Part shown: positions 1-64,000 of the stretch, one piece after another
Layout of the letters: every line of letters begins with the position of its first letter
Position numbering within the stretch: the stretch's first letter is position 1
Origin: Bacteroidota bacterium
GTDB lineage: Bacteria > Bacteroidota > Ignavibacteria > OLB7
Length of the DNA: 64,000 nucleotides
Direction of reading: 5' to 3'
Assembly: GCA_018266795.1 (NCBI GenBank)
Contig: JAFDZV010000004.1
Coordinates: 257,273 to 321,272 of the forward strand
Notes under the pieces: generated by a model
Told to the model about the DNA's origin: nothing
Seen by the model: the letters and a program-made list of their open reading frames with translations, nothing else
Database searches by the model: none
Position numbers and translations under genes: made by a program

Positions 1-1
1 T

Positions 2-589
2 GGGACACTGGGTGAGATCTTCATCGACATGTACAAGGAGGGGGCGAGCTTCAAGGGGCTGATGAACTGCTTCGCTGTGCTTGCCTCCAAGGCGCTGCAG
101 TACGGTATGCCGCTCGAGAAGATGGTGGACACGTTTACCTTCACCCGCTTCGAGCCGGCCGGGCCTGTGTTCGGGCACGAAGCAATCAAGAACGCAACGT
201 CCATCATCGACTACGTATTCCGCGCAATCGGTTACGAGTACCTTGGACGCGAGGACTTCATCCATGTGAAGGCCGTTGATGAATCGAACGCGACGGAGTC
301 GCGTAACGGCGCCGGCGAAGCCCGTTCCGGCGGCGAATCGCATGTCAACGGCAACGGAAAGCTGAAGCTCTCTCCCGGTCAGGAACTTTACACAAAACAG
401 TCGCGAGCGGTGGACACCACCGTTGCGCCTCCTGTGCGCCCGCTTGGTGAGAATCAGAAGAAGGTGATGACCGCCAAGGCTCAGGGGTATACCGGGGAAC
501 AGTGCGGCAACTGCGGATCGATGCGCGTGAAGCAGAACGGTGCGTGCCATGTCTGCGAGGACTGCGGCACCACGAGCGGTTGCTCGTGA
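2..589 (+). CDS. nrdJ: Adenosylcobalamin-dependent ribonucleotide reductase, C-terminal part
   Basis: This is the last 195 residues of a class II (B12-dependent) ribonucleoside-diphosphate reductase, which reduces ribonucleotides to deoxyribonucleotides without needing oxygen. The gene enters from outside the window, and the frame is open from base 2. Visible are the family's C-terminal barrel segment ([20 protein letters not shown]) and a Cys-rich tail with CGNCGS, CHVCEDC and a final SGCS, matching the zinc-binding and redox-shuttle tail of NrdJ. The linker at about residues 95-145 is low-complexity, as usual for this family. A long GAAA-tetraloop hairpin lies about 85 nt after the stop. 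The assignment is firm, but the active-site half is not visible. Confidence 0.93.
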
Positions 590-673
590 ACGGTTGCCTG
601 TGAGCATCGGATCGATGAGCGCTCACGGAACGAATTGCTCCTAATGGCATGACCGACGCATGCCGGCAACATG

Positions 674-707
674 CAACGGGGAGGCGAAGAAATTCGCTTC
701 CCCGTTG
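674..707 (+). terminator. Hairpin terminator after nrdJ
   Basis: A 15-bp stem (one G-T pair) closed by a GAAA tetraloop: arms 674-688 and 693-707. No clear T-run follows, so it may act as a stabilising 3' end or a factor-assisted terminator. Confidence 0.6.
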
Positions 708-994
708 TCGTAACACACATATCGAATCGTGCGAATGTCGCCATTCCTGTGATGCAAATTCGGTTTCCCGTGTCAGGATAGTACGAGCCATCTTCTACCG
801 CATGCCGTGTATCGCACAACCGTATGGTTGGGAATTACAACGGAGGCGCTCACAGCTTCCTTGTTGCATCGGTTCCAACGGCGTCAGCAGCAGTCGTTCC
901 CATCCGTGTGATGATTCGGAATCGCGGTGTGTTACGTAGATACAGGATCGTGCTTTCAAGAAAACTCAACCTATAACAAACCACGGAAGACAAC
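708..994. other. Intergenic stretch upstream of the repeat lipoprotein
   Basis: The gap from nrdJ to the next gene is 405 nt. Apart from the hairpin at 674-707 I see no RNA gene, long repeat or convincing reading frame. A promoter for the lipoprotein presumably lies here, but no clear TAnnTTTG box was found. Confidence 0.4.
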
Positions 995-1522
995 ATGAAC
1001 AATGCCTTTCGTCCCGTGGCAATCATTGCTGCGTTTCTACTCACCTTCTTTATGATCGGTTGCAACGGGCTCCTGGACCCGACCGGTCTACTTGGAGGAG
1101 GGGGTGGTGGAAATTCCGGCGGTGGTGCCAAGGACAGTCTGAACAATGGAGGCCATCACGGCGGTCCGCAGGACAGCCTGGGTGGTCATCATGGAGGCCC
1201 GCAGGATAGCCTGGGCGGTCATCATGGCGGTCCGAACGACAGCCTGGGTGGTCATCACGGCGGTCCGAACGACAGCCTGGGTGGTCGCGATGGCGGCCCG
1301 AACGGTGGTCCGCTCGACAGCCTGGGTGGCCATCATGGAGGCCCGCTCGACAGTCTCGGTGGTCATCACGGTGGCCCCCCCGATAGCCTGGGCGGTCATC
1401 GTGGCGGCCCGGGCGGTGGTGGTCCAAACGGCGGCGGCCCGAACGGCGGCGGCCCGCATGGTCCGAATGACAGCCTTGGCCATCATGGAGGCCCGCTCGA
1501 CTCTCTCAAGCATCATGGCTGA
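995..1522 (+). CDS. Lipoprotein with tandem His/Gly-rich 11-residue repeats
   Basis: A 175-residue predicted lipoprotein. A positively charged start and hydrophobic segment lead to a lipobox ending in Cys at about residue 27 (FMIGC), so it should be membrane-anchored after signal peptidase II cleavage. After a poly-Gly stretch nearly all the rest is a tandem array of GHHGGPxDSLG units (33-nt period), with ten DSL motifs and a Gly/Pro/Asn-rich break near residues 140-155. No catalytic domain is visible. The paired histidines suggest metal binding or an extended surface spacer; both are inference. The gene stands alone. Its repeats make copy-number change by slippage likely. Confidence 0.75.
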   Translation: MNNAFRPVAIIAAFLLTFFMIGCNGLLDPTGLLGGGGGGNSGGGAKDSLNNGGHHGGPQDSLGGHHGGPQDSLGGHHGGPNDSLGGHHGGPNDSLGGRDGGPNGGPLDSLGGHHGGPLDSLGGHHGGPPDSLGGHRGGPGGGGPNGGGPNGGGPHGPNDSLGHHGGPLDSLKHHG

Positions 1523-1601
1523 GAACGGTTAACGTCTATTGCCTTCCGATGGCAGCGTACCAGACGTCGGCGCTGCCTTCGGGGGTCTCAATCGCAGACA
1601 C

Positions 1602-1645
1602 AATGCCGGCATTACCGGGTTTCCCGTGGCGGTGATGCCGGCATT
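1602..1645. terminator. Long hairpin between convergent genes
   Basis: Arms 1602-1617 and 1630-1645 form a stem of about 16 bp around AATGCCGGCAT, followed by TTTCTAT on the plus strand. It sits 80 nt after the repeat lipoprotein and before the opposing rsmG, so it can serve the plus-strand gene. Confidence 0.55.
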
Positions 1646-1817
1646 TCTATATCCTGACATCACGGTTGCCGACCGTGACATTGTTTCCCCACGTGCGCAG
1701 GCATGCGGTGGTTTCAATTACCATTCCGGGCGTACGTATTCCCTCCGCCTCACAGGGGCCTGGCTCGGCGCCGGTCCGGTTCGTTCGGGTTTCCAACCTG
1801 CTCGACGGGCTGCCACA

Positions 1818-1869
1818 GCCGGGATCGCCGATCCCGGCGGAGCCGTGATTTCGGATGTTGAGACATCCG
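1818..1869. terminator. Two adjacent hairpins downstream of rsmG
   Basis: A perfect 9-bp stem (1818-1826 with 1830-1838, loop GCC) is followed 13 nt later by a perfect 7-bp stem (1852-1858 with 1863-1869, loop TGAG). They lie in the 420-nt convergent gap and could terminate rsmG transcription from the other strand. A small structured RNA is an alternative. Confidence 0.4.
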
Positions 1870-1942
1870 GTGAACGTGCCTCCCCATTCGCCGATGCGCA
1901 GTGAATGCTCATCGATGCGCCGGGCCCGGGCGCGAAGCCGCG

Positions 1943-2752
1943 TCATTCATCCGCAGGCTGCCGACCTTCGGTTCCGTTCTGCGGCCATGTGACACGGACA
2001 AGCTTCTTCTCCTCCTGTTCGAACCACTCGCAACCCCGAACCTTCAGATCGATCACCGTGATTACAGCGTCACGGAACTTGTTCTGTGCCTGCCGGATCT
2101 CCTCCTCCAACGATCCTCCCTTGAGCGTGAGAATCCTGCCGCCGGATCGGAGAATCGGATGAGCCCACTTCATGAGATCGACAAGCGGTGCGGTAGCGCG
2201 CGAGACAACGAGATCGTACGGGCCTCGCAGCTTCGGGTGATTCGGCAGTTCCTCCGCACGCTCACGCACAGCCTGCAGGCCATGCTTCGTGATATGGCTG
2301 GCAAGCATGCTCACGGTTTGAACCTTCTTGGCAATCGAGTCCAGCAGCGTGATGTCGAACTTCGGGTTGATGATCTTCAGCGGGATGCCCGGAAGTCCGC
2401 CTCCGGTGCCGATATCGAGCACGCGACCGGACTTCGGAAGTTCGCCGGTAAATGCAATTGCCACGCAATGCAGGATATGACGAAGCCAGACGGAATCCGT
2501 ATCGCGTCGTGAAATCAGATTTACCCGCTCATTCCAATACAGCAGGTCGCTCACGTAGCGTTCGAACTGATCTATCTGCTCGTGCGAGAGCACCAGACCG
2601 TTGGTAGAGCATATCGACCAGAATTCCGTTGCGTCCACGTGAATAGCGTAATGTTGATGTTCCGAACGCTCGGCACCGCAAGGCTTCCGGGCAGGTACGG
2701 CGATAAGGGGCACTGTTGAAGGATGCCGGGATTGTTCAGGTTTGAAAACCAT
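1943..2752 (-). CDS. rsmG: 16S rRNA m7G527 methyltransferase RsmG
   Basis: RsmG (GidB) transfers a methyl group from S-adenosylmethionine to N7 of G527 in 16S rRNA, in the decoding region. The SAM-binding loop LDIGTGGGLPGIPL lies in mid-protein, followed by LLDSIAKK and the downstream VVSRATA motif typical of the family. The open frame gives 269 residues, but the first 40 or so look poorly conserved. A GTG at 2638 would give about 231 residues, close to the usual length. No Shine-Dalgarno sequence separates the two choices. It lies on the minus strand, just downstream of dapA. Confidence 0.9.
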   Translation of the reverse strand: MVFKPEQSRHPSTVPLIAVPARKPCGAERSEHQHYAIHVDATEFWSICSTNGLVLSHEQIDQFERYVSDLLYWNERVNLISRRDTDSVWLRHILHCVAIAFTGELPKSGRVLDIGTGGGLPGIPLKIINPKFDITLLDSIAKKVQTVSMLASHITKHGLQAVRERAEELPNHPKLRGPYDLVVSRATAPLVDLMKWAHPILRSGGRILTLKGGSLEEEIRQAQNKFRDAVITVIDLKVRGCEWFEQEEKKLVRVTWPQNGTEGRQPADE

Positions 2753-2824
2753 CCGGGCCGTGCGTTTTCGGGATGCAGGGCCGGGTGTGGAGGATGAGAG
2801 ACTGCCGTCATGTGCGGCACGATG

Positions 2825-3733
2825 TTACACCAATCCAAGCTCGGCAAGTCCGGCGCGAAGCTGGGCACGGTTCCCTTCCTCCAGTGGAACCAGCGGGGCA
2901 CGGAACGTGGCGGACTGGAACAGGCCCATCATATGCAACGCCTCCTTCACCGGGACAGGGTTCGTCTCAATGAAGTTGAGTTTCATGAGAGCAAACAACT
3001 TCATATGCAGTGCGCGTGCCGCGCTGAAGTCGCCGGCCAGCGCGAGGCGTACCATGGAGCCGAACATCTCCGGCACTTCGTTGCTGACTACTGCGATGAC
3101 TCCCTGTGCGCCGAGAGCGAGAAGTGGAAGCGTAAGGCTGTCTTCACCGCTGTACAGAACGAAGTGTCCCGGGGCATCGCGAATGATGGAGCTGCACTGG
3201 TCCATATCCGCAGAAGCCTCCTTTATCGCGACGATGTTCTCGTGGCGGCGCGCCAGCTCGATCGTGGTCTGAGCCGTCATGTTGCTGGCCGTACGTGCCG
3301 GCACATTGTAGAGCACGATTGGCAGATCGGGCACTGCCGTTGCGATGGCACTGAAGTGCTCGATGATTCCGCGCTGCGACGGCTTGTTGTAATACGGTGA
3401 TACCAGCAGAACTCCGTCCGCACCGAGCTCCCGGGCTTCCCGTGTCAGCTCGATCGTTGCGGCGGTAACGTTCGATCCGGTGCCGGCAACAACAACGGGA
3501 CGCTGGCCGTCATGCACCCGCGCACGCTCGATGGTGAAGCGAATCACCTCCAGCTTCTCATCGTGTGTCATCGTTGCGCTCTCGCCGGTGGACCCGCACG
3601 GGATCAGCGCCTCCACTCCGTTGGCGAGCTGCGTGTCGATCAATGTGCCGAACGAGCCGAAGTCGATGGAGCCGTCGGCATTGAACGGCGTTGAAAGCGC
3701 GGTGCCGGTGCCGCGAAAGAGTGGCATGGACAT
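2825..3733 (-). CDS. dapA: 4-hydroxy-tetrahydrodipicolinate synthase
   Basis: DapA condenses pyruvate with aspartate semialdehyde, the first committed step of lysine/diaminopimelate synthesis in the cytoplasm. The 302-residue product is a normal-length TIM barrel with the signature GSTGESATM, the catalytic Tyr in LYNVPART and the Schiff-base lysine in IVAIKEAS. The start is ATG at 3733 (an in-frame ATG at 3727 is nearly equivalent); the frame stays open further upstream, but that part overlaps the end of dapB. It follows dapB by 55 nt on the same strand, so the two probably form an operon feeding peptidoglycan and lysine synthesis. Confidence 0.94.
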   Translation of the reverse strand: MSMPLFRGTGTALSTPFNADGSIDFGSFGTLIDTQLANGVEALIPCGSTGESATMTHDEKLEVIRFTIERARVHDGQRPVVVAGTGSNVTAATIELTREARELGADGVLLVSPYYNKPSQRGIIEHFSAIATAVPDLPIVLYNVPARTASNMTAQTTIELARRHENIVAIKEASADMDQCSSIIRDAPGHFVLYSGEDSLTLPLLALGAQGVIAVVSNEVPEMFGSMVRLALAGDFSAARALHMKLFALMKLNFIETNPVPVKEALHMMGLFQSATFRAPLVPLEEGNRAQLRAGLAELGLV

Positions 3734-3788
3734 ATTGATGTTCTGTATGAGTTGCGAGAGGAATTTCGGGAACGATGTCCGGTGCGAA

Positions 3789-4556
3789 TCATCGCGTGCT
3801 CTGGGCCGGTTGTTCAAAAATGTCTTCGAACCGGTAGAGCCCTGCAGGCTGTGCAACCAGCCAACGGGCTGCGAGCAGCGCCCCGAGTGCAAATCCGGTT
3901 CGGTTCTTTGCCCGATGCGTCAACTCCACGGTGTCAGCCTCCGAGTCGAACGTCACGGTGTGCGTCCCCACGGTGGTGCCTATGCGCTGGCTGCTGACGT
4001 GCAGATCGTGCGGATCTATCGGGCCGTGCGCAGGCTCTGCGAGCATTCTGGATTTGCGCGCGAGTGTTGCCAGGAGTACATCGGCAATCGAGATCGCAGT
4101 GCCGCTGGGCGAGTCCGCCTTGCGGGTATGGTGAATCTCGTGAACGGCCGCGTCGTACATCGCGTATTCATTGAACAACGTTCCCGCGGTGCGAATCAGC
4201 GAGAGGAATATGTTGACACCGATCGAGAAGTTGCTCCCGTACAGCAGACGTCCGCCGTGACGTGCAACATCTGCACGAATGCTCTCCAGTTCCCCAAGCC
4301 AGCCGGTTGTTCCCACAACTACCGGGCGATTCCATTCCAGTACGCGCCTGATGTTTGCCGGAGCCGCATCCGGGCGGGTGAACTCCACGGCAACATCGAA
4401 GTCCGCTCCGGGCTCGGTACCGAGCGGCGTGTCGGCATCGAAGCGTGCGGCAATCGAAACGTCGTGATCCGGTGCAAGCCCTGCTATCTCGCGCCCCATT
4501 CTGCCGTATCCAATCAGCGCCACACGAAGGGTTGATCTGCTCTGCGGATTGCTCAT
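3789..4556 (-). CDS. dapB: 4-hydroxy-tetrahydrodipicolinate reductase
   Basis: DapB reduces the DapA product with NAD(P)H to tetrahydrodipicolinate. The 255-residue protein begins with a Rossmann motif (VALIGYGRMGREI). It carries the substrate/catalytic stretch EIHHTRKADSPSGTA (His-His and Lys of the family) and GTHTVTFDSEADTVEL near the C-terminus. ATG at 4556 starts directly before the Rossmann strand; the longer open frame would add about 62 unrelated residues. It is transcribed toward dapA and diverges from the glycosyltransferase at 4654, leaving about 100 nt for both promoters. Confidence 0.93.
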   Translation of the reverse strand: MSNPQSRSTLRVALIGYGRMGREIAGLAPDHDVSIAARFDADTPLGTEPGADFDVAVEFTRPDAAPANIRRVLEWNRPVVVGTTGWLGELESIRADVARHGGRLLYGSNFSIGVNIFLSLIRTAGTLFNEYAMYDAAVHEIHHTRKADSPSGTAISIADVLLATLARKSRMLAEPAHGPIDPHDLHVSSQRIGTTVGTHTVTFDSEADTVELTHRAKNRTGFALGALLAARWLVAQPAGLYRFEDIFEQPAQSTR

Positions 4557-4653
4557 GGTAGCTGCGAAGATATGGAGAAGAGAAACGTGGATGTGTGATT
4601 GCTGGCAATAGGGGGATGGATTCTCGTGGACGAGTTCCATATTTTCTACTACT

Positions 4654-5715
4654 ATGCCAGTTCTGACACCAACCGACCAGCTCAGGCGCATCCTTGTGGC
4701 TCGTACAGACGGCCTTGGGGATGTGATCGTAACGTTGCCCATTGCCGTTGCGTTGAAGCAGCGGCTTCCCGGCGCCCAGATTGCGTTCCTGGTGACGCCG
4801 TATACCGCGCCGATCGTTCGTCGGATCGCCGAGGTGGACGAGGTGCTGACGATAACCGAAGTGCGGAGTGGGCTGCATGTGCTGAAGGCTTACAAGCCAG
4901 ATGCCATCATCTTCGCCAAGCCGGACTTCCGTCTGGCCCTGGAGGCTGTGATTGCCCGTGTGGATGTGCGTGTGGGGACAGGGTATCGATGGTACTCCGG
5001 ATTGTTCACGCGCTGGGTGTACGAACACAGGCGTACGGGCGCCAAGCACGAGGCACAGTACGGCGTGAATCTGCTGTCGCCGATATTGAACGGCGAGCTG
5101 ACGGTAACAATGCCGAAGCTTCCGATTTCCTCCCCGGGCATGTCCGAGTATCAAGGGCGTCTTGCAGATGCCGGGCATGTCGGTGAGTTCATGGTGCTGC
5201 ATCCCGGCAGCCGTGGTTCTGCGGCGCTCTATCCTCCGGATCAGTATGCCCGTGTTGCCAACGCGCTGCTGACCGAGCACTCCGGCCTTTCGATCGTGAT
5301 AACTGCCGGGCCGGGGGAGGAGGAGCTTGCGCGCAACGTTGCGAGTGGAATTGCTGCGCGGGAACGTGTGGTTGTGCTGGATAAACTGTCGCTGGACGGT
5401 TTGAGCGAACTTCTGCGTGCAGCGAATGGCTTCCTTGGCAGTTCCAGCGGCCCGGCGCACCTGGCCGCTTTGGTGGGCACTCCGGTTGTCGGCCTCTATC
5501 CGGGATTGCCGCCGGTCTGGCCGGCACGTTGGAAGCCGTTGGGCGATCACGTGACCACCCTGGTGCCCCATCCTGATGAATCGTTCTGTCCGGAGTGCGG
5601 AAAGAAGCACCAGCCGGAGAATTGCGTCAAGCGGATTGCTCCCGAGCGCGTAATCGAGGCCTGCCGCGGAATGCTGATCGGCAAGGACGCCGGCACCACC
5701 GACTACATCTCGTGA
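4654..5715 (+). CDS. Glycosyltransferase family 9 (heptosyltransferase-like)
   Basis: A 353-residue GT9 protein. This family transfers ADP-heptose or related sugars onto lipopolysaccharide core at the inner face of the cytoplasmic membrane. The N-terminal domain opens with RTDGLGDVIVTLP, and the C-terminal nucleotide-sugar domain has FLGSSSGPAHLAALVGTP. The C-terminus carries CPECGKKHQPENC followed by a helix, a Cys pattern common in GT9 members. There is no signal peptide or membrane helix. It stands alone and divergent from dapB, so the acceptor sugar cannot be told from context. Confidence 0.87.
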   Translation: MPVLTPTDQLRRILVARTDGLGDVIVTLPIAVALKQRLPGAQIAFLVTPYTAPIVRRIAEVDEVLTITEVRSGLHVLKAYKPDAIIFAKPDFRLALEAVIARVDVRVGTGYRWYSGLFTRWVYEHRRTGAKHEAQYGVNLLSPILNGELTVTMPKLPISSPGMSEYQGRLADAGHVGEFMVLHPGSRGSAALYPPDQYARVANALLTEHSGLSIVITAGPGEEELARNVASGIAARERVVVLDKLSLDGLSELLRAANGFLGSSSGPAHLAALVGTPVVGLYPGLPPVWPARWKPLGDHVTTLVPHPDESFCPECGKKHQPENCVKRIAPERVIEACRGMLIGKDAGTTDYIS

Positions 5716-5833
5716 CGCCCATTTCGTTGAATTTCATTGAATTCTGCCAAGGCCGTCAAACCTTTCCCTGTGTCGGGACGACAAACAGCTCGAATCGCAA
5801 TCAAGATTCAGATAACGGATCAACAGGTATAGT

Positions 5834-6688
5834 ATGAAGATGAATCTGAAGGGAACGTTGCTTCGGCGTGTGGGGTACGCAGCCTCGGCTCTGGCAACGG
5901 GAGTCGTCGTTGTGGCGCTGATGTCGGCCGGGCCGGAATCGACGCCGGCTCTGGAGGCCTACGCCGACGGCGCTCTCAGGTATATGCCGAATACGGCGTA
6001 CGGCTTCGACGAGAAGCTGCAGTTCGACGTCGGCTATAAGTTCATCACGGCCGGAACGGCGGTTATGCAGATCGGCTCGGGGCCTGTGGCGGTAAGCGGG
6101 CGCAACTGCTATGATGTGCGATTCGACGTGCGCACGACTTCCGCGTTCGACAAGGTCTTCAAGGTTCGTGACCGCTATCAGACCTATATCGATATCGACG
6201 GGATCTTTCCATGGCGCTTCGAGCAGAGCGTTCGCGAAGGAAACTATTCGCGGGACTTCTCGGCGATCGTTGATCAGCGCGCAAACGTTGCCAAGACCAC
6301 CGAAGGGAGTTTCAAGGTCCCGGCATTCGTGCACGACATTCTGAGCGCCTTCTACTATACTCGTGCGCTCGACCTTCACAGCCTGAAGAAGGGGCAGAGC
6401 TTCACGCTCAAGAATTTCTATGGAAAGAACACCTATGATCTTCGCATCCGCATCCTCGGCAGGGAGCAGGTTGAAGTCGATGCCGGCACATTCGATTGCA
6501 TCGTGGTGGAGCCGCTCGTGGTGGAAGGTGGCCTGTTCAAGAACGAGGGGCGCATCGTGGTGTATCTGACCGACGATGATCGGAAGATCCCTGTGAAGGT
6601 CAGTACGAAGGTGGTGATCGGTTCAATCGATGGCGAGCTGACCGGATACTCCGGCACCAGAGGTCCGATCGCTGCCAAGAGGAACTGA
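5834..6688 (+). CDS. DUF3108 domain protein, exported
   Basis: A 284-residue protein with an N-terminal hydrophobic segment (about residues 13-33) acting as a signal peptide or anchor, followed by one DUF3108 domain. Recognisable pieces are FDEKLQFDVGYKFITAGTA near the front, FKVRDRYQTYID in the middle and a C-terminal VYLTDDDRKIPVKV. DUF3108 proteins are predicted envelope beta-barrel or lipid-binding-like proteins of unknown function in Gram-negative bacteria. A strong hairpin follows at 6744-6773. No operon partner is evident. Confidence 0.8.
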   Translation: MKMNLKGTLLRRVGYAASALATGVVVVALMSAGPESTPALEAYADGALRYMPNTAYGFDEKLQFDVGYKFITAGTAVMQIGSGPVAVSGRNCYDVRFDVRTTSAFDKVFKVRDRYQTYIDIDGIFPWRFEQSVREGNYSRDFSAIVDQRANVAKTTEGSFKVPAFVHDILSAFYYTRALDLHSLKKGQSFTLKNFYGKNTYDLRIRILGREQVEVDAGTFDCIVVEPLVVEGGLFKNEGRIVVYLTDDDRKIPVKVSTKVVIGSIDGELTGYSGTRGPIAAKRN

Positions 6689-6743
6689 TTCTGGCCCGGC
6701 CATTTGCGCCGGAGCCGCAGGCCCCGGAGGTTGTTTCGAATTG

Positions 6744-6773
6744 CGCCTCTTTCTCTAACAAGGGAAAGAGGCG
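6744..6773 (+). terminator. Hairpin terminator after the DUF3108 gene
   Basis: A perfect 10-bp stem (6744-6753 with 6764-6773), 10-nt loop, followed by TCTCGTTTG. Confidence 0.65.
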
Positions 6774-6817
6774 TCTCGTTTGCACTGGGAGGAACGAATC
6801 AAAATGTGAATGCAGGG

Positions 6818-6962
6818 CGTGACGGATCGTCACGGTGCGTGCAGGTGAATCACCTCCGGGCAGCAAATTCGACGAAAAACGAAGGATTCGGCTCATTCGA
6901 AACATGGCACCCCAATTGCTCTGAATCACCCCGGATCGTTTCCCCCTTTGCGAACGAAAGGG
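6818..6962. repeat. Intergenic cluster of short palindromes
   Basis: Three small inverted repeats follow one another: 6818-6834 (CGTGACG GAT CGTCACG), 6842-6854 (AGGTGA A TCACCT) and 6945-6962 (CCCTTT/AAAGGG). The core TGAATCACC recurs near 6844 and 6922 and a GATTCACC near 6967. No gene is visible here. They could be operators or remnants of a structured RNA. Confidence 0.35.
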
Positions 6963-7031
6963 ACACGATTCACCAACGGTTCTTTGACAGGGATAATGGA
7001 TCGATGAAGCCGCGGCGGGTGAATGTGATGA

Positions 7032-7062
7032 TTGCAAGATCGACGGGGTAAGGATATATTTG
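7032..7062 (+). promoter_or_regulatory. Bacteroidota-type promoter upstream of tRNA-Arg
   Basis: TTG at 7032-7034, then 20 nt, then TATATTTG at 7055-7062, a perfect TAnnTTTG box. This matches the primary-sigma consensus of Bacteroidota (TTTG-N19-TAnnTTTG). Transcription would start about 100 nt before the tRNA, implying 5' processing. Confidence 0.55.
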
Positions 7063-7169
7063 GGCCCTCCTACAGGGGGCTGTAAGCGTTCTTCTCCCGG
7101 TATGAGGCAGAAAAATAAAGTAGCTGAAGAAGGCAAGGCTATTGACTTCAAGTGCTACTTGAATATATT

Positions 7170-7242
7170 GCGCCCGTGGCTCAATGGATAGAGCATCAGA
7201 TTCCGGTTCTGAGGGTTGGGGGTTCGAGTCCCTCCGGGCGCG
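7170..7242 (+). tRNA. tRNA-Arg(CCG)
   Basis: A complete 73-nt cloverleaf. The acceptor stem is GCGCCCG/CGGGCGC, the D-stem GCTC/GAGC, the anticodon stem TCAGA/TCTGA with loop TTCCGGT (anticodon CCG), and the T-loop TTCGAGT. The discriminator base is G and CCA is not encoded. Confidence 0.96.
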
Positions 7243-7370
7243 CAATGCCAACCAAATGCTCCTGTATCTCTTCGGTCCAAGGGATATGAAGCCGATCTTC
7301 ATGATCCCTGCTCCCTGAAAAAACTCTCCGAATCAATACACAGCACTCTTGCTACTTGCTACAATCAGGA

Positions 7371-8066
7371 ATGGCTACTCGGCAGTCGAACACTGATACG
7401 ATCGATACGCTGGACGGCGAACGTGACGGAAACTTTCTGACGAACAACCTTCGTCAGATCGTTATCGCTGCTGTTGCCGTCCTTCTTATTGTAGGTGGAG
7501 TCATGTTCTTCCGTTCTCAGGGAGCTGAGGCGAATGAGGAGGCAGCCGCCGCACTCAGCGCCATTCGCCCGTATTACGATCGTGGAGAGTATGAATCCGC
7601 AGTGCGTGGCGATGCCACCAAGACCATCAATGGTCAGAAGATTCGCGGGTTGCAATCGATCGTCGAAGAGTGGGGTTCCACTTCCGCAGGGAAGGTCGCC
7701 GCACTTCTTCTGGGCAACTCCTATATGGCAATGGGCCAGCCTGCAAAGGCAGCTGAGCCGTTCGAGACGGCCGCACGTGCTGATGATGATCTGGTGGTTG
7801 CTCCGGCTCATGCCGGGCTCGCCGAGATGAATGAGGCTGCAGGGAAGTTCGAGGCCGCTGCAAAGGAGTTCGAAGAGGCTGCTTCGCACGACCATGTCGA
7901 GTTGAACACGCCACAGTATCTGCTGGGCGCCGCTCGTAACTACGAGCGCGCCGGCAAGAACGACGCAGCGACGGAGAACTATCGCAAGGTCGCTACGCAG
8001 TTTCCACAATCTCCGGCCAATGCGCAGGCCAGGTTGGCTTTGGCTCGGCACAACGTCGAGCTGTAA
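7371..8066 (+). CDS. Membrane-anchored tetratricopeptide repeat protein
   Basis: A 231-residue protein with a cytoplasmic N-terminus of about 27 residues, one membrane helix (LRQIVIAAVAVLLIVGGVMF) and an external domain of TPR-like helices rich in Ala. Repeat units are visible at LLLGNSYMAMGQPAKAAEPF, AHAGLAEMNEAAGKFEAAAK and ARNYERAGKNDAATENYRK. The layout resembles YfgM/tol-pal-associated TPR anchors, which bind partner envelope proteins; the partner here is unknown. The ATG at 7371 has AGGA just upstream and is preferred over an in-frame ATG at 7356. A hairpin follows the stop. Confidence 0.82.
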   Translation: MATRQSNTDTIDTLDGERDGNFLTNNLRQIVIAAVAVLLIVGGVMFFRSQGAEANEEAAAALSAIRPYYDRGEYESAVRGDATKTINGQKIRGLQSIVEEWGSTSAGKVAALLLGNSYMAMGQPAKAAEPFETAARADDDLVVAPAHAGLAEMNEAAGKFEAAAKEFEEAASHDHVELNTPQYLLGAARNYERAGKNDAATENYRKVATQFPQSPANAQARLALARHNVEL

Positions 8067-8071
8067 TAACG

Positions 8072-8114
8072 AACAGAGCGATTCACGGCATGGCTCGTGA
8101 GTCGCTTCGCTGTT
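8072..8114 (+). terminator. Hairpin terminator after the TPR gene
   Basis: Arms around AGCGATTCACG (8077-8087) and CGTGAGTCGCT (8096-8106), with outer AACAG/CTGTT pairing. It separates the TPR gene from the giant surface-protein gene. Confidence 0.55.
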
Positions 8115-8301
8115 AGGGCGGCTTCCCCCGCCTGGAATCGGACTAACGCTGAATCAAGGATACGTGAACAATCTTAAGACGCTCATGATGCTTGAGACTC
8201 CCTGCGAGTCGCCGCGATGCGATTCCAGCGCTTCGAACAGAGAAAAATCGCAGAACAGAATACATCGGTTACTCATTGATTCTCTCAATGCAGGAGGAAC
8301 T

Positions 8302-11300
8302 ATGCAACGTTTGCTAAGGGCGTTACTCCTGGTAATGGCGTTTATCGTTGTTGGTGATCTGGCTACGGCTCAGGTTGCCAAACCGATCCGCATCGTAAGC
8401 GGTCGCCTTGCACAGGGAGTACACCGGGTCTTCATCAAGGACACGCTGTATCAGATCTCCGGAAACTACGTCGTCGCCGGTCAGCTCATGATTGAGCCGG
8501 GAACGACGGTCGAGTTTCTTCCGAACGGACGTCTGATCGACTCAGTCGGCGGTAAGATTATCGCCGACGGTGAGCTTCAGGCTATCTGGGACCGTAATAC
8601 GACCGACGTGAATTCGTATGCGGATCGCTATTGCGATCTGAACTACATGCGCGCGCACGTCACCGTAGGTGGCAAGCCGGAGATCACGGCTCCAGGTCCG
8701 AACTGGACCTTCTACGTCCCGTACATCGAATTCTACTACGCGAACCAGCGCGACAACTGCGCAACGGACAACAACAAGAAGAATGTTCCGTACGCACGTG
8801 ACGTGGTTCGCAACCCGATCGTCTTCCGCGGTCGGCCGGTAAACCAGTTCTCCACCGAATGGGGCCACATCGTGGTGCTTCCGGGTGCCGACACGGCAAT
8901 CTTCCGGAACTGCCAGTTTGTGAACTTCCGCAAGGATACCCAGGTGGTGCAGAGCACGCAGTACTACCAGCCGAACGCGCTGGCGGGTTACAGCGGTACG
9001 CAGATTCTGGCCGGCTTCGACATGAACCGGAAGATGCAGATCCTTTCGAGCGGTGGCGGTGGCGCCATGACGGTCTTCTCCTCGAAGACATGGATCCTCG
9101 ATTGCCGCTTCGACAGCAACTTTGCCCGCTATCACGGCGGTGCAGTGCAGTTCCTCCAGGCACCGTTCGACGCTACCGGACAGTTCTATCAGCCTGCTCC
9201 GGGCGTTCCGGTGGCCTCTACTGCCTATCCGGCAGTCGACCCCGAATCCTATGACCTCTACGGAGGAGCAGTGGTGACGCCGTTCGGTAACTTCCCGGCG
9301 TTTACCGTTACTCCGCCACTTGGACCCAACTCGCAGTATCGTCAGGCATACGATGACGGCCGTATCGCCGTCAACAAGGGCCGTGTTCGCCGCCTCTACT
9401 TCCGCGACAATCGCGTGGTTGTGGGTGCGGTGATCAACGACGTTCAGAGCTATCGTGACAACGAGAAGGTTGTTGCGCCGATCTACCCGGTCACTGCCAC
9501 CTCCACCAATACCGTTGCGAAGAACGAAGCATACGGCGGTGCTGTGTACGTGAGCGGTCGTCGTTTCGTGCAGGTGTTCTTCGGCGGCGGCAGCGCTCTG
9601 CGCAACCTCGGCCTCGGCACCGACCCGACCGACACGATCGTCTGCGAGCGTAACTACGCAGTCAACTACCAGGATACGAATGCGGTGACGTTCAACATCA
9701 ACAACGTCCCGACCACTATCCGTACCAGTGGCGCCAAGGGTGGTGCCTTCTTCATTGGTGATTCGAGCTCGATGGTCTTCGAACTGTCGCGCTTCAACGA
9801 CAACTTCACGGCCGTCCCGAACATTCCGGATCGTGACTATATCGGCGCATCGAAGTACTCGCAGGGCGGTGGCATTTACATGTCGACGACCTCGCCTGAA
9901 CTGACGATCAACGACAATGTCGCGATGCGGAACAACAAGTCGGGTCAGGGTGGTGCGATCTATGTCGCTGCAGTTGCTCTGCCGACATCCGATCCGTTCC
10001 TCTCGCCGAACCTGCTCGGTGACAGTGTCTACTTCACCGGCAACAAGGCCGAGTACGATGGTGGTGCGATCTTCACCCAGCGCAACACGCGCATTCAGGC
10101 GAAGTATCTCACGCGTGTTCATACGGATGCCCCGGGCAGCCCGTTGATCGATCATCGTATCCTGTTCGACAACAACGCCGCAGGTCTCTCGGGTGGTGCT
10201 ATCACTATCGATAACCGCACCAATACCACGAACAGCCTTGCTCGCGTTGAGCGCGTTCTGTTCAGCAACAACGTCGTTGGTGACTCGGCGCGTGTTGACG
10301 CCATTCGTCAGATCAAGCTCTTCAATCCGGTTGCGAGCCCGATTCGTCCGGGCAACGAGCACGGTGTCTATACCGTACTCGACGAGTATCACATGCCGAT
10401 CCTCCTCCTGTCGACGGAAGTGCTCGGTGGCGGTGCTCTGTTCTCGTACAACGGCAACACCAACTTCTTCCGTTCGGTGGAGTTCTTCCGGAACGCGACC
10501 GAGGGTGGTAATGGTGGTGCGGTTTCGCTCGTTACGCCGGTTCGTGTGAATCGCTACTTCGTCTCCGAAGGCGATGTCGCCTATGACTTCGTGACCGGAG
10601 TTCCGGTAGCATTCGATGACGGCCCCGAGCCGACCGATCAGCGCCAGATGACCCGCTTCATCCAGAACGTGGCCGTCCGTGATCTGATCAACCCGCAGAC
10701 GTTCAATCCGAACCCGGCGTCGTCGCGTGGTACGCTCCTGGATCCGAACCGCAACTACACCGGTCTCGGTGGCGCACTCTACATCAACGATCGTCAGCCG
10801 CCGGGCCCGAACCCTGGCACGCCGCGTGTTGACTCGGTGATCTGCCATCGCGTTCGTATCGAGCAGGATAGCGCATGGTCCGGTTCGGCCGTCTACTCGG
10901 CCAACTACGAGCTTCGCGTTCTGTTCAACAAGTCGCTCATCGCCCGCAACGTTGCCACCTCCACGGTTGGCCGCACTGTGGACTCGATCGACAACTATCG
11001 CACGTCGCCGGCTGCTGACAGCACTGCCGGAGCGCTCTTCTTCGCCGATGTGGAAGGTCCGTTGCCGACAACGTCCTACCATGTCAACGCGAACTCGATC
11101 TATGACAACGAGGGGCGCTTCCTGGTGCGCGCACCGGATGCACCTGCTGGATCGGTTGGCTTCGGCCAGAGCGGTGCCGACACGCTTCGTGGCAACTACT
11201 GGGGCCGCACTGAGGCTCCGGTGACGACGATCCTTCCGAGCGGAACGGTGCAGAGCACCTTCTACGTGGACGGTTACGGCTGCACGCTGCCGCTGAAGAA

Positions 11301-14300
11301 TGCGGCGAACGTGAACGAGCAGGGACCGTTCGAGTCCATGCGCCGCCCGGGCGATGGTAACAACTACTACGTCTACACGTCCGTGCCGATCTACACGATC
11401 CCGGACACGCTCCTCATGGAAGGTCGTGTGTACGACATCTTCGATAAGGGCGTCGATATCAAGTCGGTTGATTACTCCAACCGTCGTATGGCTCCGATCG
11501 AGGACTTCTCGGTTGGTATCCCGAAGCGCCTCCGCGTCTACTCGAGCGGCGTGTATCAGGGCAAGGTGGTTCGTCGTCTGACTCGTGATCCGTTCGATGC
11601 GGAGATCGACAGCAACATCAACAAGCTCCAGCGTGAGTTCGTTGGCAACCATCCGATCGGCTACCCGCTCTTCCTCGAGGCCAATGCCAACTACATTGGC
11701 AACATGGACACGGTCAACGATGACCATTACGCTCTGAACAACACCGTCTTCTTCGTGATCAACGTCGAGACCGGTGAAGTGATCCGTTCGGTGATGAAGC
11801 AGGTCCGCGAGGACAACGGCAACGAGCTCTATCGTTCGCGCGTTGAGTTCGTGGCCGACTCGATCAATCGTGATCCGCTTGCTCGCCGTACGCGTGAAGA
11901 GCGTGCACAGTTCTCTATCGGCGAACTCTATCGCCTGACCCCGCGCTTCTACATGGAGAATCCGGGAGAGCTTTCACTGTGGACGGGTCCGCTCGTGACC
12001 CATCTGGACAGCTTGCAGGCAGCACGCTATCTGGCTGCTCAGTTCGAGGATTCCGTTGCGCTTGCCGGCCGTCGTTACGGTGGCAACGTGACCGCCGCGA
12101 ACCTGGAGCTCGGTGGCAACGGCTTCACCTACGTCAATCGTCCGAACGGCGTTCAGTTCGCCGATGTCTACGCAGGCGAGCGCTATCGTGCTCTGCCGGT
12201 GAAGACGGGCGATCGTATCTGGGTGATCTCACGTACGCTCCTCTGGAACACCGACAACTCGCTCGTGCAGGTGCTCGACGAGTCGCGCTTCCGCGGTCTG
12301 CAGTTCATCATCGACACGTTGGGGAACAGCGTTCAGGCGCCGATCCTCTTCGGTCAGTACGACTCGCTGCAGGCACGTACACCGGCGGAACTTCGCAACG
12401 ACCGTTTCCTTGTCGAGGACAAGGAGTACAAGAGCGATCCCACCGGTCAGGATACCTCGCGCATCTTCGAGGCAACTGCATACGATCCGAATGGATTCTA
12501 TGATCCGCGCTCGCTCTTCTTCCCTGACCGTTACACGGGGTTGAACTTCGAGTGGACTCCGCTTCGTGAATTCTCCAACGGCACCACGGCCGAGACCAGC
12601 GACCCACGTCAGGTGCGTCTCGGATCGTGGCTGAAGTCGGAGTATGTGTACCCGAATCAGCCGGGCATTCGCGACAGCGCATGGGGCTTCCTCCGCTTCT
12701 GGGGTACGCCGCACAATCCGGACGTCGTGCCGGGCGGTGAGGTTCTCCAGATCCGCGTGTCGAACTACCCGCCAAGCCAGCGTACGATCGATTCGTTGAA
12801 GGCTCTTGCGGACTCGCTCCGCCCGGGTGCCGACGTGATCGCGCGCTACATCTACCTCTATCCGCCGTACTTCAACTGCCAGGTATACGATCCGGTCAAC
12901 GCTCGTTACCTGCAGCAGGATACGGTTGATGTGGGTGGTGCTTCGACGACGACCTATCGTCTCCGCATCTTCGTCCAGGATACCCCGCCGGTATTCCAGG
13001 GTGACAGCATCTTCTGCGGTCGTCCGGGTCTGCCAGTGGCAAACCTGACCAACAAGCTCCGTTTCGATTACGACGTGAACACGGACGACGAGAGTGAGGA
13101 TGCAAATGCGGACAAGGAAGGCTGGGACTTCCGTTACGGCCGCACGACGTACGGCTTCGTCTTCACGGATCGTAGCTATATCGACAACAACAGCGTCATC
13201 GGTGTCGATGACATCCGCGATATCCGTCCGGTCTGGCTGGCCGATCGCTTCCTGCGTGACACCAGCAAGACACTCGATCAGGGCGCGGCCTTGATGCGCA
13301 CCGGACGTCTGAGCGTTCGTATCGACTCGCTGGAGGCGATCAACCTCCTGCGTAACCCGGCTCAGGCCAACAACGTGTTCAACCTCGACTCGATCTTCAC
13401 GATCGTTGCGAACGACGGACACACCGGCCAGAACCGTCGCGATCTGCGTGTCCAGGTGAACGTCGCTCCGCAGCTGCTTCCGGTGCCGCCGGCACTGGCA
13501 ACGCTGCCGGGCGCCAAGGAGGACTTCGATTACAACCCGCAGCTCCTCGACTCGACTCGCCGGATCGTTGCTGTCGATCTGAACTACAACCAGCGTCTGC
13601 GCTACACGCTCGTCTATCGCGACGATGCGCTGAACGTTGGCAAGTATCAGAACGGCCAGCAGGTTCTCGATAGCAATAACGTCACGCGCGTCAACAATGC
13701 GGACACCGCATTCGTCCGCCGCGATGCTTGCTACGACGAGGCAGGTTTGTACTACGCTCGCAAGACGACGCCGAGCTGGCTGAAGGTCAACCCGTTCTCG
13801 GGTCTGCTCTACGGCACGCCGGGTCTGAACGACGCTCCGCATACCAGCGCTCTGGGTGGACCGGACACGGTCACCGTGGTGGTAGAGGATGAGTTCGGTT
13901 TGACGGACGTTCGCCAGTACATCCTGGAGACCGATTCGACGAACCATCGTCCGCGCCTCTTCGGCCGTCCGCCGATCCAGTGCGTGGAGGCGAACAAGCC
14001 GTACACCGATACGGTCAACGTAACCGACGTGGATCTTGCGCGCCTGAAGTACAGCGAAACGCTGACCTTGAGCGTCCTCGAGCCGGCCGGCTTCACGGTG
14101 ACCCCGGCAACGATCAACGGCCCGGGCAAGGATTCGGTGAAGCTTGCTGTGAACGGAACGGTTCCGAACCAGCAGGGCAAGCTGAAGATCAAGATCCGCG
14201 TGGTGGATGCAGTTGGCAACGCCGACACTCTGATCTACGAGATCTCGGTCTCCGATCTCATGGTGTTCAGCATGCCGATCCGTGTCCGCAACACGGTTGT

Positions 14301-15138
14301 CGATCCGAACAACGGCAATACAAGCAACGCATACCAGGATCTCTGGTTCGGTATTGGCCAGCGCGCCACCACCGGCGAAGAGCCCAGCGCTCTTGGACGT
14401 CTCGACTCGAATTACTGCGAGTACGAGCTGCCGCCGAAGCCGCCGACAGACGTCTTCGACGCACGCTGGACGATCATTACGACTAACGGTACGTTGAGGG
14501 ATATCTTCCCGGATAATCCTGCAACGAGCGACTCGGGTAAGATTGCATGGAAGGGCACGTTCCAGGCCGGCAATCTCAACAACACGAGCCCGTACTATCC
14601 GGTGGTCTTCAAGTGGTCGTCTGCAGACGCCTACAAGTCGCCGCATGATATCTACTTTGAAGACCAGTTCTTCAACGACAACGCCAAGACCGGTCTGTTC
14701 CGCGTGAACATGAAGACTGGTGCATACCAGGCGGGTACGGGTATCACGGTTCAGAAGAACGGCGATACGATCGCGGTTACGATCAACCTGACGACGCTGG
14801 ACGGCTTCAAGATCGTCTACGATCTCACGTCGGGTGTCGAGACCGATCCGGGTGTGGCTGGCAGCTACAACCTGTCGTCGAACGTTCCGAATCCGTTCAC
14901 CAATTCGACTCAGATCAACTTCTTCGCTCCGCAGCATGGAGCTGTGAAGCTGGAGGTCTTTGATGTGAAGGGTGCACTCGTGAACACACTGGTTGACGGT
15001 GTGGTCGAGGCCGGAGCGCATACAGCGATCTGGAACGGCGACGATCAGAAGGGACGCGCGGTCGCAAGCGGTACCTACACGTACCGTCTGTCGGCAGGCT
15101 CGACTGTTCTGAGCAAGACCATGGTCTTGGTGAAGTAG
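8302..15138 (+). CDS. Giant secreted beta-helix protein with T9SS sorting domain
   Basis: A 2278-residue secreted protein. ATG at 8302 follows AGGAGG by 4 nt and opens a clear signal peptide (to about residue 24, ending ATAQ). Residues of about 150-950 carry many GGA(I/V/F) and FxxN motifs (FDSN, FNDN, FTGN, FDNN, FSNN), the pattern of chlamydial Pmp-type right-handed beta-helices. The middle is long and unassigned. Near 1850-2000 there are cadherin/putative-Ig-like strands. The end has NVPNPFTNSTQINF and a FlgD-like Ig fold ending TMVLVK, a type A Por sorting domain. It is probably exported by T9SS and anchored on the surface, perhaps as an adhesin. It leads the cluster of T9SS substrates. 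The antisense strand is open over long stretches by composition only. Confidence 0.85.
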   Translation: MQRLLRALLLVMAFIVVGDLATAQVAKPIRIVSGRLAQGVHRVFIKDTLYQISGNYVVAGQLMIEPGTTVEFLPNGRLIDSVGGKIIADGELQAIWDRNTTDVNSYADRYCDLNYMRAHVTVGGKPEITAPGPNWTFYVPYIEFYYANQRDNCATDNNKKNVPYARDVVRNPIVFRGRPVNQFSTEWGHIVVLPGADTAIFRNCQFVNFRKDTQVVQSTQYYQPNALAGYSGTQILAGFDMNRKMQILSSGGGGAMTVFSSKTWILDCRFDSNFARYHGGAVQFLQAPFDATGQFYQPAPGVPVASTAYPAVDPESYDLYGGAVVTPFGNFPAFTVTPPLGPNSQYRQAYDDGRIAVNKGRVRRLYFRDNRVVVGAVINDVQSYRDNEKVVAPIYPVTATSTNTVAKNEAYGGAVYVSGRRFVQVFFGGGSALRNLGLGTDPTDTIVCERNYAVNYQDTNAVTFNINNVPTTIRTSGAKGGAFFIGDSSSMVFELSRFNDNFTAVPNIPDRDYIGASKYSQGGGIYMSTTSPELTINDNVAMRNNKSGQGGAIYVAAVALPTSDPFLSPNLLGDSVYFTGNKAEYDGGAIFTQRNTRIQAKYLTRVHTDAPGSPLIDHRILFDNNAAGLSGGAITIDNRTNTTNSLARVERVLFSNNVVGDSARVDAIRQIKLFNPVASPIRPGNEHGVYTVLDEYHMPILLLSTEVLGGGALFSYNGNTNFFRSVEFFRNATEGGNGGAVSLVTPVRVNRYFVSEGDVAYDFVTGVPVAFDDGPEPTDQRQMTRFIQNVAVRDLINPQTFNPNPASSRGTLLDPNRNYTGLGGALYINDRQPPGPNPGTPRVDSVICHRVRIEQDSAWSGSAVYSANYELRVLFNKSLIARNVATSTVGRTVDSIDNYRTSPAADSTAGALFFADVEGPLPTTSYHVNANSIYDNEGRFLVRAPDAPAGSVGFGQSGADTLRGNYWGRTEAPVTTILPSGTVQSTFYVDGYGCTLPLKNAANVNEQGPFESMRRPGDGNNYYVYTSVPIYTIPDTLLMEGRVYDIFDKGVDIKSVDYSNRRMAPIEDFSVGIPKRLRVYSSGVYQGKVVRRLTRDPFDAEIDSNINKLQREFVGNHPIGYPLFLEANANYIGNMDTVNDDHYALNNTVFFVINVETGEVIRSVMKQVREDNGNELYRSRVEFVADSINRDPLARRTREERAQFSIGELYRLTPRFYMENPGELSLWTGPLVTHLDSLQAARYLAAQFEDSVALAGRRYGGNVTAANLELGGNGFTYVNRPNGVQFADVYAGERYRALPVKTGDRIWVISRTLLWNTDNSLVQVLDESRFRGLQFIIDTLGNSVQAPILFGQYDSLQARTPAELRNDRFLVEDKEYKSDPTGQDTSRIFEATAYDPNGFYDPRSLFFPDRYTGLNFEWTPLREFSNGTTAETSDPRQVRLGSWLKSEYVYPNQPGIRDSAWGFLRFWGTPHNPDVVPGGEVLQIRVSNYPPSQRTIDSLKALADSLRPGADVIARYIYLYPPYFNCQVYDPVNARYLQQDTVDVGGASTTTYRLRIFVQDTPPVFQGDSIFCGRPGLPVANLTNKLRFDYDVNTDDESEDANADKEGWDFRYGRTTYGFVFTDRSYIDNNSVIGVDDIRDIRPVWLADRFLRDTSKTLDQGAALMRTGRLSVRIDSLEAINLLRNPAQANNVFNLDSIFTIVANDGHTGQNRRDLRVQVNVAPQLLPVPPALATLPGAKEDFDYNPQLLDSTRRIVAVDLNYNQRLRYTLVYRDDALNVGKYQNGQQVLDSNNVTRVNNADTAFVRRDACYDEAGLYYARKTTPSWLKVNPFSGLLYGTPGLNDAPHTSALGGPDTVTVVVEDEFGLTDVRQYILETDSTNHRPRLFGRPPIQCVEANKPYTDTVNVTDVDLARLKYSETLTLSVLEPAGFTVTPATINGPGKDSVKLAVNGTVPNQQGKLKIKIRVVDAVGNADTLIYEISVSDLMVFSMPIRVRNTVVDPNNGNTSNAYQDLWFGIGQRATTGEEPSALGRLDSNYCEYELPPKPPTDVFDARWTIITTNGTLRDIFPDNPATSDSGKIAWKGTFQAGNLNNTSPYYPVVFKWSSADAYKSPHDIYFEDQFFNDNAKTGLFRVNMKTGAYQAGTGITVQKNGDTIAVTINLTTLDGFKIVYDLTSGVETDPGVAGSYNLSSNVPNPFTNSTQINFFAPQHGAVKLEVFDVKGALVNTLVDGVVEAGAHTAIWNGDDQKGRAVASGTYTYRLSAGSTVLSKTMVLVK

Positions 15139-15186
15139 GCGGACAGGTGCTGCAATCATGACCTGATCCAAGCTGATACTGAGCAA

Positions 15187-15218
15187 CCCCGATGGCTTCC
15201 GCAAGGGGGCCATCGGGG
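15187..15218 (+). terminator. Hairpin after the giant surface protein gene
   Basis: A 10-bp stem CCCCGATGGC/GCCATCGGGG (15187-15196 with 15209-15218), without a T-run. Confidence 0.5.
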
Positions 15219-15310
15219 AGCTCGAGAGAAGGCAGGAGAGGGGAATGAACGTGGCAGGTAGCTATGGGTACGCAAACAATACAGTTGAGATATAAAACAG
15301 GAGACAGAGT

Positions 15311-17383
15311 ATGAAGCTGCGTCGAACAATCTTCGGAGCCGTTGCCGGGGCTGCACTCGTTGCCCTGGCATCGACCGGAGCTGTTGCGCAGATCGATGAG
15401 GAATACACGATCTCGATCCAGCCGCGCTTTTACCAGCCGCAGACGAATCAAGGTATTCAGATCACGCGCAGCCAGTTCCACGACAATTTCGCTCCGGGTG
15501 TTGTCGATCCCGACAATGGCACTACGAACGCAATTCCTATCGGCTTCCCCGTGCAGTTCGATAATCAGGAATACACGCAGTTCTACGTGTCGGTGAACGG
15601 ATGGGTGAGCTTCCTTAATCCGGGAGCATTCATCACCGATGACCCTTACGCGCTATTCAATGATGCGCCGCCGAACGAGACGCTTGCTCCGTTCTTCGGC
15701 GATCATTACCTCCGCACCCCGGGCTTCGATGATACCGATCCCCAGGGCCGGTTCTATACCCCGAGCACGATCCGCTACGTGAGCCTTCCGCCCGATACGG
15801 CCGGTCGCTCCACGTTGATCGTGGAATGGGAGGACTTGAACATCAACTATCGTTTCGATCCGACGCAGCCGGACAATCCGTATGCACCGGTGGCAAACGT
15901 GAAGCCGCAGGCTCCGTCGGTTGGTTCGTTCCAGCTCTGGATCATCCAGGCTTCACCGACCGCGTCTGTTCAGCAGCCGAGAATCGAGTTCCACTACGGT
16001 CCGGTTGGCCCGCATCCGCCCATTCCGTTCCCGGATACGGTCGGTTCGGTGGTCAAGACCAGCGGTGCCTCGGTTGGTATCGAGGGACGTCCGGGAGTCA
16101 ACGGCGGACAGCCGAGCTTCCTGAACGGTGTTGCCTACGCAGAGTATAGCGGTTCGCCGTACCGTCTGGACAGCACCAAGCGCAGCCGTCGCCTTACCCG
16201 CGTATGGCCGCCGACGGACAACCCGGGGCTGGCCTTCGTGTTCGAGCCGAACGGCGTTGGCCGCATCCGCGACTGGGGTGATGGCGATGCCGATCTCAGC
16301 CAGCTGGACAACACGCTCCCTGCATATATCCGTGAGGATCAGCGTCGCTTCGTGAGCTTCCTGGATGTCATCCGCATCCTTCGCCACGACGCATCGCGCA
16401 CCACGGTTCCGTTCGATTACAGCTTCGGTCGCCATGGCTACCATGGTGACGTGAATCATAACGGGCGCTTCTACTTCTCGACCCGCAACTCGACGAACAC
16501 GGCGGACTCGCTGGATTCGTTCGGTCGCGTGGTTCGTTACCAGGTGAAGTATCCGATCAAGAGCTCGGACTACCAGACGCCGTTCCCGAACGACAACTCG
16601 TTCAACGGCTTCCTGTTCGATGCCGATGCATTCGATGCATCGCTCATCATGCTCTACCTTGCCGCCAAGCTTCCGATGCTTCCGTGGCTGCCCGACACGC
16701 TGCCGCATTTCACCGGCAAGTTCGCTCCGACGAACGTGGCCAGTGATATCCAGCTTGCACACAGCACGGTTACAGGCACGCACACGATCGAGATTCCCGT
16801 GACCTTCAACGGTTATCTGAGTGGTGCCATGGGTGTTGGAATGGAGGCTACGAACGGTACCCGTATCGTTCGCGTCGAGACCCCGGAGAAGACTGATAAC
16901 GCATGGGTTGAGGCAGTTGCTACGGATAACCGCCTTGCCCTTGCCGCAGCCGGCAACTTCGGTCCGAACGATGTCATTGCAACGCTGGTCGTAGAGGCCA
17001 ATAACGACGGTGACGTCACGTTCAATAACATCCAGGTTGGTGCGGACAACAAGGCGATGCGCAAGTTCAACATCTTCGGTGCTACCACCGGAGAGGCGAA
17101 CAGCGTCAGCCTGACGCAGAACTTCCCGAACCCGTTTGCTCCGAACAGCACCACTACCCTCGGGTACGCGGTGCCGGCGGATGGTAATGTCGTCATTCGC
17201 GTGTACGATGTCCTTGGCCACGAGGTCAAGACGCTCGTCAACGCCGAGATGAAGACCGGTACCTACTCCGTGGAGTGGAACGGCGTAGACAGCTTCGGCA
17301 AGCCTGTCGAGTCGGGAGTGTACTACTGCCGCATCGAGTCCAACGGCCAGAGCCGTACGACCGCGATGCAGGTCCGCAAGTAA
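15311..17383 (+). CDS. Secreted T9SS protein with nidogen-like and cohesin-like regions
   Basis: A 690-residue exported protein; ATG at 15311 has AGGAG about 7 nt upstream. The signal peptide ends near residue 27 (GAVAQ). Residues of about 70-110 (YTQFYVSVNGWVSF) resemble nidogen/NIDO-type strands. Near 375-470 there is a dockerin-like pattern (HGDVNHNG, later DADAFDASLIMLYLAAKL). Residues of about 490-590 look like a cohesin-type beta-sandwich. The tail NFPNPFAPNSTTTLGY and GVYYCRIESNG form a type A Por sorting domain ending in QVRK. Export by T9SS to the cell surface is expected; the function is unknown. Confidence 0.82.
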   Translation: MKLRRTIFGAVAGAALVALASTGAVAQIDEEYTISIQPRFYQPQTNQGIQITRSQFHDNFAPGVVDPDNGTTNAIPIGFPVQFDNQEYTQFYVSVNGWVSFLNPGAFITDDPYALFNDAPPNETLAPFFGDHYLRTPGFDDTDPQGRFYTPSTIRYVSLPPDTAGRSTLIVEWEDLNINYRFDPTQPDNPYAPVANVKPQAPSVGSFQLWIIQASPTASVQQPRIEFHYGPVGPHPPIPFPDTVGSVVKTSGASVGIEGRPGVNGGQPSFLNGVAYAEYSGSPYRLDSTKRSRRLTRVWPPTDNPGLAFVFEPNGVGRIRDWGDGDADLSQLDNTLPAYIREDQRRFVSFLDVIRILRHDASRTTVPFDYSFGRHGYHGDVNHNGRFYFSTRNSTNTADSLDSFGRVVRYQVKYPIKSSDYQTPFPNDNSFNGFLFDADAFDASLIMLYLAAKLPMLPWLPDTLPHFTGKFAPTNVASDIQLAHSTVTGTHTIEIPVTFNGYLSGAMGVGMEATNGTRIVRVETPEKTDNAWVEAVATDNRLALAAAGNFGPNDVIATLVVEANNDGDVTFNNIQVGADNKAMRKFNIFGATTGEANSVSLTQNFPNPFAPNSTTTLGYAVPADGNVVIRVYDVLGHEVKTLVNAEMKTGTYSVEWNGVDSFGKPVESGVYYCRIESNGQSRTTAMQVRK

Positions 17384-17427
17384 TGCCCGGCAACGGCATC
17401 ACGAACGGATGAATTGTACCTCGGATA

Positions 17428-18687
17428 ATGAGTAAGAGTGAACCAGGGAGCAGTAGAGTGCGGTATTGGCTTACAATAGCACTGACGACAGTTCTGATCT
17501 GTCTCTGCTCCCTGGTTGCTCAGGCTCAACCGGATCGGCCTTTGACAGTTACGATGGACACGGTGGAGTTCAACGTTTGTGACAACGTGAAGACTTTTCT
17601 GATGCCCATCAACATCGGGGATCTCAAGACCGCCGACAGTGTATACAGCGCACGATTGTATCTGAGCTGGGATACCACTGTCATCGATCTCGAATATCTG
17701 GTGATCACGAGCACCTCCACGCTGGGCTACCAGTTCAGCGAGAAGAATGTTCAGCACGACAGTGTGAGCATGGTCATCGAGATGGGCACCCCGACCACCG
17801 ACGCAGTACCGGTTGTCGGTTCAGGCAAGCCGTTATGTTACCTGAAAGGGTCCGTAAAGGCACCTGATGTCGTTGGTGGAAACAATGGTTGGATCAGGGT
17901 GTTGTCGATGGTGGTGGATAGTCATCCAGTCGACATTGAAAATGCCGGGATGGTTCGAGTGGTGAGGGATACGACACCGACATATACCGGCGCGCTCAGT
18001 ATATCTGCGGCAACGTTCGATACTGCGCGAGTCGATACGGTGACGTTGACGGTTGCAAACCTGAAGAACCGTCGTGTGAACGAGGTTGAGTTTGCGGTAG
18101 GGCTCGATTCGAGTTATGCCGCGTTCGTTGACACGATAACGGCGGGTACGATTGCGGGGCAGGGGATCTGGAGCACGAAGGATATCCACGTTACGGCGGA
18201 CTCCGTCTGGGGAACGTTGGTGGCGCAATCGAATCTGACGACCGATGGAGCACTCCTGAAACTGGTGCTTCGCCGCAAGACCGACAGCGCGTTCACAAGC
18301 GCCTTCACGGTGAAGCGGTTCGTGGTAAACGATCGGTCGTGCCTTGGCAAACTGGTGACGCAGTCCGGAGAGATGACTGCCAAGGCGATCAGGAAGGACT
18401 CCTCATCGGGAGTTGCCGAAGATCGATATCGGAGTGGAAGCGAGGCCATTCGAGTGATACCGGAGCTTGCCGATGCAAGCCTTCGGATTGAAACCGGTGG
18501 TGAGTTCGGGGGGGAGGTGATGATCTTCGACGTGACCGGCAGGATGCTGCTACGGCAGCAGGGCGAGCGTATCGGCGCTTCAACACTGAGGGTACGATTC
18601 TCAGAGGTTCCGCCCAGCGGAATCTACTTCGTGGGGCTACGCGGCAGGAATGAAATTGTGTATAAGCAGTTCACTATAAAGAAGTAA
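17428..18687 (+). CDS. Secreted T9SS protein, cohesin-like
   Basis: A 419-residue exported protein following the previous gene by 44 nt. A hydrophobic signal segment ends near residue 33 (VAQAQ). Two beta-sandwich segments of the type seen in cohesin-like domains follow: an N-terminal one (residues of about 38-165) with ARLYLSWDTTVIDLEYL, and a second at about 180-310. The C-terminus (GEVMIFDVTGRMLLRQQ, then PPSGIYFVGLRGRNE) is a type A sorting domain ending in Lys-Lys. Spacing suggests co-transcription with its neighbours. No enzymatic motif is seen. Confidence 0.78.
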   Translation: MSKSEPGSSRVRYWLTIALTTVLICLCSLVAQAQPDRPLTVTMDTVEFNVCDNVKTFLMPINIGDLKTADSVYSARLYLSWDTTVIDLEYLVITSTSTLGYQFSEKNVQHDSVSMVIEMGTPTTDAVPVVGSGKPLCYLKGSVKAPDVVGGNNGWIRVLSMVVDSHPVDIENAGMVRVVRDTTPTYTGALSISAATFDTARVDTVTLTVANLKNRRVNEVEFAVGLDSSYAAFVDTITAGTIAGQGIWSTKDIHVTADSVWGTLVAQSNLTTDGALLKLVLRRKTDSAFTSAFTVKRFVVNDRSCLGKLVTQSGEMTAKAIRKDSSSGVAEDRYRSGSEAIRVIPELADASLRIETGGEFGGEVMIFDVTGRMLLRQQGERIGASTLRVRFSEVPPSGIYFVGLRGRNEIVYKQFTIKK

Positions 18688-18713
18688 CATCTCTAGCAAA
18701 GGAGATACGATCC

Positions 18714-21700
18714 ATGCGTAATCGGTATTGGTTCGTGGGAGCGAAAGTGCTCCTGCTAATGGCGATGCTGCTGGTTGCCGCCAGCAGTAGCCAGGCGCAG
18801 GTGTACAAGCGCCTTCCCATCCTGACCCTGGTCAAGGCCTTGAGGGTCGGTACGGACGACGTTACCTCGCAGGACACTCAATATGTGGCCGAAGCGGGGC
18901 CGGGCGAGAAGCGCTACTTCTTGCTCCCGGTTTACATGAACAACACACTGGACTCGATTCCCAATGCAGTAAAGGGAACCGGAGGCGAGCCGATTTACAG
19001 CTTCCGTTTCAAGATCCAGTACAATCGCACCCTTCTGCGCGCCGTTGGCGTTCAGAAGCGTGGTGTCCTTCCTCAGGACACGAACGTCGCGGCAAAGAAC
19101 TTCAATCTGAGCTGGGATATCGACGAGGACAGCACATACAAGCTGCAGACGATCGGCTCGAAGTCAGCCAACGGTGAGCGCATCATGATCACCGGCAGCT
19201 CCTCGCTGCCGCTGCCGCTGCCTCTTCGTTCGGATGCTCCTCCGGGACGTACGGACGATCGTTTCCGTGATACGTCTGTGATCGTGTACGTTCTGTTCGA
19301 GGTAGTCGGGCGCGCGCAGCTTTCGGGCGGCGGCGTTGGCAACCGCGATCAGATGATCATCACGAACGACACGCTGCAGTGGAACGCATATCCGTGCACC
19401 GGCCCCTTCGTGAAGGTGGTTCCGCCGGACATGGTGGCTCGTGGATTCGATCCGAACCCGCGCGCACAGCAGGGCATTGCCCCCACGCCGATCTTCCCGA
19501 TCAGCTATCCGAACAACTACGGTTCGTCGGTGATCGTGATCACACAGCAACCTCGTCTGGAGCTCTTCCCCCCGGGCCAGGTGCAGGTGGTCAACAGCGA
19601 TCCTTCGCGCTACGAGTTGTCGACGCTCATGACGACGACCTACGGCAACAACAACTTCGTCTTCAGGAACCTGCTTCTCCGCAACAGCGTGCCGGGTGCC
19701 ATCCTGCGCAACGTTGAGGTGGCGACCGATCAGCCGTGGCTGCGTGTGGATACGAACGCACCGGCCCAGGTTGGTGCAGGCGGCACGCCTCCGGGCGATC
19801 GCGGCCTCTTCATCCGTGAGGTTCCGAACTCGCAGATCAACCTGAATGTCGTTGTCAACCCGGCACTTCTGCCGACGCTTGACGGAAATGGATATCCGAC
19901 ACCGGGTCTCTATACCGGCTATGTGACGCTCCGCTCGCCGGAAGCATCCAACAGCGCCGTGAAGCTGAAGGTGACCATCATCGTCTTCCGCAATCCGCTG
20001 GAGCCGAGCCTGAACTCCGGCACCGAGCCGGTCAATTCGCATGGCATTCAGCTTCTGGTGCGGAACTCCGCTCCGTCGCCGGACACCACGTTCCTGACGT
20101 TCGGTACCGGCATCGGTGCACGTGATAGTGTTGACCTGCTCTTCGGTGAGGCACAGGCCGGAACGCCGCCCGTACCGGGCACGTTCTACGCCCGCTTCTT
20201 CCCGGCTGTCTACGACAGTGCCAATCCGCCGTTCAACGGCATGGTTGATATCCGTGGCGTGACGCCGCATACAACCAATGGCGAGTCGAGCATCGACATC
20301 CGCAACTTCAAGAGCAATACGACCCTGGTCTACTGCGTGAAGTTCAGCGCGGGTGCACCGCAGAACTATCCGCTGATCGTCGAATACGATACCCGTGACT
20401 TCCCGAACGGAGCACAGATCTTCGTACGCGACAACATCAACGGCCGGTTCTTCAGCACCAACCTGCGCAACTCCACCTCGCTTGGTGGTACGCGCCGGTA
20501 TTTCACGATCCAGGACCCGAACATCACGGGCTTCTGCCTCGAGTACACGCTTCCTTCGATCGTACAGTTCCCGGAGATCGGTACGGGATGGAACTTCGTC
20601 TCGCTGCCGGTGCTTCCGTCTGATGCACGTTCCTCCGTTGTGTTCCCGAACATCTCTTCGGCGAAGCCGGCGCGCTTCTCCCAGAACCAGTATCAGTTCG
20701 ATGATACGGTTCAGGTGGGTATCGGCTACTTCGTGAAGTACGGTCCGCTGCTCGACAAGACGGTGGCCGGTACGCGGGTTACGCGGATTCACGAGCTGAC
20801 CACGCCGTTCGTGGTTCGTCTGTACAAGGGTTGGAACACCGTCGGCGGCCTCTCGGTTCCGACGATCATCGACTCGATCTCCTTCGGTCCGATCGGAGCG
20901 CTTGCCACTCCGAATCGTACCGGTGAGGTATACCGCTACGTTACCGATCGCGGTTACGAGCAGGCGTCACTCATCGTGCCTGGATATGGCTACTGGATCA
21001 AGGTGGACAACGACGGCTACTACCGTCTGAGCGCACCGCCAAGCCAGCTTTCCGGTGGCAAGACGATCGCGGCTGACGATCCGTACAAGGCGCTCAACCG
21101 CCTGAGCATCAACGACGATGCGCAAAAGGTTGGCACGTTGTACTTCGGCCAGACGACATCGAGCATCGACAATGCACGGTTCGAGCTTCCGCCGACTCCG
21201 GCCAGCGAGATGTTCGACGTCCGCTTCGACAACAACGGCTTCGTGAGCGCATCGAAGGATGTGAAGGCGGCACGTGTTGTCAACATGCAGGGCGTCCAGT
21301 ATCCGGTGGTGTTGTCGGTGCAGACTCCTGATGCCGACTACGTCGTGAGCGACGCGGTTACGGGTCAGGTGCTCGGCACCTTCCATGCCGGCCAGTTCAA
21401 CACCATTACGATCTCGAACCCGCTGACGAAGTCGGTTCGCATCGAGGGTGTCGAATCCACCGAGATGAGCCTTGGTTCGGCCTTCCCGAACCCGGCAAGC
21501 ACGAAGTTCAGCTTCGACATCAATGTCCCGAGCGAGCAGAATGTGAGCGTTGCTCTCTACAGCCCGCTTGGAGTTGAGGTTGCACGTCTGTTCAACGGCG
21601 TTGCCAAGGGGAAGCAGACGGTCGAGTTCTCGACCAACGGTCTGCCGGCTGGTGTGTACTACTACAAGATGACGACCGAGGGCTTCTCGCAGGTCCGCCA

Positions 21701-21719
21701 GGTTGTGATCTCGAAGTAA
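18714..21719 (+). CDS. Large secreted T9SS protein
   Basis: A 1001-residue exported protein starting 26 nt after the previous stop, with AAAGGAG upstream of its ATG. The signal peptide ends near residue 29 (SSQAQ). The body is beta-rich, with a repeated 'magnificent domain'-like stretch GWNFVSLPV (about residue 625) and YKGWNTVGGLSVP (about residue 705), common in Bacteroidota cell-surface proteins. The C-terminus (AFPNPASTKFSFDINVP, LPAGVYYYKM) is a type A Por sorting domain. It is likely the last member of the 15.3-21.7 kb transcript, which ends at a strong T-tailed hairpin. Confidence 0.8.
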   Translation: MRNRYWFVGAKVLLLMAMLLVAASSSQAQVYKRLPILTLVKALRVGTDDVTSQDTQYVAEAGPGEKRYFLLPVYMNNTLDSIPNAVKGTGGEPIYSFRFKIQYNRTLLRAVGVQKRGVLPQDTNVAAKNFNLSWDIDEDSTYKLQTIGSKSANGERIMITGSSSLPLPLPLRSDAPPGRTDDRFRDTSVIVYVLFEVVGRAQLSGGGVGNRDQMIITNDTLQWNAYPCTGPFVKVVPPDMVARGFDPNPRAQQGIAPTPIFPISYPNNYGSSVIVITQQPRLELFPPGQVQVVNSDPSRYELSTLMTTTYGNNNFVFRNLLLRNSVPGAILRNVEVATDQPWLRVDTNAPAQVGAGGTPPGDRGLFIREVPNSQINLNVVVNPALLPTLDGNGYPTPGLYTGYVTLRSPEASNSAVKLKVTIIVFRNPLEPSLNSGTEPVNSHGIQLLVRNSAPSPDTTFLTFGTGIGARDSVDLLFGEAQAGTPPVPGTFYARFFPAVYDSANPPFNGMVDIRGVTPHTTNGESSIDIRNFKSNTTLVYCVKFSAGAPQNYPLIVEYDTRDFPNGAQIFVRDNINGRFFSTNLRNSTSLGGTRRYFTIQDPNITGFCLEYTLPSIVQFPEIGTGWNFVSLPVLPSDARSSVVFPNISSAKPARFSQNQYQFDDTVQVGIGYFVKYGPLLDKTVAGTRVTRIHELTTPFVVRLYKGWNTVGGLSVPTIIDSISFGPIGALATPNRTGEVYRYVTDRGYEQASLIVPGYGYWIKVDNDGYYRLSAPPSQLSGGKTIAADDPYKALNRLSINDDAQKVGTLYFGQTTSSIDNARFELPPTPASEMFDVRFDNNGFVSASKDVKAARVVNMQGVQYPVVLSVQTPDADYVVSDAVTGQVLGTFHAGQFNTITISNPLTKSVRIEGVESTEMSLGSAFPNPASTKFSFDINVPSEQNVSVALYSPLGVEVARLFNGVAKGKQTVEFSTNGLPAGVYYYKMTTEGFSQVRQVVISK

Positions 21720-21749
21720 TCGAGAGTACACAGGTCATTGAATCGAATA

Positions 21750-21788
21750 CGATGGGCGGGCTCTGCGAAGAGCCTGCCCATCGCTTTT
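21750..21788 (+). terminator. Rho-independent terminator closing the secreted-protein run
   Basis: A 14-bp stem with one G-T pair (21750-21763 with 21770-21783), 6-nt loop, then CTTTT. Confidence 0.8.
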
Positions 21789-21870
21789 CGAGCGAGGCTG
21801 AAACGGTGTGAATGCAAGGGTGCGAACAGAGAGTGGTCACGATGCTCACATATTCGAGGTACATACGCAC

Positions 21871-22704
21871 ATGATTCGTCAGGCTCTATCCACTGTGGCG
21901 GTGATGGTGCTCGCGATCGCTCCGGCGATTGCACAGCCCAAGGTGCAGGTGATCGACGGCATTCAATTCAAGACCGATGTCGAGGCGGACGGTACGCAGT
22001 CGCTGACGTTCGGGTTCGGATCGGACTATACGGACAGCACGGATTTCGACAAGGGGGAACAGATCCTCCCTCCCTTCTTTCCACCGGACGGCTTCTACAC
22101 CTACTTCGGGATCAAGGATGCCACCGGAGGCGAGGACTTCGGGACGAAGGATATTCGCGGCGTACCGGACTCCGTGAAGTCCGATACGGTGAACTACTTC
22201 TCGCAGCAATACATCATCCACATCCAGCGATACGCTGGGCAGAATGTCTCCATCGTCTATCCGTTCCCTCCATTGCGCGGGATCGACTCTCTCGTGTTCG
22301 AGAGCACTCAGGCCGGTGCGGACTTCCACACTACGTTCACGGATCGTGGGTCCGTCCTGATTCCCAATCCGAACATCAGGACGCTGCGGATGACGGTATA
22401 CTACAACTACAATCGTGCTGCCGCGGTACCGGTTACGCGTGCCGATGCACCTGCGCAGCTTGCGATCGCTCCCAATCCGCTTCGCTCCGGAAGCGAACTG
22501 CATCTTGCAGGTGCCTTCCCAGCCGGCTCGCGCGTGATGGTGCACGATCAATTCGGCAGCCTGGTTTCACAGAGCGATCTGGCCGAAGGCTCGGATGGCG
22601 TGCGGGTAAGCATGGCAGGGCTTCCTTCCGGCGCATACAATGTGCGGGTGCTCGGGCAGGGCAACGAGGTGATCGGCCAGGGACGGGTTCTGCTTGTGCG
22701 ATAA
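21871..22704 (+). CDS. Secreted protein with T9SS sorting domain
   Basis: A 277-residue exported protein. ATG at 21871 starts directly at a signal peptide ending near residue 21 (PAIAQ). Residues of about 22-195 form an unassigned beta-rich domain. The last 80 residues (IAPNPLRSGSELHLAG, LPSGAYNVRVLGQGNE) are a type A Por sorting domain ending LLVR. It has its own terminator on each side, so it is probably a single-gene unit. The function is unknown. Confidence 0.75.
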   Translation: MIRQALSTVAVMVLAIAPAIAQPKVQVIDGIQFKTDVEADGTQSLTFGFGSDYTDSTDFDKGEQILPPFFPPDGFYTYFGIKDATGGEDFGTKDIRGVPDSVKSDTVNYFSQQYIIHIQRYAGQNVSIVYPFPPLRGIDSLVFESTQAGADFHTTFTDRGSVLIPNPNIRTLRMTVYYNYNRAAAVPVTRADAPAQLAIAPNPLRSGSELHLAGAFPAGSRVMVHDQFGSLVSQSDLAEGSDGVRVSMAGLPSGAYNVRVLGQGNEVIGQGRVLLVR

Positions 22705-22736
22705 GTATTCACAGCCGATTGAACGATACGCATGGA

Positions 22737-22773
22737 GGCGGGCGCGGTCATGGAGATCATGATTGTGCCCGTC
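22737..22773 (+). terminator. Wobble-rich hairpin terminator
   Basis: Arms 22737-22752 and 22758-22773 pair over 16 positions with four G-U pairs that only work in the plus-strand RNA, supporting a real transcript-level terminator for the preceding gene. Confidence 0.6.
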
Positions 22774-23189
22774 GTCGTTGTTGGCTACAGCTTATACGTC
22801 CGGATATTGCCGTGCCGCGCCATCGAGCCGGACCTGCCGGCTCTCCCGCCGTTCTGACGCTGTCGCCCGATGGTGAGGAGAAAAATTGGGAGGCCGTCCC
22901 GTTGCCGATTCCCAGGGGTGCGTTGCTATGCCGCACGTCGTTTCGTGTATCCGCCCGGAGTAAAGCGTTCGGTCTTGCGGCAGATGCGTTACACTGCTAT
23001 GATGCCGTGTCAGCAGCAGCGCGATTCGGGTGTTCAATAGTCCGAACCCGCTCAGGAGTATCATCGGCACGCTGGGCCGATCCTCGGCGTGTGAGCCTCC
23101 GAAAATCGGACGCTCCGTTGTTCGTCAACAACGGGAACCGTACGTCATGATACACGCTTCCCTCCCGATAGTCCACGAGTAGCACCGTT
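22774..23189. other. Intergenic region upstream of the TonB receptor
   Basis: About 415 nt without a supported gene. No tRNA or clear riboswitch was recognised. It presumably holds the promoter and 5' UTR of the receptor gene. Confidence 0.35.
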
Positions 23190-25823
23190 GTGAATCATAT
23201 CCCCTGGAGTCGGCTCCGCCGATCGCTTCTCACGATCTCCCTGCCTGCACTCGTTTCTGCAATCCTGTCCGTTACGATGAGCAGCACGGTGCATGCTCAG
23301 AACGGTGCGGTGGAGGGGAGCGTTCGCGATGACCATGGCGAGGCGCTTGTTGGCGTTACGGTGCAGATCGACGAAACCCGTCTCGGCGCCGTCACGCGGA
23401 AGGATGGCAGCTTCCTTATCGAGAACGTGCCTGCCGGCGATCGCACGCTCGTTGCACGCGCCGTCGGCTACGAGATGGTCCGTACGCGCGTCCCGATCCG
23501 CGCCGGCGATCGCACGCACGCGGATGTGGTGCTGAAGGAGTCCGCCGTGAAGATGCAGGGAGTTGAAGTACGCGCCGAAGGGAAGCGGCAGCTGCAGAGC
23601 GACACGCGAACCAGCGTTACGAAGATCGATCCGCGCGATGCCAAGTATCTCCCCGGTGCAGGTGAGGACGTGATGCGTTCGCTCCGCTCGCTTCCCGGCG
23701 TTGTGGCGCCGAACGATTTCAGCTCGCAGCTCGTTGTGCGCGGTTCGGGGCCGGATCAGAATCTGATCGTGATCGACGACATCGAAGTGTTCAACCCGTA
23801 CCGGCTGTACGGATTCGTCTCGATGTTCAATCCGGAGACGGTCTCCGATATCACGCTCCTGACCGGAGGCTTCCCGGCCAAGTACGGCGACCGGCTTTCC
23901 GCCGTGCTGGATGTCACGAACCGCGAGGGTGGAGGGAAGGGAAAGCTGGTGACCGGGAAGCTGAATGCCTCCATGACCAATGCGAATCTGGTGCTGGAGG
24001 GAGAGTTGCCGTCCGCCTTGAACGGTGGCTGGCTTCTCTCCGGACGCCGCACCTACTACGATCTGATTCTGGGGCCGGTGGCACGCTCCGCAAAGCTGGT
24101 TGATGGCGATGTTGCCTTCCCCAACTTTCGCGACCTGCAGTTCAAAGCGGTGCTGAGCCCATGGCCCACGAGCAGTTTCGTGCTCGACGGCATCACCAGC
24201 CGCGACGCCACCGAGCTGATATCGGGGTCGGAGCGGACAAGCGTGGACTCCTTCAGCATCAACGATCGTTCCACCAACTCGCTTGCGGGCCTGTCGTGGC
24301 GCTATACGCCGAACACGAATATCCTCTCGAAGACAACCGGAAGCTGGTACGAGAACACCGGCGAGACGGAGTTCGGAGGAGAGGGGGGAAGCCGGCTTCT
24401 GTATGGCGACGCCTCGCGTGATTCCGTGGGAGCGATGATACGCGCGCTGCCGCAGGCGGTGCAGGATTCCCTCAGGAAGCTCGGCATCACCGCGGAGAAC
24501 CCGCCTGCGCTCGGCATCAGCGACGGCAATGCCGGATTCTCCTTCAGGAAGTTCACGCTGCGCAACGAGACCAGCATCAGGAGCGGCGCGCATCTGTTCG
24601 AGTTCGGCGCAACGCTGGACGAGATACACACGGCGATCACCTTCAAGTCCACGCCGGACTCGCTGCTGAAGGCGATCCGTCTCGCAACGCGGCGCGTTGC
24701 CGTGCCGGACAGCATCGTATCCTCCATCGACTACTACCGAACCAATGCCTTCGCGCAGGACAAGATCAACTTCTCCGATCGGTTCTATCTGCAGGCCGGG
24801 CTGCGGTTCGACTACTACCGGCTGATCGATCGGTCCTATCTCGCGCCCAGGCTCAGCGCATCGTACGCGATCGATCCGTTGACCACGGTTCGCGGGGCGT
24901 TCGGCATCTACTATCAATCGCCCGGCTACGAGAAGCTGCTGGATCGCGCCACGTACTTCGATCTCACGTCGCCGGCTGTTGCGGACTTGAAGGCGGAGCG
25001 GGCCACGCACTACGTGCTCGGCATCGAGCGGATACTCACGGAGGACTGGCAGGTGCGGGTGGAGGGATACTACAAGGACTTTGCCGATCTGATCGTGCAG
25101 CAGAAGCTGACCGGTGTGAAATACGTCAGCACTCCGAAGTCCGGAGAGAGCGTACGCTATCCTTCCGGATGGACCGATCCCGTAGCCGTTGCCGGCGACT
25201 CGCTGACGCCGATCCCCGTGAACGACGCGACGGGGGCCGCATACGGTGTGGAGGTACTTCTACAGAAGATCGGCACGCCCGGTACGTCCAGGTGGAGCGG
25301 CTGGCTGGGATACACGCTGTCGTTTGCAAACCGATATCGCGATGGGATTACGTTCCCGTTCGACTACGACCAGCGGCATACGGTGAACCTGGTGATGAAC
25401 TACCGGGTGAACGACTGGCTGGAGCTGGGTTCCAACTTCCAGTTCGGCAGCGGATTCCCGTATACACCACCGGTTGGTTTCTATCCGGTGGTTGTCATGA
25501 ACACCGATTCAACCGGCGTAAAGAAACCCGCCATCGCCACGAACGTGTTCGGTGAGACGCTCTTCACGATCGATCGCGGCGGGGTAGCCAACATCAACTC
25601 CGCACGGCTGCCGGCCTATCACCGTCTGGACGTGCGGGCAACGTGGTATGCCGATTGGTGGGATCTCAAATGGTCCATCTATCTGGACGTCATCAACATC
25701 TACAATCACAAGAACATCCTCTCGCGCAGCTATACGGTGGACAAGACTTCGGGAACTCTCGTGGAGCACGATGTCGGGATGCTCCCGATTCTTCCCACAC
25801 TGGGGCTCAGCGTGGCCTTCTGA
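23190..25823 (+). CDS. TonB-dependent outer-membrane receptor with carboxypeptidase-regulatory N-domain
   Basis: An 877-residue outer-membrane receptor starting at GTG. The signal peptide ends near residue 35 (TVHAQ). Residues of about 38-120 form a CarboxypepD_reg-like domain (GSVRDDHGEALVGVTVQIDE). Residues of about 145-250 are the plug (DVMRSLRSLPGV, SQLVVRGSGPDQNLIVIDDI). The rest is a barrel ending in Phe (GLSVAF), the usual outer-membrane insertion signal. Such receptors import siderophores, vitamins or oligomers with energy from TonB-ExbBD. The substrate is not evident, and no SusD partner is present. A TlpA-like thioredoxin gene follows. Confidence 0.88.
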   Translation: MNHIPWSRLRRSLLTISLPALVSAILSVTMSSTVHAQNGAVEGSVRDDHGEALVGVTVQIDETRLGAVTRKDGSFLIENVPAGDRTLVARAVGYEMVRTRVPIRAGDRTHADVVLKESAVKMQGVEVRAEGKRQLQSDTRTSVTKIDPRDAKYLPGAGEDVMRSLRSLPGVVAPNDFSSQLVVRGSGPDQNLIVIDDIEVFNPYRLYGFVSMFNPETVSDITLLTGGFPAKYGDRLSAVLDVTNREGGGKGKLVTGKLNASMTNANLVLEGELPSALNGGWLLSGRRTYYDLILGPVARSAKLVDGDVAFPNFRDLQFKAVLSPWPTSSFVLDGITSRDATELISGSERTSVDSFSINDRSTNSLAGLSWRYTPNTNILSKTTGSWYENTGETEFGGEGGSRLLYGDASRDSVGAMIRALPQAVQDSLRKLGITAENPPALGISDGNAGFSFRKFTLRNETSIRSGAHLFEFGATLDEIHTAITFKSTPDSLLKAIRLATRRVAVPDSIVSSIDYYRTNAFAQDKINFSDRFYLQAGLRFDYYRLIDRSYLAPRLSASYAIDPLTTVRGAFGIYYQSPGYEKLLDRATYFDLTSPAVADLKAERATHYVLGIERILTEDWQVRVEGYYKDFADLIVQQKLTGVKYVSTPKSGESVRYPSGWTDPVAVAGDSLTPIPVNDATGAAYGVEVLLQKIGTPGTSRWSGWLGYTLSFANRYRDGITFPFDYDQRHTVNLVMNYRVNDWLELGSNFQFGSGFPYTPPVGFYPVVVMNTDSTGVKKPAIATNVFGETLFTIDRGGVANINSARLPAYHRLDVRATWYADWWDLKWSIYLDVINIYNHKNILSRSYTVDKTSGTLVEHDVGMLPILPTLGLSVAF

Positions 25824-25881
25824 CGGACATTGTGTATCTCCGGCGGCGTGGGTATTCTTGTAGTCCCGCAGGCGCGGTTAA

Positions 25882-25955
25882 ACCCATTGTATGCCGCCAT
25901 GAACTAAGAGTTCCCGGCAGCAGCCAGCCTCCCGGGCAGGCGAACCCGGGGAGCG
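25882..25955 (+). terminator. Two structured hairpins between the TonB receptor and the thioredoxin gene
   Basis: First hairpin: TGCCG/CGGCA enclosing GAACT-AAG-AGTTC (about 25892-25920). Second: CTCCCGGG paired with CCCGGGGAG (about 25929-25954). They could be a tandem terminator or the 5' leader of the thioredoxin gene. They match no riboswitch consensus I recognise. Confidence 0.45.
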
Positions 25956-26029
25956 GGCCAGGGGCGAACCGGAACGGTATGCCGCCCCGGCATCCGTCTC
26001 CTATTGCACGATCTTCAACAGGTACCGAT

Positions 26030-26536
26030 ATGCGCATACGAAACACATTCCTGATTGCATCTCTTCTTCTGGTGCTCGCGGCGCTCCAGGTGCAGGCGCA
26101 GAAACTCTCCTCACTTACAACGCAGCTTACGTCGGTCACTGGAGACCAGACCACCGTTGCAGCGCTCGGAGCGGGGCGCGTCACGGTTGTGAGCTTCTGG
26201 GCGACCTGGTGCAAGCCCTGCAAGGAGGAGATGAAGGCGATGCAGCCGATCTTCGAGAAGTTGAAGGACAAGATTACCTACGTTGCCATCTCCATCGACA
26301 ACACGAAGACGATGGCCAAGGTGGCGCCCTACATCAAGTCGCAGGGCTATACGTTCAATGTCCTGTTGGATCCGAACAGCGAGTTCTTCAACGCGGTAAA
26401 CGGCACCAACGTGCCGTACACGCTGGTGTTCAACGCAGACGGCTCGCTGCATTCCAAGCACGATGGCTACTTCGAGGGGGACGCCACGAAGCTGGAAGAG
26501 GAATTGAAGACCATGATCGGCTCCGGCGGACAGTAA
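26030..26536 (+). CDS. TlpA-like thioredoxin-fold protein, exported
   Basis: A 168-residue periplasmic thiol-disulfide protein. ATG at 26030 opens a signal peptide ending near residue 24 (QVQAQ). The thioredoxin fold shows the active site FWATWCKPCKEEM (CKPC, about residues 63-66), VAISIDNTKT, and the cis-Pro segment NVPYTLVFNADG. TlpA/ResA-type proteins reduce disulfides in the envelope, for instance for cytochrome c maturation. The neighbours (TonB receptor, Omp28) do not define its client. An in-frame upstream extension exists, but the signal peptide fixes this start. Confidence 0.88.
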   Translation: MRIRNTFLIASLLLVLAALQVQAQKLSSLTTQLTSVTGDQTTVAALGAGRVTVVSFWATWCKPCKEEMKAMQPIFEKLKDKITYVAISIDNTKTMAKVAPYIKSQGYTFNVLLDPNSEFFNAVNGTNVPYTLVFNADGSLHSKHDGYFEGDATKLEEELKTMIGSGGQ

Positions 26537-26662
26537 TTGCTCCTGCCGGCGTACCGTGCCCGGCTGTTGAAGTCTCGAACTGCACACGATGCGGCGATCG
26601 TTGCAGCAGGTGCGTTGTCCCGGTGCCTGCGCAGGAATAACGCCTCATCCTCTACCCGGTCG

Positions 26663-26693
26663 GCGCCGGAATGCGGTCTCCGTATTCCGGCGC
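26663..26693 (+). terminator. Hairpin downstream of the TlpA-like gene
   Basis: Stem GCGCCGGAAT/ATTCCGGCGC (26663-26672, 26684-26693) extended by an inner CGG/CCG. No T-run. The rest of the 344-nt gap 26537-26880 shows no gene. Confidence 0.5.
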
Positions 26694-26880
26694 TCTGCGT
26701 TCGGACCAATACGATATGTCCCTGCGCCGCACGATGGTGGTAGGGGGCATTCTTGTTATTTTGCTCACCGCTTTTCGGAACACAGACCCCGCAAGCAACA
26801 GCAACTCCTATCGAACCCTTGTTGCGCCAGATGCCTACAGGCCTCGTTGCGCCGATCGGTAGGGACTTCACACAAATTTC

Positions 26881-28596
26881 TTGAACAACGTGCGCCGACT
26901 TCCCTCGACTCAGCGCTTCATGTGGCTGCCAACGCTCACAGCGCTTCTGATGATCCCGTTTGCGACGGTACACGCGCAGCAGGGTATCGACTACTCTATC
27001 TCCAACGAGTTCCGGTATGGTACCGGTGAGCGTTACGAGCAGGAAGTGCCGATCGGGAAGGAGTATCTGGAGAACATGTTCAACACTCGCGTCTACGCAG
27101 GTGACTTCACGCTGGGATTCCGGCTGGAGGTGGACAAGCCTCGCGAGTACGGACGCGATACACTGGGTCTGAAGGAATATTTCGGCGAGTTCCAACGGGA
27201 CAACCTTCGCGTTCGCGGCGGCATGTTCTACAACCTCCTGGGCCGCGGTCTTCTGATGAACACGTTCGAAAGCCGGCCCTTGGGATTCGATACCGAGACC
27301 GAGGGGGTCAAGGTCGACTACAAGAGTCAGGATGTCAGCGCGCAGGCGTTCGGCGGCATCATGAACTACACGGACATCCTCACCTTCACGCGCACGGAAC
27401 AATATCTGCTGCGCGGAATTTCAGGCGAGGTGCATCCGCTCAAGGAGATCGGCGTTGGCGGATCGGTGATGACAGCGAGCGGCCGCAAAACGCCGAGCGG
27501 CTTTACCCGTCCGTTCGACGCCTACATGCGCGAGGCATATCTCGATGCGAACTACTCCGGCCTGCGCGCCTATCTGAACTATGCCGACAAGCGCACCCAG
27601 CTGGACAGCGCCGATCGTGCCCGCACCACGTCACTTCGTTACGGCTACGCCACATACGGCCTGCTTGGATACAGCAACTCCGACGTGGGCATTACCGCGG
27701 AGTACAAGAACTACCGCTACGATCTGATTGAGCCGAACGAACAGAACGCAAGCGGACGTGCAACGCGTGCGCTTCCGTTTCAGAACGGCCCCACGCTGAT
27801 TCTGGAGCACGACAAGACATTGCTCGCCCGCAATCCGCATGCGATCGACTTCAGCGACGAGCTTGGCTTCCAGCTCGAGACGCTTCTCTATCCGAAGGAT
27901 GGGCTTACCGTCACGCTGATCGCGAACGGCGGAAGCCGCCACAATGCATGGCAGGCAAAGCTGGTGAAGGATTCCACGGGTGTGGACAAGACCGTGTACG
28001 AGCGGATCAATGCGGCACCGCTCTCGTTCCCGGAGCTGAAGGATATCCGGTACTCTCCGTTCTGGGAAGTGTTCGCCCACGGCGAGTACGAGCTGAGCGA
28101 TCGCCAGACGTTCGCGATCGGCATTCAGCGCAAGGACAACATCCTCTACGGCGAGGGGAATGGTGATGTGGCGCCGTCGTCGGAGACGTACAAGGCCTCT
28201 ACGGTGATGCTGGAGTCGATCTCCTCCGTGGGGCAGTCGGACAATCTTCACGCCATTCTCGAGCTGCAGCAGGTGTACGACTCGAAGAAGGCGCTTCCCG
28301 CCACGGACTCCACCGCCGAGTTCGATGGGAAGTACAAGAATGTGCTTCTGACGCTGGAGTACACGCACTCGCCGCGCTGGGCCGTGAACGGACGGTTGGA
28401 ATGGACCACCACCGATCACGAACAGGGCGGGCGCCGTCTGTGGCCGGTGCTTGGCGCGACGTATCGCATCGGGAATTCGCATACCGTGGGCCTTCAGTAT
28501 GGCGCGGAGCGCGGGGGCGTTGTCTGCACCGGCGGCGTCTGCCGCCTGATCAATCCATTCAACGGCGTTCGTCTCACCGTGACGAGCAAGCTGTAG
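26881..28596 (+). CDS. DUF6029-type outer-membrane beta-barrel protein
   Basis: A 571-residue protein with a signal peptide ending TVHAQ. The body has alternating aromatic/polar strands and the motif GRGLLMNTFESRPLGFDTET, characteristic of DUF6029-like Bacteroidota proteins; the C-terminus is beta-rich. It is probably an outer-membrane porin-like barrel of unknown substrate. The start is uncertain: TTG at 26881, GTG at 26890 and ATG at 26920 are all in frame. The upstream ones supply the basic residues a signal peptide needs. A very strong hairpin follows the gene. Confidence 0.7.
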   Translation: MNNVRRLPSTQRFMWLPTLTALLMIPFATVHAQQGIDYSISNEFRYGTGERYEQEVPIGKEYLENMFNTRVYAGDFTLGFRLEVDKPREYGRDTLGLKEYFGEFQRDNLRVRGGMFYNLLGRGLLMNTFESRPLGFDTETEGVKVDYKSQDVSAQAFGGIMNYTDILTFTRTEQYLLRGISGEVHPLKEIGVGGSVMTASGRKTPSGFTRPFDAYMREAYLDANYSGLRAYLNYADKRTQLDSADRARTTSLRYGYATYGLLGYSNSDVGITAEYKNYRYDLIEPNEQNASGRATRALPFQNGPTLILEHDKTLLARNPHAIDFSDELGFQLETLLYPKDGLTVTLIANGGSRHNAWQAKLVKDSTGVDKTVYERINAAPLSFPELKDIRYSPFWEVFAHGEYELSDRQTFAIGIQRKDNILYGEGNGDVAPSSETYKASTVMLESISSVGQSDNLHAILELQQVYDSKKALPATDSTAEFDGKYKNVLLTLEYTHSPRWAVNGRLEWTTTDHEQGGRRLWPVLGATYRIGNSHTVGLQYGAERGGVVCTGGVCRLINPFNGVRLTVTSKL

Positions 28597-28676
28597 CGCA
28601 GGCGCTGCAGCACGGGCGCCGTGCGCCTGCCGGGTTGGTCGCGGGCTTCCGGTGTACCGTATTCTGAATGATGCCG

Positions 28677-28716
28677 CAATGGGCCGATGCCTTCGAATGA
28701 AGGCATCGGCCCATTG
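28677..28716 (+). terminator. Long perfect hairpin terminator
   Basis: An 18-bp perfect stem with a GAAT loop (28677-28694 paired with 28699-28716), followed by TTGTTG. It closes the DUF6029 gene. Confidence 0.75.
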
Positions 28717-28841
28717 TTGTTGATGGAGGATCCGGTTCCCGTTAATCCCGGGCGTGTCGGATGGGTCTTCAGGGGCATACGCTTCTCGAGTGCGCGGCCT
28801 GAGCCGCGAAGTCCTGAACAATCAAGCACGACAGGTGTACC

Positions 28842-29510
28842 ATGATCCCTCGATTGATCCTACTCGCGCTCCTTTTCGCTCCCATCATGATCGGATGCGG
28901 CTATACGCAGGATGTTGTGCGCCCGCCGGCACCGATCACGTCGTTCAAGGATCCGGATTTCGCCGGCACTGCGTTTCGGCAGGTTGCGGTGTTCGTGGAT
29001 ACGGCCGATCTCGAATGGCGGCACACGCTGGAATCGCAGATGGTGGTTGCAATGCGGAACCGGGGCATGAACGCAATCGAAAGCTTCAGAATCACACCGC
29101 CAACACGCTCCTGGACGGAGGCGGACGTGCGTGCCGCCCTTGCGAGGAACGGCGTTGATGCATACCTTCGTTTCACGGTTGCGTCCCTGACGGTCAACCA
29201 GAAGGTTACGCCTGTTACGTCCACGACGACGGTGACGCACGAGAAGAAAGAGCGTGCCGATCGGAAGGATGTAAAGGATTCGGTGCAGCAGGAGACAACG
29301 ATGACCACAATGCGGCAGGCCGGCGGCGATACGGTCACGACGTACCATATGGGGTATCGCGTGACGCTCGTCGAGACGGCGGGAAGCCGCGTCGCCTGGC
29401 TGGCAACGAATTCCATCGACTGTGATCCGGCAGATCGTGTTGGTTCGTTCTGCGACGAGATTGCATGGCAGATGAGTCGTGATTCTCTGTTGGTGCGTAC
29501 CGGAGCGTAA
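28842..29510 (+). CDS. Hypothetical lipoprotein
   Basis: A 222-residue predicted lipoprotein with the lipobox MIGC (Cys at about residue 19). The mature part has alternating strands and helices, a low-complexity charged stretch near 125-145 (TTTVTHEKKERADRKD), and a late Cys pair (CDPADRVGSFC). The architecture recalls small outer-membrane lipoproteins that sense or build the envelope, but I do not recognise a family. It is followed 47 nt later by the Omp28 gene, so the two may be co-transcribed. Confidence 0.6.
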   Translation: MIPRLILLALLFAPIMIGCGYTQDVVRPPAPITSFKDPDFAGTAFRQVAVFVDTADLEWRHTLESQMVVAMRNRGMNAIESFRITPPTRSWTEADVRAALARNGVDAYLRFTVASLTVNQKVTPVTSTTTVTHEKKERADRKDVKDSVQQETTMTTMRQAGGDTVTTYHMGYRVTLVETAGSRVAWLATNSIDCDPADRVGSFCDEIAWQMSRDSLLVRTGA

Positions 29511-29557
29511 CCCGTGCCCGCTCGAAAATGCACATCAACCTCAGTTCTCGAGACGTC

Positions 29558-30610
29558 ATGAAACGTGCTTCACTCTACCCCGCCCTTGCACTGTTGCTCC
29601 TGTTTGCGGCGCATACTCATGGGTTCGCTCAATATCCGCGCGTTGTTCTCTTCGAGGAGTTCACCAATCTCACGTGCAAGCCGTGCACAACGGCCACGCC
29701 GATTCTGAACGCCCTGGAGATCGCGAAGGCCAATCATATCGCGATGATCCGGTTCCATCCGAATCTTCCTCTCAGCGGCGATCCGTTCTACAATGCCAAC
29801 AAGTCGCAGAACGATGCCCGCCAGACATATTACGGTGTGAGCGCCCTGCCGCACGGTCGCGCCGATGGAATAAGTTCCGTTGTCGTGACACAGGAAGGCG
29901 AAGTGCAGGACAAGGTGAACGAGCGTCTGGCTATGGAATCGCCCGTGAAGGTGGAGGTGACGCAGTCGCGCGAGGGGAACAAGGTGAACGTCTCCGTTGA
30001 CGTAACGGCCGGACCGAACGACGGCCTGAGCGGCGACTACAGGCTGCGCGTTGTTGCAGTGGAGGCGCATATTCACGATGCCTCGTACGTGGGCAATCCA
30101 CGCTACAACGGCGAGTCGGACTTCTACGATGTCATGCGCACGATGGTTCCCGATCCCGACGGAACCACCATTACGCTGAACGCCGGCGAGAAGAAAAACT
30201 TCCAGATGAGCTACGACCTGCAATCGGGCTGGCAGCCCGATCAGATCTATACCATTGCCTTCGTGCAGAACGAGGACACCAAGGAAGTGGCGCAGGCAGG
30301 CTCCACGCCGCGTCCGGTTGCGGGGATCACTTCGATTCCGGTGATGCGCGGCTACAGTCTGCAGCAGAGCACGCCGAACCCTGCGAACGATGCAGCGGCG
30401 ATCTCCTACGTGATCGCCGGTCCTGAGCGTGTGGCAATCACGCTGTACGATGCTGCGGGGCTTCTGGTGCGCCAGAGCGATCTCGGGCTGGTGGAACCCG
30501 GAGAGCATGCGGCGACGCTCGATCTGCACGGGCTCCCGTCCGGAATGTATACCTACACGCTTCGTGCCGGTGCCTTCATTGCCTCGCGCACGATGACCGT
30601 GGTGCGCTGA
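29558..30610 (+). CDS. Omp28-related outer-membrane protein with T9SS tail
   Basis: A 350-residue exported protein. ATG at 29558 precedes a signal peptide ending GFAQ. An N-terminal thioredoxin-like domain of the Omp28 family begins RVVLFEEFTNLTCKPCTTATP; the CKPC motif near residue 39 is a redox-active-type dithiol. A beta-sandwich follows, then a type A Por sorting domain (STPNPANDAAAISYVI, LPSGMYTYTLRAG). Omp28 proteins are surface lipoprotein-like antigens of Bacteroidota, and the retained CxxC suggests disulfide chemistry outside the cell. A T-tailed hairpin follows. Confidence 0.85.
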   Translation: MKRASLYPALALLLLFAAHTHGFAQYPRVVLFEEFTNLTCKPCTTATPILNALEIAKANHIAMIRFHPNLPLSGDPFYNANKSQNDARQTYYGVSALPHGRADGISSVVVTQEGEVQDKVNERLAMESPVKVEVTQSREGNKVNVSVDVTAGPNDGLSGDYRLRVVAVEAHIHDASYVGNPRYNGESDFYDVMRTMVPDPDGTTITLNAGEKKNFQMSYDLQSGWQPDQIYTIAFVQNEDTKEVAQAGSTPRPVAGITSIPVMRGYSLQQSTPNPANDAAAISYVIAGPERVAITLYDAAGLLVRQSDLGLVEPGEHAATLDLHGLPSGMYTYTLRAGAFIASRTMTVVR

Positions 30611-30644
30611 CCTGCAACCGGAGTTGCGCGGCGGTCTGTTGATG

Positions 30645-30684
30645 AAGCGGGCGTATCGCGTTGCGATACGCCCGCTTCTTTTCT
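30645..30684 (+). terminator. Rho-independent terminator after the Omp28 gene
   Basis: A perfect 15-bp stem with GTT loop (30645-30659, 30663-30677), followed by TCTTTTCT. Confidence 0.85.
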
Positions 30685-30710
30685 ACCGAGTTCTTCCGCA
30701 GGATGGAAGG

Positions 30711-31364
30711 TTACACCATTGCCGACGGGCAGAGCGGGGCAATGGGGCAGACCTGGCACCGCGGCCGCCGGGCGATGCAGATCGCGCGGCCGTGATCAGC
30801 AAGCAGATGGCTGAACGGCACCCACGATTCCTTCGGCACCACCTCCATCAACTCGAACTCGATCTTTACCGGATCCTCGTTGTGCACAAGCCCCAGCAGG
30901 TTGCTGATGCGTTTCACGTGCGTGTCCACCACGATCCCGGGTGTGCCGAAGCAATGGCCCAGCAGAACGTTGGCCGTTTTCCGGCCAACGCCGGGAAGCG
31001 AGAGGAGATCATCCATCGTGGATGGAACTTCGCCGCCGAAGCGATCGATCAGTGCTGCGCACGCAGCGCGAATTGCCTTGGCCTTGTTGCGATAGAATCC
31101 CGTGGAGAAGATGGCCTGCTCCAGTTCCTCCACCTGTGCATCCAGAAACGCCTGCGGCGTTGGGTACTTCCTGAAGAGCTCCGGCGTTACCATGTTCACA
31201 CGGACGTCCGTGCATTGCGCCGCAAGTATCGTTGCAACCAGCAGTTGGAACGGGGTTCCGAAGTTCAGCGCAATGTGGGCGCCAGGGTAGGTCTCCGAAA
31301 GAATACGGACAATTTCCGACGCACGCTTTCTCCGTGCGCTCAGCGTCTCGTTCTTGTTGATCAC
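30711..31364 (-). CDS. nth: Endonuclease III (DNA glycosylase/AP lyase)
   Basis: A 217-residue bifunctional glycosylase that removes oxidised pyrimidines and cuts the abasic site. Visible are the helix-hairpin-helix LPGVGRKTA with the catalytic lysine, the catalytic Asp in VVDTHVKR, and the 4Fe-4S ligands in CIARRPRCQVCPIAPLC (C-x6-C-x2-C-x5-C). Length and order match E. coli Nth. The start is GTG at 31364. It converges with Omp28 across the bidirectional hairpin at 30645-30677. Confidence 0.95.
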   Translation of the reverse strand: MINKNETLSARRKRASEIVRILSETYPGAHIALNFGTPFQLLVATILAAQCTDVRVNMVTPELFRKYPTPQAFLDAQVEELEQAIFSTGFYRNKAKAIRAACAALIDRFGGEVPSTMDDLLSLPGVGRKTANVLLGHCFGTPGIVVDTHVKRISNLLGLVHNEDPVKIEFELMEVVPKESWVPFSHLLADHGRAICIARRPRCQVCPIAPLCPSAMV

Positions 31365-31447
31365 AGGGTTTCTACAGATGAAGTTGTACGCATGAATCTG
31401 CGGGAAGGAACTGCGTGCCGCTGCTTCCCAACGTTCTCTCTTACGAC

Positions 31448-31498
31448 TGACAAAGCACTAGGGCGAGCCGCAGGCGAGAGTACAAAGCACCAGGCCCC
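31448..31498. repeat. Dispersed intergenic repeat, copy A
   Basis: About 51 nt centred on CGAGCCGCAGGCGAG followed by GTACAAAG. The same stretch, about 80% identical, occurs at about 59677-59728. Both copies are intergenic. Confidence 0.55.
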
Positions 31499-31539
31499 GG
31501 CTGTACGTTTCACGCAGGGGCTGTGAGGAGCCGGGGCCT
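31492..31539 (-). terminator. Inverted repeat after the aldehyde dehydrogenase gene
   Basis: Perfect 11-bp arms AGGCCCCGGCT (31492-31502) and AGCCGGGGCCT (31529-31539), starting 9 nt past the stop of the minus-strand gene. Confidence 0.55.
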
Positions 31540-31547
31540 CCGCTCTC

Positions 31548-33038
31548 TCAGTAGTTGTCTATCTGCGCACGCTGCAGCGAGCCGGAGTAGTCGATATAGA
31601 CCGTCTTCCACTCGGTGAAGATGTCGAACACCGTCCATCCCCCCTCACGATGCCCGTTCCCGGTTCCCTTGATGCCGCCGAACGGCATATGTGCCTCGGC
31701 GCCGATCGTGGGAACGTTGATGTAGGTGATGCCGGCCTCGATGTCGCGAATGGCGCGGAACGAATCGTTGACGTTGGAAGTGTACAGGCTCGACGAAAGG
31801 CCGTACGGGGTATCATTCAGGATATCGATCGCCTCGGTAAGGTCGCGTGCCTTCAGCACGGAAAGCACCGGACCGAAGATCTCTTCCCGGGCGATGCGCA
31901 TGTTGCGTGTCACATCGATGAAGATCGTCGGCTTGAAGAACCAGCCGCGTGCGGTGGCCGGGGTATCGGTGGCACGATCGCCGCCGATCACGCAGAGCGC
32001 ACCATCCTCCTCGCGGCCGATGCGGACGTACTCCTCGATGCGCGCAAGCTGGCGCTCGTTGATCACCGGTCCCATCTCCGTTGCCGCATCCAGTCCTGGA
32101 CCGATCCTGAGCTTGCCGGCGCGCGTGATGAGCCTGTTGACGAAGTCATCATGAATATTTTCGTGCAGGATCAGACGGCTGGTGGCGGTGCAGCGCTGCC
32201 CGGTGGTTCCGAAGGCGCCCCACAGCACACCCTCCAGAGCCAGATCCAGATCCGCATCCGGCATCACGATCTGCGCGTTCTTTCCCCCCATCTCCAGCGA
32301 CACCTTCTTGTTCAGATCGCCGCATCGCGATGCGATATGTTTTCCCACCGACGTGGATCCGGTGAATCCGATCACCTTGATCAGCGGGTGTTCAACGATT
32401 GCCGAGCCGCACTCGGCGGCGCCGTGAACAACGTTGAACACTCCCGCCGGGAGCCCGGCCTCCGCGAGCACCTCGGCCAGGAGATTTCCCGAGAGCGGTG
32501 AATCCTGCGAGGGCTTGTAGACGATGGTGTTGCCGCATGCCAGCGCGGGGAGGATTTTCCAGCTCGGCACCGCCATCGGGAAGTTCCACGCCGTGATGAT
32601 GCCGCAGACGCCGATTGGCATCCTGAACGAGAGGTTCACCTTGTTCTCCATTTCGCTGGGCGCATTGTAGCCGAACAGGCGCCGCGTCTCCGTGGCGGAG
32701 TAATACGCGGTATCGATCGCCTCCTGAACATCGCCCTTCGTTTCGAAGACAGGTTTTCCCATCTCGCGTGTCATTGCCCTGGCAAGCTCCTCCTTACGTT
32801 GATTCAGGATGTCTCCAGCCTTGCGGAGGATGTCGCCGCGCTTCGGCGCTGGCATCAGTCGCCATGTTCTGTATGCATCGGCCGCGGCCTGCGCGGCGGC
32901 GTGAACGTCCGCTGCATCGCTTTGCGGGAACGTGCCCAGCAGATCGTCGTGATCGGCCGGGTTGCGGTTTTCGAAGGTCGCGCCGGCGATGGCATCTGTC
33001 CAGGTGCCGTTGATATAGTTCTTGTAGGTCTCTGCCAC
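31548..33038 (-). CDS. NAD(P)-dependent aldehyde dehydrogenase
   Basis: A 496-residue soluble aldehyde dehydrogenase oxidising an aldehyde to the acid. Present are the cofactor fold (GFTGSTSVGKHIA), the general-base Glu in SLEMGGKN, the catalytic Cys in TTGQRCTATSR, and the C-terminal GNGHREGG. The GQRCTATSR motif resembles alpha-ketoglutarate-semialdehyde dehydrogenase-like members, but the substrate is not determined. The start is GTG at 33038 with GGAG 8 nt upstream; the longer open frame is less likely. It diverges from the tetraheme cytochrome. Confidence 0.87.
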   Translation of the reverse strand: MAETYKNYINGTWTDAIAGATFENRNPADHDDLLGTFPQSDAADVHAAAQAAADAYRTWRLMPAPKRGDILRKAGDILNQRKEELARAMTREMGKPVFETKGDVQEAIDTAYYSATETRRLFGYNAPSEMENKVNLSFRMPIGVCGIITAWNFPMAVPSWKILPALACGNTIVYKPSQDSPLSGNLLAEVLAEAGLPAGVFNVVHGAAECGSAIVEHPLIKVIGFTGSTSVGKHIASRCGDLNKKVSLEMGGKNAQIVMPDADLDLALEGVLWGAFGTTGQRCTATSRLILHENIHDDFVNRLITRAGKLRIGPGLDAATEMGPVINERQLARIEEYVRIGREEDGALCVIGGDRATDTPATARGWFFKPTIFIDVTRNMRIAREEIFGPVLSVLKARDLTEAIDILNDTPYGLSSSLYTSNVNDSFRAIRDIEAGITYINVPTIGAEAHMPFGGIKGTGNGHREGGWTVFDIFTEWKTVYIDYSGSLQRAQIDNY

Positions 33039-33269
33039 GCTAGAGTCTCCGGGAATTGGATGGAGGATGGCGCGCAATTTAGTGCGGCGTGCTCACGTCC
33101 CAAGTAGATAATTATCATCCGGCATCCCCGAAAACTGCTCGAGAATCCGCATCCGGACGGTTCGATCACCTCTCGAGATATTTTTTTGGTGTAACCGTGA
33201 TGTTCCTGGGTTGTTATGGGTCAAACACAAACAAGGCGATGGGCCATCCCCCCATCTCATCGTACTTCT

Positions 33270-34391
33270 ATGACGACAAGACGAATCGAAATGCGCCGGG
33301 CTCTGTTGAAGAGCATCGGCATGGTCTATCTCGCAGGGGGCGTCCTGCTTCTCGCGGTGCTCGCCGGGTGCGAGCTGCTGGATCCGAATCCTGGACCGCC
33401 GGGCATTACAGCTCCAACCCCCAACGGCAGCGATACCACCGTGAATCCGGGCGTTGCCAGCGATACCATTCCGGCAACGGTGGAACGGGGCTCCACGCTT
33501 TACCTGCAGTACTGCGCACGGTGCCATGGCGACAGCGTACAGGGAACATTGATCTGGCCCGCCTCCCTGAAGGGACATCTGGCCATTCACGATATCGTTC
33601 GCTCGGGGCGTCGTGCGATGCCTTCCTTCCCGAATCTCTCGGACAGTGCAATCGCTTCGATCCAGCTCTATCTGAGCTCGTTCAAGGTCGACGTCACCGG
33701 GAAGACCGGTCAGGAACTGTTCAAGGCCTATTGCGCGTCGTGCCACGGCGATTCCGCCACCGGTACGACGATCTTCGCCGGAAGCCTTCAGGGGCACGAC
33801 ACCATTGCGAACGTGGTGCGCAACGGCAAGGGAGACATGAAGCCCGTTGACATACCGGACAGCGTGATCGCGAAGATTCAGGAGTACCTTCTCAGCTTCA
33901 ACGTGGATGTCACGAAGCTGACCGGCCGCCAGTTCTATGCACGGGAGTGTGCCCGATGCCATGGCGCCGACGGTGAGGGAACAACGCGCGGCTACGAGAT
34001 CCGCAACCCCGTGACTGGTTACGCGACCTACGTCGTGCGTTCCGGAAGGCCGGGATCGCCGTTCGCGAACGCAATGCCCTCGTACACGACCTCGCAGCTC
34101 TCGGACACGCAACTGGGCGAGATCCTCGACTGGCTGCACAGCGCAACGCATCCCACGGATGGGAAGTCGCTCTACGGACGGTTCTGCCTGAATTGTCACG
34201 GCTCCAATGCTCGAGGCGGACCCGTGGGGAAGAACATCAAGAACGAGCTTGGCGATATCAATGAGAAGGTGCGCTCCGGCGAAGGAGGTACCACCTACTC
34301 GAATCGCAGGAAGTACATGCCGAGCTGGTCGACCACGCAGCTCAGCAATCAGGAAGTGAACGCGATAGCGGCGTACATTCGGACTCTCTGA
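33270..34391 (+). CDS. Tetraheme c-type cytochrome lipoprotein
   Basis: A 373-residue lipoprotein (lipobox ending LAGC) with four CxxCH heme-binding motifs: CARCH, CASCH, CARCH and CLNCH, each in a small cytochrome c-like repeat of about 85 residues with a downstream Met (RRAMPSF, GDMKPV, NAMPSY, KYMPSW) as likely sixth ligand. It should sit in the periplasm on a membrane and carry electrons. The four repeats look like duplications of one domain. ATG at 33270 is the likely start; 33291 is possible. Its partner is unknown, though a bd oxidase is encoded at the window's end. A terminator follows. Confidence 0.88.
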   Translation: MTTRRIEMRRALLKSIGMVYLAGGVLLLAVLAGCELLDPNPGPPGITAPTPNGSDTTVNPGVASDTIPATVERGSTLYLQYCARCHGDSVQGTLIWPASLKGHLAIHDIVRSGRRAMPSFPNLSDSAIASIQLYLSSFKVDVTGKTGQELFKAYCASCHGDSATGTTIFAGSLQGHDTIANVVRNGKGDMKPVDIPDSVIAKIQEYLLSFNVDVTKLTGRQFYARECARCHGADGEGTTRGYEIRNPVTGYATYVVRSGRPGSPFANAMPSYTTSQLSDTQLGEILDWLHSATHPTDGKSLYGRFCLNCHGSNARGGPVGKNIKNELGDINEKVRSGEGGTTYSNRRKYMPSWSTTQLSNQEVNAIAAYIRTL

Positions 34392-34417
34392 TAACGGGAA
34401 TCGGGAGTTCGTGCAGG

Positions 34418-34476
34418 AACCCGCCTCTCCTCCGTACAAAGCCGATACGGAGCTGAGGCGGGTTTATTTTTTATCG
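34418..34476 (+). terminator. Rho-independent terminator after the tetraheme cytochrome
   Basis: Stem AACCCGCCTC/GAGGCGGGTT (34418-34427, 34455-34464) with an inner CTCCGTA/TACGGAG stem, then TATTTTTTAT: the clearest terminator in the window. Confidence 0.92.
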
Positions 34477-34759
34477 TGTGCGAAATCCGGTTCGTTGTGT
34501 GCTGCGGGATACCGTACTCCTCCAGGCCATGCCTCCTGCCGCGGTGCCTGGTTCGGTGTGGTTTACGCCGGCAGCGGCGAGGGCGGCATGCGTTCGTACG
34601 GGCATGCGAATCGGCCTCTCGCAATCCGATCGGCACGCCGCTTCCTGCGTTGCCGGTGCGTATCTGAACACCGCCAGGTTCCTGGGATACACGATCTGCA
34701 ACCCTTGAGCGGCCCGAACCGTCCGCCGGGCCGGGACCATTTTCGTATCTTCATCGGCA
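34477..34759. other. Gap before scpA
   Basis: About 283 nt without a supported gene. It contains small stems (for example CCAGG TT CCTGG near 34676-34687) but no RNA family I recognise. TATCTTC near 34746 is a weak promoter-like box. Confidence 0.35.
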
Positions 34760-35488
34760 ATGAGTGCCAATCAGTACGTTGTCTCGCTCTCGAACTTCGA
34801 GGGTCCGCTGGATCTCCTTCTGTTCTTCATCAAGCGGGACGAGCTGGACATCTATGACATTCCGATCGCCCGGATCACCGAGGAGTTTCTTCTCTATACC
34901 CAGGCGCTGCAGGCGCTCGATCTGGAGCAGGCCGGAGAGTTCATCGTAATGGCGGCGACGCTGATGCAGATCAAGGCCAAGATGCTCCTTCCGAAACCGG
35001 AGCGCGGGCCGGATGACGAGGACGAGGAGGACCCGCGCATGGAACTGGTGCGCCGCCTGCTGGAGTACAAGCAGTACAAGGAGGTGGCCGACGGGTTGCG
35101 CGAGCGCGAGGATGACCAGCGCTTCGTTTACTATCGCCAGTACTTCCGGTCCGATGAGAAGATCTTCCCCGAGGAGACGCCCGAGGAGGCATTGAAGAAC
35201 GTGACACTCTTCGATCTGCTGACCGCCTTCAAGCGCGCGCTGGATCGTGCTCCGAAAAAGACCGTCCACGTGGTGGAGCAGATCAGCTACACGGTGGAGG
35301 AGCAGACCGAGTATGTTCTCTCCGTGTTCTCGCACCGGTCGCAGGTCACCTTCTTCGAGTTGGTGGACCGTCTGGAACGGATCGGTATCATCGTCACCTT
35401 CCTTGCGCTCCTGGAACTGATCAAGAACAAGTTCCTCGCGTTTCAACAGACCGACTCGTTCGAGGACGTGCTGCTCTACAAGCTCTGA
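34760..35488 (+). CDS. scpA: Segregation and condensation protein A
   Basis: A 242-residue kleisin that bridges SMC head domains and, with ScpB, forms the chromosome-condensing SMC-ScpAB complex. The N-terminal SMC-neck-binding helix region is FEGPLDLLLFFIKRDELDIYD; the middle is acidic, and the C-terminal winged helix (VTFFELVDRLERIGIIVTFL, then LLELIKN) binds the SMC cap. Length is normal. scpB follows after 65 nt. Confidence 0.94.
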   Translation: MSANQYVVSLSNFEGPLDLLLFFIKRDELDIYDIPIARITEEFLLYTQALQALDLEQAGEFIVMAATLMQIKAKMLLPKPERGPDDEDEEDPRMELVRRLLEYKQYKEVADGLREREDDQRFVYYRQYFRSDEKIFPEETPEEALKNVTLFDLLTAFKRALDRAPKKTVHVVEQISYTVEEQTEYVLSVFSHRSQVTFFELVDRLERIGIIVTFLALLELIKNKFLAFQQTDSFEDVLLYKL

Positions 35489-35553
35489 GGCCCCTGACCG
35501 CGTCTTCCCTTCCATTGTAGCATATCCATTCCGCATTCACGTAGTAGAGAGAG

Positions 35554-36969
35554 ATGTCCAAACAGTTTCGTGTTGCCATCGACCCGCAGTCGTTCAAGCC
35601 GGTTATAGAGGCGATGATCTTCGCCAGCGAGGAGCCGTTGCCCGTGCGCACATTGATGCGCCTGCTTGCCGGCGAGCGTGAGGAGAAGGAGGCGGCGATT
35701 CCGCCGTTGACGGCGATGATGGCAGCAAGCGAGCACGGCCTCGACCCCGAGGCGATTGCCGATGCGCTGGTGGAGGATGCGGAGATGGAGCCCGAACCCG
35801 TGGACGATACTCTGGAGGAGGAGATCGTGGTGCAGGTGGCAGCTGCAACGGAGCCGGACGCCGAGGACCCGAACGCACTTGCCGAGGCAATGCAGGAGGT
35901 TGATGCGCGCAACGCCGGCACGCAGGTGATCGACCAGGCGTACGTGCGTGTGCTGATTGCGGAACTCAACGAGGAGTACGATGCAACCGGGCGCGCCTTC
36001 CGCATCGTGGAGGTAGCCGGTGGATTTCAGTTCGCCACCACGCGCGACTTCGGTGAATATGTTGCCCTGCTTTCCAAGGAGAAGCTGCGCCGCCGTCTTT
36101 CCCCTGCGGCTCTGGAAACGCTTGCAATCATCGCCTACCGGCAGCCGGTTGCCAAACCGGAGGTGGAGGCGATCCGCGGTGTCAACTGCGATCAGGTGCT
36201 CCTTTCCCTGATGGAAAAGAATCTCGTTGCGATCACGGGGCGCTCCGAGGGAGTTGGACGCCCGTTGCTGTACGGCACGACGGAGGACTTCCTGCGCGTG
36301 TTCGGGCTGAAGGGATTGGGCGATCTGCCGAAGCTGCGCGAGATCGAGGAGCTGATGGAGGAGGGGGCGTTCTCGCCGGAGAAGGCCGAGGTGATCACCG
36401 TGGATCGCGATTCCGATGCATCGGAGATCGAAGCCCTGGTGAGCGCGGCCGGCCATGTGAGCGACGAGGAGCACGGAAGCATCGAGCTTGCCGAGGATAC
36501 GATTGTCGAACCGGACGGGGAGGCGGCGGAGGCTGCTTCGGAGGAATCCGCCGGGACTGTCGCCGGTGACGAGGCCGATGCCGCCGAGGATGGGGAGGAT
36601 GAAGAAGAAGATGGGGGCGATGATGAAGATGATGAGGCGGATGGCGCCGAAGTGGGCGAGAGCGAGGAAGGTGACGAAGAGGATGCGGGTGGGGAGATCG
36701 ACGATGAAGACGAAGGTGATGAGGAGGAGCCGGATGATGAGGATATGCCGGAAGATGAAGAGGCTGATGTCAATGTGGATGATATGGAGGACGAGAATGA
36801 TGCGCGTGGGGAGGAGCCTGGGATCGAGGGTGATGGCGCCGGCGAAGACGTGGAGGCTGTGGGAGACGAGCCGCACGATGGCGGCAGCCAGGCCGATGCC
36901 GCGGATCCGCATGCCGATGCGCACGAGGATATGCCTGAGGTAGGCGAGCGGATCGACGCTCGCGAATAG
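35554..36969 (+). CDS. scpB: Segregation and condensation protein B with acidic insert and tail
   Basis: ScpB dimers bind ScpA in the SMC condensin. The core is clear: the first winged helix begins FKPVIEAMIFASEEPLPVRTL, and the second includes LSPAALETLAIIAYRQPVAK and GRPLLYGTTEDFLRVFGL. At 471 residues it is more than twice the usual 170-200. About 80 acidic residues are inserted inside the first domain (about 42-123), and a tail of about 195 residues from about 275 to the end is almost entirely Asp/Glu/Gly/Ala. The extra parts are probably disordered. The base composition of the tail (GAN-rich codons) differs from the core. Confidence 0.9.
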   Translation: MSKQFRVAIDPQSFKPVIEAMIFASEEPLPVRTLMRLLAGEREEKEAAIPPLTAMMAASEHGLDPEAIADALVEDAEMEPEPVDDTLEEEIVVQVAAATEPDAEDPNALAEAMQEVDARNAGTQVIDQAYVRVLIAELNEEYDATGRAFRIVEVAGGFQFATTRDFGEYVALLSKEKLRRRLSPAALETLAIIAYRQPVAKPEVEAIRGVNCDQVLLSLMEKNLVAITGRSEGVGRPLLYGTTEDFLRVFGLKGLGDLPKLREIEELMEEGAFSPEKAEVITVDRDSDASEIEALVSAAGHVSDEEHGSIELAEDTIVEPDGEAAEAASEESAGTVAGDEADAAEDGEDEEEDGGDDEDDEADGAEVGESEEGDEEDAGGEIDDEDEGDEEEPDDEDMPEDEEADVNVDDMEDENDARGEEPGIEGDGAGEDVEAVGDEPHDGGSQADAADPHADAHEDMPEVGERIDARE

Positions 36970-37045
36970 CCGCCTCCGGTGCCGATCGGGCCAAGCCCGG
37001 ACAGGGAGCGCCGGACGGGCTCCGCGATTCCCGACAACGAATTCT

Positions 37046-37663
37046 ATGCAGACCAACATGAGAACGTTTCAGGCAATTGGAGTTATCGCGTGTGCAGTGG
37101 CGATGGTTATGGTCGGCTGCAACGGGTCGGACCCGGAGATCAGGAAGCAGGCGGCCTCGAGCGGCTTCTCCGAGAACGCCGCGAACGAGTTGAGCTCGAT
37201 GCATCTCAACGGCGATGAGATGGCGTCCGTGGCGGAGGCCAAGCGCGGCGGCATGGAGGACAGCGTGGTGCTTCACATGGTGACGAGCCTGCACGATCGC
37301 GATCAGAAGTTCGACATCGGCTTCGCGCTTCAGCTCCTCAAGCAGGAAGGAGTGGCCTCCGATGTGCTGGTGCAGCTCGTGGACATGGGGGCGATCCCGC
37401 GAATGGCCGATGACCTGCGCGCCCTGAAGGATGCCAAGGTTGCCGATGCTACGTTGGTCGAGGTGGCGAAGCTGCGTTTCAACGAGAAGAAGACACTGCT
37501 TCCCGGGCCCGAGTACGGCCAGTTGAAGGCCTTCGGAATCTCGGATGCCGGTCTGGTTCAGTTCATTCGGAAGGGGGGAACGGAGGCTCAGTTGCAGCAG
37601 CTATCGCAGGATCTGGCGCTTGGCACGCCGGAGGCCGACGCGTTGAAGAAGATCGGGATGTGA
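37046..37663 (+). CDS. Hypothetical lipoprotein, helical
   Basis: A 205-residue predicted lipoprotein with the lipobox VMVGC (Cys at about residue 29, or 25 if the ATG at 37058 is used). The mature part is all helical with no cysteines or catalytic motif, and has short repeated units such as LVQLVDMGAIPRMADDLRAL and ISDAGLVQFIRKGG that suggest a helical-repeat scaffold. It follows scpB by 76 nt but is unlikely to be related to it. Function unknown. Confidence 0.6.
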   Translation: MQTNMRTFQAIGVIACAVAMVMVGCNGSDPEIRKQAASSGFSENAANELSSMHLNGDEMASVAEAKRGGMEDSVVLHMVTSLHDRDQKFDIGFALQLLKQEGVASDVLVQLVDMGAIPRMADDLRALKDAKVADATLVEVAKLRFNEKKTLLPGPEYGQLKAFGISDAGLVQFIRKGGTEAQLQQLSQDLALGTPEADALKKIGM

Positions 37664-37690
37664 CGAATGAGGAATGAGGATGGAATGAAG

Positions 37691-37729
37691 CGGTATGCGC
37701 GGACCATTGCACGGCGTTGCCGCATACCC
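37691..37729 (+). terminator. Hairpin between convergent genes
   Basis: GGTATGCG and CGCATACC arms around a 21-nt loop just after the helical lipoprotein gene; weak T-tail. Confidence 0.4.
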
Positions 37730-37815
37730 ATGCCGACAACAGACGGCGGCAACGCGCAGCCGAGGGGAGGAATAACCAACCTCCGTGCCGCGAATGGGCC
37801 GGCAGCCGGTGGAGC

Positions 37816-38052
37816 CTACGGCATGTACTGCAGCGGGTAGGATTCAACCTCGTCGCCGATGATCAGGTAGAGCGCGTAGTAGCCTGCGTCCAGGCCATCG
37901 AACACAACCTTCGGATCGAACTCCGCGCTGTGAACGCCGGGCTGGCACCGGCCGTGAAACACATCGGCCACCACACGGTTATCCACCAGATCGCGGATCT
38001 GAATCAGGCACTCCTTCTCGCTTCCGTCAACGGAAAATGGAATCGTCATCAT
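37816..38052 (-). CDS. Small stand-alone FlgD/Por-tail-like domain protein
   Basis: A 78-residue protein read from ATG-ATG at 38052-38047. It looks like one beta-sandwich of the FlgD-Ig or sorting-domain type: ECLIQIRDLVDNRVVADV, then AGYYALYLIIGDE near the end. There is no signal peptide and no larger body, unlike the other such domains here. A longer open frame to 38148 adds 32 residues without a signal. It may be a cytoplasmic orphan domain or a remnant of a larger gene. It converges with the lipoprotein at 37663. Confidence 0.5.
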   Translation of the reverse strand: MMTIPFSVDGSEKECLIQIRDLVDNRVVADVFHGRCQPGVHSAEFDPKVVFDGLDAGYYALYLIIGDEVESYPLQYMP

Positions 38053-38212
38053 CGTCGAGTTGCGTACTCCTGCAGATAGTCGGGCAAAGATACGACATCG
38101 TGCGCCATGCTTCGTAACGGCATCGTGATCAATCGGTGCCGTGAACATCGCGCAGCGTCTGTGAAACGTGTTGCCGTTCCGATTTGACAGCAGACCGAAT
38201 GATTATCATGCC

Positions 38213-39013
38213 ATGATGTTCAACACGCTCCGTTCATATCTCGGTCTGCTCGGCGCGTACATGAGCGTCAACTGGCGGAGCGCGCTGGAGTATCGAACCA
38301 ATTTCGTCTTCGAGACGTTGCTCTCGATCATCGAAGTAGGGATGTATCTGTTCTACTGGAAGATCTTCTTCACCATCTCGAGCGGCATCCCCGGCGCAAC
38401 CTATCAGGAACTCGTGGCATTGGTGGCGTTCAATCACGTGATCTATGCCGGGGCGGATACGCTCATGGGCAACAATGTCTGGGATGCCGGCGAGCACATC
38501 GTCAAGGGGCGGCTGGACATCTTCCTCACGCAGCCCAAGTCCGCCATCTATCAGCTCTTCTTCTCCGGTGCGCAGCCGATGCGCGCGGTGCAGATTCTGG
38601 TTGGCGCGACGGTCTTCTTCGTTGCCGTAGGTCCGGCGCCGGGGACAGTGGTTCTGTTCATCGCAGGGACGATTGCCGGCACCAGCATCTTTACCTCCTG
38701 GGTAATACTGGTGCAGGCGCTTACCTTCCGCCTCGGCAACATCACGCTCATCTACAAACTCCTCTCGGTGATCCTGCACTTCTCGAAGAAGCCTGCCGCG
38801 ATATTCTCGGCTGCCGTGCGCTTCGTGCTCTATACCATCATACCTGCGGCATTCGTTGGCTCCGTCCAGGCCCGTCAGTTGTTTCATCCAACTGCTGCGG
38901 TGATTGCCGGACTTCTCGGGCTCGCGGCCGTTGCTCCGGTGATTGCCGTGCTTTTCTTCAGGCGCATGATGCGCCACTACGAGAGCGGGAATCTGGTGGG
39001 CGTTCGGATCTGA
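38213..39013 (+). CDS. ABC-2 family transporter permease (DUF990-like)
   Basis: A 266-residue integral membrane protein with about six hydrophobic helices (for example LLSIIEVGMYLFYWKIFF, AVQILVGATVFFVAV, AAVIAGLLGLAAVAPVIAVL). N-terminal MSVNWRSALEYRTNFVFE and HIVKGRLDIFLTQP match the ABC-2 permease family typified by DUF990. Such permeases normally pair with a second permease and an ATPase. The likely second permease is 13 kb away at 52414, and no ATPase is in the window. The substrate is unknown. The start is ATG at 38213, or the adjacent 38216. Confidence 0.8.
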   Translation: MMFNTLRSYLGLLGAYMSVNWRSALEYRTNFVFETLLSIIEVGMYLFYWKIFFTISSGIPGATYQELVALVAFNHVIYAGADTLMGNNVWDAGEHIVKGRLDIFLTQPKSAIYQLFFSGAQPMRAVQILVGATVFFVAVGPAPGTVVLFIAGTIAGTSIFTSWVILVQALTFRLGNITLIYKLLSVILHFSKKPAAIFSAAVRFVLYTIIPAAFVGSVQARQLFHPTAAVIAGLLGLAAVAPVIAVLFFRRMMRHYESGNLVGVRI

Positions 39014-39055
39014 CGGCAGACTCTGCGACTATCACGCAATGCCGCATGTCCGTTC

Positions 39056-39063
39056 TATATTTG
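39056..39063 (+). promoter_or_regulatory. TAnnTTTG box upstream of the OmpA-family gene
   Basis: TATATTTG is a perfect Bacteroidota -10/-7 box, leaving a 5' UTR of about 150 nt before 39217. No convincing TTTG element lies 19-21 nt upstream. Confidence 0.4.
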
Positions 39064-39216
39064 GCAACCGGACAACGTTGGATTACTCGCGGAATTCCGT
39101 TATCCTCGTTGCATGGTGATCGACGAACGTCGGGGGAATAGAGGGGTTCGGGACATGCAATCATCCCAGCGGAATGTTCGCTGCGCCCCGTTGGCGCGCC
39201 GTAGGCAGGCCGCAGC

Positions 39217-41637
39217 ATGCAGAAGAACGTCATCCACGTATCAGATCGGAACCGTATGATTCTGAAGCGCTCGCCACAACGGCTACCGCAACTACAGCGC
39301 GGATCGCTCCTTGCGATCGCGTTCGCCCTCTTGGCGCTGTGCGTCGCGCACAACACGCTGCTGGCCCAGCCGACGGAGGTCGCCTCCGAAGAAGGAACAT
39401 CGCCTTCCGATACAACGGTGCCCAGAACTCCTTGGCTGTACATCGGCGGCTTCGGTGGATTCTCGTTCATCTCCTACAGCGCGGCACTGCCGCCATCGTC
39501 GCTCACAACCGTCTCGCTCCCGTCGGCTCCGGACTTTGCGTCGGGCAGCGGTACCGGTGGGATGATCGGTGGGCTCGTGGAACTTCCGCTTGGTGAGACG
39601 TTCAACATCGGCGCGCGTCTCAGTTACCAGCTTCACAGCGGATCGCTGGTTCAAACCTATACATCGACCGATCTCGCGGGCGCAAGCAGCGGCACCGTGC
39701 AGGGAACCGTCTCCACCTCGTTCAGCCATCTTGCAGCAACGCTCTACGGTCGTGTTGCTCCGTTCTCGTTCCCGCTCTATGTCTACGGCGGCCCCACCAT
39801 GCTCATCCCGTCGCAGGGAACGTACAACTACGTGGAGCGTATCGGCGGGCCTACCGGCGCGCAGTTCAGGGCGCCGTTCAAGGGGATCTCGCGCACGCTC
39901 GCCAATCGTTCCTTCACCAACATGGCCACGCTCTTCGCGGCCACAGCCGGTATCGGGTACGAACACCCGTTGAGCAGCCGCCTCGGTCTGTTCGGAGAGC
40001 TTCAGTTTCAACCGCTGCTGGGTGACTATCTGAGCCCGCTTCCGAGCGGCAAGTCGTTCACCGGAGCGTCGCTCAGCATTCTCGTTGGCCTGAGGCTGGG
40101 CCTTGTCCATTCGCCTGCACCGCCTCCTCCTCCGCCGCCTGCGAAGAAGGATACCACGGTGGCGCGCAAGCCGGAGACCGGTCCGTTCGATGCCAAGGGC
40201 GTTACCACCGGTGGCCTTGCCGATACGATCGTGGTGAACAAGAAAACCGTGAAGGCAACAGAGGTGCATGCCCTGCTGCCGTACATCTTCTTCGACCGTG
40301 ACTCTGCGGAGATACCGAAACGCTATATCCGGCTGGATGCCAAGGGACGCAAGAACTTCCAGGTGGAGCGTCTGCCGCGCGGCAACACGTTGGACATCTA
40401 CTACCAGCTTCTCAACATCGTTGGCCAGCGCATACGCGAGGACAGGGTGCAGGAGGTGACGATCACCGGCTGCGTGAGCCAGTTCGAGAAGGATACGACG
40501 CTTGCCCGGCGTCGTGCGGAGGCGGTACGCAGCTACCTGATAACGGCATGGCGCATTCCGGAGAAGCGCCTGAAGGTGGTTGTTCGCGGCCTGCCGGCAA
40601 ACCCGTCCCTCAGCGAAGTGGATACGGCGGAGGCCGCGCGCGAGAATCAACGCGTGGAGATTGCCTCCGAGGGCTATGTCGTAGAACGACCCGTGGAACT
40701 GCCGGACACCACGTTCCTTGCGCCGCTCGGCACGATTCGATTCCTTCCCCCGCCATCGAAGCCCGACACCAGCGGCCTGGTGGACGGCTGGTCGCTCGAT
40801 GTGAGAATCGGCGACTCGCTCATCAAGAAGGCGGTGACCGGCTCCGGCCAGCCGCCCAAGCAGATCGACTACCAGATTGTCAACCGTCCGGATCTGGATC
40901 TGCGCGCGCCGCTGGAGATCTCCTCCACGCTCACGATCCGCGATACACTCTATCAGGACCTGGCCCGGCTCAACAGCCGCAAGGTTGTCATGAAGAGTGA
41001 GGGAACGTACGTGGAGGAGCGGAACGTGGAGGATGGACGGTACGTGGACACCTACAATCTGCTTCTCTTCAGCTTCGACAGCTCACAGGCCACGGCCTTC
41101 TCGCAGCAGGCCTCCGGCGTGATGAAGCAGAAAATCGATTCCACATCCAAGGTGATCGTGGTGGGCCATACGGACAGGATCGGTCTGCCGTACTACAACA
41201 AGGCACTCTCGCAGCGTCGTGCAGAGTACGCCGCACAGCTTCTGAACCTGAAGGGGGCGGAGGTTGTCGGCATGGGCGAGAAGAATCTCCTCTACGACAA
41301 TCAGTTCCCCGAAGGGCGTTACTACTCGCGTACGGTGACTGTGACCGTGGAGACGCCGATTCCGGGGGGGGCAGGAACTCCGTCCGAGGGATCCTCCCGC
41401 AGCAGGAGAAAGGCCGCCCCGCAGAGCGAGCGGATGAAGGGCAACGGCGAGACGCCGCCATCGAATGCGGCGCCATCGGACGCGACGCCTGCGCAGACGA
41501 AGAAAAGCACCGCGAAGAAGCCGGCATCCGGCACCTCCGCTCCCACCGGCACGGAGTCCGCGCCGAAGCCCGCGACCTCCACGAAGGCCGTGAGCGATTC
41601 CTCGAAGACCAGGAGGCCGGTGGGGACCAGGCCGTAG
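39217..41637 (+). CDS. Outer-membrane protein with two OmpA-like domains
   Basis: An 806-residue envelope protein. A signal segment (LLAIAFALLALCVAHN) is followed by a beta-barrel-like region (residues of about 70-290) and a Pro-rich hinge (PAPPPPPPPAKK). A first OmpA-like stretch (PYIFFDRDSAEIPKRY, about residues 345-480) precedes a second, better one (LLFSFDSSQATAF, VIVVGHTDRIGLPYYN, SQRRAEYAAQLL, about 610-710) with the Asp/Arg peptidoglycan contacts. The last 80 residues are Ser/Thr/Ala/Lys-rich. It likely ties outer membrane to cell wall. An alternative start is ATG at 39256. A terminator follows. Confidence 0.83.
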   Translation: MQKNVIHVSDRNRMILKRSPQRLPQLQRGSLLAIAFALLALCVAHNTLLAQPTEVASEEGTSPSDTTVPRTPWLYIGGFGGFSFISYSAALPPSSLTTVSLPSAPDFASGSGTGGMIGGLVELPLGETFNIGARLSYQLHSGSLVQTYTSTDLAGASSGTVQGTVSTSFSHLAATLYGRVAPFSFPLYVYGGPTMLIPSQGTYNYVERIGGPTGAQFRAPFKGISRTLANRSFTNMATLFAATAGIGYEHPLSSRLGLFGELQFQPLLGDYLSPLPSGKSFTGASLSILVGLRLGLVHSPAPPPPPPPAKKDTTVARKPETGPFDAKGVTTGGLADTIVVNKKTVKATEVHALLPYIFFDRDSAEIPKRYIRLDAKGRKNFQVERLPRGNTLDIYYQLLNIVGQRIREDRVQEVTITGCVSQFEKDTTLARRRAEAVRSYLITAWRIPEKRLKVVVRGLPANPSLSEVDTAEAARENQRVEIASEGYVVERPVELPDTTFLAPLGTIRFLPPPSKPDTSGLVDGWSLDVRIGDSLIKKAVTGSGQPPKQIDYQIVNRPDLDLRAPLEISSTLTIRDTLYQDLARLNSRKVVMKSEGTYVEERNVEDGRYVDTYNLLLFSFDSSQATAFSQQASGVMKQKIDSTSKVIVVGHTDRIGLPYYNKALSQRRAEYAAQLLNLKGAEVVGMGEKNLLYDNQFPEGRYYSRTVTVTVETPIPGGAGTPSEGSSRSRRKAAPQSERMKGNGETPPSNAAPSDATPAQTKKSTAKKPASGTSAPTGTESAPKPATSTKAVSDSSKTRRPVGTRP

Positions 41638-41663
41638 AAGTGCCGGCCGGTAGCCATGAGCAT

Positions 41664-41700
41664 GGAACGCCCCGGGATCGAGTGATCGCCGGGGCGTTCC
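41664..41700. terminator. Bidirectional hairpin terminator
   Basis: Arms GGAACGCCCCGG (41664-41675) and CCGGGGCGTTCC (41689-41700) with an inner GATC/GATC stem, between convergent genes. Confidence 0.7.
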
Positions 41701-41915
41701 CATTATGTGCATCCGAGATGCCGCTTCGTTGGCGCCGGTGTGTTGCGATGGATCGGCGCCCGACTCGTTACGTCAACATGGACAGGGGGCGGGGGACTGA
41801 TTTACCAAGATGGTGCAGGAGGCCGGATCCCGGCACGTAACGCCGCAGCAGTCCTCCGCAATCCCGAACGAAGCGGCCGCTGTCCGCCGTTCCGCCGGCA
41901 CCGGTGCATGCCCGG

Positions 41916-43058
41916 CTACTGTGATTCCGGAAGCGCCACGTACAGGCGTATCGTGTGCGTGCGCGCGCCGCTGCGGCCGGACATCACGAGCCCAAGCTCG
42001 ATCGACTTGTCGCTCAGGCGGGTGCGGCTGTTCTCCAACAGGTCGTAGTCCGATGCGCCGACGCTCAGGCGGTAGCGCCCTCCGCCAAGCGGTATCAGTT
42101 GCGGCTTCAACTGGAATGCGGCGCACTCCGCGCATTGAATGCTCGCCGTGGCAGTGCTGTCGTGAGCGTCAACCATCCACGAGAGATTCAGCGGGGGCGT
42201 GCTGCAGGTTCGTGTGGTGGCGTTGAACGAGAGCACGAACGCGGAGGGCATCTCTGCCGGCGCCTGCACGGGAGGCGCCTCGATGCTCATGCGTCTCGTT
42301 TCCAGCGGTATGACCGGTTGGGGCGTCACGCCGGGCTGATTGCAGAGGAGCAGCACCCAGCGCGACCTTTCCTCCGTCCCACCCGGTTTCCAGTAGACCT
42401 TCGTGACCACGTCCTCGGGACGCAGATCGGATGTGATGGTCAGCGGCGACCTCCCGTGCGGATCGGAGGGTGTGAACATCGTCCCTGCGCGATTCAGCAC
42501 CTCCGCTCCCTTGAACGTCACCACCGTCTGATAGTCTGCGTCCGCGATGTACGGCGTGTACAACTGCGTGGATGGGTCGTAGACCTGACCAATCACTCCG
42601 CGGAGTGCCGGCCAGCGGTCCGTTCCGTTGTCGATGACGGATCCATCCTTGAATCTCGCACCGCACAACAGGGGATGATACACCGAGAGAATCCGTTCAT
42701 CCTCCGCGACCGTTCCGGCGGCAACTGCCTTGATCCGTATGGGGGAATCTCCGGTCTCCGGCCGGTCCACAATTCCCACATACATGTTATCCGCTTCATC
42801 GAAGGCAATCATGCGCATCGGGGCGAAGCATGCCTTCAATGCTGCACGGGGGCCTATCAGCATGCGGACGGACAGCGGAGCCGCATCTAGCCAGCGGATG
42901 GTGTCGTGGGGGGAGAGAAACGCCGCGAACGGTGCTCCCCTTGCGGATCGGGCCGGCCTGTGATGTTGTGCGGCAAGCGGTGCGGCGGCGAACAGCAGTA
43001 CGAGTACAGGCGGCAATACGAGGGCGAACAATGCAGCCCGCCCGTGCCGTCTGCGCAT
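41916..43058 (-). CDS. Hypothetical secreted protein
   Basis: A 380-residue protein with a strong signal segment (ALFALVLPPVLVLLFAAAPL, cleavage after LAAQ). The mature part is beta-rich with several Cys (notably CSTPPLN and CAECAAF). I recognise no family. There is no sorting domain at the C-terminus, so it is probably periplasmic. ATG at 43058 gives MRRRHGR before the hydrophobic core; a start at 43076 is also in frame. It diverges from tilS. Confidence 0.6.
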   Translation of the reverse strand: MRRRHGRAALFALVLPPVLVLLFAAAPLAAQHHRPARSARGAPFAAFLSPHDTIRWLDAAPLSVRMLIGPRAALKACFAPMRMIAFDEADNMYVGIVDRPETGDSPIRIKAVAAGTVAEDERILSVYHPLLCGARFKDGSVIDNGTDRWPALRGVIGQVYDPSTQLYTPYIADADYQTVVTFKGAEVLNRAGTMFTPSDPHGRSPLTITSDLRPEDVVTKVYWKPGGTEERSRWVLLLCNQPGVTPQPVIPLETRRMSIEAPPVQAPAEMPSAFVLSFNATTRTCSTPPLNLSWMVDAHDSTATASIQCAECAAFQLKPQLIPLGGGRYRLSVGASDYDLLENSRTRLSDKSIELGLVMSGRSGARTHTIRLYVALPESQ

Positions 43059-43315
43059 GGGGTACGCAGGGAACATGGAACATCCTGGTTACGTGTGTTG
43101 ATCCGGATGGCGTGCGTCCGCAGCGCCGGGGCGGAACGCGGGTCGGGGGCGCCGGGCGAAACATACGATCTTCGGGCGCCGCGTGCCAGTCCCGGTTCCC
43201 GTTCCGCCGTCGGAACGTTGTTCCAGCGGCAGGCGGCGATCTTCCATGCTTTATGGAGCGATACGATTCAGGGCGTACGCACGTGCGGAGCATTCCGTAA
43301 TTTGGCCCCTCATAT

Positions 43316-44758
43316 ATGATTCCATTCTCCCGTACCCTGATAACGTTCCTCCAGCAGATCCGGCGATTCATGCGCCAACACGAGATGCTGCTGGGGCAGG
43401 AAAAGGTGCTCGTCGCGGTAAGCGGTGGCATCGATTCCATGGCGTTGCTCGACCTCATGGCGCGTCTGGCACCGGTAATGAAACTGGAGCTGGCCGTTGC
43501 ACACTTCGATCACGGACTTCGCGGCGAGGAGTCGCAGGAGGACGCGATGTTCGTGGTGGAACAGGCCAAGGCACGCGGTCTGAAATCCTATGTCGGCCGC
43601 GGTGATATCCGGAAGCTTGCCTCCCTTCAGAGCCTGTCGATCGAGGAGACTGCGCGGAAGGCACGGTATCAATTCCTCTCCCGCGTGGCGCGCAAGCATG
43701 CGTACGATGTTGTTCTGACGGCGCACAATGCCAACGACAACGCCGAGACGCTGCTGCTGAACCTGCTGCGCGGCAGCGGAGTAAGCGGGCTTGCCGGCAT
43801 TCCGCCCGTACGCCCGCTTGTGGAGGAGGTGGTTGTATGCCGGCCCTTGCTTGGCACGGACCGGAGCGAGATCGAGAAGTATGCCGAAGAGGTGGAGTTG
43901 AAGTGGCGTGAGGATGCCACCAACGCCTCCATGAAGCACACGCGCAATCGTGTCCGTCACGAACTGCTTCCGCTGTTGACGCAGTACAACCCCGCCATCC
44001 TGAGCACGCTGAATTCCACCGCGGAGATCATGCGGGGCCTGGATCAGTACCTGAGCCACTCCGTGGATCTCTCGATGCGGAGCGTGGTTCTCGCAACCAC
44101 GCAGGAGCAGGTGGATCTGGATATCAATCACCTGAAGCATTATCTGCCGGCCATCCAGGCGGAGATTGTGCAGCGCATCGTCTCCAAGGTGTTCGATATC
44201 CCGCCGGTATCGCACGGCGCGCTGGAGCGCACGCTTGCCCTGATCTGGAAGGAGACCGGTTCGAAGGCGGAGCTTGGCGGCGGCCTTACGGCTCTGCGCG
44301 ATCGTGAACGGATTCTGATTCGCTGCGAGCCGCCCCCCATGCTTCCCGTGGAGCGTGGATTCGCCGTTGGCGCGGCCGTGCAGACGGAGCTTGGTGTTCT
44401 GAACACGGAGTTGATGGAGCGCGCGAGCGTTCGCTTCACGCGCAACAGCCATGTTGAGTTTGTCGATGCGGACAAGCTCCCGGAGACGTTGACGCTGCGT
44501 ACATGGCGTGAGGGTGACCGCTTCCATCCGCTGGGCATGACCGGTGAAAAGAAGGTGAGCGACTTCCTCGTGGACAGCAAGGTATCGCTGGACAAGAAGC
44601 GCGAGGTGCTTGTTGTGGCCGATGGCGACACCATCATCTGGGTTTGCGGAATGCGTCTGGATGAGCGCTACAAGGTTGCGCCGCAGACCCAGCGCGTGCT
44701 GCGGATGGAACTGCGGGTCTCCAAACCGGGAAAGCCGGCCGATGAGCGCAAACGCTGA
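43316..44758 (+). CDS. tilS: tRNA(Ile)-lysidine synthetase
   Basis: TilS attaches lysine to C34 of tRNA-Ile(CAU) with ATP, switching it to decode AUA; it is essential in most bacteria. The N-type PP-loop VAVSGGIDSMALLDL is near residue 34, HFDHGLRGEES follows, and the family's NxxNxETLLLNLLRG (HNANDNAETLLLNLLRG) and RNRVRHELLPLL are clear. A C-terminal TilS domain ends in WREGDRFHPLGM and KKVSDFLVD. The 480-residue length is normal. It overlaps hpt by 17 nt. Confidence 0.95.
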   Translation: MIPFSRTLITFLQQIRRFMRQHEMLLGQEKVLVAVSGGIDSMALLDLMARLAPVMKLELAVAHFDHGLRGEESQEDAMFVVEQAKARGLKSYVGRGDIRKLASLQSLSIEETARKARYQFLSRVARKHAYDVVLTAHNANDNAETLLLNLLRGSGVSGLAGIPPVRPLVEEVVVCRPLLGTDRSEIEKYAEEVELKWREDATNASMKHTRNRVRHELLPLLTQYNPAILSTLNSTAEIMRGLDQYLSHSVDLSMRSVVLATTQEQVDLDINHLKHYLPAIQAEIVQRIVSKVFDIPPVSHGALERTLALIWKETGSKAELGGGLTALRDRERILIRCEPPPMLPVERGFAVGAAVQTELGVLNTELMERASVRFTRNSHVEFVDADKLPETLTLRTWREGDRFHPLGMTGEKKVSDFLVDSKVSLDKKREVLVVADGDTIIWVCGMRLDERYKVAPQTQRVLRMELRVSKPGKPADERKR

Positions 44759-45314
44759 GCCGCGCGAAGGCCTGGTGATCGGCGGGCATCGGTTCGTGCC
44801 GATGATTGATGCCGCCGCGATAGCTGCCGCTGTTGGGCGTTTGGGCGATGAGATCCGTGCCTCGTTCGGGAACGCCAATCCGCTGATTGTGTGCGTATTG
44901 AACGGAGCGGCGCTGTTTCATGCGGACCTGATTCGCGCCATCGGCGGCGAGCTCGAGGTGGATTACCTGCGGGTTGGGAGCTACGACGGCGGCATGGTCT
45001 CTACCGGCCGGATAAATTTTACCGCGGCGCCGGGCACTTCAGCGCGGGATCGAAACGTCATACTGGTCGAGGACATCGTCGACACCGGAAGAACCGCTGA
45101 TCATCTTCGCAGGTACTACCAGCATAAAGGGGCCGCATCGGTAGCGGTGGCGGCACTTCTGTACAAGCGTGAGGCCGACATCACCGGCCATCCTCCCGAG
45201 TTTCTCGGGTTCGAGATCCCCGATCGTTTCGTTGTGGGATACGGGCTCGATTATCAGCAGCAGGGGCGAAACCTCCCCGCTGTCTACGTGCTCGACGCCG
45301 GCGGCGCGGCATGA
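44742..45314 (+). CDS. hpt: Hypoxanthine phosphoribosyltransferase
   Basis: A 190-residue purine-salvage enzyme converting hypoxanthine (or guanine) and PRPP to IMP or GMP. The PRPP-binding motif is VILVEDIVDTGRTADHL, with the substrate-side GYGLDYQQQGRNLP near the end and the hood-loop segment VGSYDGGMVSTGRI. ATG at 44742 lies inside the end of tilS (17-nt overlap), indicating translational coupling. The tilS-hpt-ftsH order is a common bacterial arrangement, which supports all three calls. Confidence 0.95.
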   Translation: MSANAEPREGLVIGGHRFVPMIDAAAIAAAVGRLGDEIRASFGNANPLIVCVLNGAALFHADLIRAIGGELEVDYLRVGSYDGGMVSTGRINFTAAPGTSARDRNVILVEDIVDTGRTADHLRRYYQHKGAASVAVAALLYKREADITGHPPEFLGFEIPDRFVVGYGLDYQQQGRNLPAVYVLDAGGAA

Positions 45315-45384
45315 GGAGCAGACCCCGGGGCAGGGGAGAGCTCTCGATGAATGTTGTCTGACTTGATAAGGATCGATACGTCCG

Positions 45385-47478
45385 ATGAGTGATGATATGA
45401 ATCAACGGAAGCCCATGCGGCCGATGCCGCAGCGGCGCCCTCCGAACAACAGCGACGACGAAGGAAATATCAACCGCATCGTCAGAACCGTTCTGATCTG
45501 GTTGATGATCATCCTGGGCTGCATCGTGATCTACATGCTCGCGCGCAACAGCGGCGCGCAGCCGGTGCCGGTTACCTACAACGAGTACGTGCGCCTGCTT
45601 CAGACCGATCAGATGAGCCGTGCAACGGTCTACAAGGGGCAGCTTGACGATTACGAGTTCCAGAGCGAACTCCGTTCCCGGCAGGAAGTGATGAGCGATG
45701 CCGGCAAGAAGGTTCCCGCCACCGTGATCTCAACGAAGCTGCTCGTGATCGACAGCGACGTGCAGAAGCAGTGGATGGATCACGGCCTCACCGTCAGCGT
45801 TCAGCAGCAGGGGAACGAGCTGATCACCGCGTTGCTGAGCTCGATCCCATGGATACTTCTGATAGGCGCATGGTTCTTCCTCTTCCGCCGCGTTCAGGGA
45901 GCCGGCACCAAGGGGATCTTCTCCTTCGGCAAGTCGCGGGCCCGCATGCTGAGCGAAACCGCTCCGCGCGTCACGTTCGCAGACGTGGCCGGCGCCGACG
46001 AGGCCAAGGAGGAACTGCATGAGATCGTTGAGTTCCTTCGCGAACCGGGCAAGTTCCAGCGTCTTGGCGGCAAGATCCCGCGCGGCGTGCTGCTGCTCGG
46101 GCCTCCGGGAACCGGCAAGACTCTTCTCGCGCGCGCCGTTGCCGGCGAGGCCGGCGTGCAATATCTCTCGATCTCCGGCGCGGACTTCGTGGAGATGTTC
46201 GTGGGCGTTGGCGCATCGCGCGTGCGCGACCTGTTCGAGCAGGCAAAGAAGATCGCTCCGGCCATCATCTTCATCGACGAGATCGATGCCGTTGGCCGGC
46301 AGCGTGGTGCAGGCCTCGGCGGCGGCCACGATGAGCGGGAGCAGACGCTGAACGCGCTGCTGGTGGAGATGGATGGGTTCGAGCAGAATGTTGGTGTTAT
46401 CATCATCGCGGCAACCAATCGCCCCGATGTGCTCGATCCGGCGCTGCTGCGTCCCGGCCGCTTCGATCGCCAGATCGTGGTGGACCGTCCTGATCGTCGC
46501 GGACGCGAGGGGATCCTGAAGGTGCATACGCGCAACATGCCTCTCGCGGAGAACGTGGATCTGATGACCATCGCGCAGGCAACGCCCGGGTTCTCCGGCG
46601 CCGACCTTGCCAACCTCTGCAACGAGGCCGCCATCTATGCCGCGCGCCGGAACGGCGATCGCGTCACGATGTACGACTTCGAGATGGCGAAGGACAAGCT
46701 GATGCTGGGCCTCGAGCGGCGAACGATGGTGATGTCCGAGGATGAGCGGAAGATGACCGCCTATCACGAGGTTGGCCACGTGCTGGTTGGACACTTCATG
46801 CCGCAGGGCGATCCTCTGCACAAGGTCACCATCATCCCGCGCGGCCGCGCGCTTGGTGTGACGGCATTTCTCCCGAACGACGATTCGCATTCGCGTTCGC
46901 GCGAGTGGTTCGAGGCGAAGATCGCCATGGCGATGGGAGGCCGCGCAGCGGAGCTTCTGATATTCGGCAACTACACCTCCGGCGCGCAGGGTGACATCAA
47001 GACCGTCACGCAGCTCGCGCGGCAGATGGTGTGCGAGCTCGGGATGTCCGAGACGCTTGGCCCGATCAACTACGCATCGAACGACGGCGAGGTGTTCCTT
47101 GGCCGCGACTTCGCAACGCATCGCGATATCAGCGAGGCCACGGCGGAGATCATCGACAAGGAGGTTCGCCGGATCGTGGATGATGGAATGCGCCGCGCGC
47201 AGGATGTGCTTCGCGAGCATATCGACATCCTCCACAGAATGTCGCTGCTGCTTCTGGAGCGCGAGACGCTGGATGCCGAGGAGATCGAGGCCGTTGTGCG
47301 CGGTGAGGAGCTTCCTCCGATGGAAGTGAAGAAGATGCTGCAGGCGCGGATGGCTACCGGCCAGACTGCACCCGAGAAGGGAGCGGCCACGGCGTCGGCG
47401 CAGCAGCAGACCGTTGGCCCTGCGTCGGACGGGAGCGCTCCGCCTCCCCCCGCGCGCGACGTGAATGCCGGGGTGTGA
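45385..47478 (+). CDS. ftsH: ATP-dependent zinc metalloprotease FtsH
   Basis: A 697-residue membrane protease that degrades unfolded membrane and regulatory proteins. Two membrane helices ([20 protein letters not shown] at about 32-51; [18 protein letters not shown] near 150) flank a small periplasmic domain. The AAA module has Walker A GPPGTGKT (about 239), Walker B IIFIDEID and the second region of homology [20 protein letters not shown]. The zinc site is HEVGH (about 461), where HEAGH is usual; the third ligand Asp lies further on. The C-terminal 40 residues are Ala/Gln/Pro-rich. Two hairpins follow. Confidence 0.96.
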
Positions 47479-47503
47479 TCGGTGAACTCCCGGCCCGATC
47501 GTC

Positions 47504-47595
47504 GCCCGAATTCCTTCGGGCAGATTGATCCCGTTCGTTAACAATGCGTTATGTTAGCGCCCGTTCGTGGTCTCATGAACGGGCGCTGTTCATTA
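47504..47595 (+). terminator. Tandem hairpins after ftsH
   Basis: A 7-bp stem with TTCC loop (47504-47521) and a perfect 11-bp stem (47556-47566 with 47577-47587) followed by GTTCATTATCCTT. Confidence 0.6.
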
Positions 47596-47648
47596 TCCTT
47601 CCATGTTGCCATGCGGCCGGCCCTTCATCGTTCAGATCGCTAGCCTTC

Positions 47649-48353
47649 ATGCCTCAGCCGAATCAACACGTAGAACGTCAGGCACATCCAGTGGCGAGCG
47701 CCCGTATTTCGATGCGGAGCGAGATCCAGCGAAAGATGATTCATCTCAGCTCCATCTCGATTCCCATCGTCTATGTCTGGGCAACGCGGCCGTTGATGCT
47801 CTGGATCTTCATACCGCTTACCATTGTTGCGTTCGCAACGGAGTACCTGCGTCTGAACGTGCCCGCCGTTGGTAACTTCATCAACACGTGGTTCGGTTCG
47901 ATGCTTCGAACCCACGAGCTTGCATCGGAGAATTCCAGGCTGAGCGGTGCAACCTATGTAGTCCTCTCAGCGGCGCTCTGCATCCTCATCTTCCCGAAGG
48001 TCGTGACCATTGCGGCGTTCGCCGTGCTCATCGTCAGCGACACGGCGTCCGCGCTCTACGGCCGCCGCTTCGGCCGCCACAAGTTCCTCTCCAAGAGCCT
48101 GGAGGGATCCGCGGCGTTCGTTGTGACGGCAGTTGCCGTGGTGCTGGTAGTTGCGGCGGTTTTTCACGCATCGTCCGTCTTCGTGATCGTCGGGGTTGTT
48201 GCGTCGATCGTTGCCGCGGTGGCGGAGGCCATGAGCTACGGCGTGAACATCGACGACAATCTTACCATTCCCATGGCCTTCGGCCTTACGATGTGGGGAC
48301 TGCTTGCACTTCTCGGGGGTGCCGATACGGCCGCCCTTCTGGCGGTACAGTAG
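47649..48353 (+). CDS. Dgk1/SEC59/VTE5-family lipid kinase-like membrane protein
   Basis: A 234-residue polytopic protein of the family that includes CTP-dependent diacylglycerol kinase, dolichol kinase and phytol kinase, and is related to CDP-DAG synthases. The family hallmarks are the N-terminal EIQRKMIHL, the mid SDTASALYGRRFG and SKSLEGSAAF (K-x-x-EGS). About six hydrophobic helices are visible. It probably phosphorylates a lipid alcohol in the inner membrane; the substrate is not known. ATG at 47649 is preferred because the frame upstream runs through the terminator of ftsH. Confidence 0.8.
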   Translation: MPQPNQHVERQAHPVASARISMRSEIQRKMIHLSSISIPIVYVWATRPLMLWIFIPLTIVAFATEYLRLNVPAVGNFINTWFGSMLRTHELASENSRLSGATYVVLSAALCILIFPKVVTIAAFAVLIVSDTASALYGRRFGRHKFLSKSLEGSAAFVVTAVAVVLVVAAVFHASSVFVIVGVVASIVAAVAEAMSYGVNIDDNLTIPMAFGLTMWGLLALLGGADTAALLAVQ

Positions 48354-48361
48354 GATGGTCA

Positions 48362-48485
48362 GTTGTTGGTAGCCATTTGTCAGTTGCCAACTGACTACCA
48401 AGCGGAAGGTTGGTAGTACAACTGCCAACCAGCAGGCGCGGCACTTCCTTTACCTACTGACCACTAACGAATAACTACCAACAAC
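48362..48485. repeat. AT-rich inverted-repeat element
   Basis: A perfect 11-bp pair GTTGTTGGTAG (48362-48372) / CTACCAACAAC (48475-48485) brackets an inner perfect 8-bp hairpin (ACTACCAA 48394-48401, TTGGTAGT 48410-48417) and the palindrome-like CAGTTGCCAACTG (48381-48393). The composition is lower in GC than the neighbours. Non-coding. Confidence 0.55.
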
Positions 48486-48517
48486 CGAACAGTTTCAAAA
48501 ACCAGTCCTATATCCCC

Positions 48518-50092
48518 GTGTTCGCAACACCCCAGGCCACTGCCCATTATCATGAACGCTTCCCCGGATATCATCGGTCCGTGCTTGGCCGCACGGGACT
48601 GGTCGTTTCAGGCGCCGGCTTCGGCGGCTATCGCGTAAGCGCCGGCATCCCATCGCACGGCGCCGCTCTGGAGGCCGCGCTCCTATCCGGCATCAACCTT
48701 GTCGATACCTCCGCCAACTATGCCGACGGCGGAAGCGAGCGTTTGATCGGCGAAACGATTGCGCGGCTCGTGGCCGAAGGTACCATCGCGCGCCAGGAGG
48801 TCGTGGTGGTAACCAAGGGAGGCTACATTCAGGGAAGCAACTATGCGATGGCGCGCGAGCGCGTGGAGGCTGGCAGCGGCTTCCTGGAGGTGGTTGACTA
48901 TGCGGAGGGGCTGTGGCATTGCATTGCTCCGGAGTTCCTGGAGGATCAGATCACGCGATCGTTGGATCGCCTTGCGATGCCGGGCATCGATCTCTATCTG
49001 CTCCACAATCCGGAGTACTACCTTGCATGGGCCGCGAAGCACGAGGTACCGCTGGAGGAGGCGCGGGCCGAATACTACCGCCGCATCCGCAATGCATTTC
49101 AGTACCTCGAGAGCGAGGTGGAGCGGGGACGTATCGCGTGGTACGGCATCTCCTCCAACAGCATTCCGCACGCCGCCCAGGATCCGGACTTCACGTCGTT
49201 GGAGGAATGCGTGCGCATCGCGGAGATGCTTTCGCTGGTCCATCACTTCGCCGCCGTTCAGTTCCCGGCCAATCTCTTGGAGCGTGGTTTCGTTACGGAG
49301 CCCAACCAGTCCGGCGGCAGAACAGCGATGGCGTGCGCGCGCGAGAAGAATCTGGGCGTGCTGATCAACCGTCCGCTGAACGCCATCACCGGGAGCGGAC
49401 TCCTGCGCCTTGCGGATTTCCCTGCCGCGAACGAGCCGTTCAACGAAGGTGATGTGCAGCCCTCGATTGCGCGGGCCGTGGAGCTGGAGGAGCGGTTCAG
49501 AAAGGATATCCTGCCCGGTCTCGGTCTGGATGCGGAAGCGCACGAGACCGTTGCGGAGTGCGCCACGACTGGCGGCGTGCTGGACGAGCACTGGCAATCG
49601 TTCGGCGGCATCGAGCGATACAACGATCTCCTTGCCCAGGTGTTCGCGCCGCGGCTGAATCTGCTTCTGCGTCTCTTCGGCGACGGGGATGCGCCTGATA
49701 GTGAGAATACGGAGAGCGCGGGAGTGGACGTGCGTGCGTGGAGCGCCGAGTACCTGCCGGCTGTGCGCGACCTTCTGCGCGTTGTCGGGCTCTACTATGC
49801 TCGCTCGGCGCAGAGACGTTCGGACAGGATGCGTGCGCGGCTGCATCGTGATCTGAAGAGTGCGTCAGGCGCCGGGGATGCAGGTGCGAAGGGGGCGGAC
49901 ACGGTGGGCGCGGCGGCCGCAGCGCCGGCAGAAACGCTCTCCTCCCTCGCAATCCGTATGCTGCTTGGCGTCCAGGGGGTTGATACGGTGCTGGTGGGAA
50001 TGCGACGCCTTGAATACGTGGAGGACGTTCTCGCAGCGCTTGCCGCCGGGCCGATTGGCGATGAAGTTGCCTGGCGAGCTGAGAAGGTATGA
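48518..50092 (+). CDS. Aldo/keto reductase family protein, extended
   Basis: A 524-residue protein starting at GTG. The AKR barrel begins LGRTGLVVSGAGFGGYRVS. It has the catalytic Tyr in NLVDTSANYADGGSE, the Lys in VVVVTKGGY and the His of LYLLHNPEYY. The NADPH-side C-terminal segment ends LLGVQGVDTVLVGMRRLEYV. The family is usually about 300-340 residues; here an extra helical block of about 150 residues (about 330-480) precedes the last strand, with an Ala/Gly-rich low-complexity piece. The substrate is unknown. Confidence 0.83.
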   Translation: MFATPQATAHYHERFPGYHRSVLGRTGLVVSGAGFGGYRVSAGIPSHGAALEAALLSGINLVDTSANYADGGSERLIGETIARLVAEGTIARQEVVVVTKGGYIQGSNYAMARERVEAGSGFLEVVDYAEGLWHCIAPEFLEDQITRSLDRLAMPGIDLYLLHNPEYYLAWAAKHEVPLEEARAEYYRRIRNAFQYLESEVERGRIAWYGISSNSIPHAAQDPDFTSLEECVRIAEMLSLVHHFAAVQFPANLLERGFVTEPNQSGGRTAMACAREKNLGVLINRPLNAITGSGLLRLADFPAANEPFNEGDVQPSIARAVELEERFRKDILPGLGLDAEAHETVAECATTGGVLDEHWQSFGGIERYNDLLAQVFAPRLNLLLRLFGDGDAPDSENTESAGVDVRAWSAEYLPAVRDLLRVVGLYYARSAQRRSDRMRARLHRDLKSASGAGDAGAKGADTVGAAAAAPAETLSSLAIRMLLGVQGVDTVLVGMRRLEYVEDVLAALAAGPIGDEVAWRAEKV

Positions 50093-50306
50093 GCGATCGT
50101 GCTCCGCCAGCCTTGCCGGCCCGCAGCCGCCGTGCGAATGCCGGAAGCGAGCCGCCGAAGTGATGCGGATGAATACCGGAGGAATGCAGGACGGGAGGAG
50201 CCGTGCGGGTGGAATCGCTGACTGCGGTTCGGAGCGGCAACGGGCTACGGTTCCCGTGCACCGCGGCAGCCGCACCGTGTGTCCCGCTGCAACGTGGAAC
50301 GAAACC

Positions 50307-50336
50307 GCATGGCCCGCCCCGGGCTGAGGGCCATGC
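50307..50336. terminator. Bidirectional hairpin between convergent genes
   Basis: Perfect 9-bp arms GCATGGCCC (50307-50315) and GGGCCATGC (50328-50336) separate the aldo/keto reductase and the AraC regulator. Confidence 0.65.
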
Positions 50337-50357
50337 GCGCGGTGGATGCGAGCCCGT

Positions 50358-51263
50358 CTATCGTACCGGGATATAAATCTCCGTCAGCAGATCCTCCGGC
50401 TTCGTGGTCCATTTGTTGTTCAGATAGACTTCGAACGGTGCCGTATCGCGAAGCTGGGCATTGCTGGAGGGGAGCCAGTCGCGATAGATTGCCCCCCAGG
50501 TCTCCCCCAGCGTGTTGTACGGTCCCTTGTGCATGAACACCGCCCACCGGCCTCCCGGTATGGTTTCGATCGTCACCTCTCCATCCGCGGGCGCGTCGCA
50601 ATCGAGCACCACGCCGGCGATGTACCGTCCTTCAGCGGCTGGAACGATGTCGGGATCGTCCGGGCATATGCCAAGGCACATGCGTGTGTGAGAGAGCAGA
50701 TCCCGTTCCTTCAGCCACGCGAGGAGCGCGTCGAACGCTTCATCGGCCGCCCTGGTGAAGTTCCCGTCCACCACACCGCGCCGCGTTACGCACAGCGCGG
50801 TCAGATCCTCCAGTTCGCGCATCTCCGATTGCATCGCCAGTCTCCTGATATAGGGTTTGTTGAGCGGACGTTCGGGATGGTGGAGCAATCTGCTCTCACC
50901 CAGCATGCGATATGCCGAGGGGGTGATCCCGAAGTATCGTTTGAATGCACGAGCGAATGCAGCCGGTGTGTCGTAACCGCTGGTGAGGGCTATCTCCGCG
51001 ATCGCTTCGCCGGTCTCCGCAATGCGTGCCGCCGCCGCCAGCAGCCGTTCGCGGCGCACATACTCGCTCAGTGGTTCGCCGACGTATGCGGCGAAGACAC
51101 GATGGAAGTGGTAGGGCGAAAAGCAGGCCACCTTCGCCACCTCCGCCAGGTCGAGCCGGGTTTCCAGCCGTTCGGCGATGTAGCTCAGTACGCGTCCCAT
51201 CCGCTCCCGGTGATCGTGATCGGTGCGCCTTCGCGCATTTCTGTTCTCGCTGCGTTCGTTCAT
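50358..51263 (-). CDS. AraC-family regulator with GyrI-like effector domain
   Basis: A 301-residue transcription factor. The N-terminal double HTH of AraC type runs from about residue 20 to 120 (LAEVAKVACFSPYHFHRVFA, SGYDTPAAFARAFKRYFGITP). The C-terminal half (about 150-301) is a GyrI-like small-molecule-binding domain, with GGRWAVFMHKGPYNTLGETW and FEVYLNN typical of that fold. This Rob/SoxS-like arrangement often senses hydrophobic compounds and controls efflux or stress genes. It diverges from the ferredoxin/PP-loop pair, with about 160 nt between them. Confidence 0.9.
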   Translation of the reverse strand: MNERSENRNARRRTDHDHRERMGRVLSYIAERLETRLDLAEVAKVACFSPYHFHRVFAAYVGEPLSEYVRRERLLAAAARIAETGEAIAEIALTSGYDTPAAFARAFKRYFGITPSAYRMLGESRLLHHPERPLNKPYIRRLAMQSEMRELEDLTALCVTRRGVVDGNFTRAADEAFDALLAWLKERDLLSHTRMCLGICPDDPDIVPAAEGRYIAGVVLDCDAPADGEVTIETIPGGRWAVFMHKGPYNTLGETWGAIYRDWLPSSNAQLRDTAPFEVYLNNKWTTKPEDLLTEIYIPVR

Positions 51264-51360
51264 CGGTCTGCAATCTACGGGCCGACGGTGGCTGCAGGCT
51301 ATTCCGTGCTTGCGATTTTGATGATGATGGTGTAGTGACGCGCCGCGCGTTTCGCAGCGC

Positions 51361-51368
51361 TATCTTTG
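51361..51368 (+). promoter_or_regulatory. TAnnTTTG box for the BFD/PP-loop operon
   Basis: TATCTTTG, a perfect Bacteroidota -10/-7 box, 57 nt before the ATG of the [2Fe-2S] gene. The upstream TTTG element is not clear. Confidence 0.45.
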
Positions 51369-51424
51369 GCCCGTACTTCTTCACTGCTCGCCGGAATGAG
51401 CAACTTCGGATCCAGGTATCGTGC

Positions 51425-51673
51425 ATGGCGGTCGATCGTTGCATCTGTCATAAGATTCCATTCGCGTCCGCGCTTGCCGTGGCGCGCATGAACGGCTGCA
51501 CGCAGGTTGCCGCGCTTCAGCAGTACCTGCCGCTCGGCACCGGCTGCGGACTCTGCATTCCCTACATGCAGTCCGTTCTCGAAACCGGTGATACGGACCT
51601 GCCGGTCTTCGACGAGGCGCGAACGTCATACTGGCTGGAGCGTTCCGGTCCTGTCTCCGGGGAGGAGCAATGA
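51425..51673 (+). CDS. BFD-like [2Fe-2S]-binding protein
   Basis: An 82-residue protein with the four cysteines of a bacterioferritin-associated-ferredoxin-type cluster site: CIC near residue 7 and CGLC near residue 42. Such small proteins carry one [2Fe-2S] cluster. ATG at 51425 places the first Cys pair correctly. Its stop overlaps the next start (ATGA at 51670), so the two products are made together and may act together. Confidence 0.8.
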   Translation: MAVDRCICHKIPFASALAVARMNGCTQVAALQQYLPLGTGCGLCIPYMQSVLETGDTDLPVFDEARTSYWLERSGPVSGEEQ

Positions 51674-52338
51674 GCGTGGCGTTCGCAATGTGGTCTGGAG
51701 GGAAGGGATGCCAGTATGCGTTGCAGCGCGCCATGCAGGCGGGGATGGAGTGCGAACTGCTGGTGACAGTGATCGACGAGGAGACGGAACTGGTGATGTC
51801 GCACCGGCTTCCCCCGGAGCTGATCGAGGAACAGGCGCGGCTGATCGGCATACCGCTGATGAAGGTGCGGGCGCGCTATGCCACGTACGAGCGCGTGCTG
51901 CGCAATCTTCTGTTCGATATCCGAAGCGACGGCATCGCACGCTGCATCTTCGGCGACGCCGCGCGGCGCGACCGCCGCGACTGGTACGAAATGCTGTTCG
52001 CGGACTACTCCATGCGGGCGCTCTATCCGTTGTGGGGGATTCCGCCCGCGCTGCTCGTGGAGGAACAACGGCGGCTGATGCGCTCGGTGATCGTGCAGAT
52101 CGATCGATCGCTCAGTGAATCGTATCTGGGGAAGGATCTGTCAGTGGAGTTCATCGAATATCTCGCCGAGCGCGGCATGGACCCCGCCGGCGCCGGCGGC
52201 GAATATCATACGTTCGTCTGCCGCGGACCGTTGATGGATGGCGAGATCGTTCTCACACATGCGGAGCGGCGCGCCACGCCGGAATCGATCAGCCTCGAGA
52301 TCGATTTCTGGAAGGTGGAGGGGCCGGTCGGACATTGA
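51670..52338 (+). CDS. Diphthine-ammonia-ligase-like PP-loop protein
   Basis: A 222-residue protein of the ATP-pyrophosphatase group related to Dph6/MJ0570. It begins VAFAMWSGGKGCQYALQRAM, and a downstream GGEYHTFVCRGPLM matches the conserved GEGGEYETLV region. The canonical PP-loop is SGGKDS; here it is SGGKGC, losing the Asp and Ser, so ATP chemistry may be altered. Bacteria have no diphthamide, so the family's bacterial substrate is unknown. It is coupled to a [2Fe-2S] protein by a 4-nt overlap. Confidence 0.78.
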   Translation: MSVAFAMWSGGKGCQYALQRAMQAGMECELLVTVIDEETELVMSHRLPPELIEEQARLIGIPLMKVRARYATYERVLRNLLFDIRSDGIARCIFGDAARRDRRDWYEMLFADYSMRALYPLWGIPPALLVEEQRRLMRSVIVQIDRSLSESYLGKDLSVEFIEYLAERGMDPAGAGGEYHTFVCRGPLMDGEIVLTHAERRATPESISLEIDFWKVEGPVGH

Positions 52339-52375
52339 TAATTCCTCATTGATAATTATTGATTAACAATTGGGA
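52333..52375. repeat. AT-rich direct repeat spacer
   Basis: CATTGATAATT occurs at 52333-52343 and 52347-52357, followed by ATTGATTAACAATT. It overlaps the stop of the PP-loop gene and is much more AT-rich than its surroundings. Confidence 0.45.
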
Positions 52376-52413
52376 ATGAAGCCGGGTTCGAGTCGATACA
52401 GATTGCATAAACC

Positions 52414-53232
52414 GTGGGCACTTTTCCTGCAGAGTTCCGAAAATACTGGGCGGTCTTCCGGATCGAACTCCGGCAGCAGACCACGTATTTCTGGGATTTC
52501 GTTCTCGGGAATGCCGTTATCGTTCTCTTCTTCCTTGTGCTGATTCAGGTATGGCAGGCAACGGTGACGCCGGGAAATGTTGCCGCGCTTCCCGGGGAAC
52601 ACTTGAACTGGCCGGAGTTGATCTGGTTTCTCGCCGCCGCGCAGACGCTCTATTTCGCCGTACATACGGAGGCCCAGATTGAAATCGAGCACGATGTCAT
52701 CTCCGGAAATATTGCTGTTGTACTGGCGCGTCCGTACGATTATCTGATGCTGCGGTTCGCAACCTCCATGGCGCACACCGTTCTCTCGCTTGCCGTTGCG
52801 CTTCCGGCCGCCGTTGCAATTGCATGGATTGTCTCGGGAACCGTTGCGGTGACGCCGCTCGGAGCAGTTGCATTTATGCTGGCGTTCGTGATGCGCACCG
52901 CGCTCTTCCTCGCGCTGCAGGCGATGGCGGGGTTGGCCACCTTCTGGGTGGAGAAGGCCACTGCGTTCGTATGGATACTCAATCTTCTGATAATCACATT
53001 CGGCGGTGGTGCGGTACCCATCGGATTCTGGCCCTCGTGGGCGCGTACGCTGGTGGAACTGACCCCGTTTCCCACGATGATGTATTATCCGGCGATGCTG
53101 CTGGTGCGCCCCGAGCCGGCGCTGATCGGCGCAACGCTTCTGCGTGCTGCCATCTGGACCGTGATACTGGGCGGCGGTACCGCCATCATTTATTCACGGG
53201 CACTTCGGCGGCTCGACGTGAATGGCGGATAG
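52414..53232 (+). CDS. ABC-2 family transporter permease
   Basis: A 272-residue membrane protein starting at GTG with about six hydrophobic helices (for example FVLGNAVIVLFFLVLIQVW, LSLAVALPAAVAIAWIVSG, AAIWTVILGGGTAIIY). The N-terminal FRKYWAVFRIELRQQTTYFW and the internal DVISGNIAVVLARPYDYLML fit ABC-2 permeases that partner DUF990-type subunits such as the one at 38213. No ATPase gene is adjacent. The upstream spacer is the AT-rich repeat at 52333. Confidence 0.8.
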   Translation: MGTFPAEFRKYWAVFRIELRQQTTYFWDFVLGNAVIVLFFLVLIQVWQATVTPGNVAALPGEHLNWPELIWFLAAAQTLYFAVHTEAQIEIEHDVISGNIAVVLARPYDYLMLRFATSMAHTVLSLAVALPAAVAIAWIVSGTVAVTPLGAVAFMLAFVMRTALFLALQAMAGLATFWVEKATAFVWILNLLIITFGGGAVPIGFWPSWARTLVELTPFPTMMYYPAMLLVRPEPALIGATLLRAAIWTVILGGGTAIIYSRALRRLDVNGG

Positions 53233-53469
53233 GAGCTGTTGCTGTCACATCATCGTGCCGAATGGATCACCACATGGGATTATCATAGGCGGTTCCTGCG
53301 TGAAGACATCAAGCATATGGCGAAGCGGTGCCTGTTGCAGGGTTGGCGATCAATGCAGCGGCGATGTACCGTAGCGTGGCATTCCCCGGTCCGTTGTGGC
53401 GTGGGCTGCCTGTATTGGCTCGCAGGCACCAGGCCACCGAGCCAGTCACAGACGCGTTGGTGCAATGTC

Positions 53470-55158
53470 TTACTCCTCCAACAGCCCCAGTGCGCGCATC
53501 GAGCGATGCAGCACCGGCCGTACCAGCCGCTTCACCTTCGGATGCTGTGGCATCCGAAGATATTCCTCGCAGTAGTGAAGCAGGTAGCTTGTGAGCCCTG
53601 CCAGATTGTACTCTGTGGCCGCCTCCTCGAGGTTCCGGAAATATTCCTGCGAACGAATAACCAGCAGACGATAGAGTGCAGCAGCGGCGTCGTTGTCCGG
53701 CGTCTCGAGCCCCGTTCCGGCGTCCGGAGCGATTGCATTGCACCATGCGCCGGCAATCGTCCAGCCGGGATTGTCCGGCTGAACGAGCAGATCCCACGAG
53801 AACTCCATCACCTTCATGTGCGGGCGGCAGAGGAAGAAGCTTTTCACAACGATCGACGCAACCGCGTCGCGGTGAATCCCGCCGCCGGCGCAGTCCACCA
53901 GCGCATCGATCCGGGGAAGCGCAACCAGTTGATCCAGAAGATCGTCAATCAACACCGCCTCGCCGTCGCTCGAACTCACCTTCGCGTCGCGCAGCGTCAC
54001 CATGCTGTGGAACAACTGCACGTGGCGCACATTTGGGCGCTCCGGATGGATCTTCGCCATCAACTCCATATGCATGTCGCTTGCCGCGTGCCACTCCGTG
54101 CCGGCGAGGTCGATATACGTTTCGTTGTCGCGCCGTTCGTCGAGCTGCCGGAAGTATACTCCCAGCAGGCGGGCATGTTCGGTCGGGAAGCCATCGTTCC
54201 TCACGAGGATCATCGTCTCGAACTCCTCGCGCCCGCTGCGGTAGACGATGGTGCCGTCTGCCTCGCGATCCAGCACGCCGAGCGCCAGCCCCCGCTCCAT
54301 CAACGCCGGCACATCCTCCATTGCATCCGCCTCGAAGTCGTGACGCTCGATCGCCACGCCGAACCGGCTCAGGGTACGGGCGTGGCCCTGCATCACCCAC
54401 TCCCGTATGGTACTCCAGAGCAGCCTTGTGTCCGGATCGCCCGCAAGCCAGCCCTGCATCAGCCTGTCCGCCAGGTCGCCGTTGTTCGCCAGTTCGCGCT
54501 CGATCGGGTCGCCGCTGGCGGCCGATGCGCCCTGCGTGTAGTGCTCGCGGATGAACCGTGCGTAGCACTCGCCGATGAAGTGGTCATGCTTGCGGCCAAG
54601 CACGGCAGGGTCATCGCCGTCGTGAAACAGCCTGTAGCCTGCCATCGCCTCGCAGATGTTCCTGCCGATATCGCCAACAAGGCTGCCGCGTTCAACGTCG
54701 GCGCCGGCGGCGCGCATCACGGCCGCCAGCGCATTGCCGATCGACACGTTCCGGAGATGACCGATGTGCAGGGCCTTGGAGGTGTTCGGGCCGGCAAAGC
54801 CGACAACAAATCGCCGGCCGGCGAGCAGATGCGCCGTGGAGAGCCCTGCGTCGCGGGCGTTCGCAATCCGGTCGCCAAGCTCCTCGATAAATTCGTCCGT
54901 GAAGCGAAGCGAAACCGCGGGCCCCTTCGCGCGCAGGTCCGCAACGGACTCATGAGCGGCGATGCGTTCCAGTGTCTCCTTCCCGACCGGCGAGGCGAGC
55001 CACGAGCGGTCACGGAAAAAGAAGCGGGCATCGGCCGGCGCGTTGTCACGGCGACGTATCTCGACTGTCTGGCATCCGGCTTCCTCCGGAATCAATGACT
55101 CCAGCGCCGCGACGAGATTGGCGGAAGTATCTGCTAGCATGGTGGTTGGGCCTTCCAT
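53470..55158 (-). CDS. Divergent arginyl-tRNA synthetase homologue
   Basis: A 562-residue class I synthetase of the ArgRS type. An N-terminal additional domain (about residues 10-105) precedes the catalytic core with PNTSKALHIGHLRNVSIGNA (HIGH at 131-134), ETYIDLAGTEWHA and the KMSKS-equivalent AKVSSSDGEAVLIDDLLDQL (393-397). The DALR-type helical domain at the end is short. Canonical members charge tRNA-Arg with arginine using ATP. The anomalous core around 430-470 (FFLCRPHMKVMEFSWDLLVQ) and the short C-terminus suggest a paralogue. It follows an interrupted tRNA-Lys and the amino-chorismate genes on the same strand. An alternative start is ATG at 55140. Confidence 0.75.
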   Translation of the reverse strand: MEGPTTMLADTSANLVAALESLIPEEAGCQTVEIRRRDNAPADARFFFRDRSWLASPVGKETLERIAAHESVADLRAKGPAVSLRFTDEFIEELGDRIANARDAGLSTAHLLAGRRFVVGFAGPNTSKALHIGHLRNVSIGNALAAVMRAAGADVERGSLVGDIGRNICEAMAGYRLFHDGDDPAVLGRKHDHFIGECYARFIREHYTQGASAASGDPIERELANNGDLADRLMQGWLAGDPDTRLLWSTIREWVMQGHARTLSRFGVAIERHDFEADAMEDVPALMERGLALGVLDREADGTIVYRSGREEFETMILVRNDGFPTEHARLLGVYFRQLDERRDNETYIDLAGTEWHAASDMHMELMAKIHPERPNVRHVQLFHSMVTLRDAKVSSSDGEAVLIDDLLDQLVALPRIDALVDCAGGGIHRDAVASIVVKSFFLCRPHMKVMEFSWDLLVQPDNPGWTIAGAWCNAIAPDAGTGLETPDNDAAAALYRLLVIRSQEYFRNLEEAATEYNLAGLTSYLLHYCEEYLRMPQHPKVKRLVRPVLHRSMRALGLLEE

Positions 55159-55279
55159 GAGGATTGGAACCTGGTTGTTCCACAGGAAAAACTCCGCGCG
55201 AAACGAATGCTCGCCGGAGTTCTTCCGAAAGGATTGATCCGATGCCGCCGTGCTGTCAACGGCATCGCGATCGATGTTG

Positions 55280-55617
55280 CGCGCCCGATGGGACTCGAAC
55301 CCACACCTGCGGTTTAAAAGACCACTGCTCTTCTAGGCGTGTACCTTGATAGGGCTACTAACGGAGTTTCCTCGAGCTTCCGGGTAGACCTTTGGTATTG
55401 CAACGACGTTGTCGAAGAGGTTTGTGTAGTTGCGGTACAACTGCCTAGGATTGTGTTGCACCGACGCGCGCGATAGTACCACCCTCTTCTATTGTTTCGT
55501 TGCCACCTCGGATCACAGGAGGCGAACCTCCCTGGGACATTTTTCTGGATGCCCGGCTCCGCTCCGCCTTCCTCCTATCTCAGCGTTTTACCCATTGACC
55601 GGTTGAGCTACAGGCGC
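55280..55617 (-). tRNA. tRNA-Lys(UUU) interrupted in the D-loop
   Basis: The 5' half is 55617-55598: acceptor arm GCGCCTG, TA, D-stem GCTC, loop AACCGGT. The 3' half is 55331-55280: GAGC, anticodon stem GTGGT/ACCGC with loop CTTTTAA (anticodon TTT), T-stem with loop TTCGAGT, acceptor CGGGCGC, discriminator G. Joining them gives a complete 72-nt cloverleaf with all stems paired (one G-U in the acceptor, one in the T-stem). No CCA is encoded, as in the tRNA-Arg at 7170. The 265-nt insert must be removed for function. Confidence 0.8.
55333..55597 (-). other. Putative intron within tRNA-Lys
   Basis: The insert begins after a T (..CCGGT) and can end in a G (..CCTAG), as group I introns require. 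It has a UUCG hairpin (GGAGG TTCG CCTCC, about 55525-55513). A long-range pair, GAGCCGGG (55559-55552) with CCCG-GAA-GCTC (55384-55374), is plausible, as is GGTCTAC (55390-55384) with GTAGCCC (55358-55352) around a GAG GAAA CTC hairpin. This is the P3-P8-P7 topology of group I introns, but the canonical R/S sequences are not recognisable. No ORF inside. Confidence 0.5.
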
Positions 55618-56007
55618 AAATGGTATCCCCCGCGAAATCTCCCGATAAAAATCAGTACGATTGTCCCGTTGCCTGATTCAATCGAGAGCTGTCGGAAGAT
55701 GAAAATGAAATGTGCTGTTGTTGATTGATATACGAGCGTCGAGCTCGTTCCGGGGGGCGATCGATGACCGCGATAAAGATAGATGTTTGTTATCCCGGAC
55801 GCAAGAAAAAGATGCGGTGGCGCTGGAATATTTTTGCGGCTACGTTGCCCGCAAGGCCTTGCCATGCAAGCGTTCCAGGGGAGTTGCGAAATTTCGGATG
55901 TCGATATTCCGATGCGTGCACGCTCCGCACGGCGCCGTGTTCAACGCCGAAATTACGCGATGTGTGCGAACCTCTGTCGCATCAGATATGTTGACGTGCT
56001 GTTCTTG
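55618..56007. other. Lower-GC intergenic region upstream of tRNA-Lys
   Basis: About 390 nt, AT-richer than its surroundings between about 55620 and 55850. It contains the inverted repeat ACGAGC/GCTCGT (about 55736-55752). No supported gene. It should include the promoter of the tRNA-Lys/ArgRS-like unit on the minus strand. Confidence 0.35.

Positions 56008-64000: not shown

What the first reader, a model, noticed from the sequence alone, without database searches (positions are those of the whole stretch)
55280..55617. tRNA-Lys(UUU) split in the D-loop by a 265-nt structured insert
The 20-nt and 52-nt parts rebuild a perfect 72-nt tRNA. Bacterial tRNA introns known to me (group I) sit in the anticodon loop, so a D-loop position would be new. 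The insert starts after U and can end in G, and a P3/P7/P8-like pseudoknot can be drawn, but standard group I core sequences are not evident. A new ribozyme class or an inserted element in a dead tRNA copy are the alternatives.
Basis: seen in the sequence. Interest (0 to 1): 0.8.

Follow-up and report, generated by a model that had tools for sequence, protein, structure and literature searches.

The report
tRNA with giant extra D-loop arm
A bacterial tRNA gene carries a 265-base structured insert inside its D-loop and sits in an operon beside a repurposed arginyl-tRNA synthetase; similar D-loop inserts occur at the same site beside a second repurposed synthetase elsewhere, so this looks like a dedicated tRNA with an oversized extra arm rather than an ordinary intron, although no RNA evidence was available.

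Summary
On the minus strand, 20 nt (55617-55598) and 53 nt (55332-55280) rebuild a 73-nt tRNA with anticodon UUU around a 265-nt insert. It is not the cell's working tRNA-Lys: intact Lys(UUU) and Lys(CUU) genes exist, and it is no copy of them. It lies in an operon with p-aminophenylalanine-type genes, directly before an ArgRS paralogue that lacks ArgRS's YxTxD motif (0 of 33 paralogue rows, 10 of 10 canonical). In one Actinomycetota order 26 of 232 genomes carry such paralogues, and most of those loci have an uninterrupted tRNA just upstream. Seven of the 232 carry another tRNA with a 130-144 nt insert at the same D-loop site, again starting GGU|CAAYGG, beside a LeuRS paralogue; that insert folds into a closed, covarying arm. 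Three genomes have a 23-nt version in tRNA-Glu(UUC), in one of them the only tRNA-Glu(UUC). No group I or II signature was found. Best reading: a D-loop expansion arm on a dedicated tRNA, not a self-splicing intron. Splicing, a two-piece tRNA or a dead gene are not excluded, and the window insert shows no sequence homology to the seven-genome inserts.

The parts
55598..55617 (-). tRNA 5' part (acceptor 5' strand, U8, D-stem 5' strand, D-loop up to GGU)
55333..55597 (-). 265-nt D-loop insert; starts CAATGG, ends GCCTAG
   Evidence: MFE -87.9 kcal/mol, z -2.23, 5 of 200 shuffles fold as well
55590..55594 (-). 5' strand of the predicted closing helix of the insert (UGGGU), right after CAA; pairs with 55338-55334
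   Evidence: helix list and MFE; 5 bp with two wobbles, no comparative support in the window itself; absent from the cloverleaf-constrained fold
55334..55338 (-). 3' strand of the predicted closing helix (GCCUA)
55400..55503 (-). predicted long irregular hairpin inside the insert (helices 95-101/192-198, 109-115/178-184, 135-143/157-165 in insert numbering)
   Evidence: single-sequence prediction only
55280..55332 (-). tRNA 3' part (D-stem 3' strand, anticodon arm with UUU, T-arm, acceptor 3' strand, G73)
53470..55158 (-). ArgRS paralogue, 562 aa, directly downstream of the tRNA; HIGH motif kept, YxTxD and EQ replaced
56008..56646 (-). 212-aa protein without Pfam or NCBIfam match, conserved in p-aminophenylalanine-type operons ('PDT-like' is my working name in the calls)
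56723..57208 (-). chorismate mutase type II domain (aminodeoxychorismate mutase candidate); true start probably further in
57034..58257 (-). histone-deacetylase-fold amidohydrolase
58152..59717 (-). class IV aminotransferase fused to GNAT acetyltransferase
59778..61871 (-). fused aminodeoxychorismate/anthranilate synthase (PabA-PabB type)

Best explanation
The gene encodes a dedicated tRNA, paired with the ArgRS-derived synthetase encoded next to it, whose D-loop is expanded by a large self-contained RNA arm at the naturally variable position 20/20a. The transcript folds into a normal cloverleaf plus this fifth arm; G18-G19 and the D-stem are kept, so the L-shape and the acceptor end can form without splicing. 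The synthetase has lost the arginine-pocket signature and most likely charges this tRNA with another amino acid, plausibly the aminophenylalanine-type product of the operon. The arm probably keeps the charged tRNA apart from the ribosome, or marks it for the pathway's own enzymes. Shown: the anatomy, the cassette, recurrence of the site and of the tRNA + synthetase pairing, and covariation of the arm in relatives. Inferred: no splicing, the charging partner, the amino acid, and the role of the arm.
For: Same insertion site, first bases (GGU|CAAYGG) and CAAY-helix-AA layout in 7 of 232 genomes of one Actinomycetota order and in tRNA-Glu(UUC) of three genomes. In those 7 the insert folds into a closed arm: 13 of 39 pairs changed on both sides, 0 of 500 shuffles, slid controls 1-3 pairs; the outermost helix is paired in all 7. 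The tRNA body is far more conserved than the insert. In 5 of the 7 loci a LeuRS-type frame starts 313-425 nt downstream of the D-loop motif; for the other two the start was not resolved. In 6 of 6 genomes tested this gene is a second, divergent LeuRS besides a canonical one. G634: 48 of 48 tRNA hits looked at (one, L245, not called by ARAGORN), and the armed gene is the only Glu(UUC). Window synthetase plus 32 paralogue rows form a 100/100 clade apart from canonical ArgRS; YxTxD in 10 of 10 canonical, 0 of 33 paralogue rows. ARAGORN finds a tRNA upstream of the paralogue in 22 of 30 loci, 20 on the same strand.
Against: The model of the seven-genome insert (R1) does not match the window insert, so the link rests on position and about 6 bases. 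The closing helix in the window is weak and is not in the constrained fold. The unspliced cloverleaf costs only 1.3 kcal/mol over the MFE, but 27 of 60 shuffled inserts do as well, so that test has no power. The uninterrupted cassette tRNAs show that the arm is not needed for the cassette as such. The exons also rebuild a normal 9-nt D-loop, as an intron would predict. 8 of 30 loci have no tRNA in reach. No RNA data.
Confidence: 0.55

Rival explanations
1. The insert is a true intron, self-splicing or protein-spliced, in the D-loop; after removal the tRNA has a normal 9-nt D-loop and works with the ArgRS paralogue.
For: Joined exons give a standard cloverleaf with a 9-nt D-loop as in uninterrupted cassette tRNAs. 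A 5' boundary after U and a 3' boundary after G are possible. An exon/insert complementarity CCGGU/GCCGG with a U-G wobble (insert 41-45) resembles a group I P1, and 4 of the 7 relatives offer GCCAG at about the same place for exon CUGGU (my reading).
Against: No Rfam group I or II match at E<=10 nor in the 7 loci at E<=3. In the relatives most of the P1-like bases lie in a conserved helix of the arm, and GUUAG (2 of 7) and GCGAG (1 of 7) weaken or break the pairing. The relatives' inserts end in C or T, so there is no terminal G. The 23-nt hairpin version cannot be a ribozyme, and bacteria are not known to have the archaeal/eukaryotic tRNA splicing endonuclease (recalled).
Confidence: 0.2
2. 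The insert is cut out, for instance by RNase III as in rRNA intervening sequences, but not ligated, leaving a two-piece tRNA held by its acceptor stem and tertiary contacts.
For: Predicted double-stranded rods in the inserts could be RNase III substrates; bacterial rRNA intervening sequences behave so (recalled).
Against: No direct evidence; the 23-nt version in an essential tRNA is too short for such processing (inference).
Confidence: 0.1
3. A dead tRNA copy disrupted by an inserted element.
For: Intact tRNA-Lys genes exist; no relative of the insert was found in 40 related genomes, on plasmids or in phages.
Against: All stems pair (0 bad pairs). The tRNA is not a copy of any of the 41 distinct own tRNA sequences compared. 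The cassette position recurs. The insert has no second copy in the genome, as a mobile element often would.
Confidence: 0.12
4. Assembly artefact at 55333-55597.
For: Draft genome, 71 contigs.
Against: Independent genomes show inserts at the same tRNA position; completeness 100, contamination 0.74.
Confidence: 0.02

Closest known systems
Bacterial group I introns in tRNA genes (anticodon loop; recalled)
   Same: A structured RNA interrupts a tRNA gene; a U...G boundary is possible in the window
   Different: D-loop site, no Rfam match; relatives lack a terminal G and have closed ends
tRNA-Sec and other non-canonical tRNAs (review PMC7609411, passages read)
   Same: A special D-arm marks a tRNA for a dedicated pathway (SelA reads the 6-bp D-arm of tRNA-Sec)
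   Different: Changes there are a few base pairs; here 23 to 265 nt are added inside the D-loop
Aminoacyl-tRNA-dependent natural product enzymes such as PEARLs and cyclodipeptide synthases (PMC12945691 searched by term only; other papers seen as search listings)
   Same: Charged tRNA used outside translation, within a biosynthetic locus
   Different: The terms searched for a dedicated tRNA gene or a synthetase paralogue do not occur in that review; here both are encoded in the operon
Duplicated aminoacyl-tRNA synthetases with new functions (review PMC9437257, passages read)
   Same: Paralogue of a synthetase with changed function
   Different: 'ArgRS' and 'tRNA gene' do not occur there; here the paralogue travels with its own tRNA gene
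p-Aminophenylalanine biosynthesis (Pab-type synthase, chorismate mutase, aminotransferase; recalled)
   Same: Same enzyme classes in the operon
   Different: GNAT and deacetylase domains, the unnamed 212-aa protein and the tRNA + synthetase pair are added; the product is not shown

Membership tests
Group I intron | Match to the conserved core (RF00028) | tested here: not met
   (E<=10, 701 bases); for the relatives (E<=3)
Group I intron | 5' exon ends in U paired with G of a guide; intron ends in G | tested here: inconclusive
   Possible in the window; not met in the 7 relatives, whose inserts end in C or T
Group I intron | Guanosine-dependent splicing | not testable with these tools
   needs RNA
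Group II intron | Domain V or D1-D4 match | tested here: not met
T-box riboswitch | Match to the Rfam T-box model | tested here: not met
   no T-box row, despite GGGUGGUAC at insert 113-121
tRNA | Complete cloverleaf with anticodon and T-arm | tested here: met
tmRNA | tRNA-like domain plus tag reading frame | tested here: not met
   ARAGORN tmRNA scan; a full anticodon arm is present
Arginine--tRNA ligase (TIGR00456) | Score above the curated cut-off | tested here: not met
   121.5 against 261.65 bits; the canonical gene of the same genome is over the cut-off
Arginine--tRNA ligase | YxTxD motif that holds the guanidinium group (role recalled) | tested here: not met
   0 of 33 paralogue rows, 10 of 10 canonical
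D-loop-armed tRNA (class defined here) | Insert right after GG18-19 U20, starting CAAYGG | tested here: met
D-loop-armed tRNA (class defined here) | Closed arm supported by covariation | tested here: inconclusive
   met in the 7 relatives; the window insert has no homologues to test
D-loop-armed tRNA (class defined here) | Insert homologous to that of the 7 genomes | tested here: not met
   model R1: best hit in 1301 bases 7.5 bits and outside the insert

The most novel reading that the evidence does not exclude
Bacteria hold a class of natural, orthogonal synthetase/tRNA pairs outside the genetic code: paralogues of ArgRS and LeuRS with altered pockets, each next to its own tRNA. In some lineages that tRNA carries a D-loop arm of up to 265 nt which keeps the charged tRNA off the ribosome and hands a non-standard amino acid, such as p-aminophenylalanine, to a biosynthetic pathway.
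Probability: 0.35. Interest if true: 0.93.

Novelty: new variant of a known kind. Interest (0 to 1): 0.8.

Why it matters
If the insert stays in the RNA, it would be by far the largest tRNA expansion that I know of (recalled, not searched exhaustively), and would show that the D-loop can host a whole RNA domain. The linked synthetase/tRNA cassettes are candidate natural orthogonal pairs, of direct use for genetic code engineering, and would open a testable route by which cells feed non-standard amino acids into metabolism through tRNA. If instead it is spliced, a D-loop intron without a known ribozyme core would be equally unexpected in bacteria.

Tried and rejected
Rejected: group I/II and other Rfam families. 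Copy of a host tRNA. Multicopy insert or relatives on plasmids and phages (tRNA part only). T-box: the 9-base motif is probably chance. ARAGORN's intron option gave a spurious His call. Folding tests on the window alone are not decisive: z -1.61 for the whole gene and -2.23 for the insert; cloverleaf cost not better than with shuffled inserts. Codon reassignment as the simple reading: G591 has a second, class II tRNA-Leu(UAA); G634 has an ordinary tRNA-Thr(tgt) besides its cassette one, and G679 an ordinary tRNA-Leu(tag).

Led nowhere: single-protein scans for the synthetase in genome and viral contigs, alignment scan of viral contigs, plasmids, an Actinomycetota-wide sample (1 of 396, the known one), the window's class (1 of 294, itself); in the window's phylum the 32 of 395 matches are, besides the own gene, about 25-31% identical and look like canonical ArgRS (ten of them are the canonical set or its kin). 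The viral pattern hit L200 has no tRNA by ARAGORN and is about what chance gives (the chance figure is my estimate). Search of 8 tRNA-less cassette loci for hidden tRNAs gave none. Literature searches without a listed report of D-loop arms or tRNA + synthetase cassettes: only in the held open-access library; one relevant paper (Mukai 2017) was not held.

Full report
Observation. The gene is on the minus strand, 55617 to 55280. The 20-nt and 53-nt parts join to a 73-nt tRNA that ARAGORN reads as tRNA-Lys(ttt). Rfam reports only the 3' part, at 30.1 bits. A suitable 5' part arises 3 times in 4 Mb of random sequence, and only twice in the window on both strands, once in the real tRNA-Arg at 7170. 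The insert is 265 nt; the precise ends are ambiguous.

Genome. The assembly has 5,971,256 bases in 71 contigs, completeness 100, with 45 tRNA matches. Intact tRNA-Lys(TTT) (L004) and tRNA-Lys(CTT) (L003) are present. The split gene is not a copy of either: the two best-scoring own tRNAs in a global alignment, a tRNA-Met and the tRNA-Lys(TTT), share 55 and 53 positions with it (41 distinct tRNA sequences compared). The insert has no second copy in the genome; 29 of 41 genomes searched had matches, and outside the own genome these covered the tRNA 3' part and its flank only.

Surroundings. Upstream on the same strand lie a fused Pab-type synthase, an aminotransferase-GNAT fusion, a deacetylase-fold protein, a chorismate mutase and an unnamed 212-aa protein; directly downstream is a 562-aa ArgRS-like protein. 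The canonical argS is elsewhere in the genome (390 bits against 119 for this one). The enzyme classes suggest a p-aminophenylalanine-type pathway (inference). A like gene set without tRNA or synthetase in reach occurs in Bradyrhizobium.

The cassette. With the 212-aa protein as bait, 13 loci were found. In 2 of these 13 (L085 Solirubrobacteraceae, L088 Patulibacter) the operon also holds a homologue of the window synthetase (about 34-35% identity) and an intact tRNA just before it, with anticodons UAA and AGU. In the order of L085's genome (Solirubrobacterales by the record names, inference), 26 of 232 genomes have such a synthetase at E<=1e-60. ARAGORN finds a tRNA upstream in 22 of the 30 loci returned, 20 of them on the synthetase strand: TGT 9, TCT 6, TAA 4, AGT 2, CCT 1 (L145 and L146 repeat L088 and L085, and L162/L174 are pieces around one gene). 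The TCT and CCT loci have no Pab gene in reach. The other 8 loci show no tRNA even with Rfam at E<=5. Cassette tRNAs of the Pab-type loci keep a 9-nt D-loop, the length that the window tRNA has once the insert is set aside.

The synthetase. The window protein and 32 paralogue rows form a clade with 100/100 support on a long branch, apart from canonical ArgRS; the program warns of long branches. 33 rows are 30 distinct sequences. YxTxD is present in 10 of 10 canonical rows and 0 of 33 paralogue rows; the EQ that follows further on is in 9 of 10 canonical rows and is EW in 32 of 33 paralogue rows. I recall that these residues hold arginine's guanidinium group. The HIGH motif is kept in 32 of 33 (L173 deviates); the KMSKS loop is mostly SSS-like. 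So the enzyme is probably active but not on arginine (inference).

Other D-loop inserts. While checking tRNA sets I found in G591, G634 and G627 a tRNA-Glu(UUC) with a 23-nt insert after GGU: CAACGG...CCA before AAGAGC. In G634 48 of 48 tRNA hits were looked at (one, L245, is not called by ARAGORN), and this is the only Glu(UUC); ARAGORN misreads it as Pro(ggg) unless the insert is removed. In G679 there is a 142-nt insert at the same site in a tRNA with anticodon UAG. The pattern TAGCTCAAYNGGTCAAYGG then hit 7 of 232 genomes, with 0 for the reversed control. All 7 rebuild tRNA-Leu(tag) when the 130-144 nt insert is removed. In 5 of 7 loci a LeuRS-type frame starts 313-425 nt downstream of the D-loop motif; for L194 and L196 the start was not resolved by that script. 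A family search shows in 6 of 6 genomes tested (G674 was not tested) a canonical LeuRS (974-1006 bits over the frame) and a second, divergent one, which by coordinates lies beside the armed tRNA. G679 also has a canonical tRNA-Leu(tag) and tRNA-Glu(ttc) (15 of its 46 tRNA hits fetched). The neighbours there are a GSDH-type dehydrogenase and a zinc alcohol dehydrogenase, not the Pab operon.

Structure of the relatives' insert. It folds as one closed, branched arm: 97.0% of cells paired, 13 of 39 pairs changed on both sides, 0 of 500 shuffles reaching this, and slid versions giving 1 to 3 (7 related sequences, structure derived from the same alignment). The ends, CAAC then GGY paired with GCY, lie directly in the D-loop. 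The tRNA part is nearly invariant while the insert drifts. Single sequences are not all unusually stable (z -4.72 to -0.38 for the four folded).

Window insert. It begins CAATGG at the same place and can close with UGGGU/GCCUA, but a covariance model of the 7 inserts does not find it, and single-sequence folding gives no decisive signal. A P1-like pairing CCGGU/GCCGG exists in the window, which keeps the intron reading alive.

Mechanism. I favour a retained D-loop arm on a dedicated tRNA, charged by the neighbouring ArgRS-derived enzyme with a non-arginine amino acid. Anticodons in the cassettes (UUU, UAA, UGU, AGU, UCU, UAG) mostly read codons that tend to be rare in GC-rich genes (recalled); in 15 window genes AAA is 18 of 6392 codons. 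That would limit damage if such a tRNA strayed into translation (inference). The arm may have the same purpose.

Novelty. In the open-access library, eight searches listed no title or abstract start that reports D-loop arms of this kind or tRNA + synthetase cassettes in such operons. Passages of PMC7609411 and PMC9437257 were read, and PMC12945691 was searched by term only; subscription papers were not seen.

Noticed in passing
L125 681-776 (-), L135 4-100 (-), L189 (-), L190 (+): tRNA-Glu(UUC) of three Actinomycetota genomes has a 23-nt hairpin in the D-loop and is misread by ARAGORN; in G634 it is the only Glu(UUC).
   Followed up: partly
L145-L174: ArgRS paralogue + upstream tRNA cassettes with anticodons TGT, TAA, AGT, TCT and CCT, many in Pab-type operons with P450 and N-monooxygenase-like genes nearby.
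   Followed up: partly
L193-L199, L261, L262: Divergent second LeuRS behind a D-loop-armed tRNA(UAG), next to GSDH-type and zinc alcohol dehydrogenase genes; G675 has one more divergent LeuRS on contig C13.
   Followed up: partly
window 55477-55485 (-): The insert holds GGGUGGUAC, like the T-box sequence (recalled), just before a synthetase gene; no Rfam T-box match, probably chance.
   Followed up: partly
G000:C7:21377-21832 (L068) and C7:23463: A 434-aa frame with an ArgRS C-terminal domain match lies about 1.6 kb from the tRNA-Arg(UCU) gene.
   Followed up: no
L063 147-220: A degenerate tRNA-Glu(ttc)-like hit (31.7 bits) besides the normal tRNA-Glu(ttc); perhaps a remnant at an integrated element.
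   Followed up: no
L079 8665-10689, window 58152-59717: The GNAT domain is fused to PabB in Bradyrhizobium but to the aminotransferase in the window, which may point to N-acetyl protection in the pathway.
   Followed up: no
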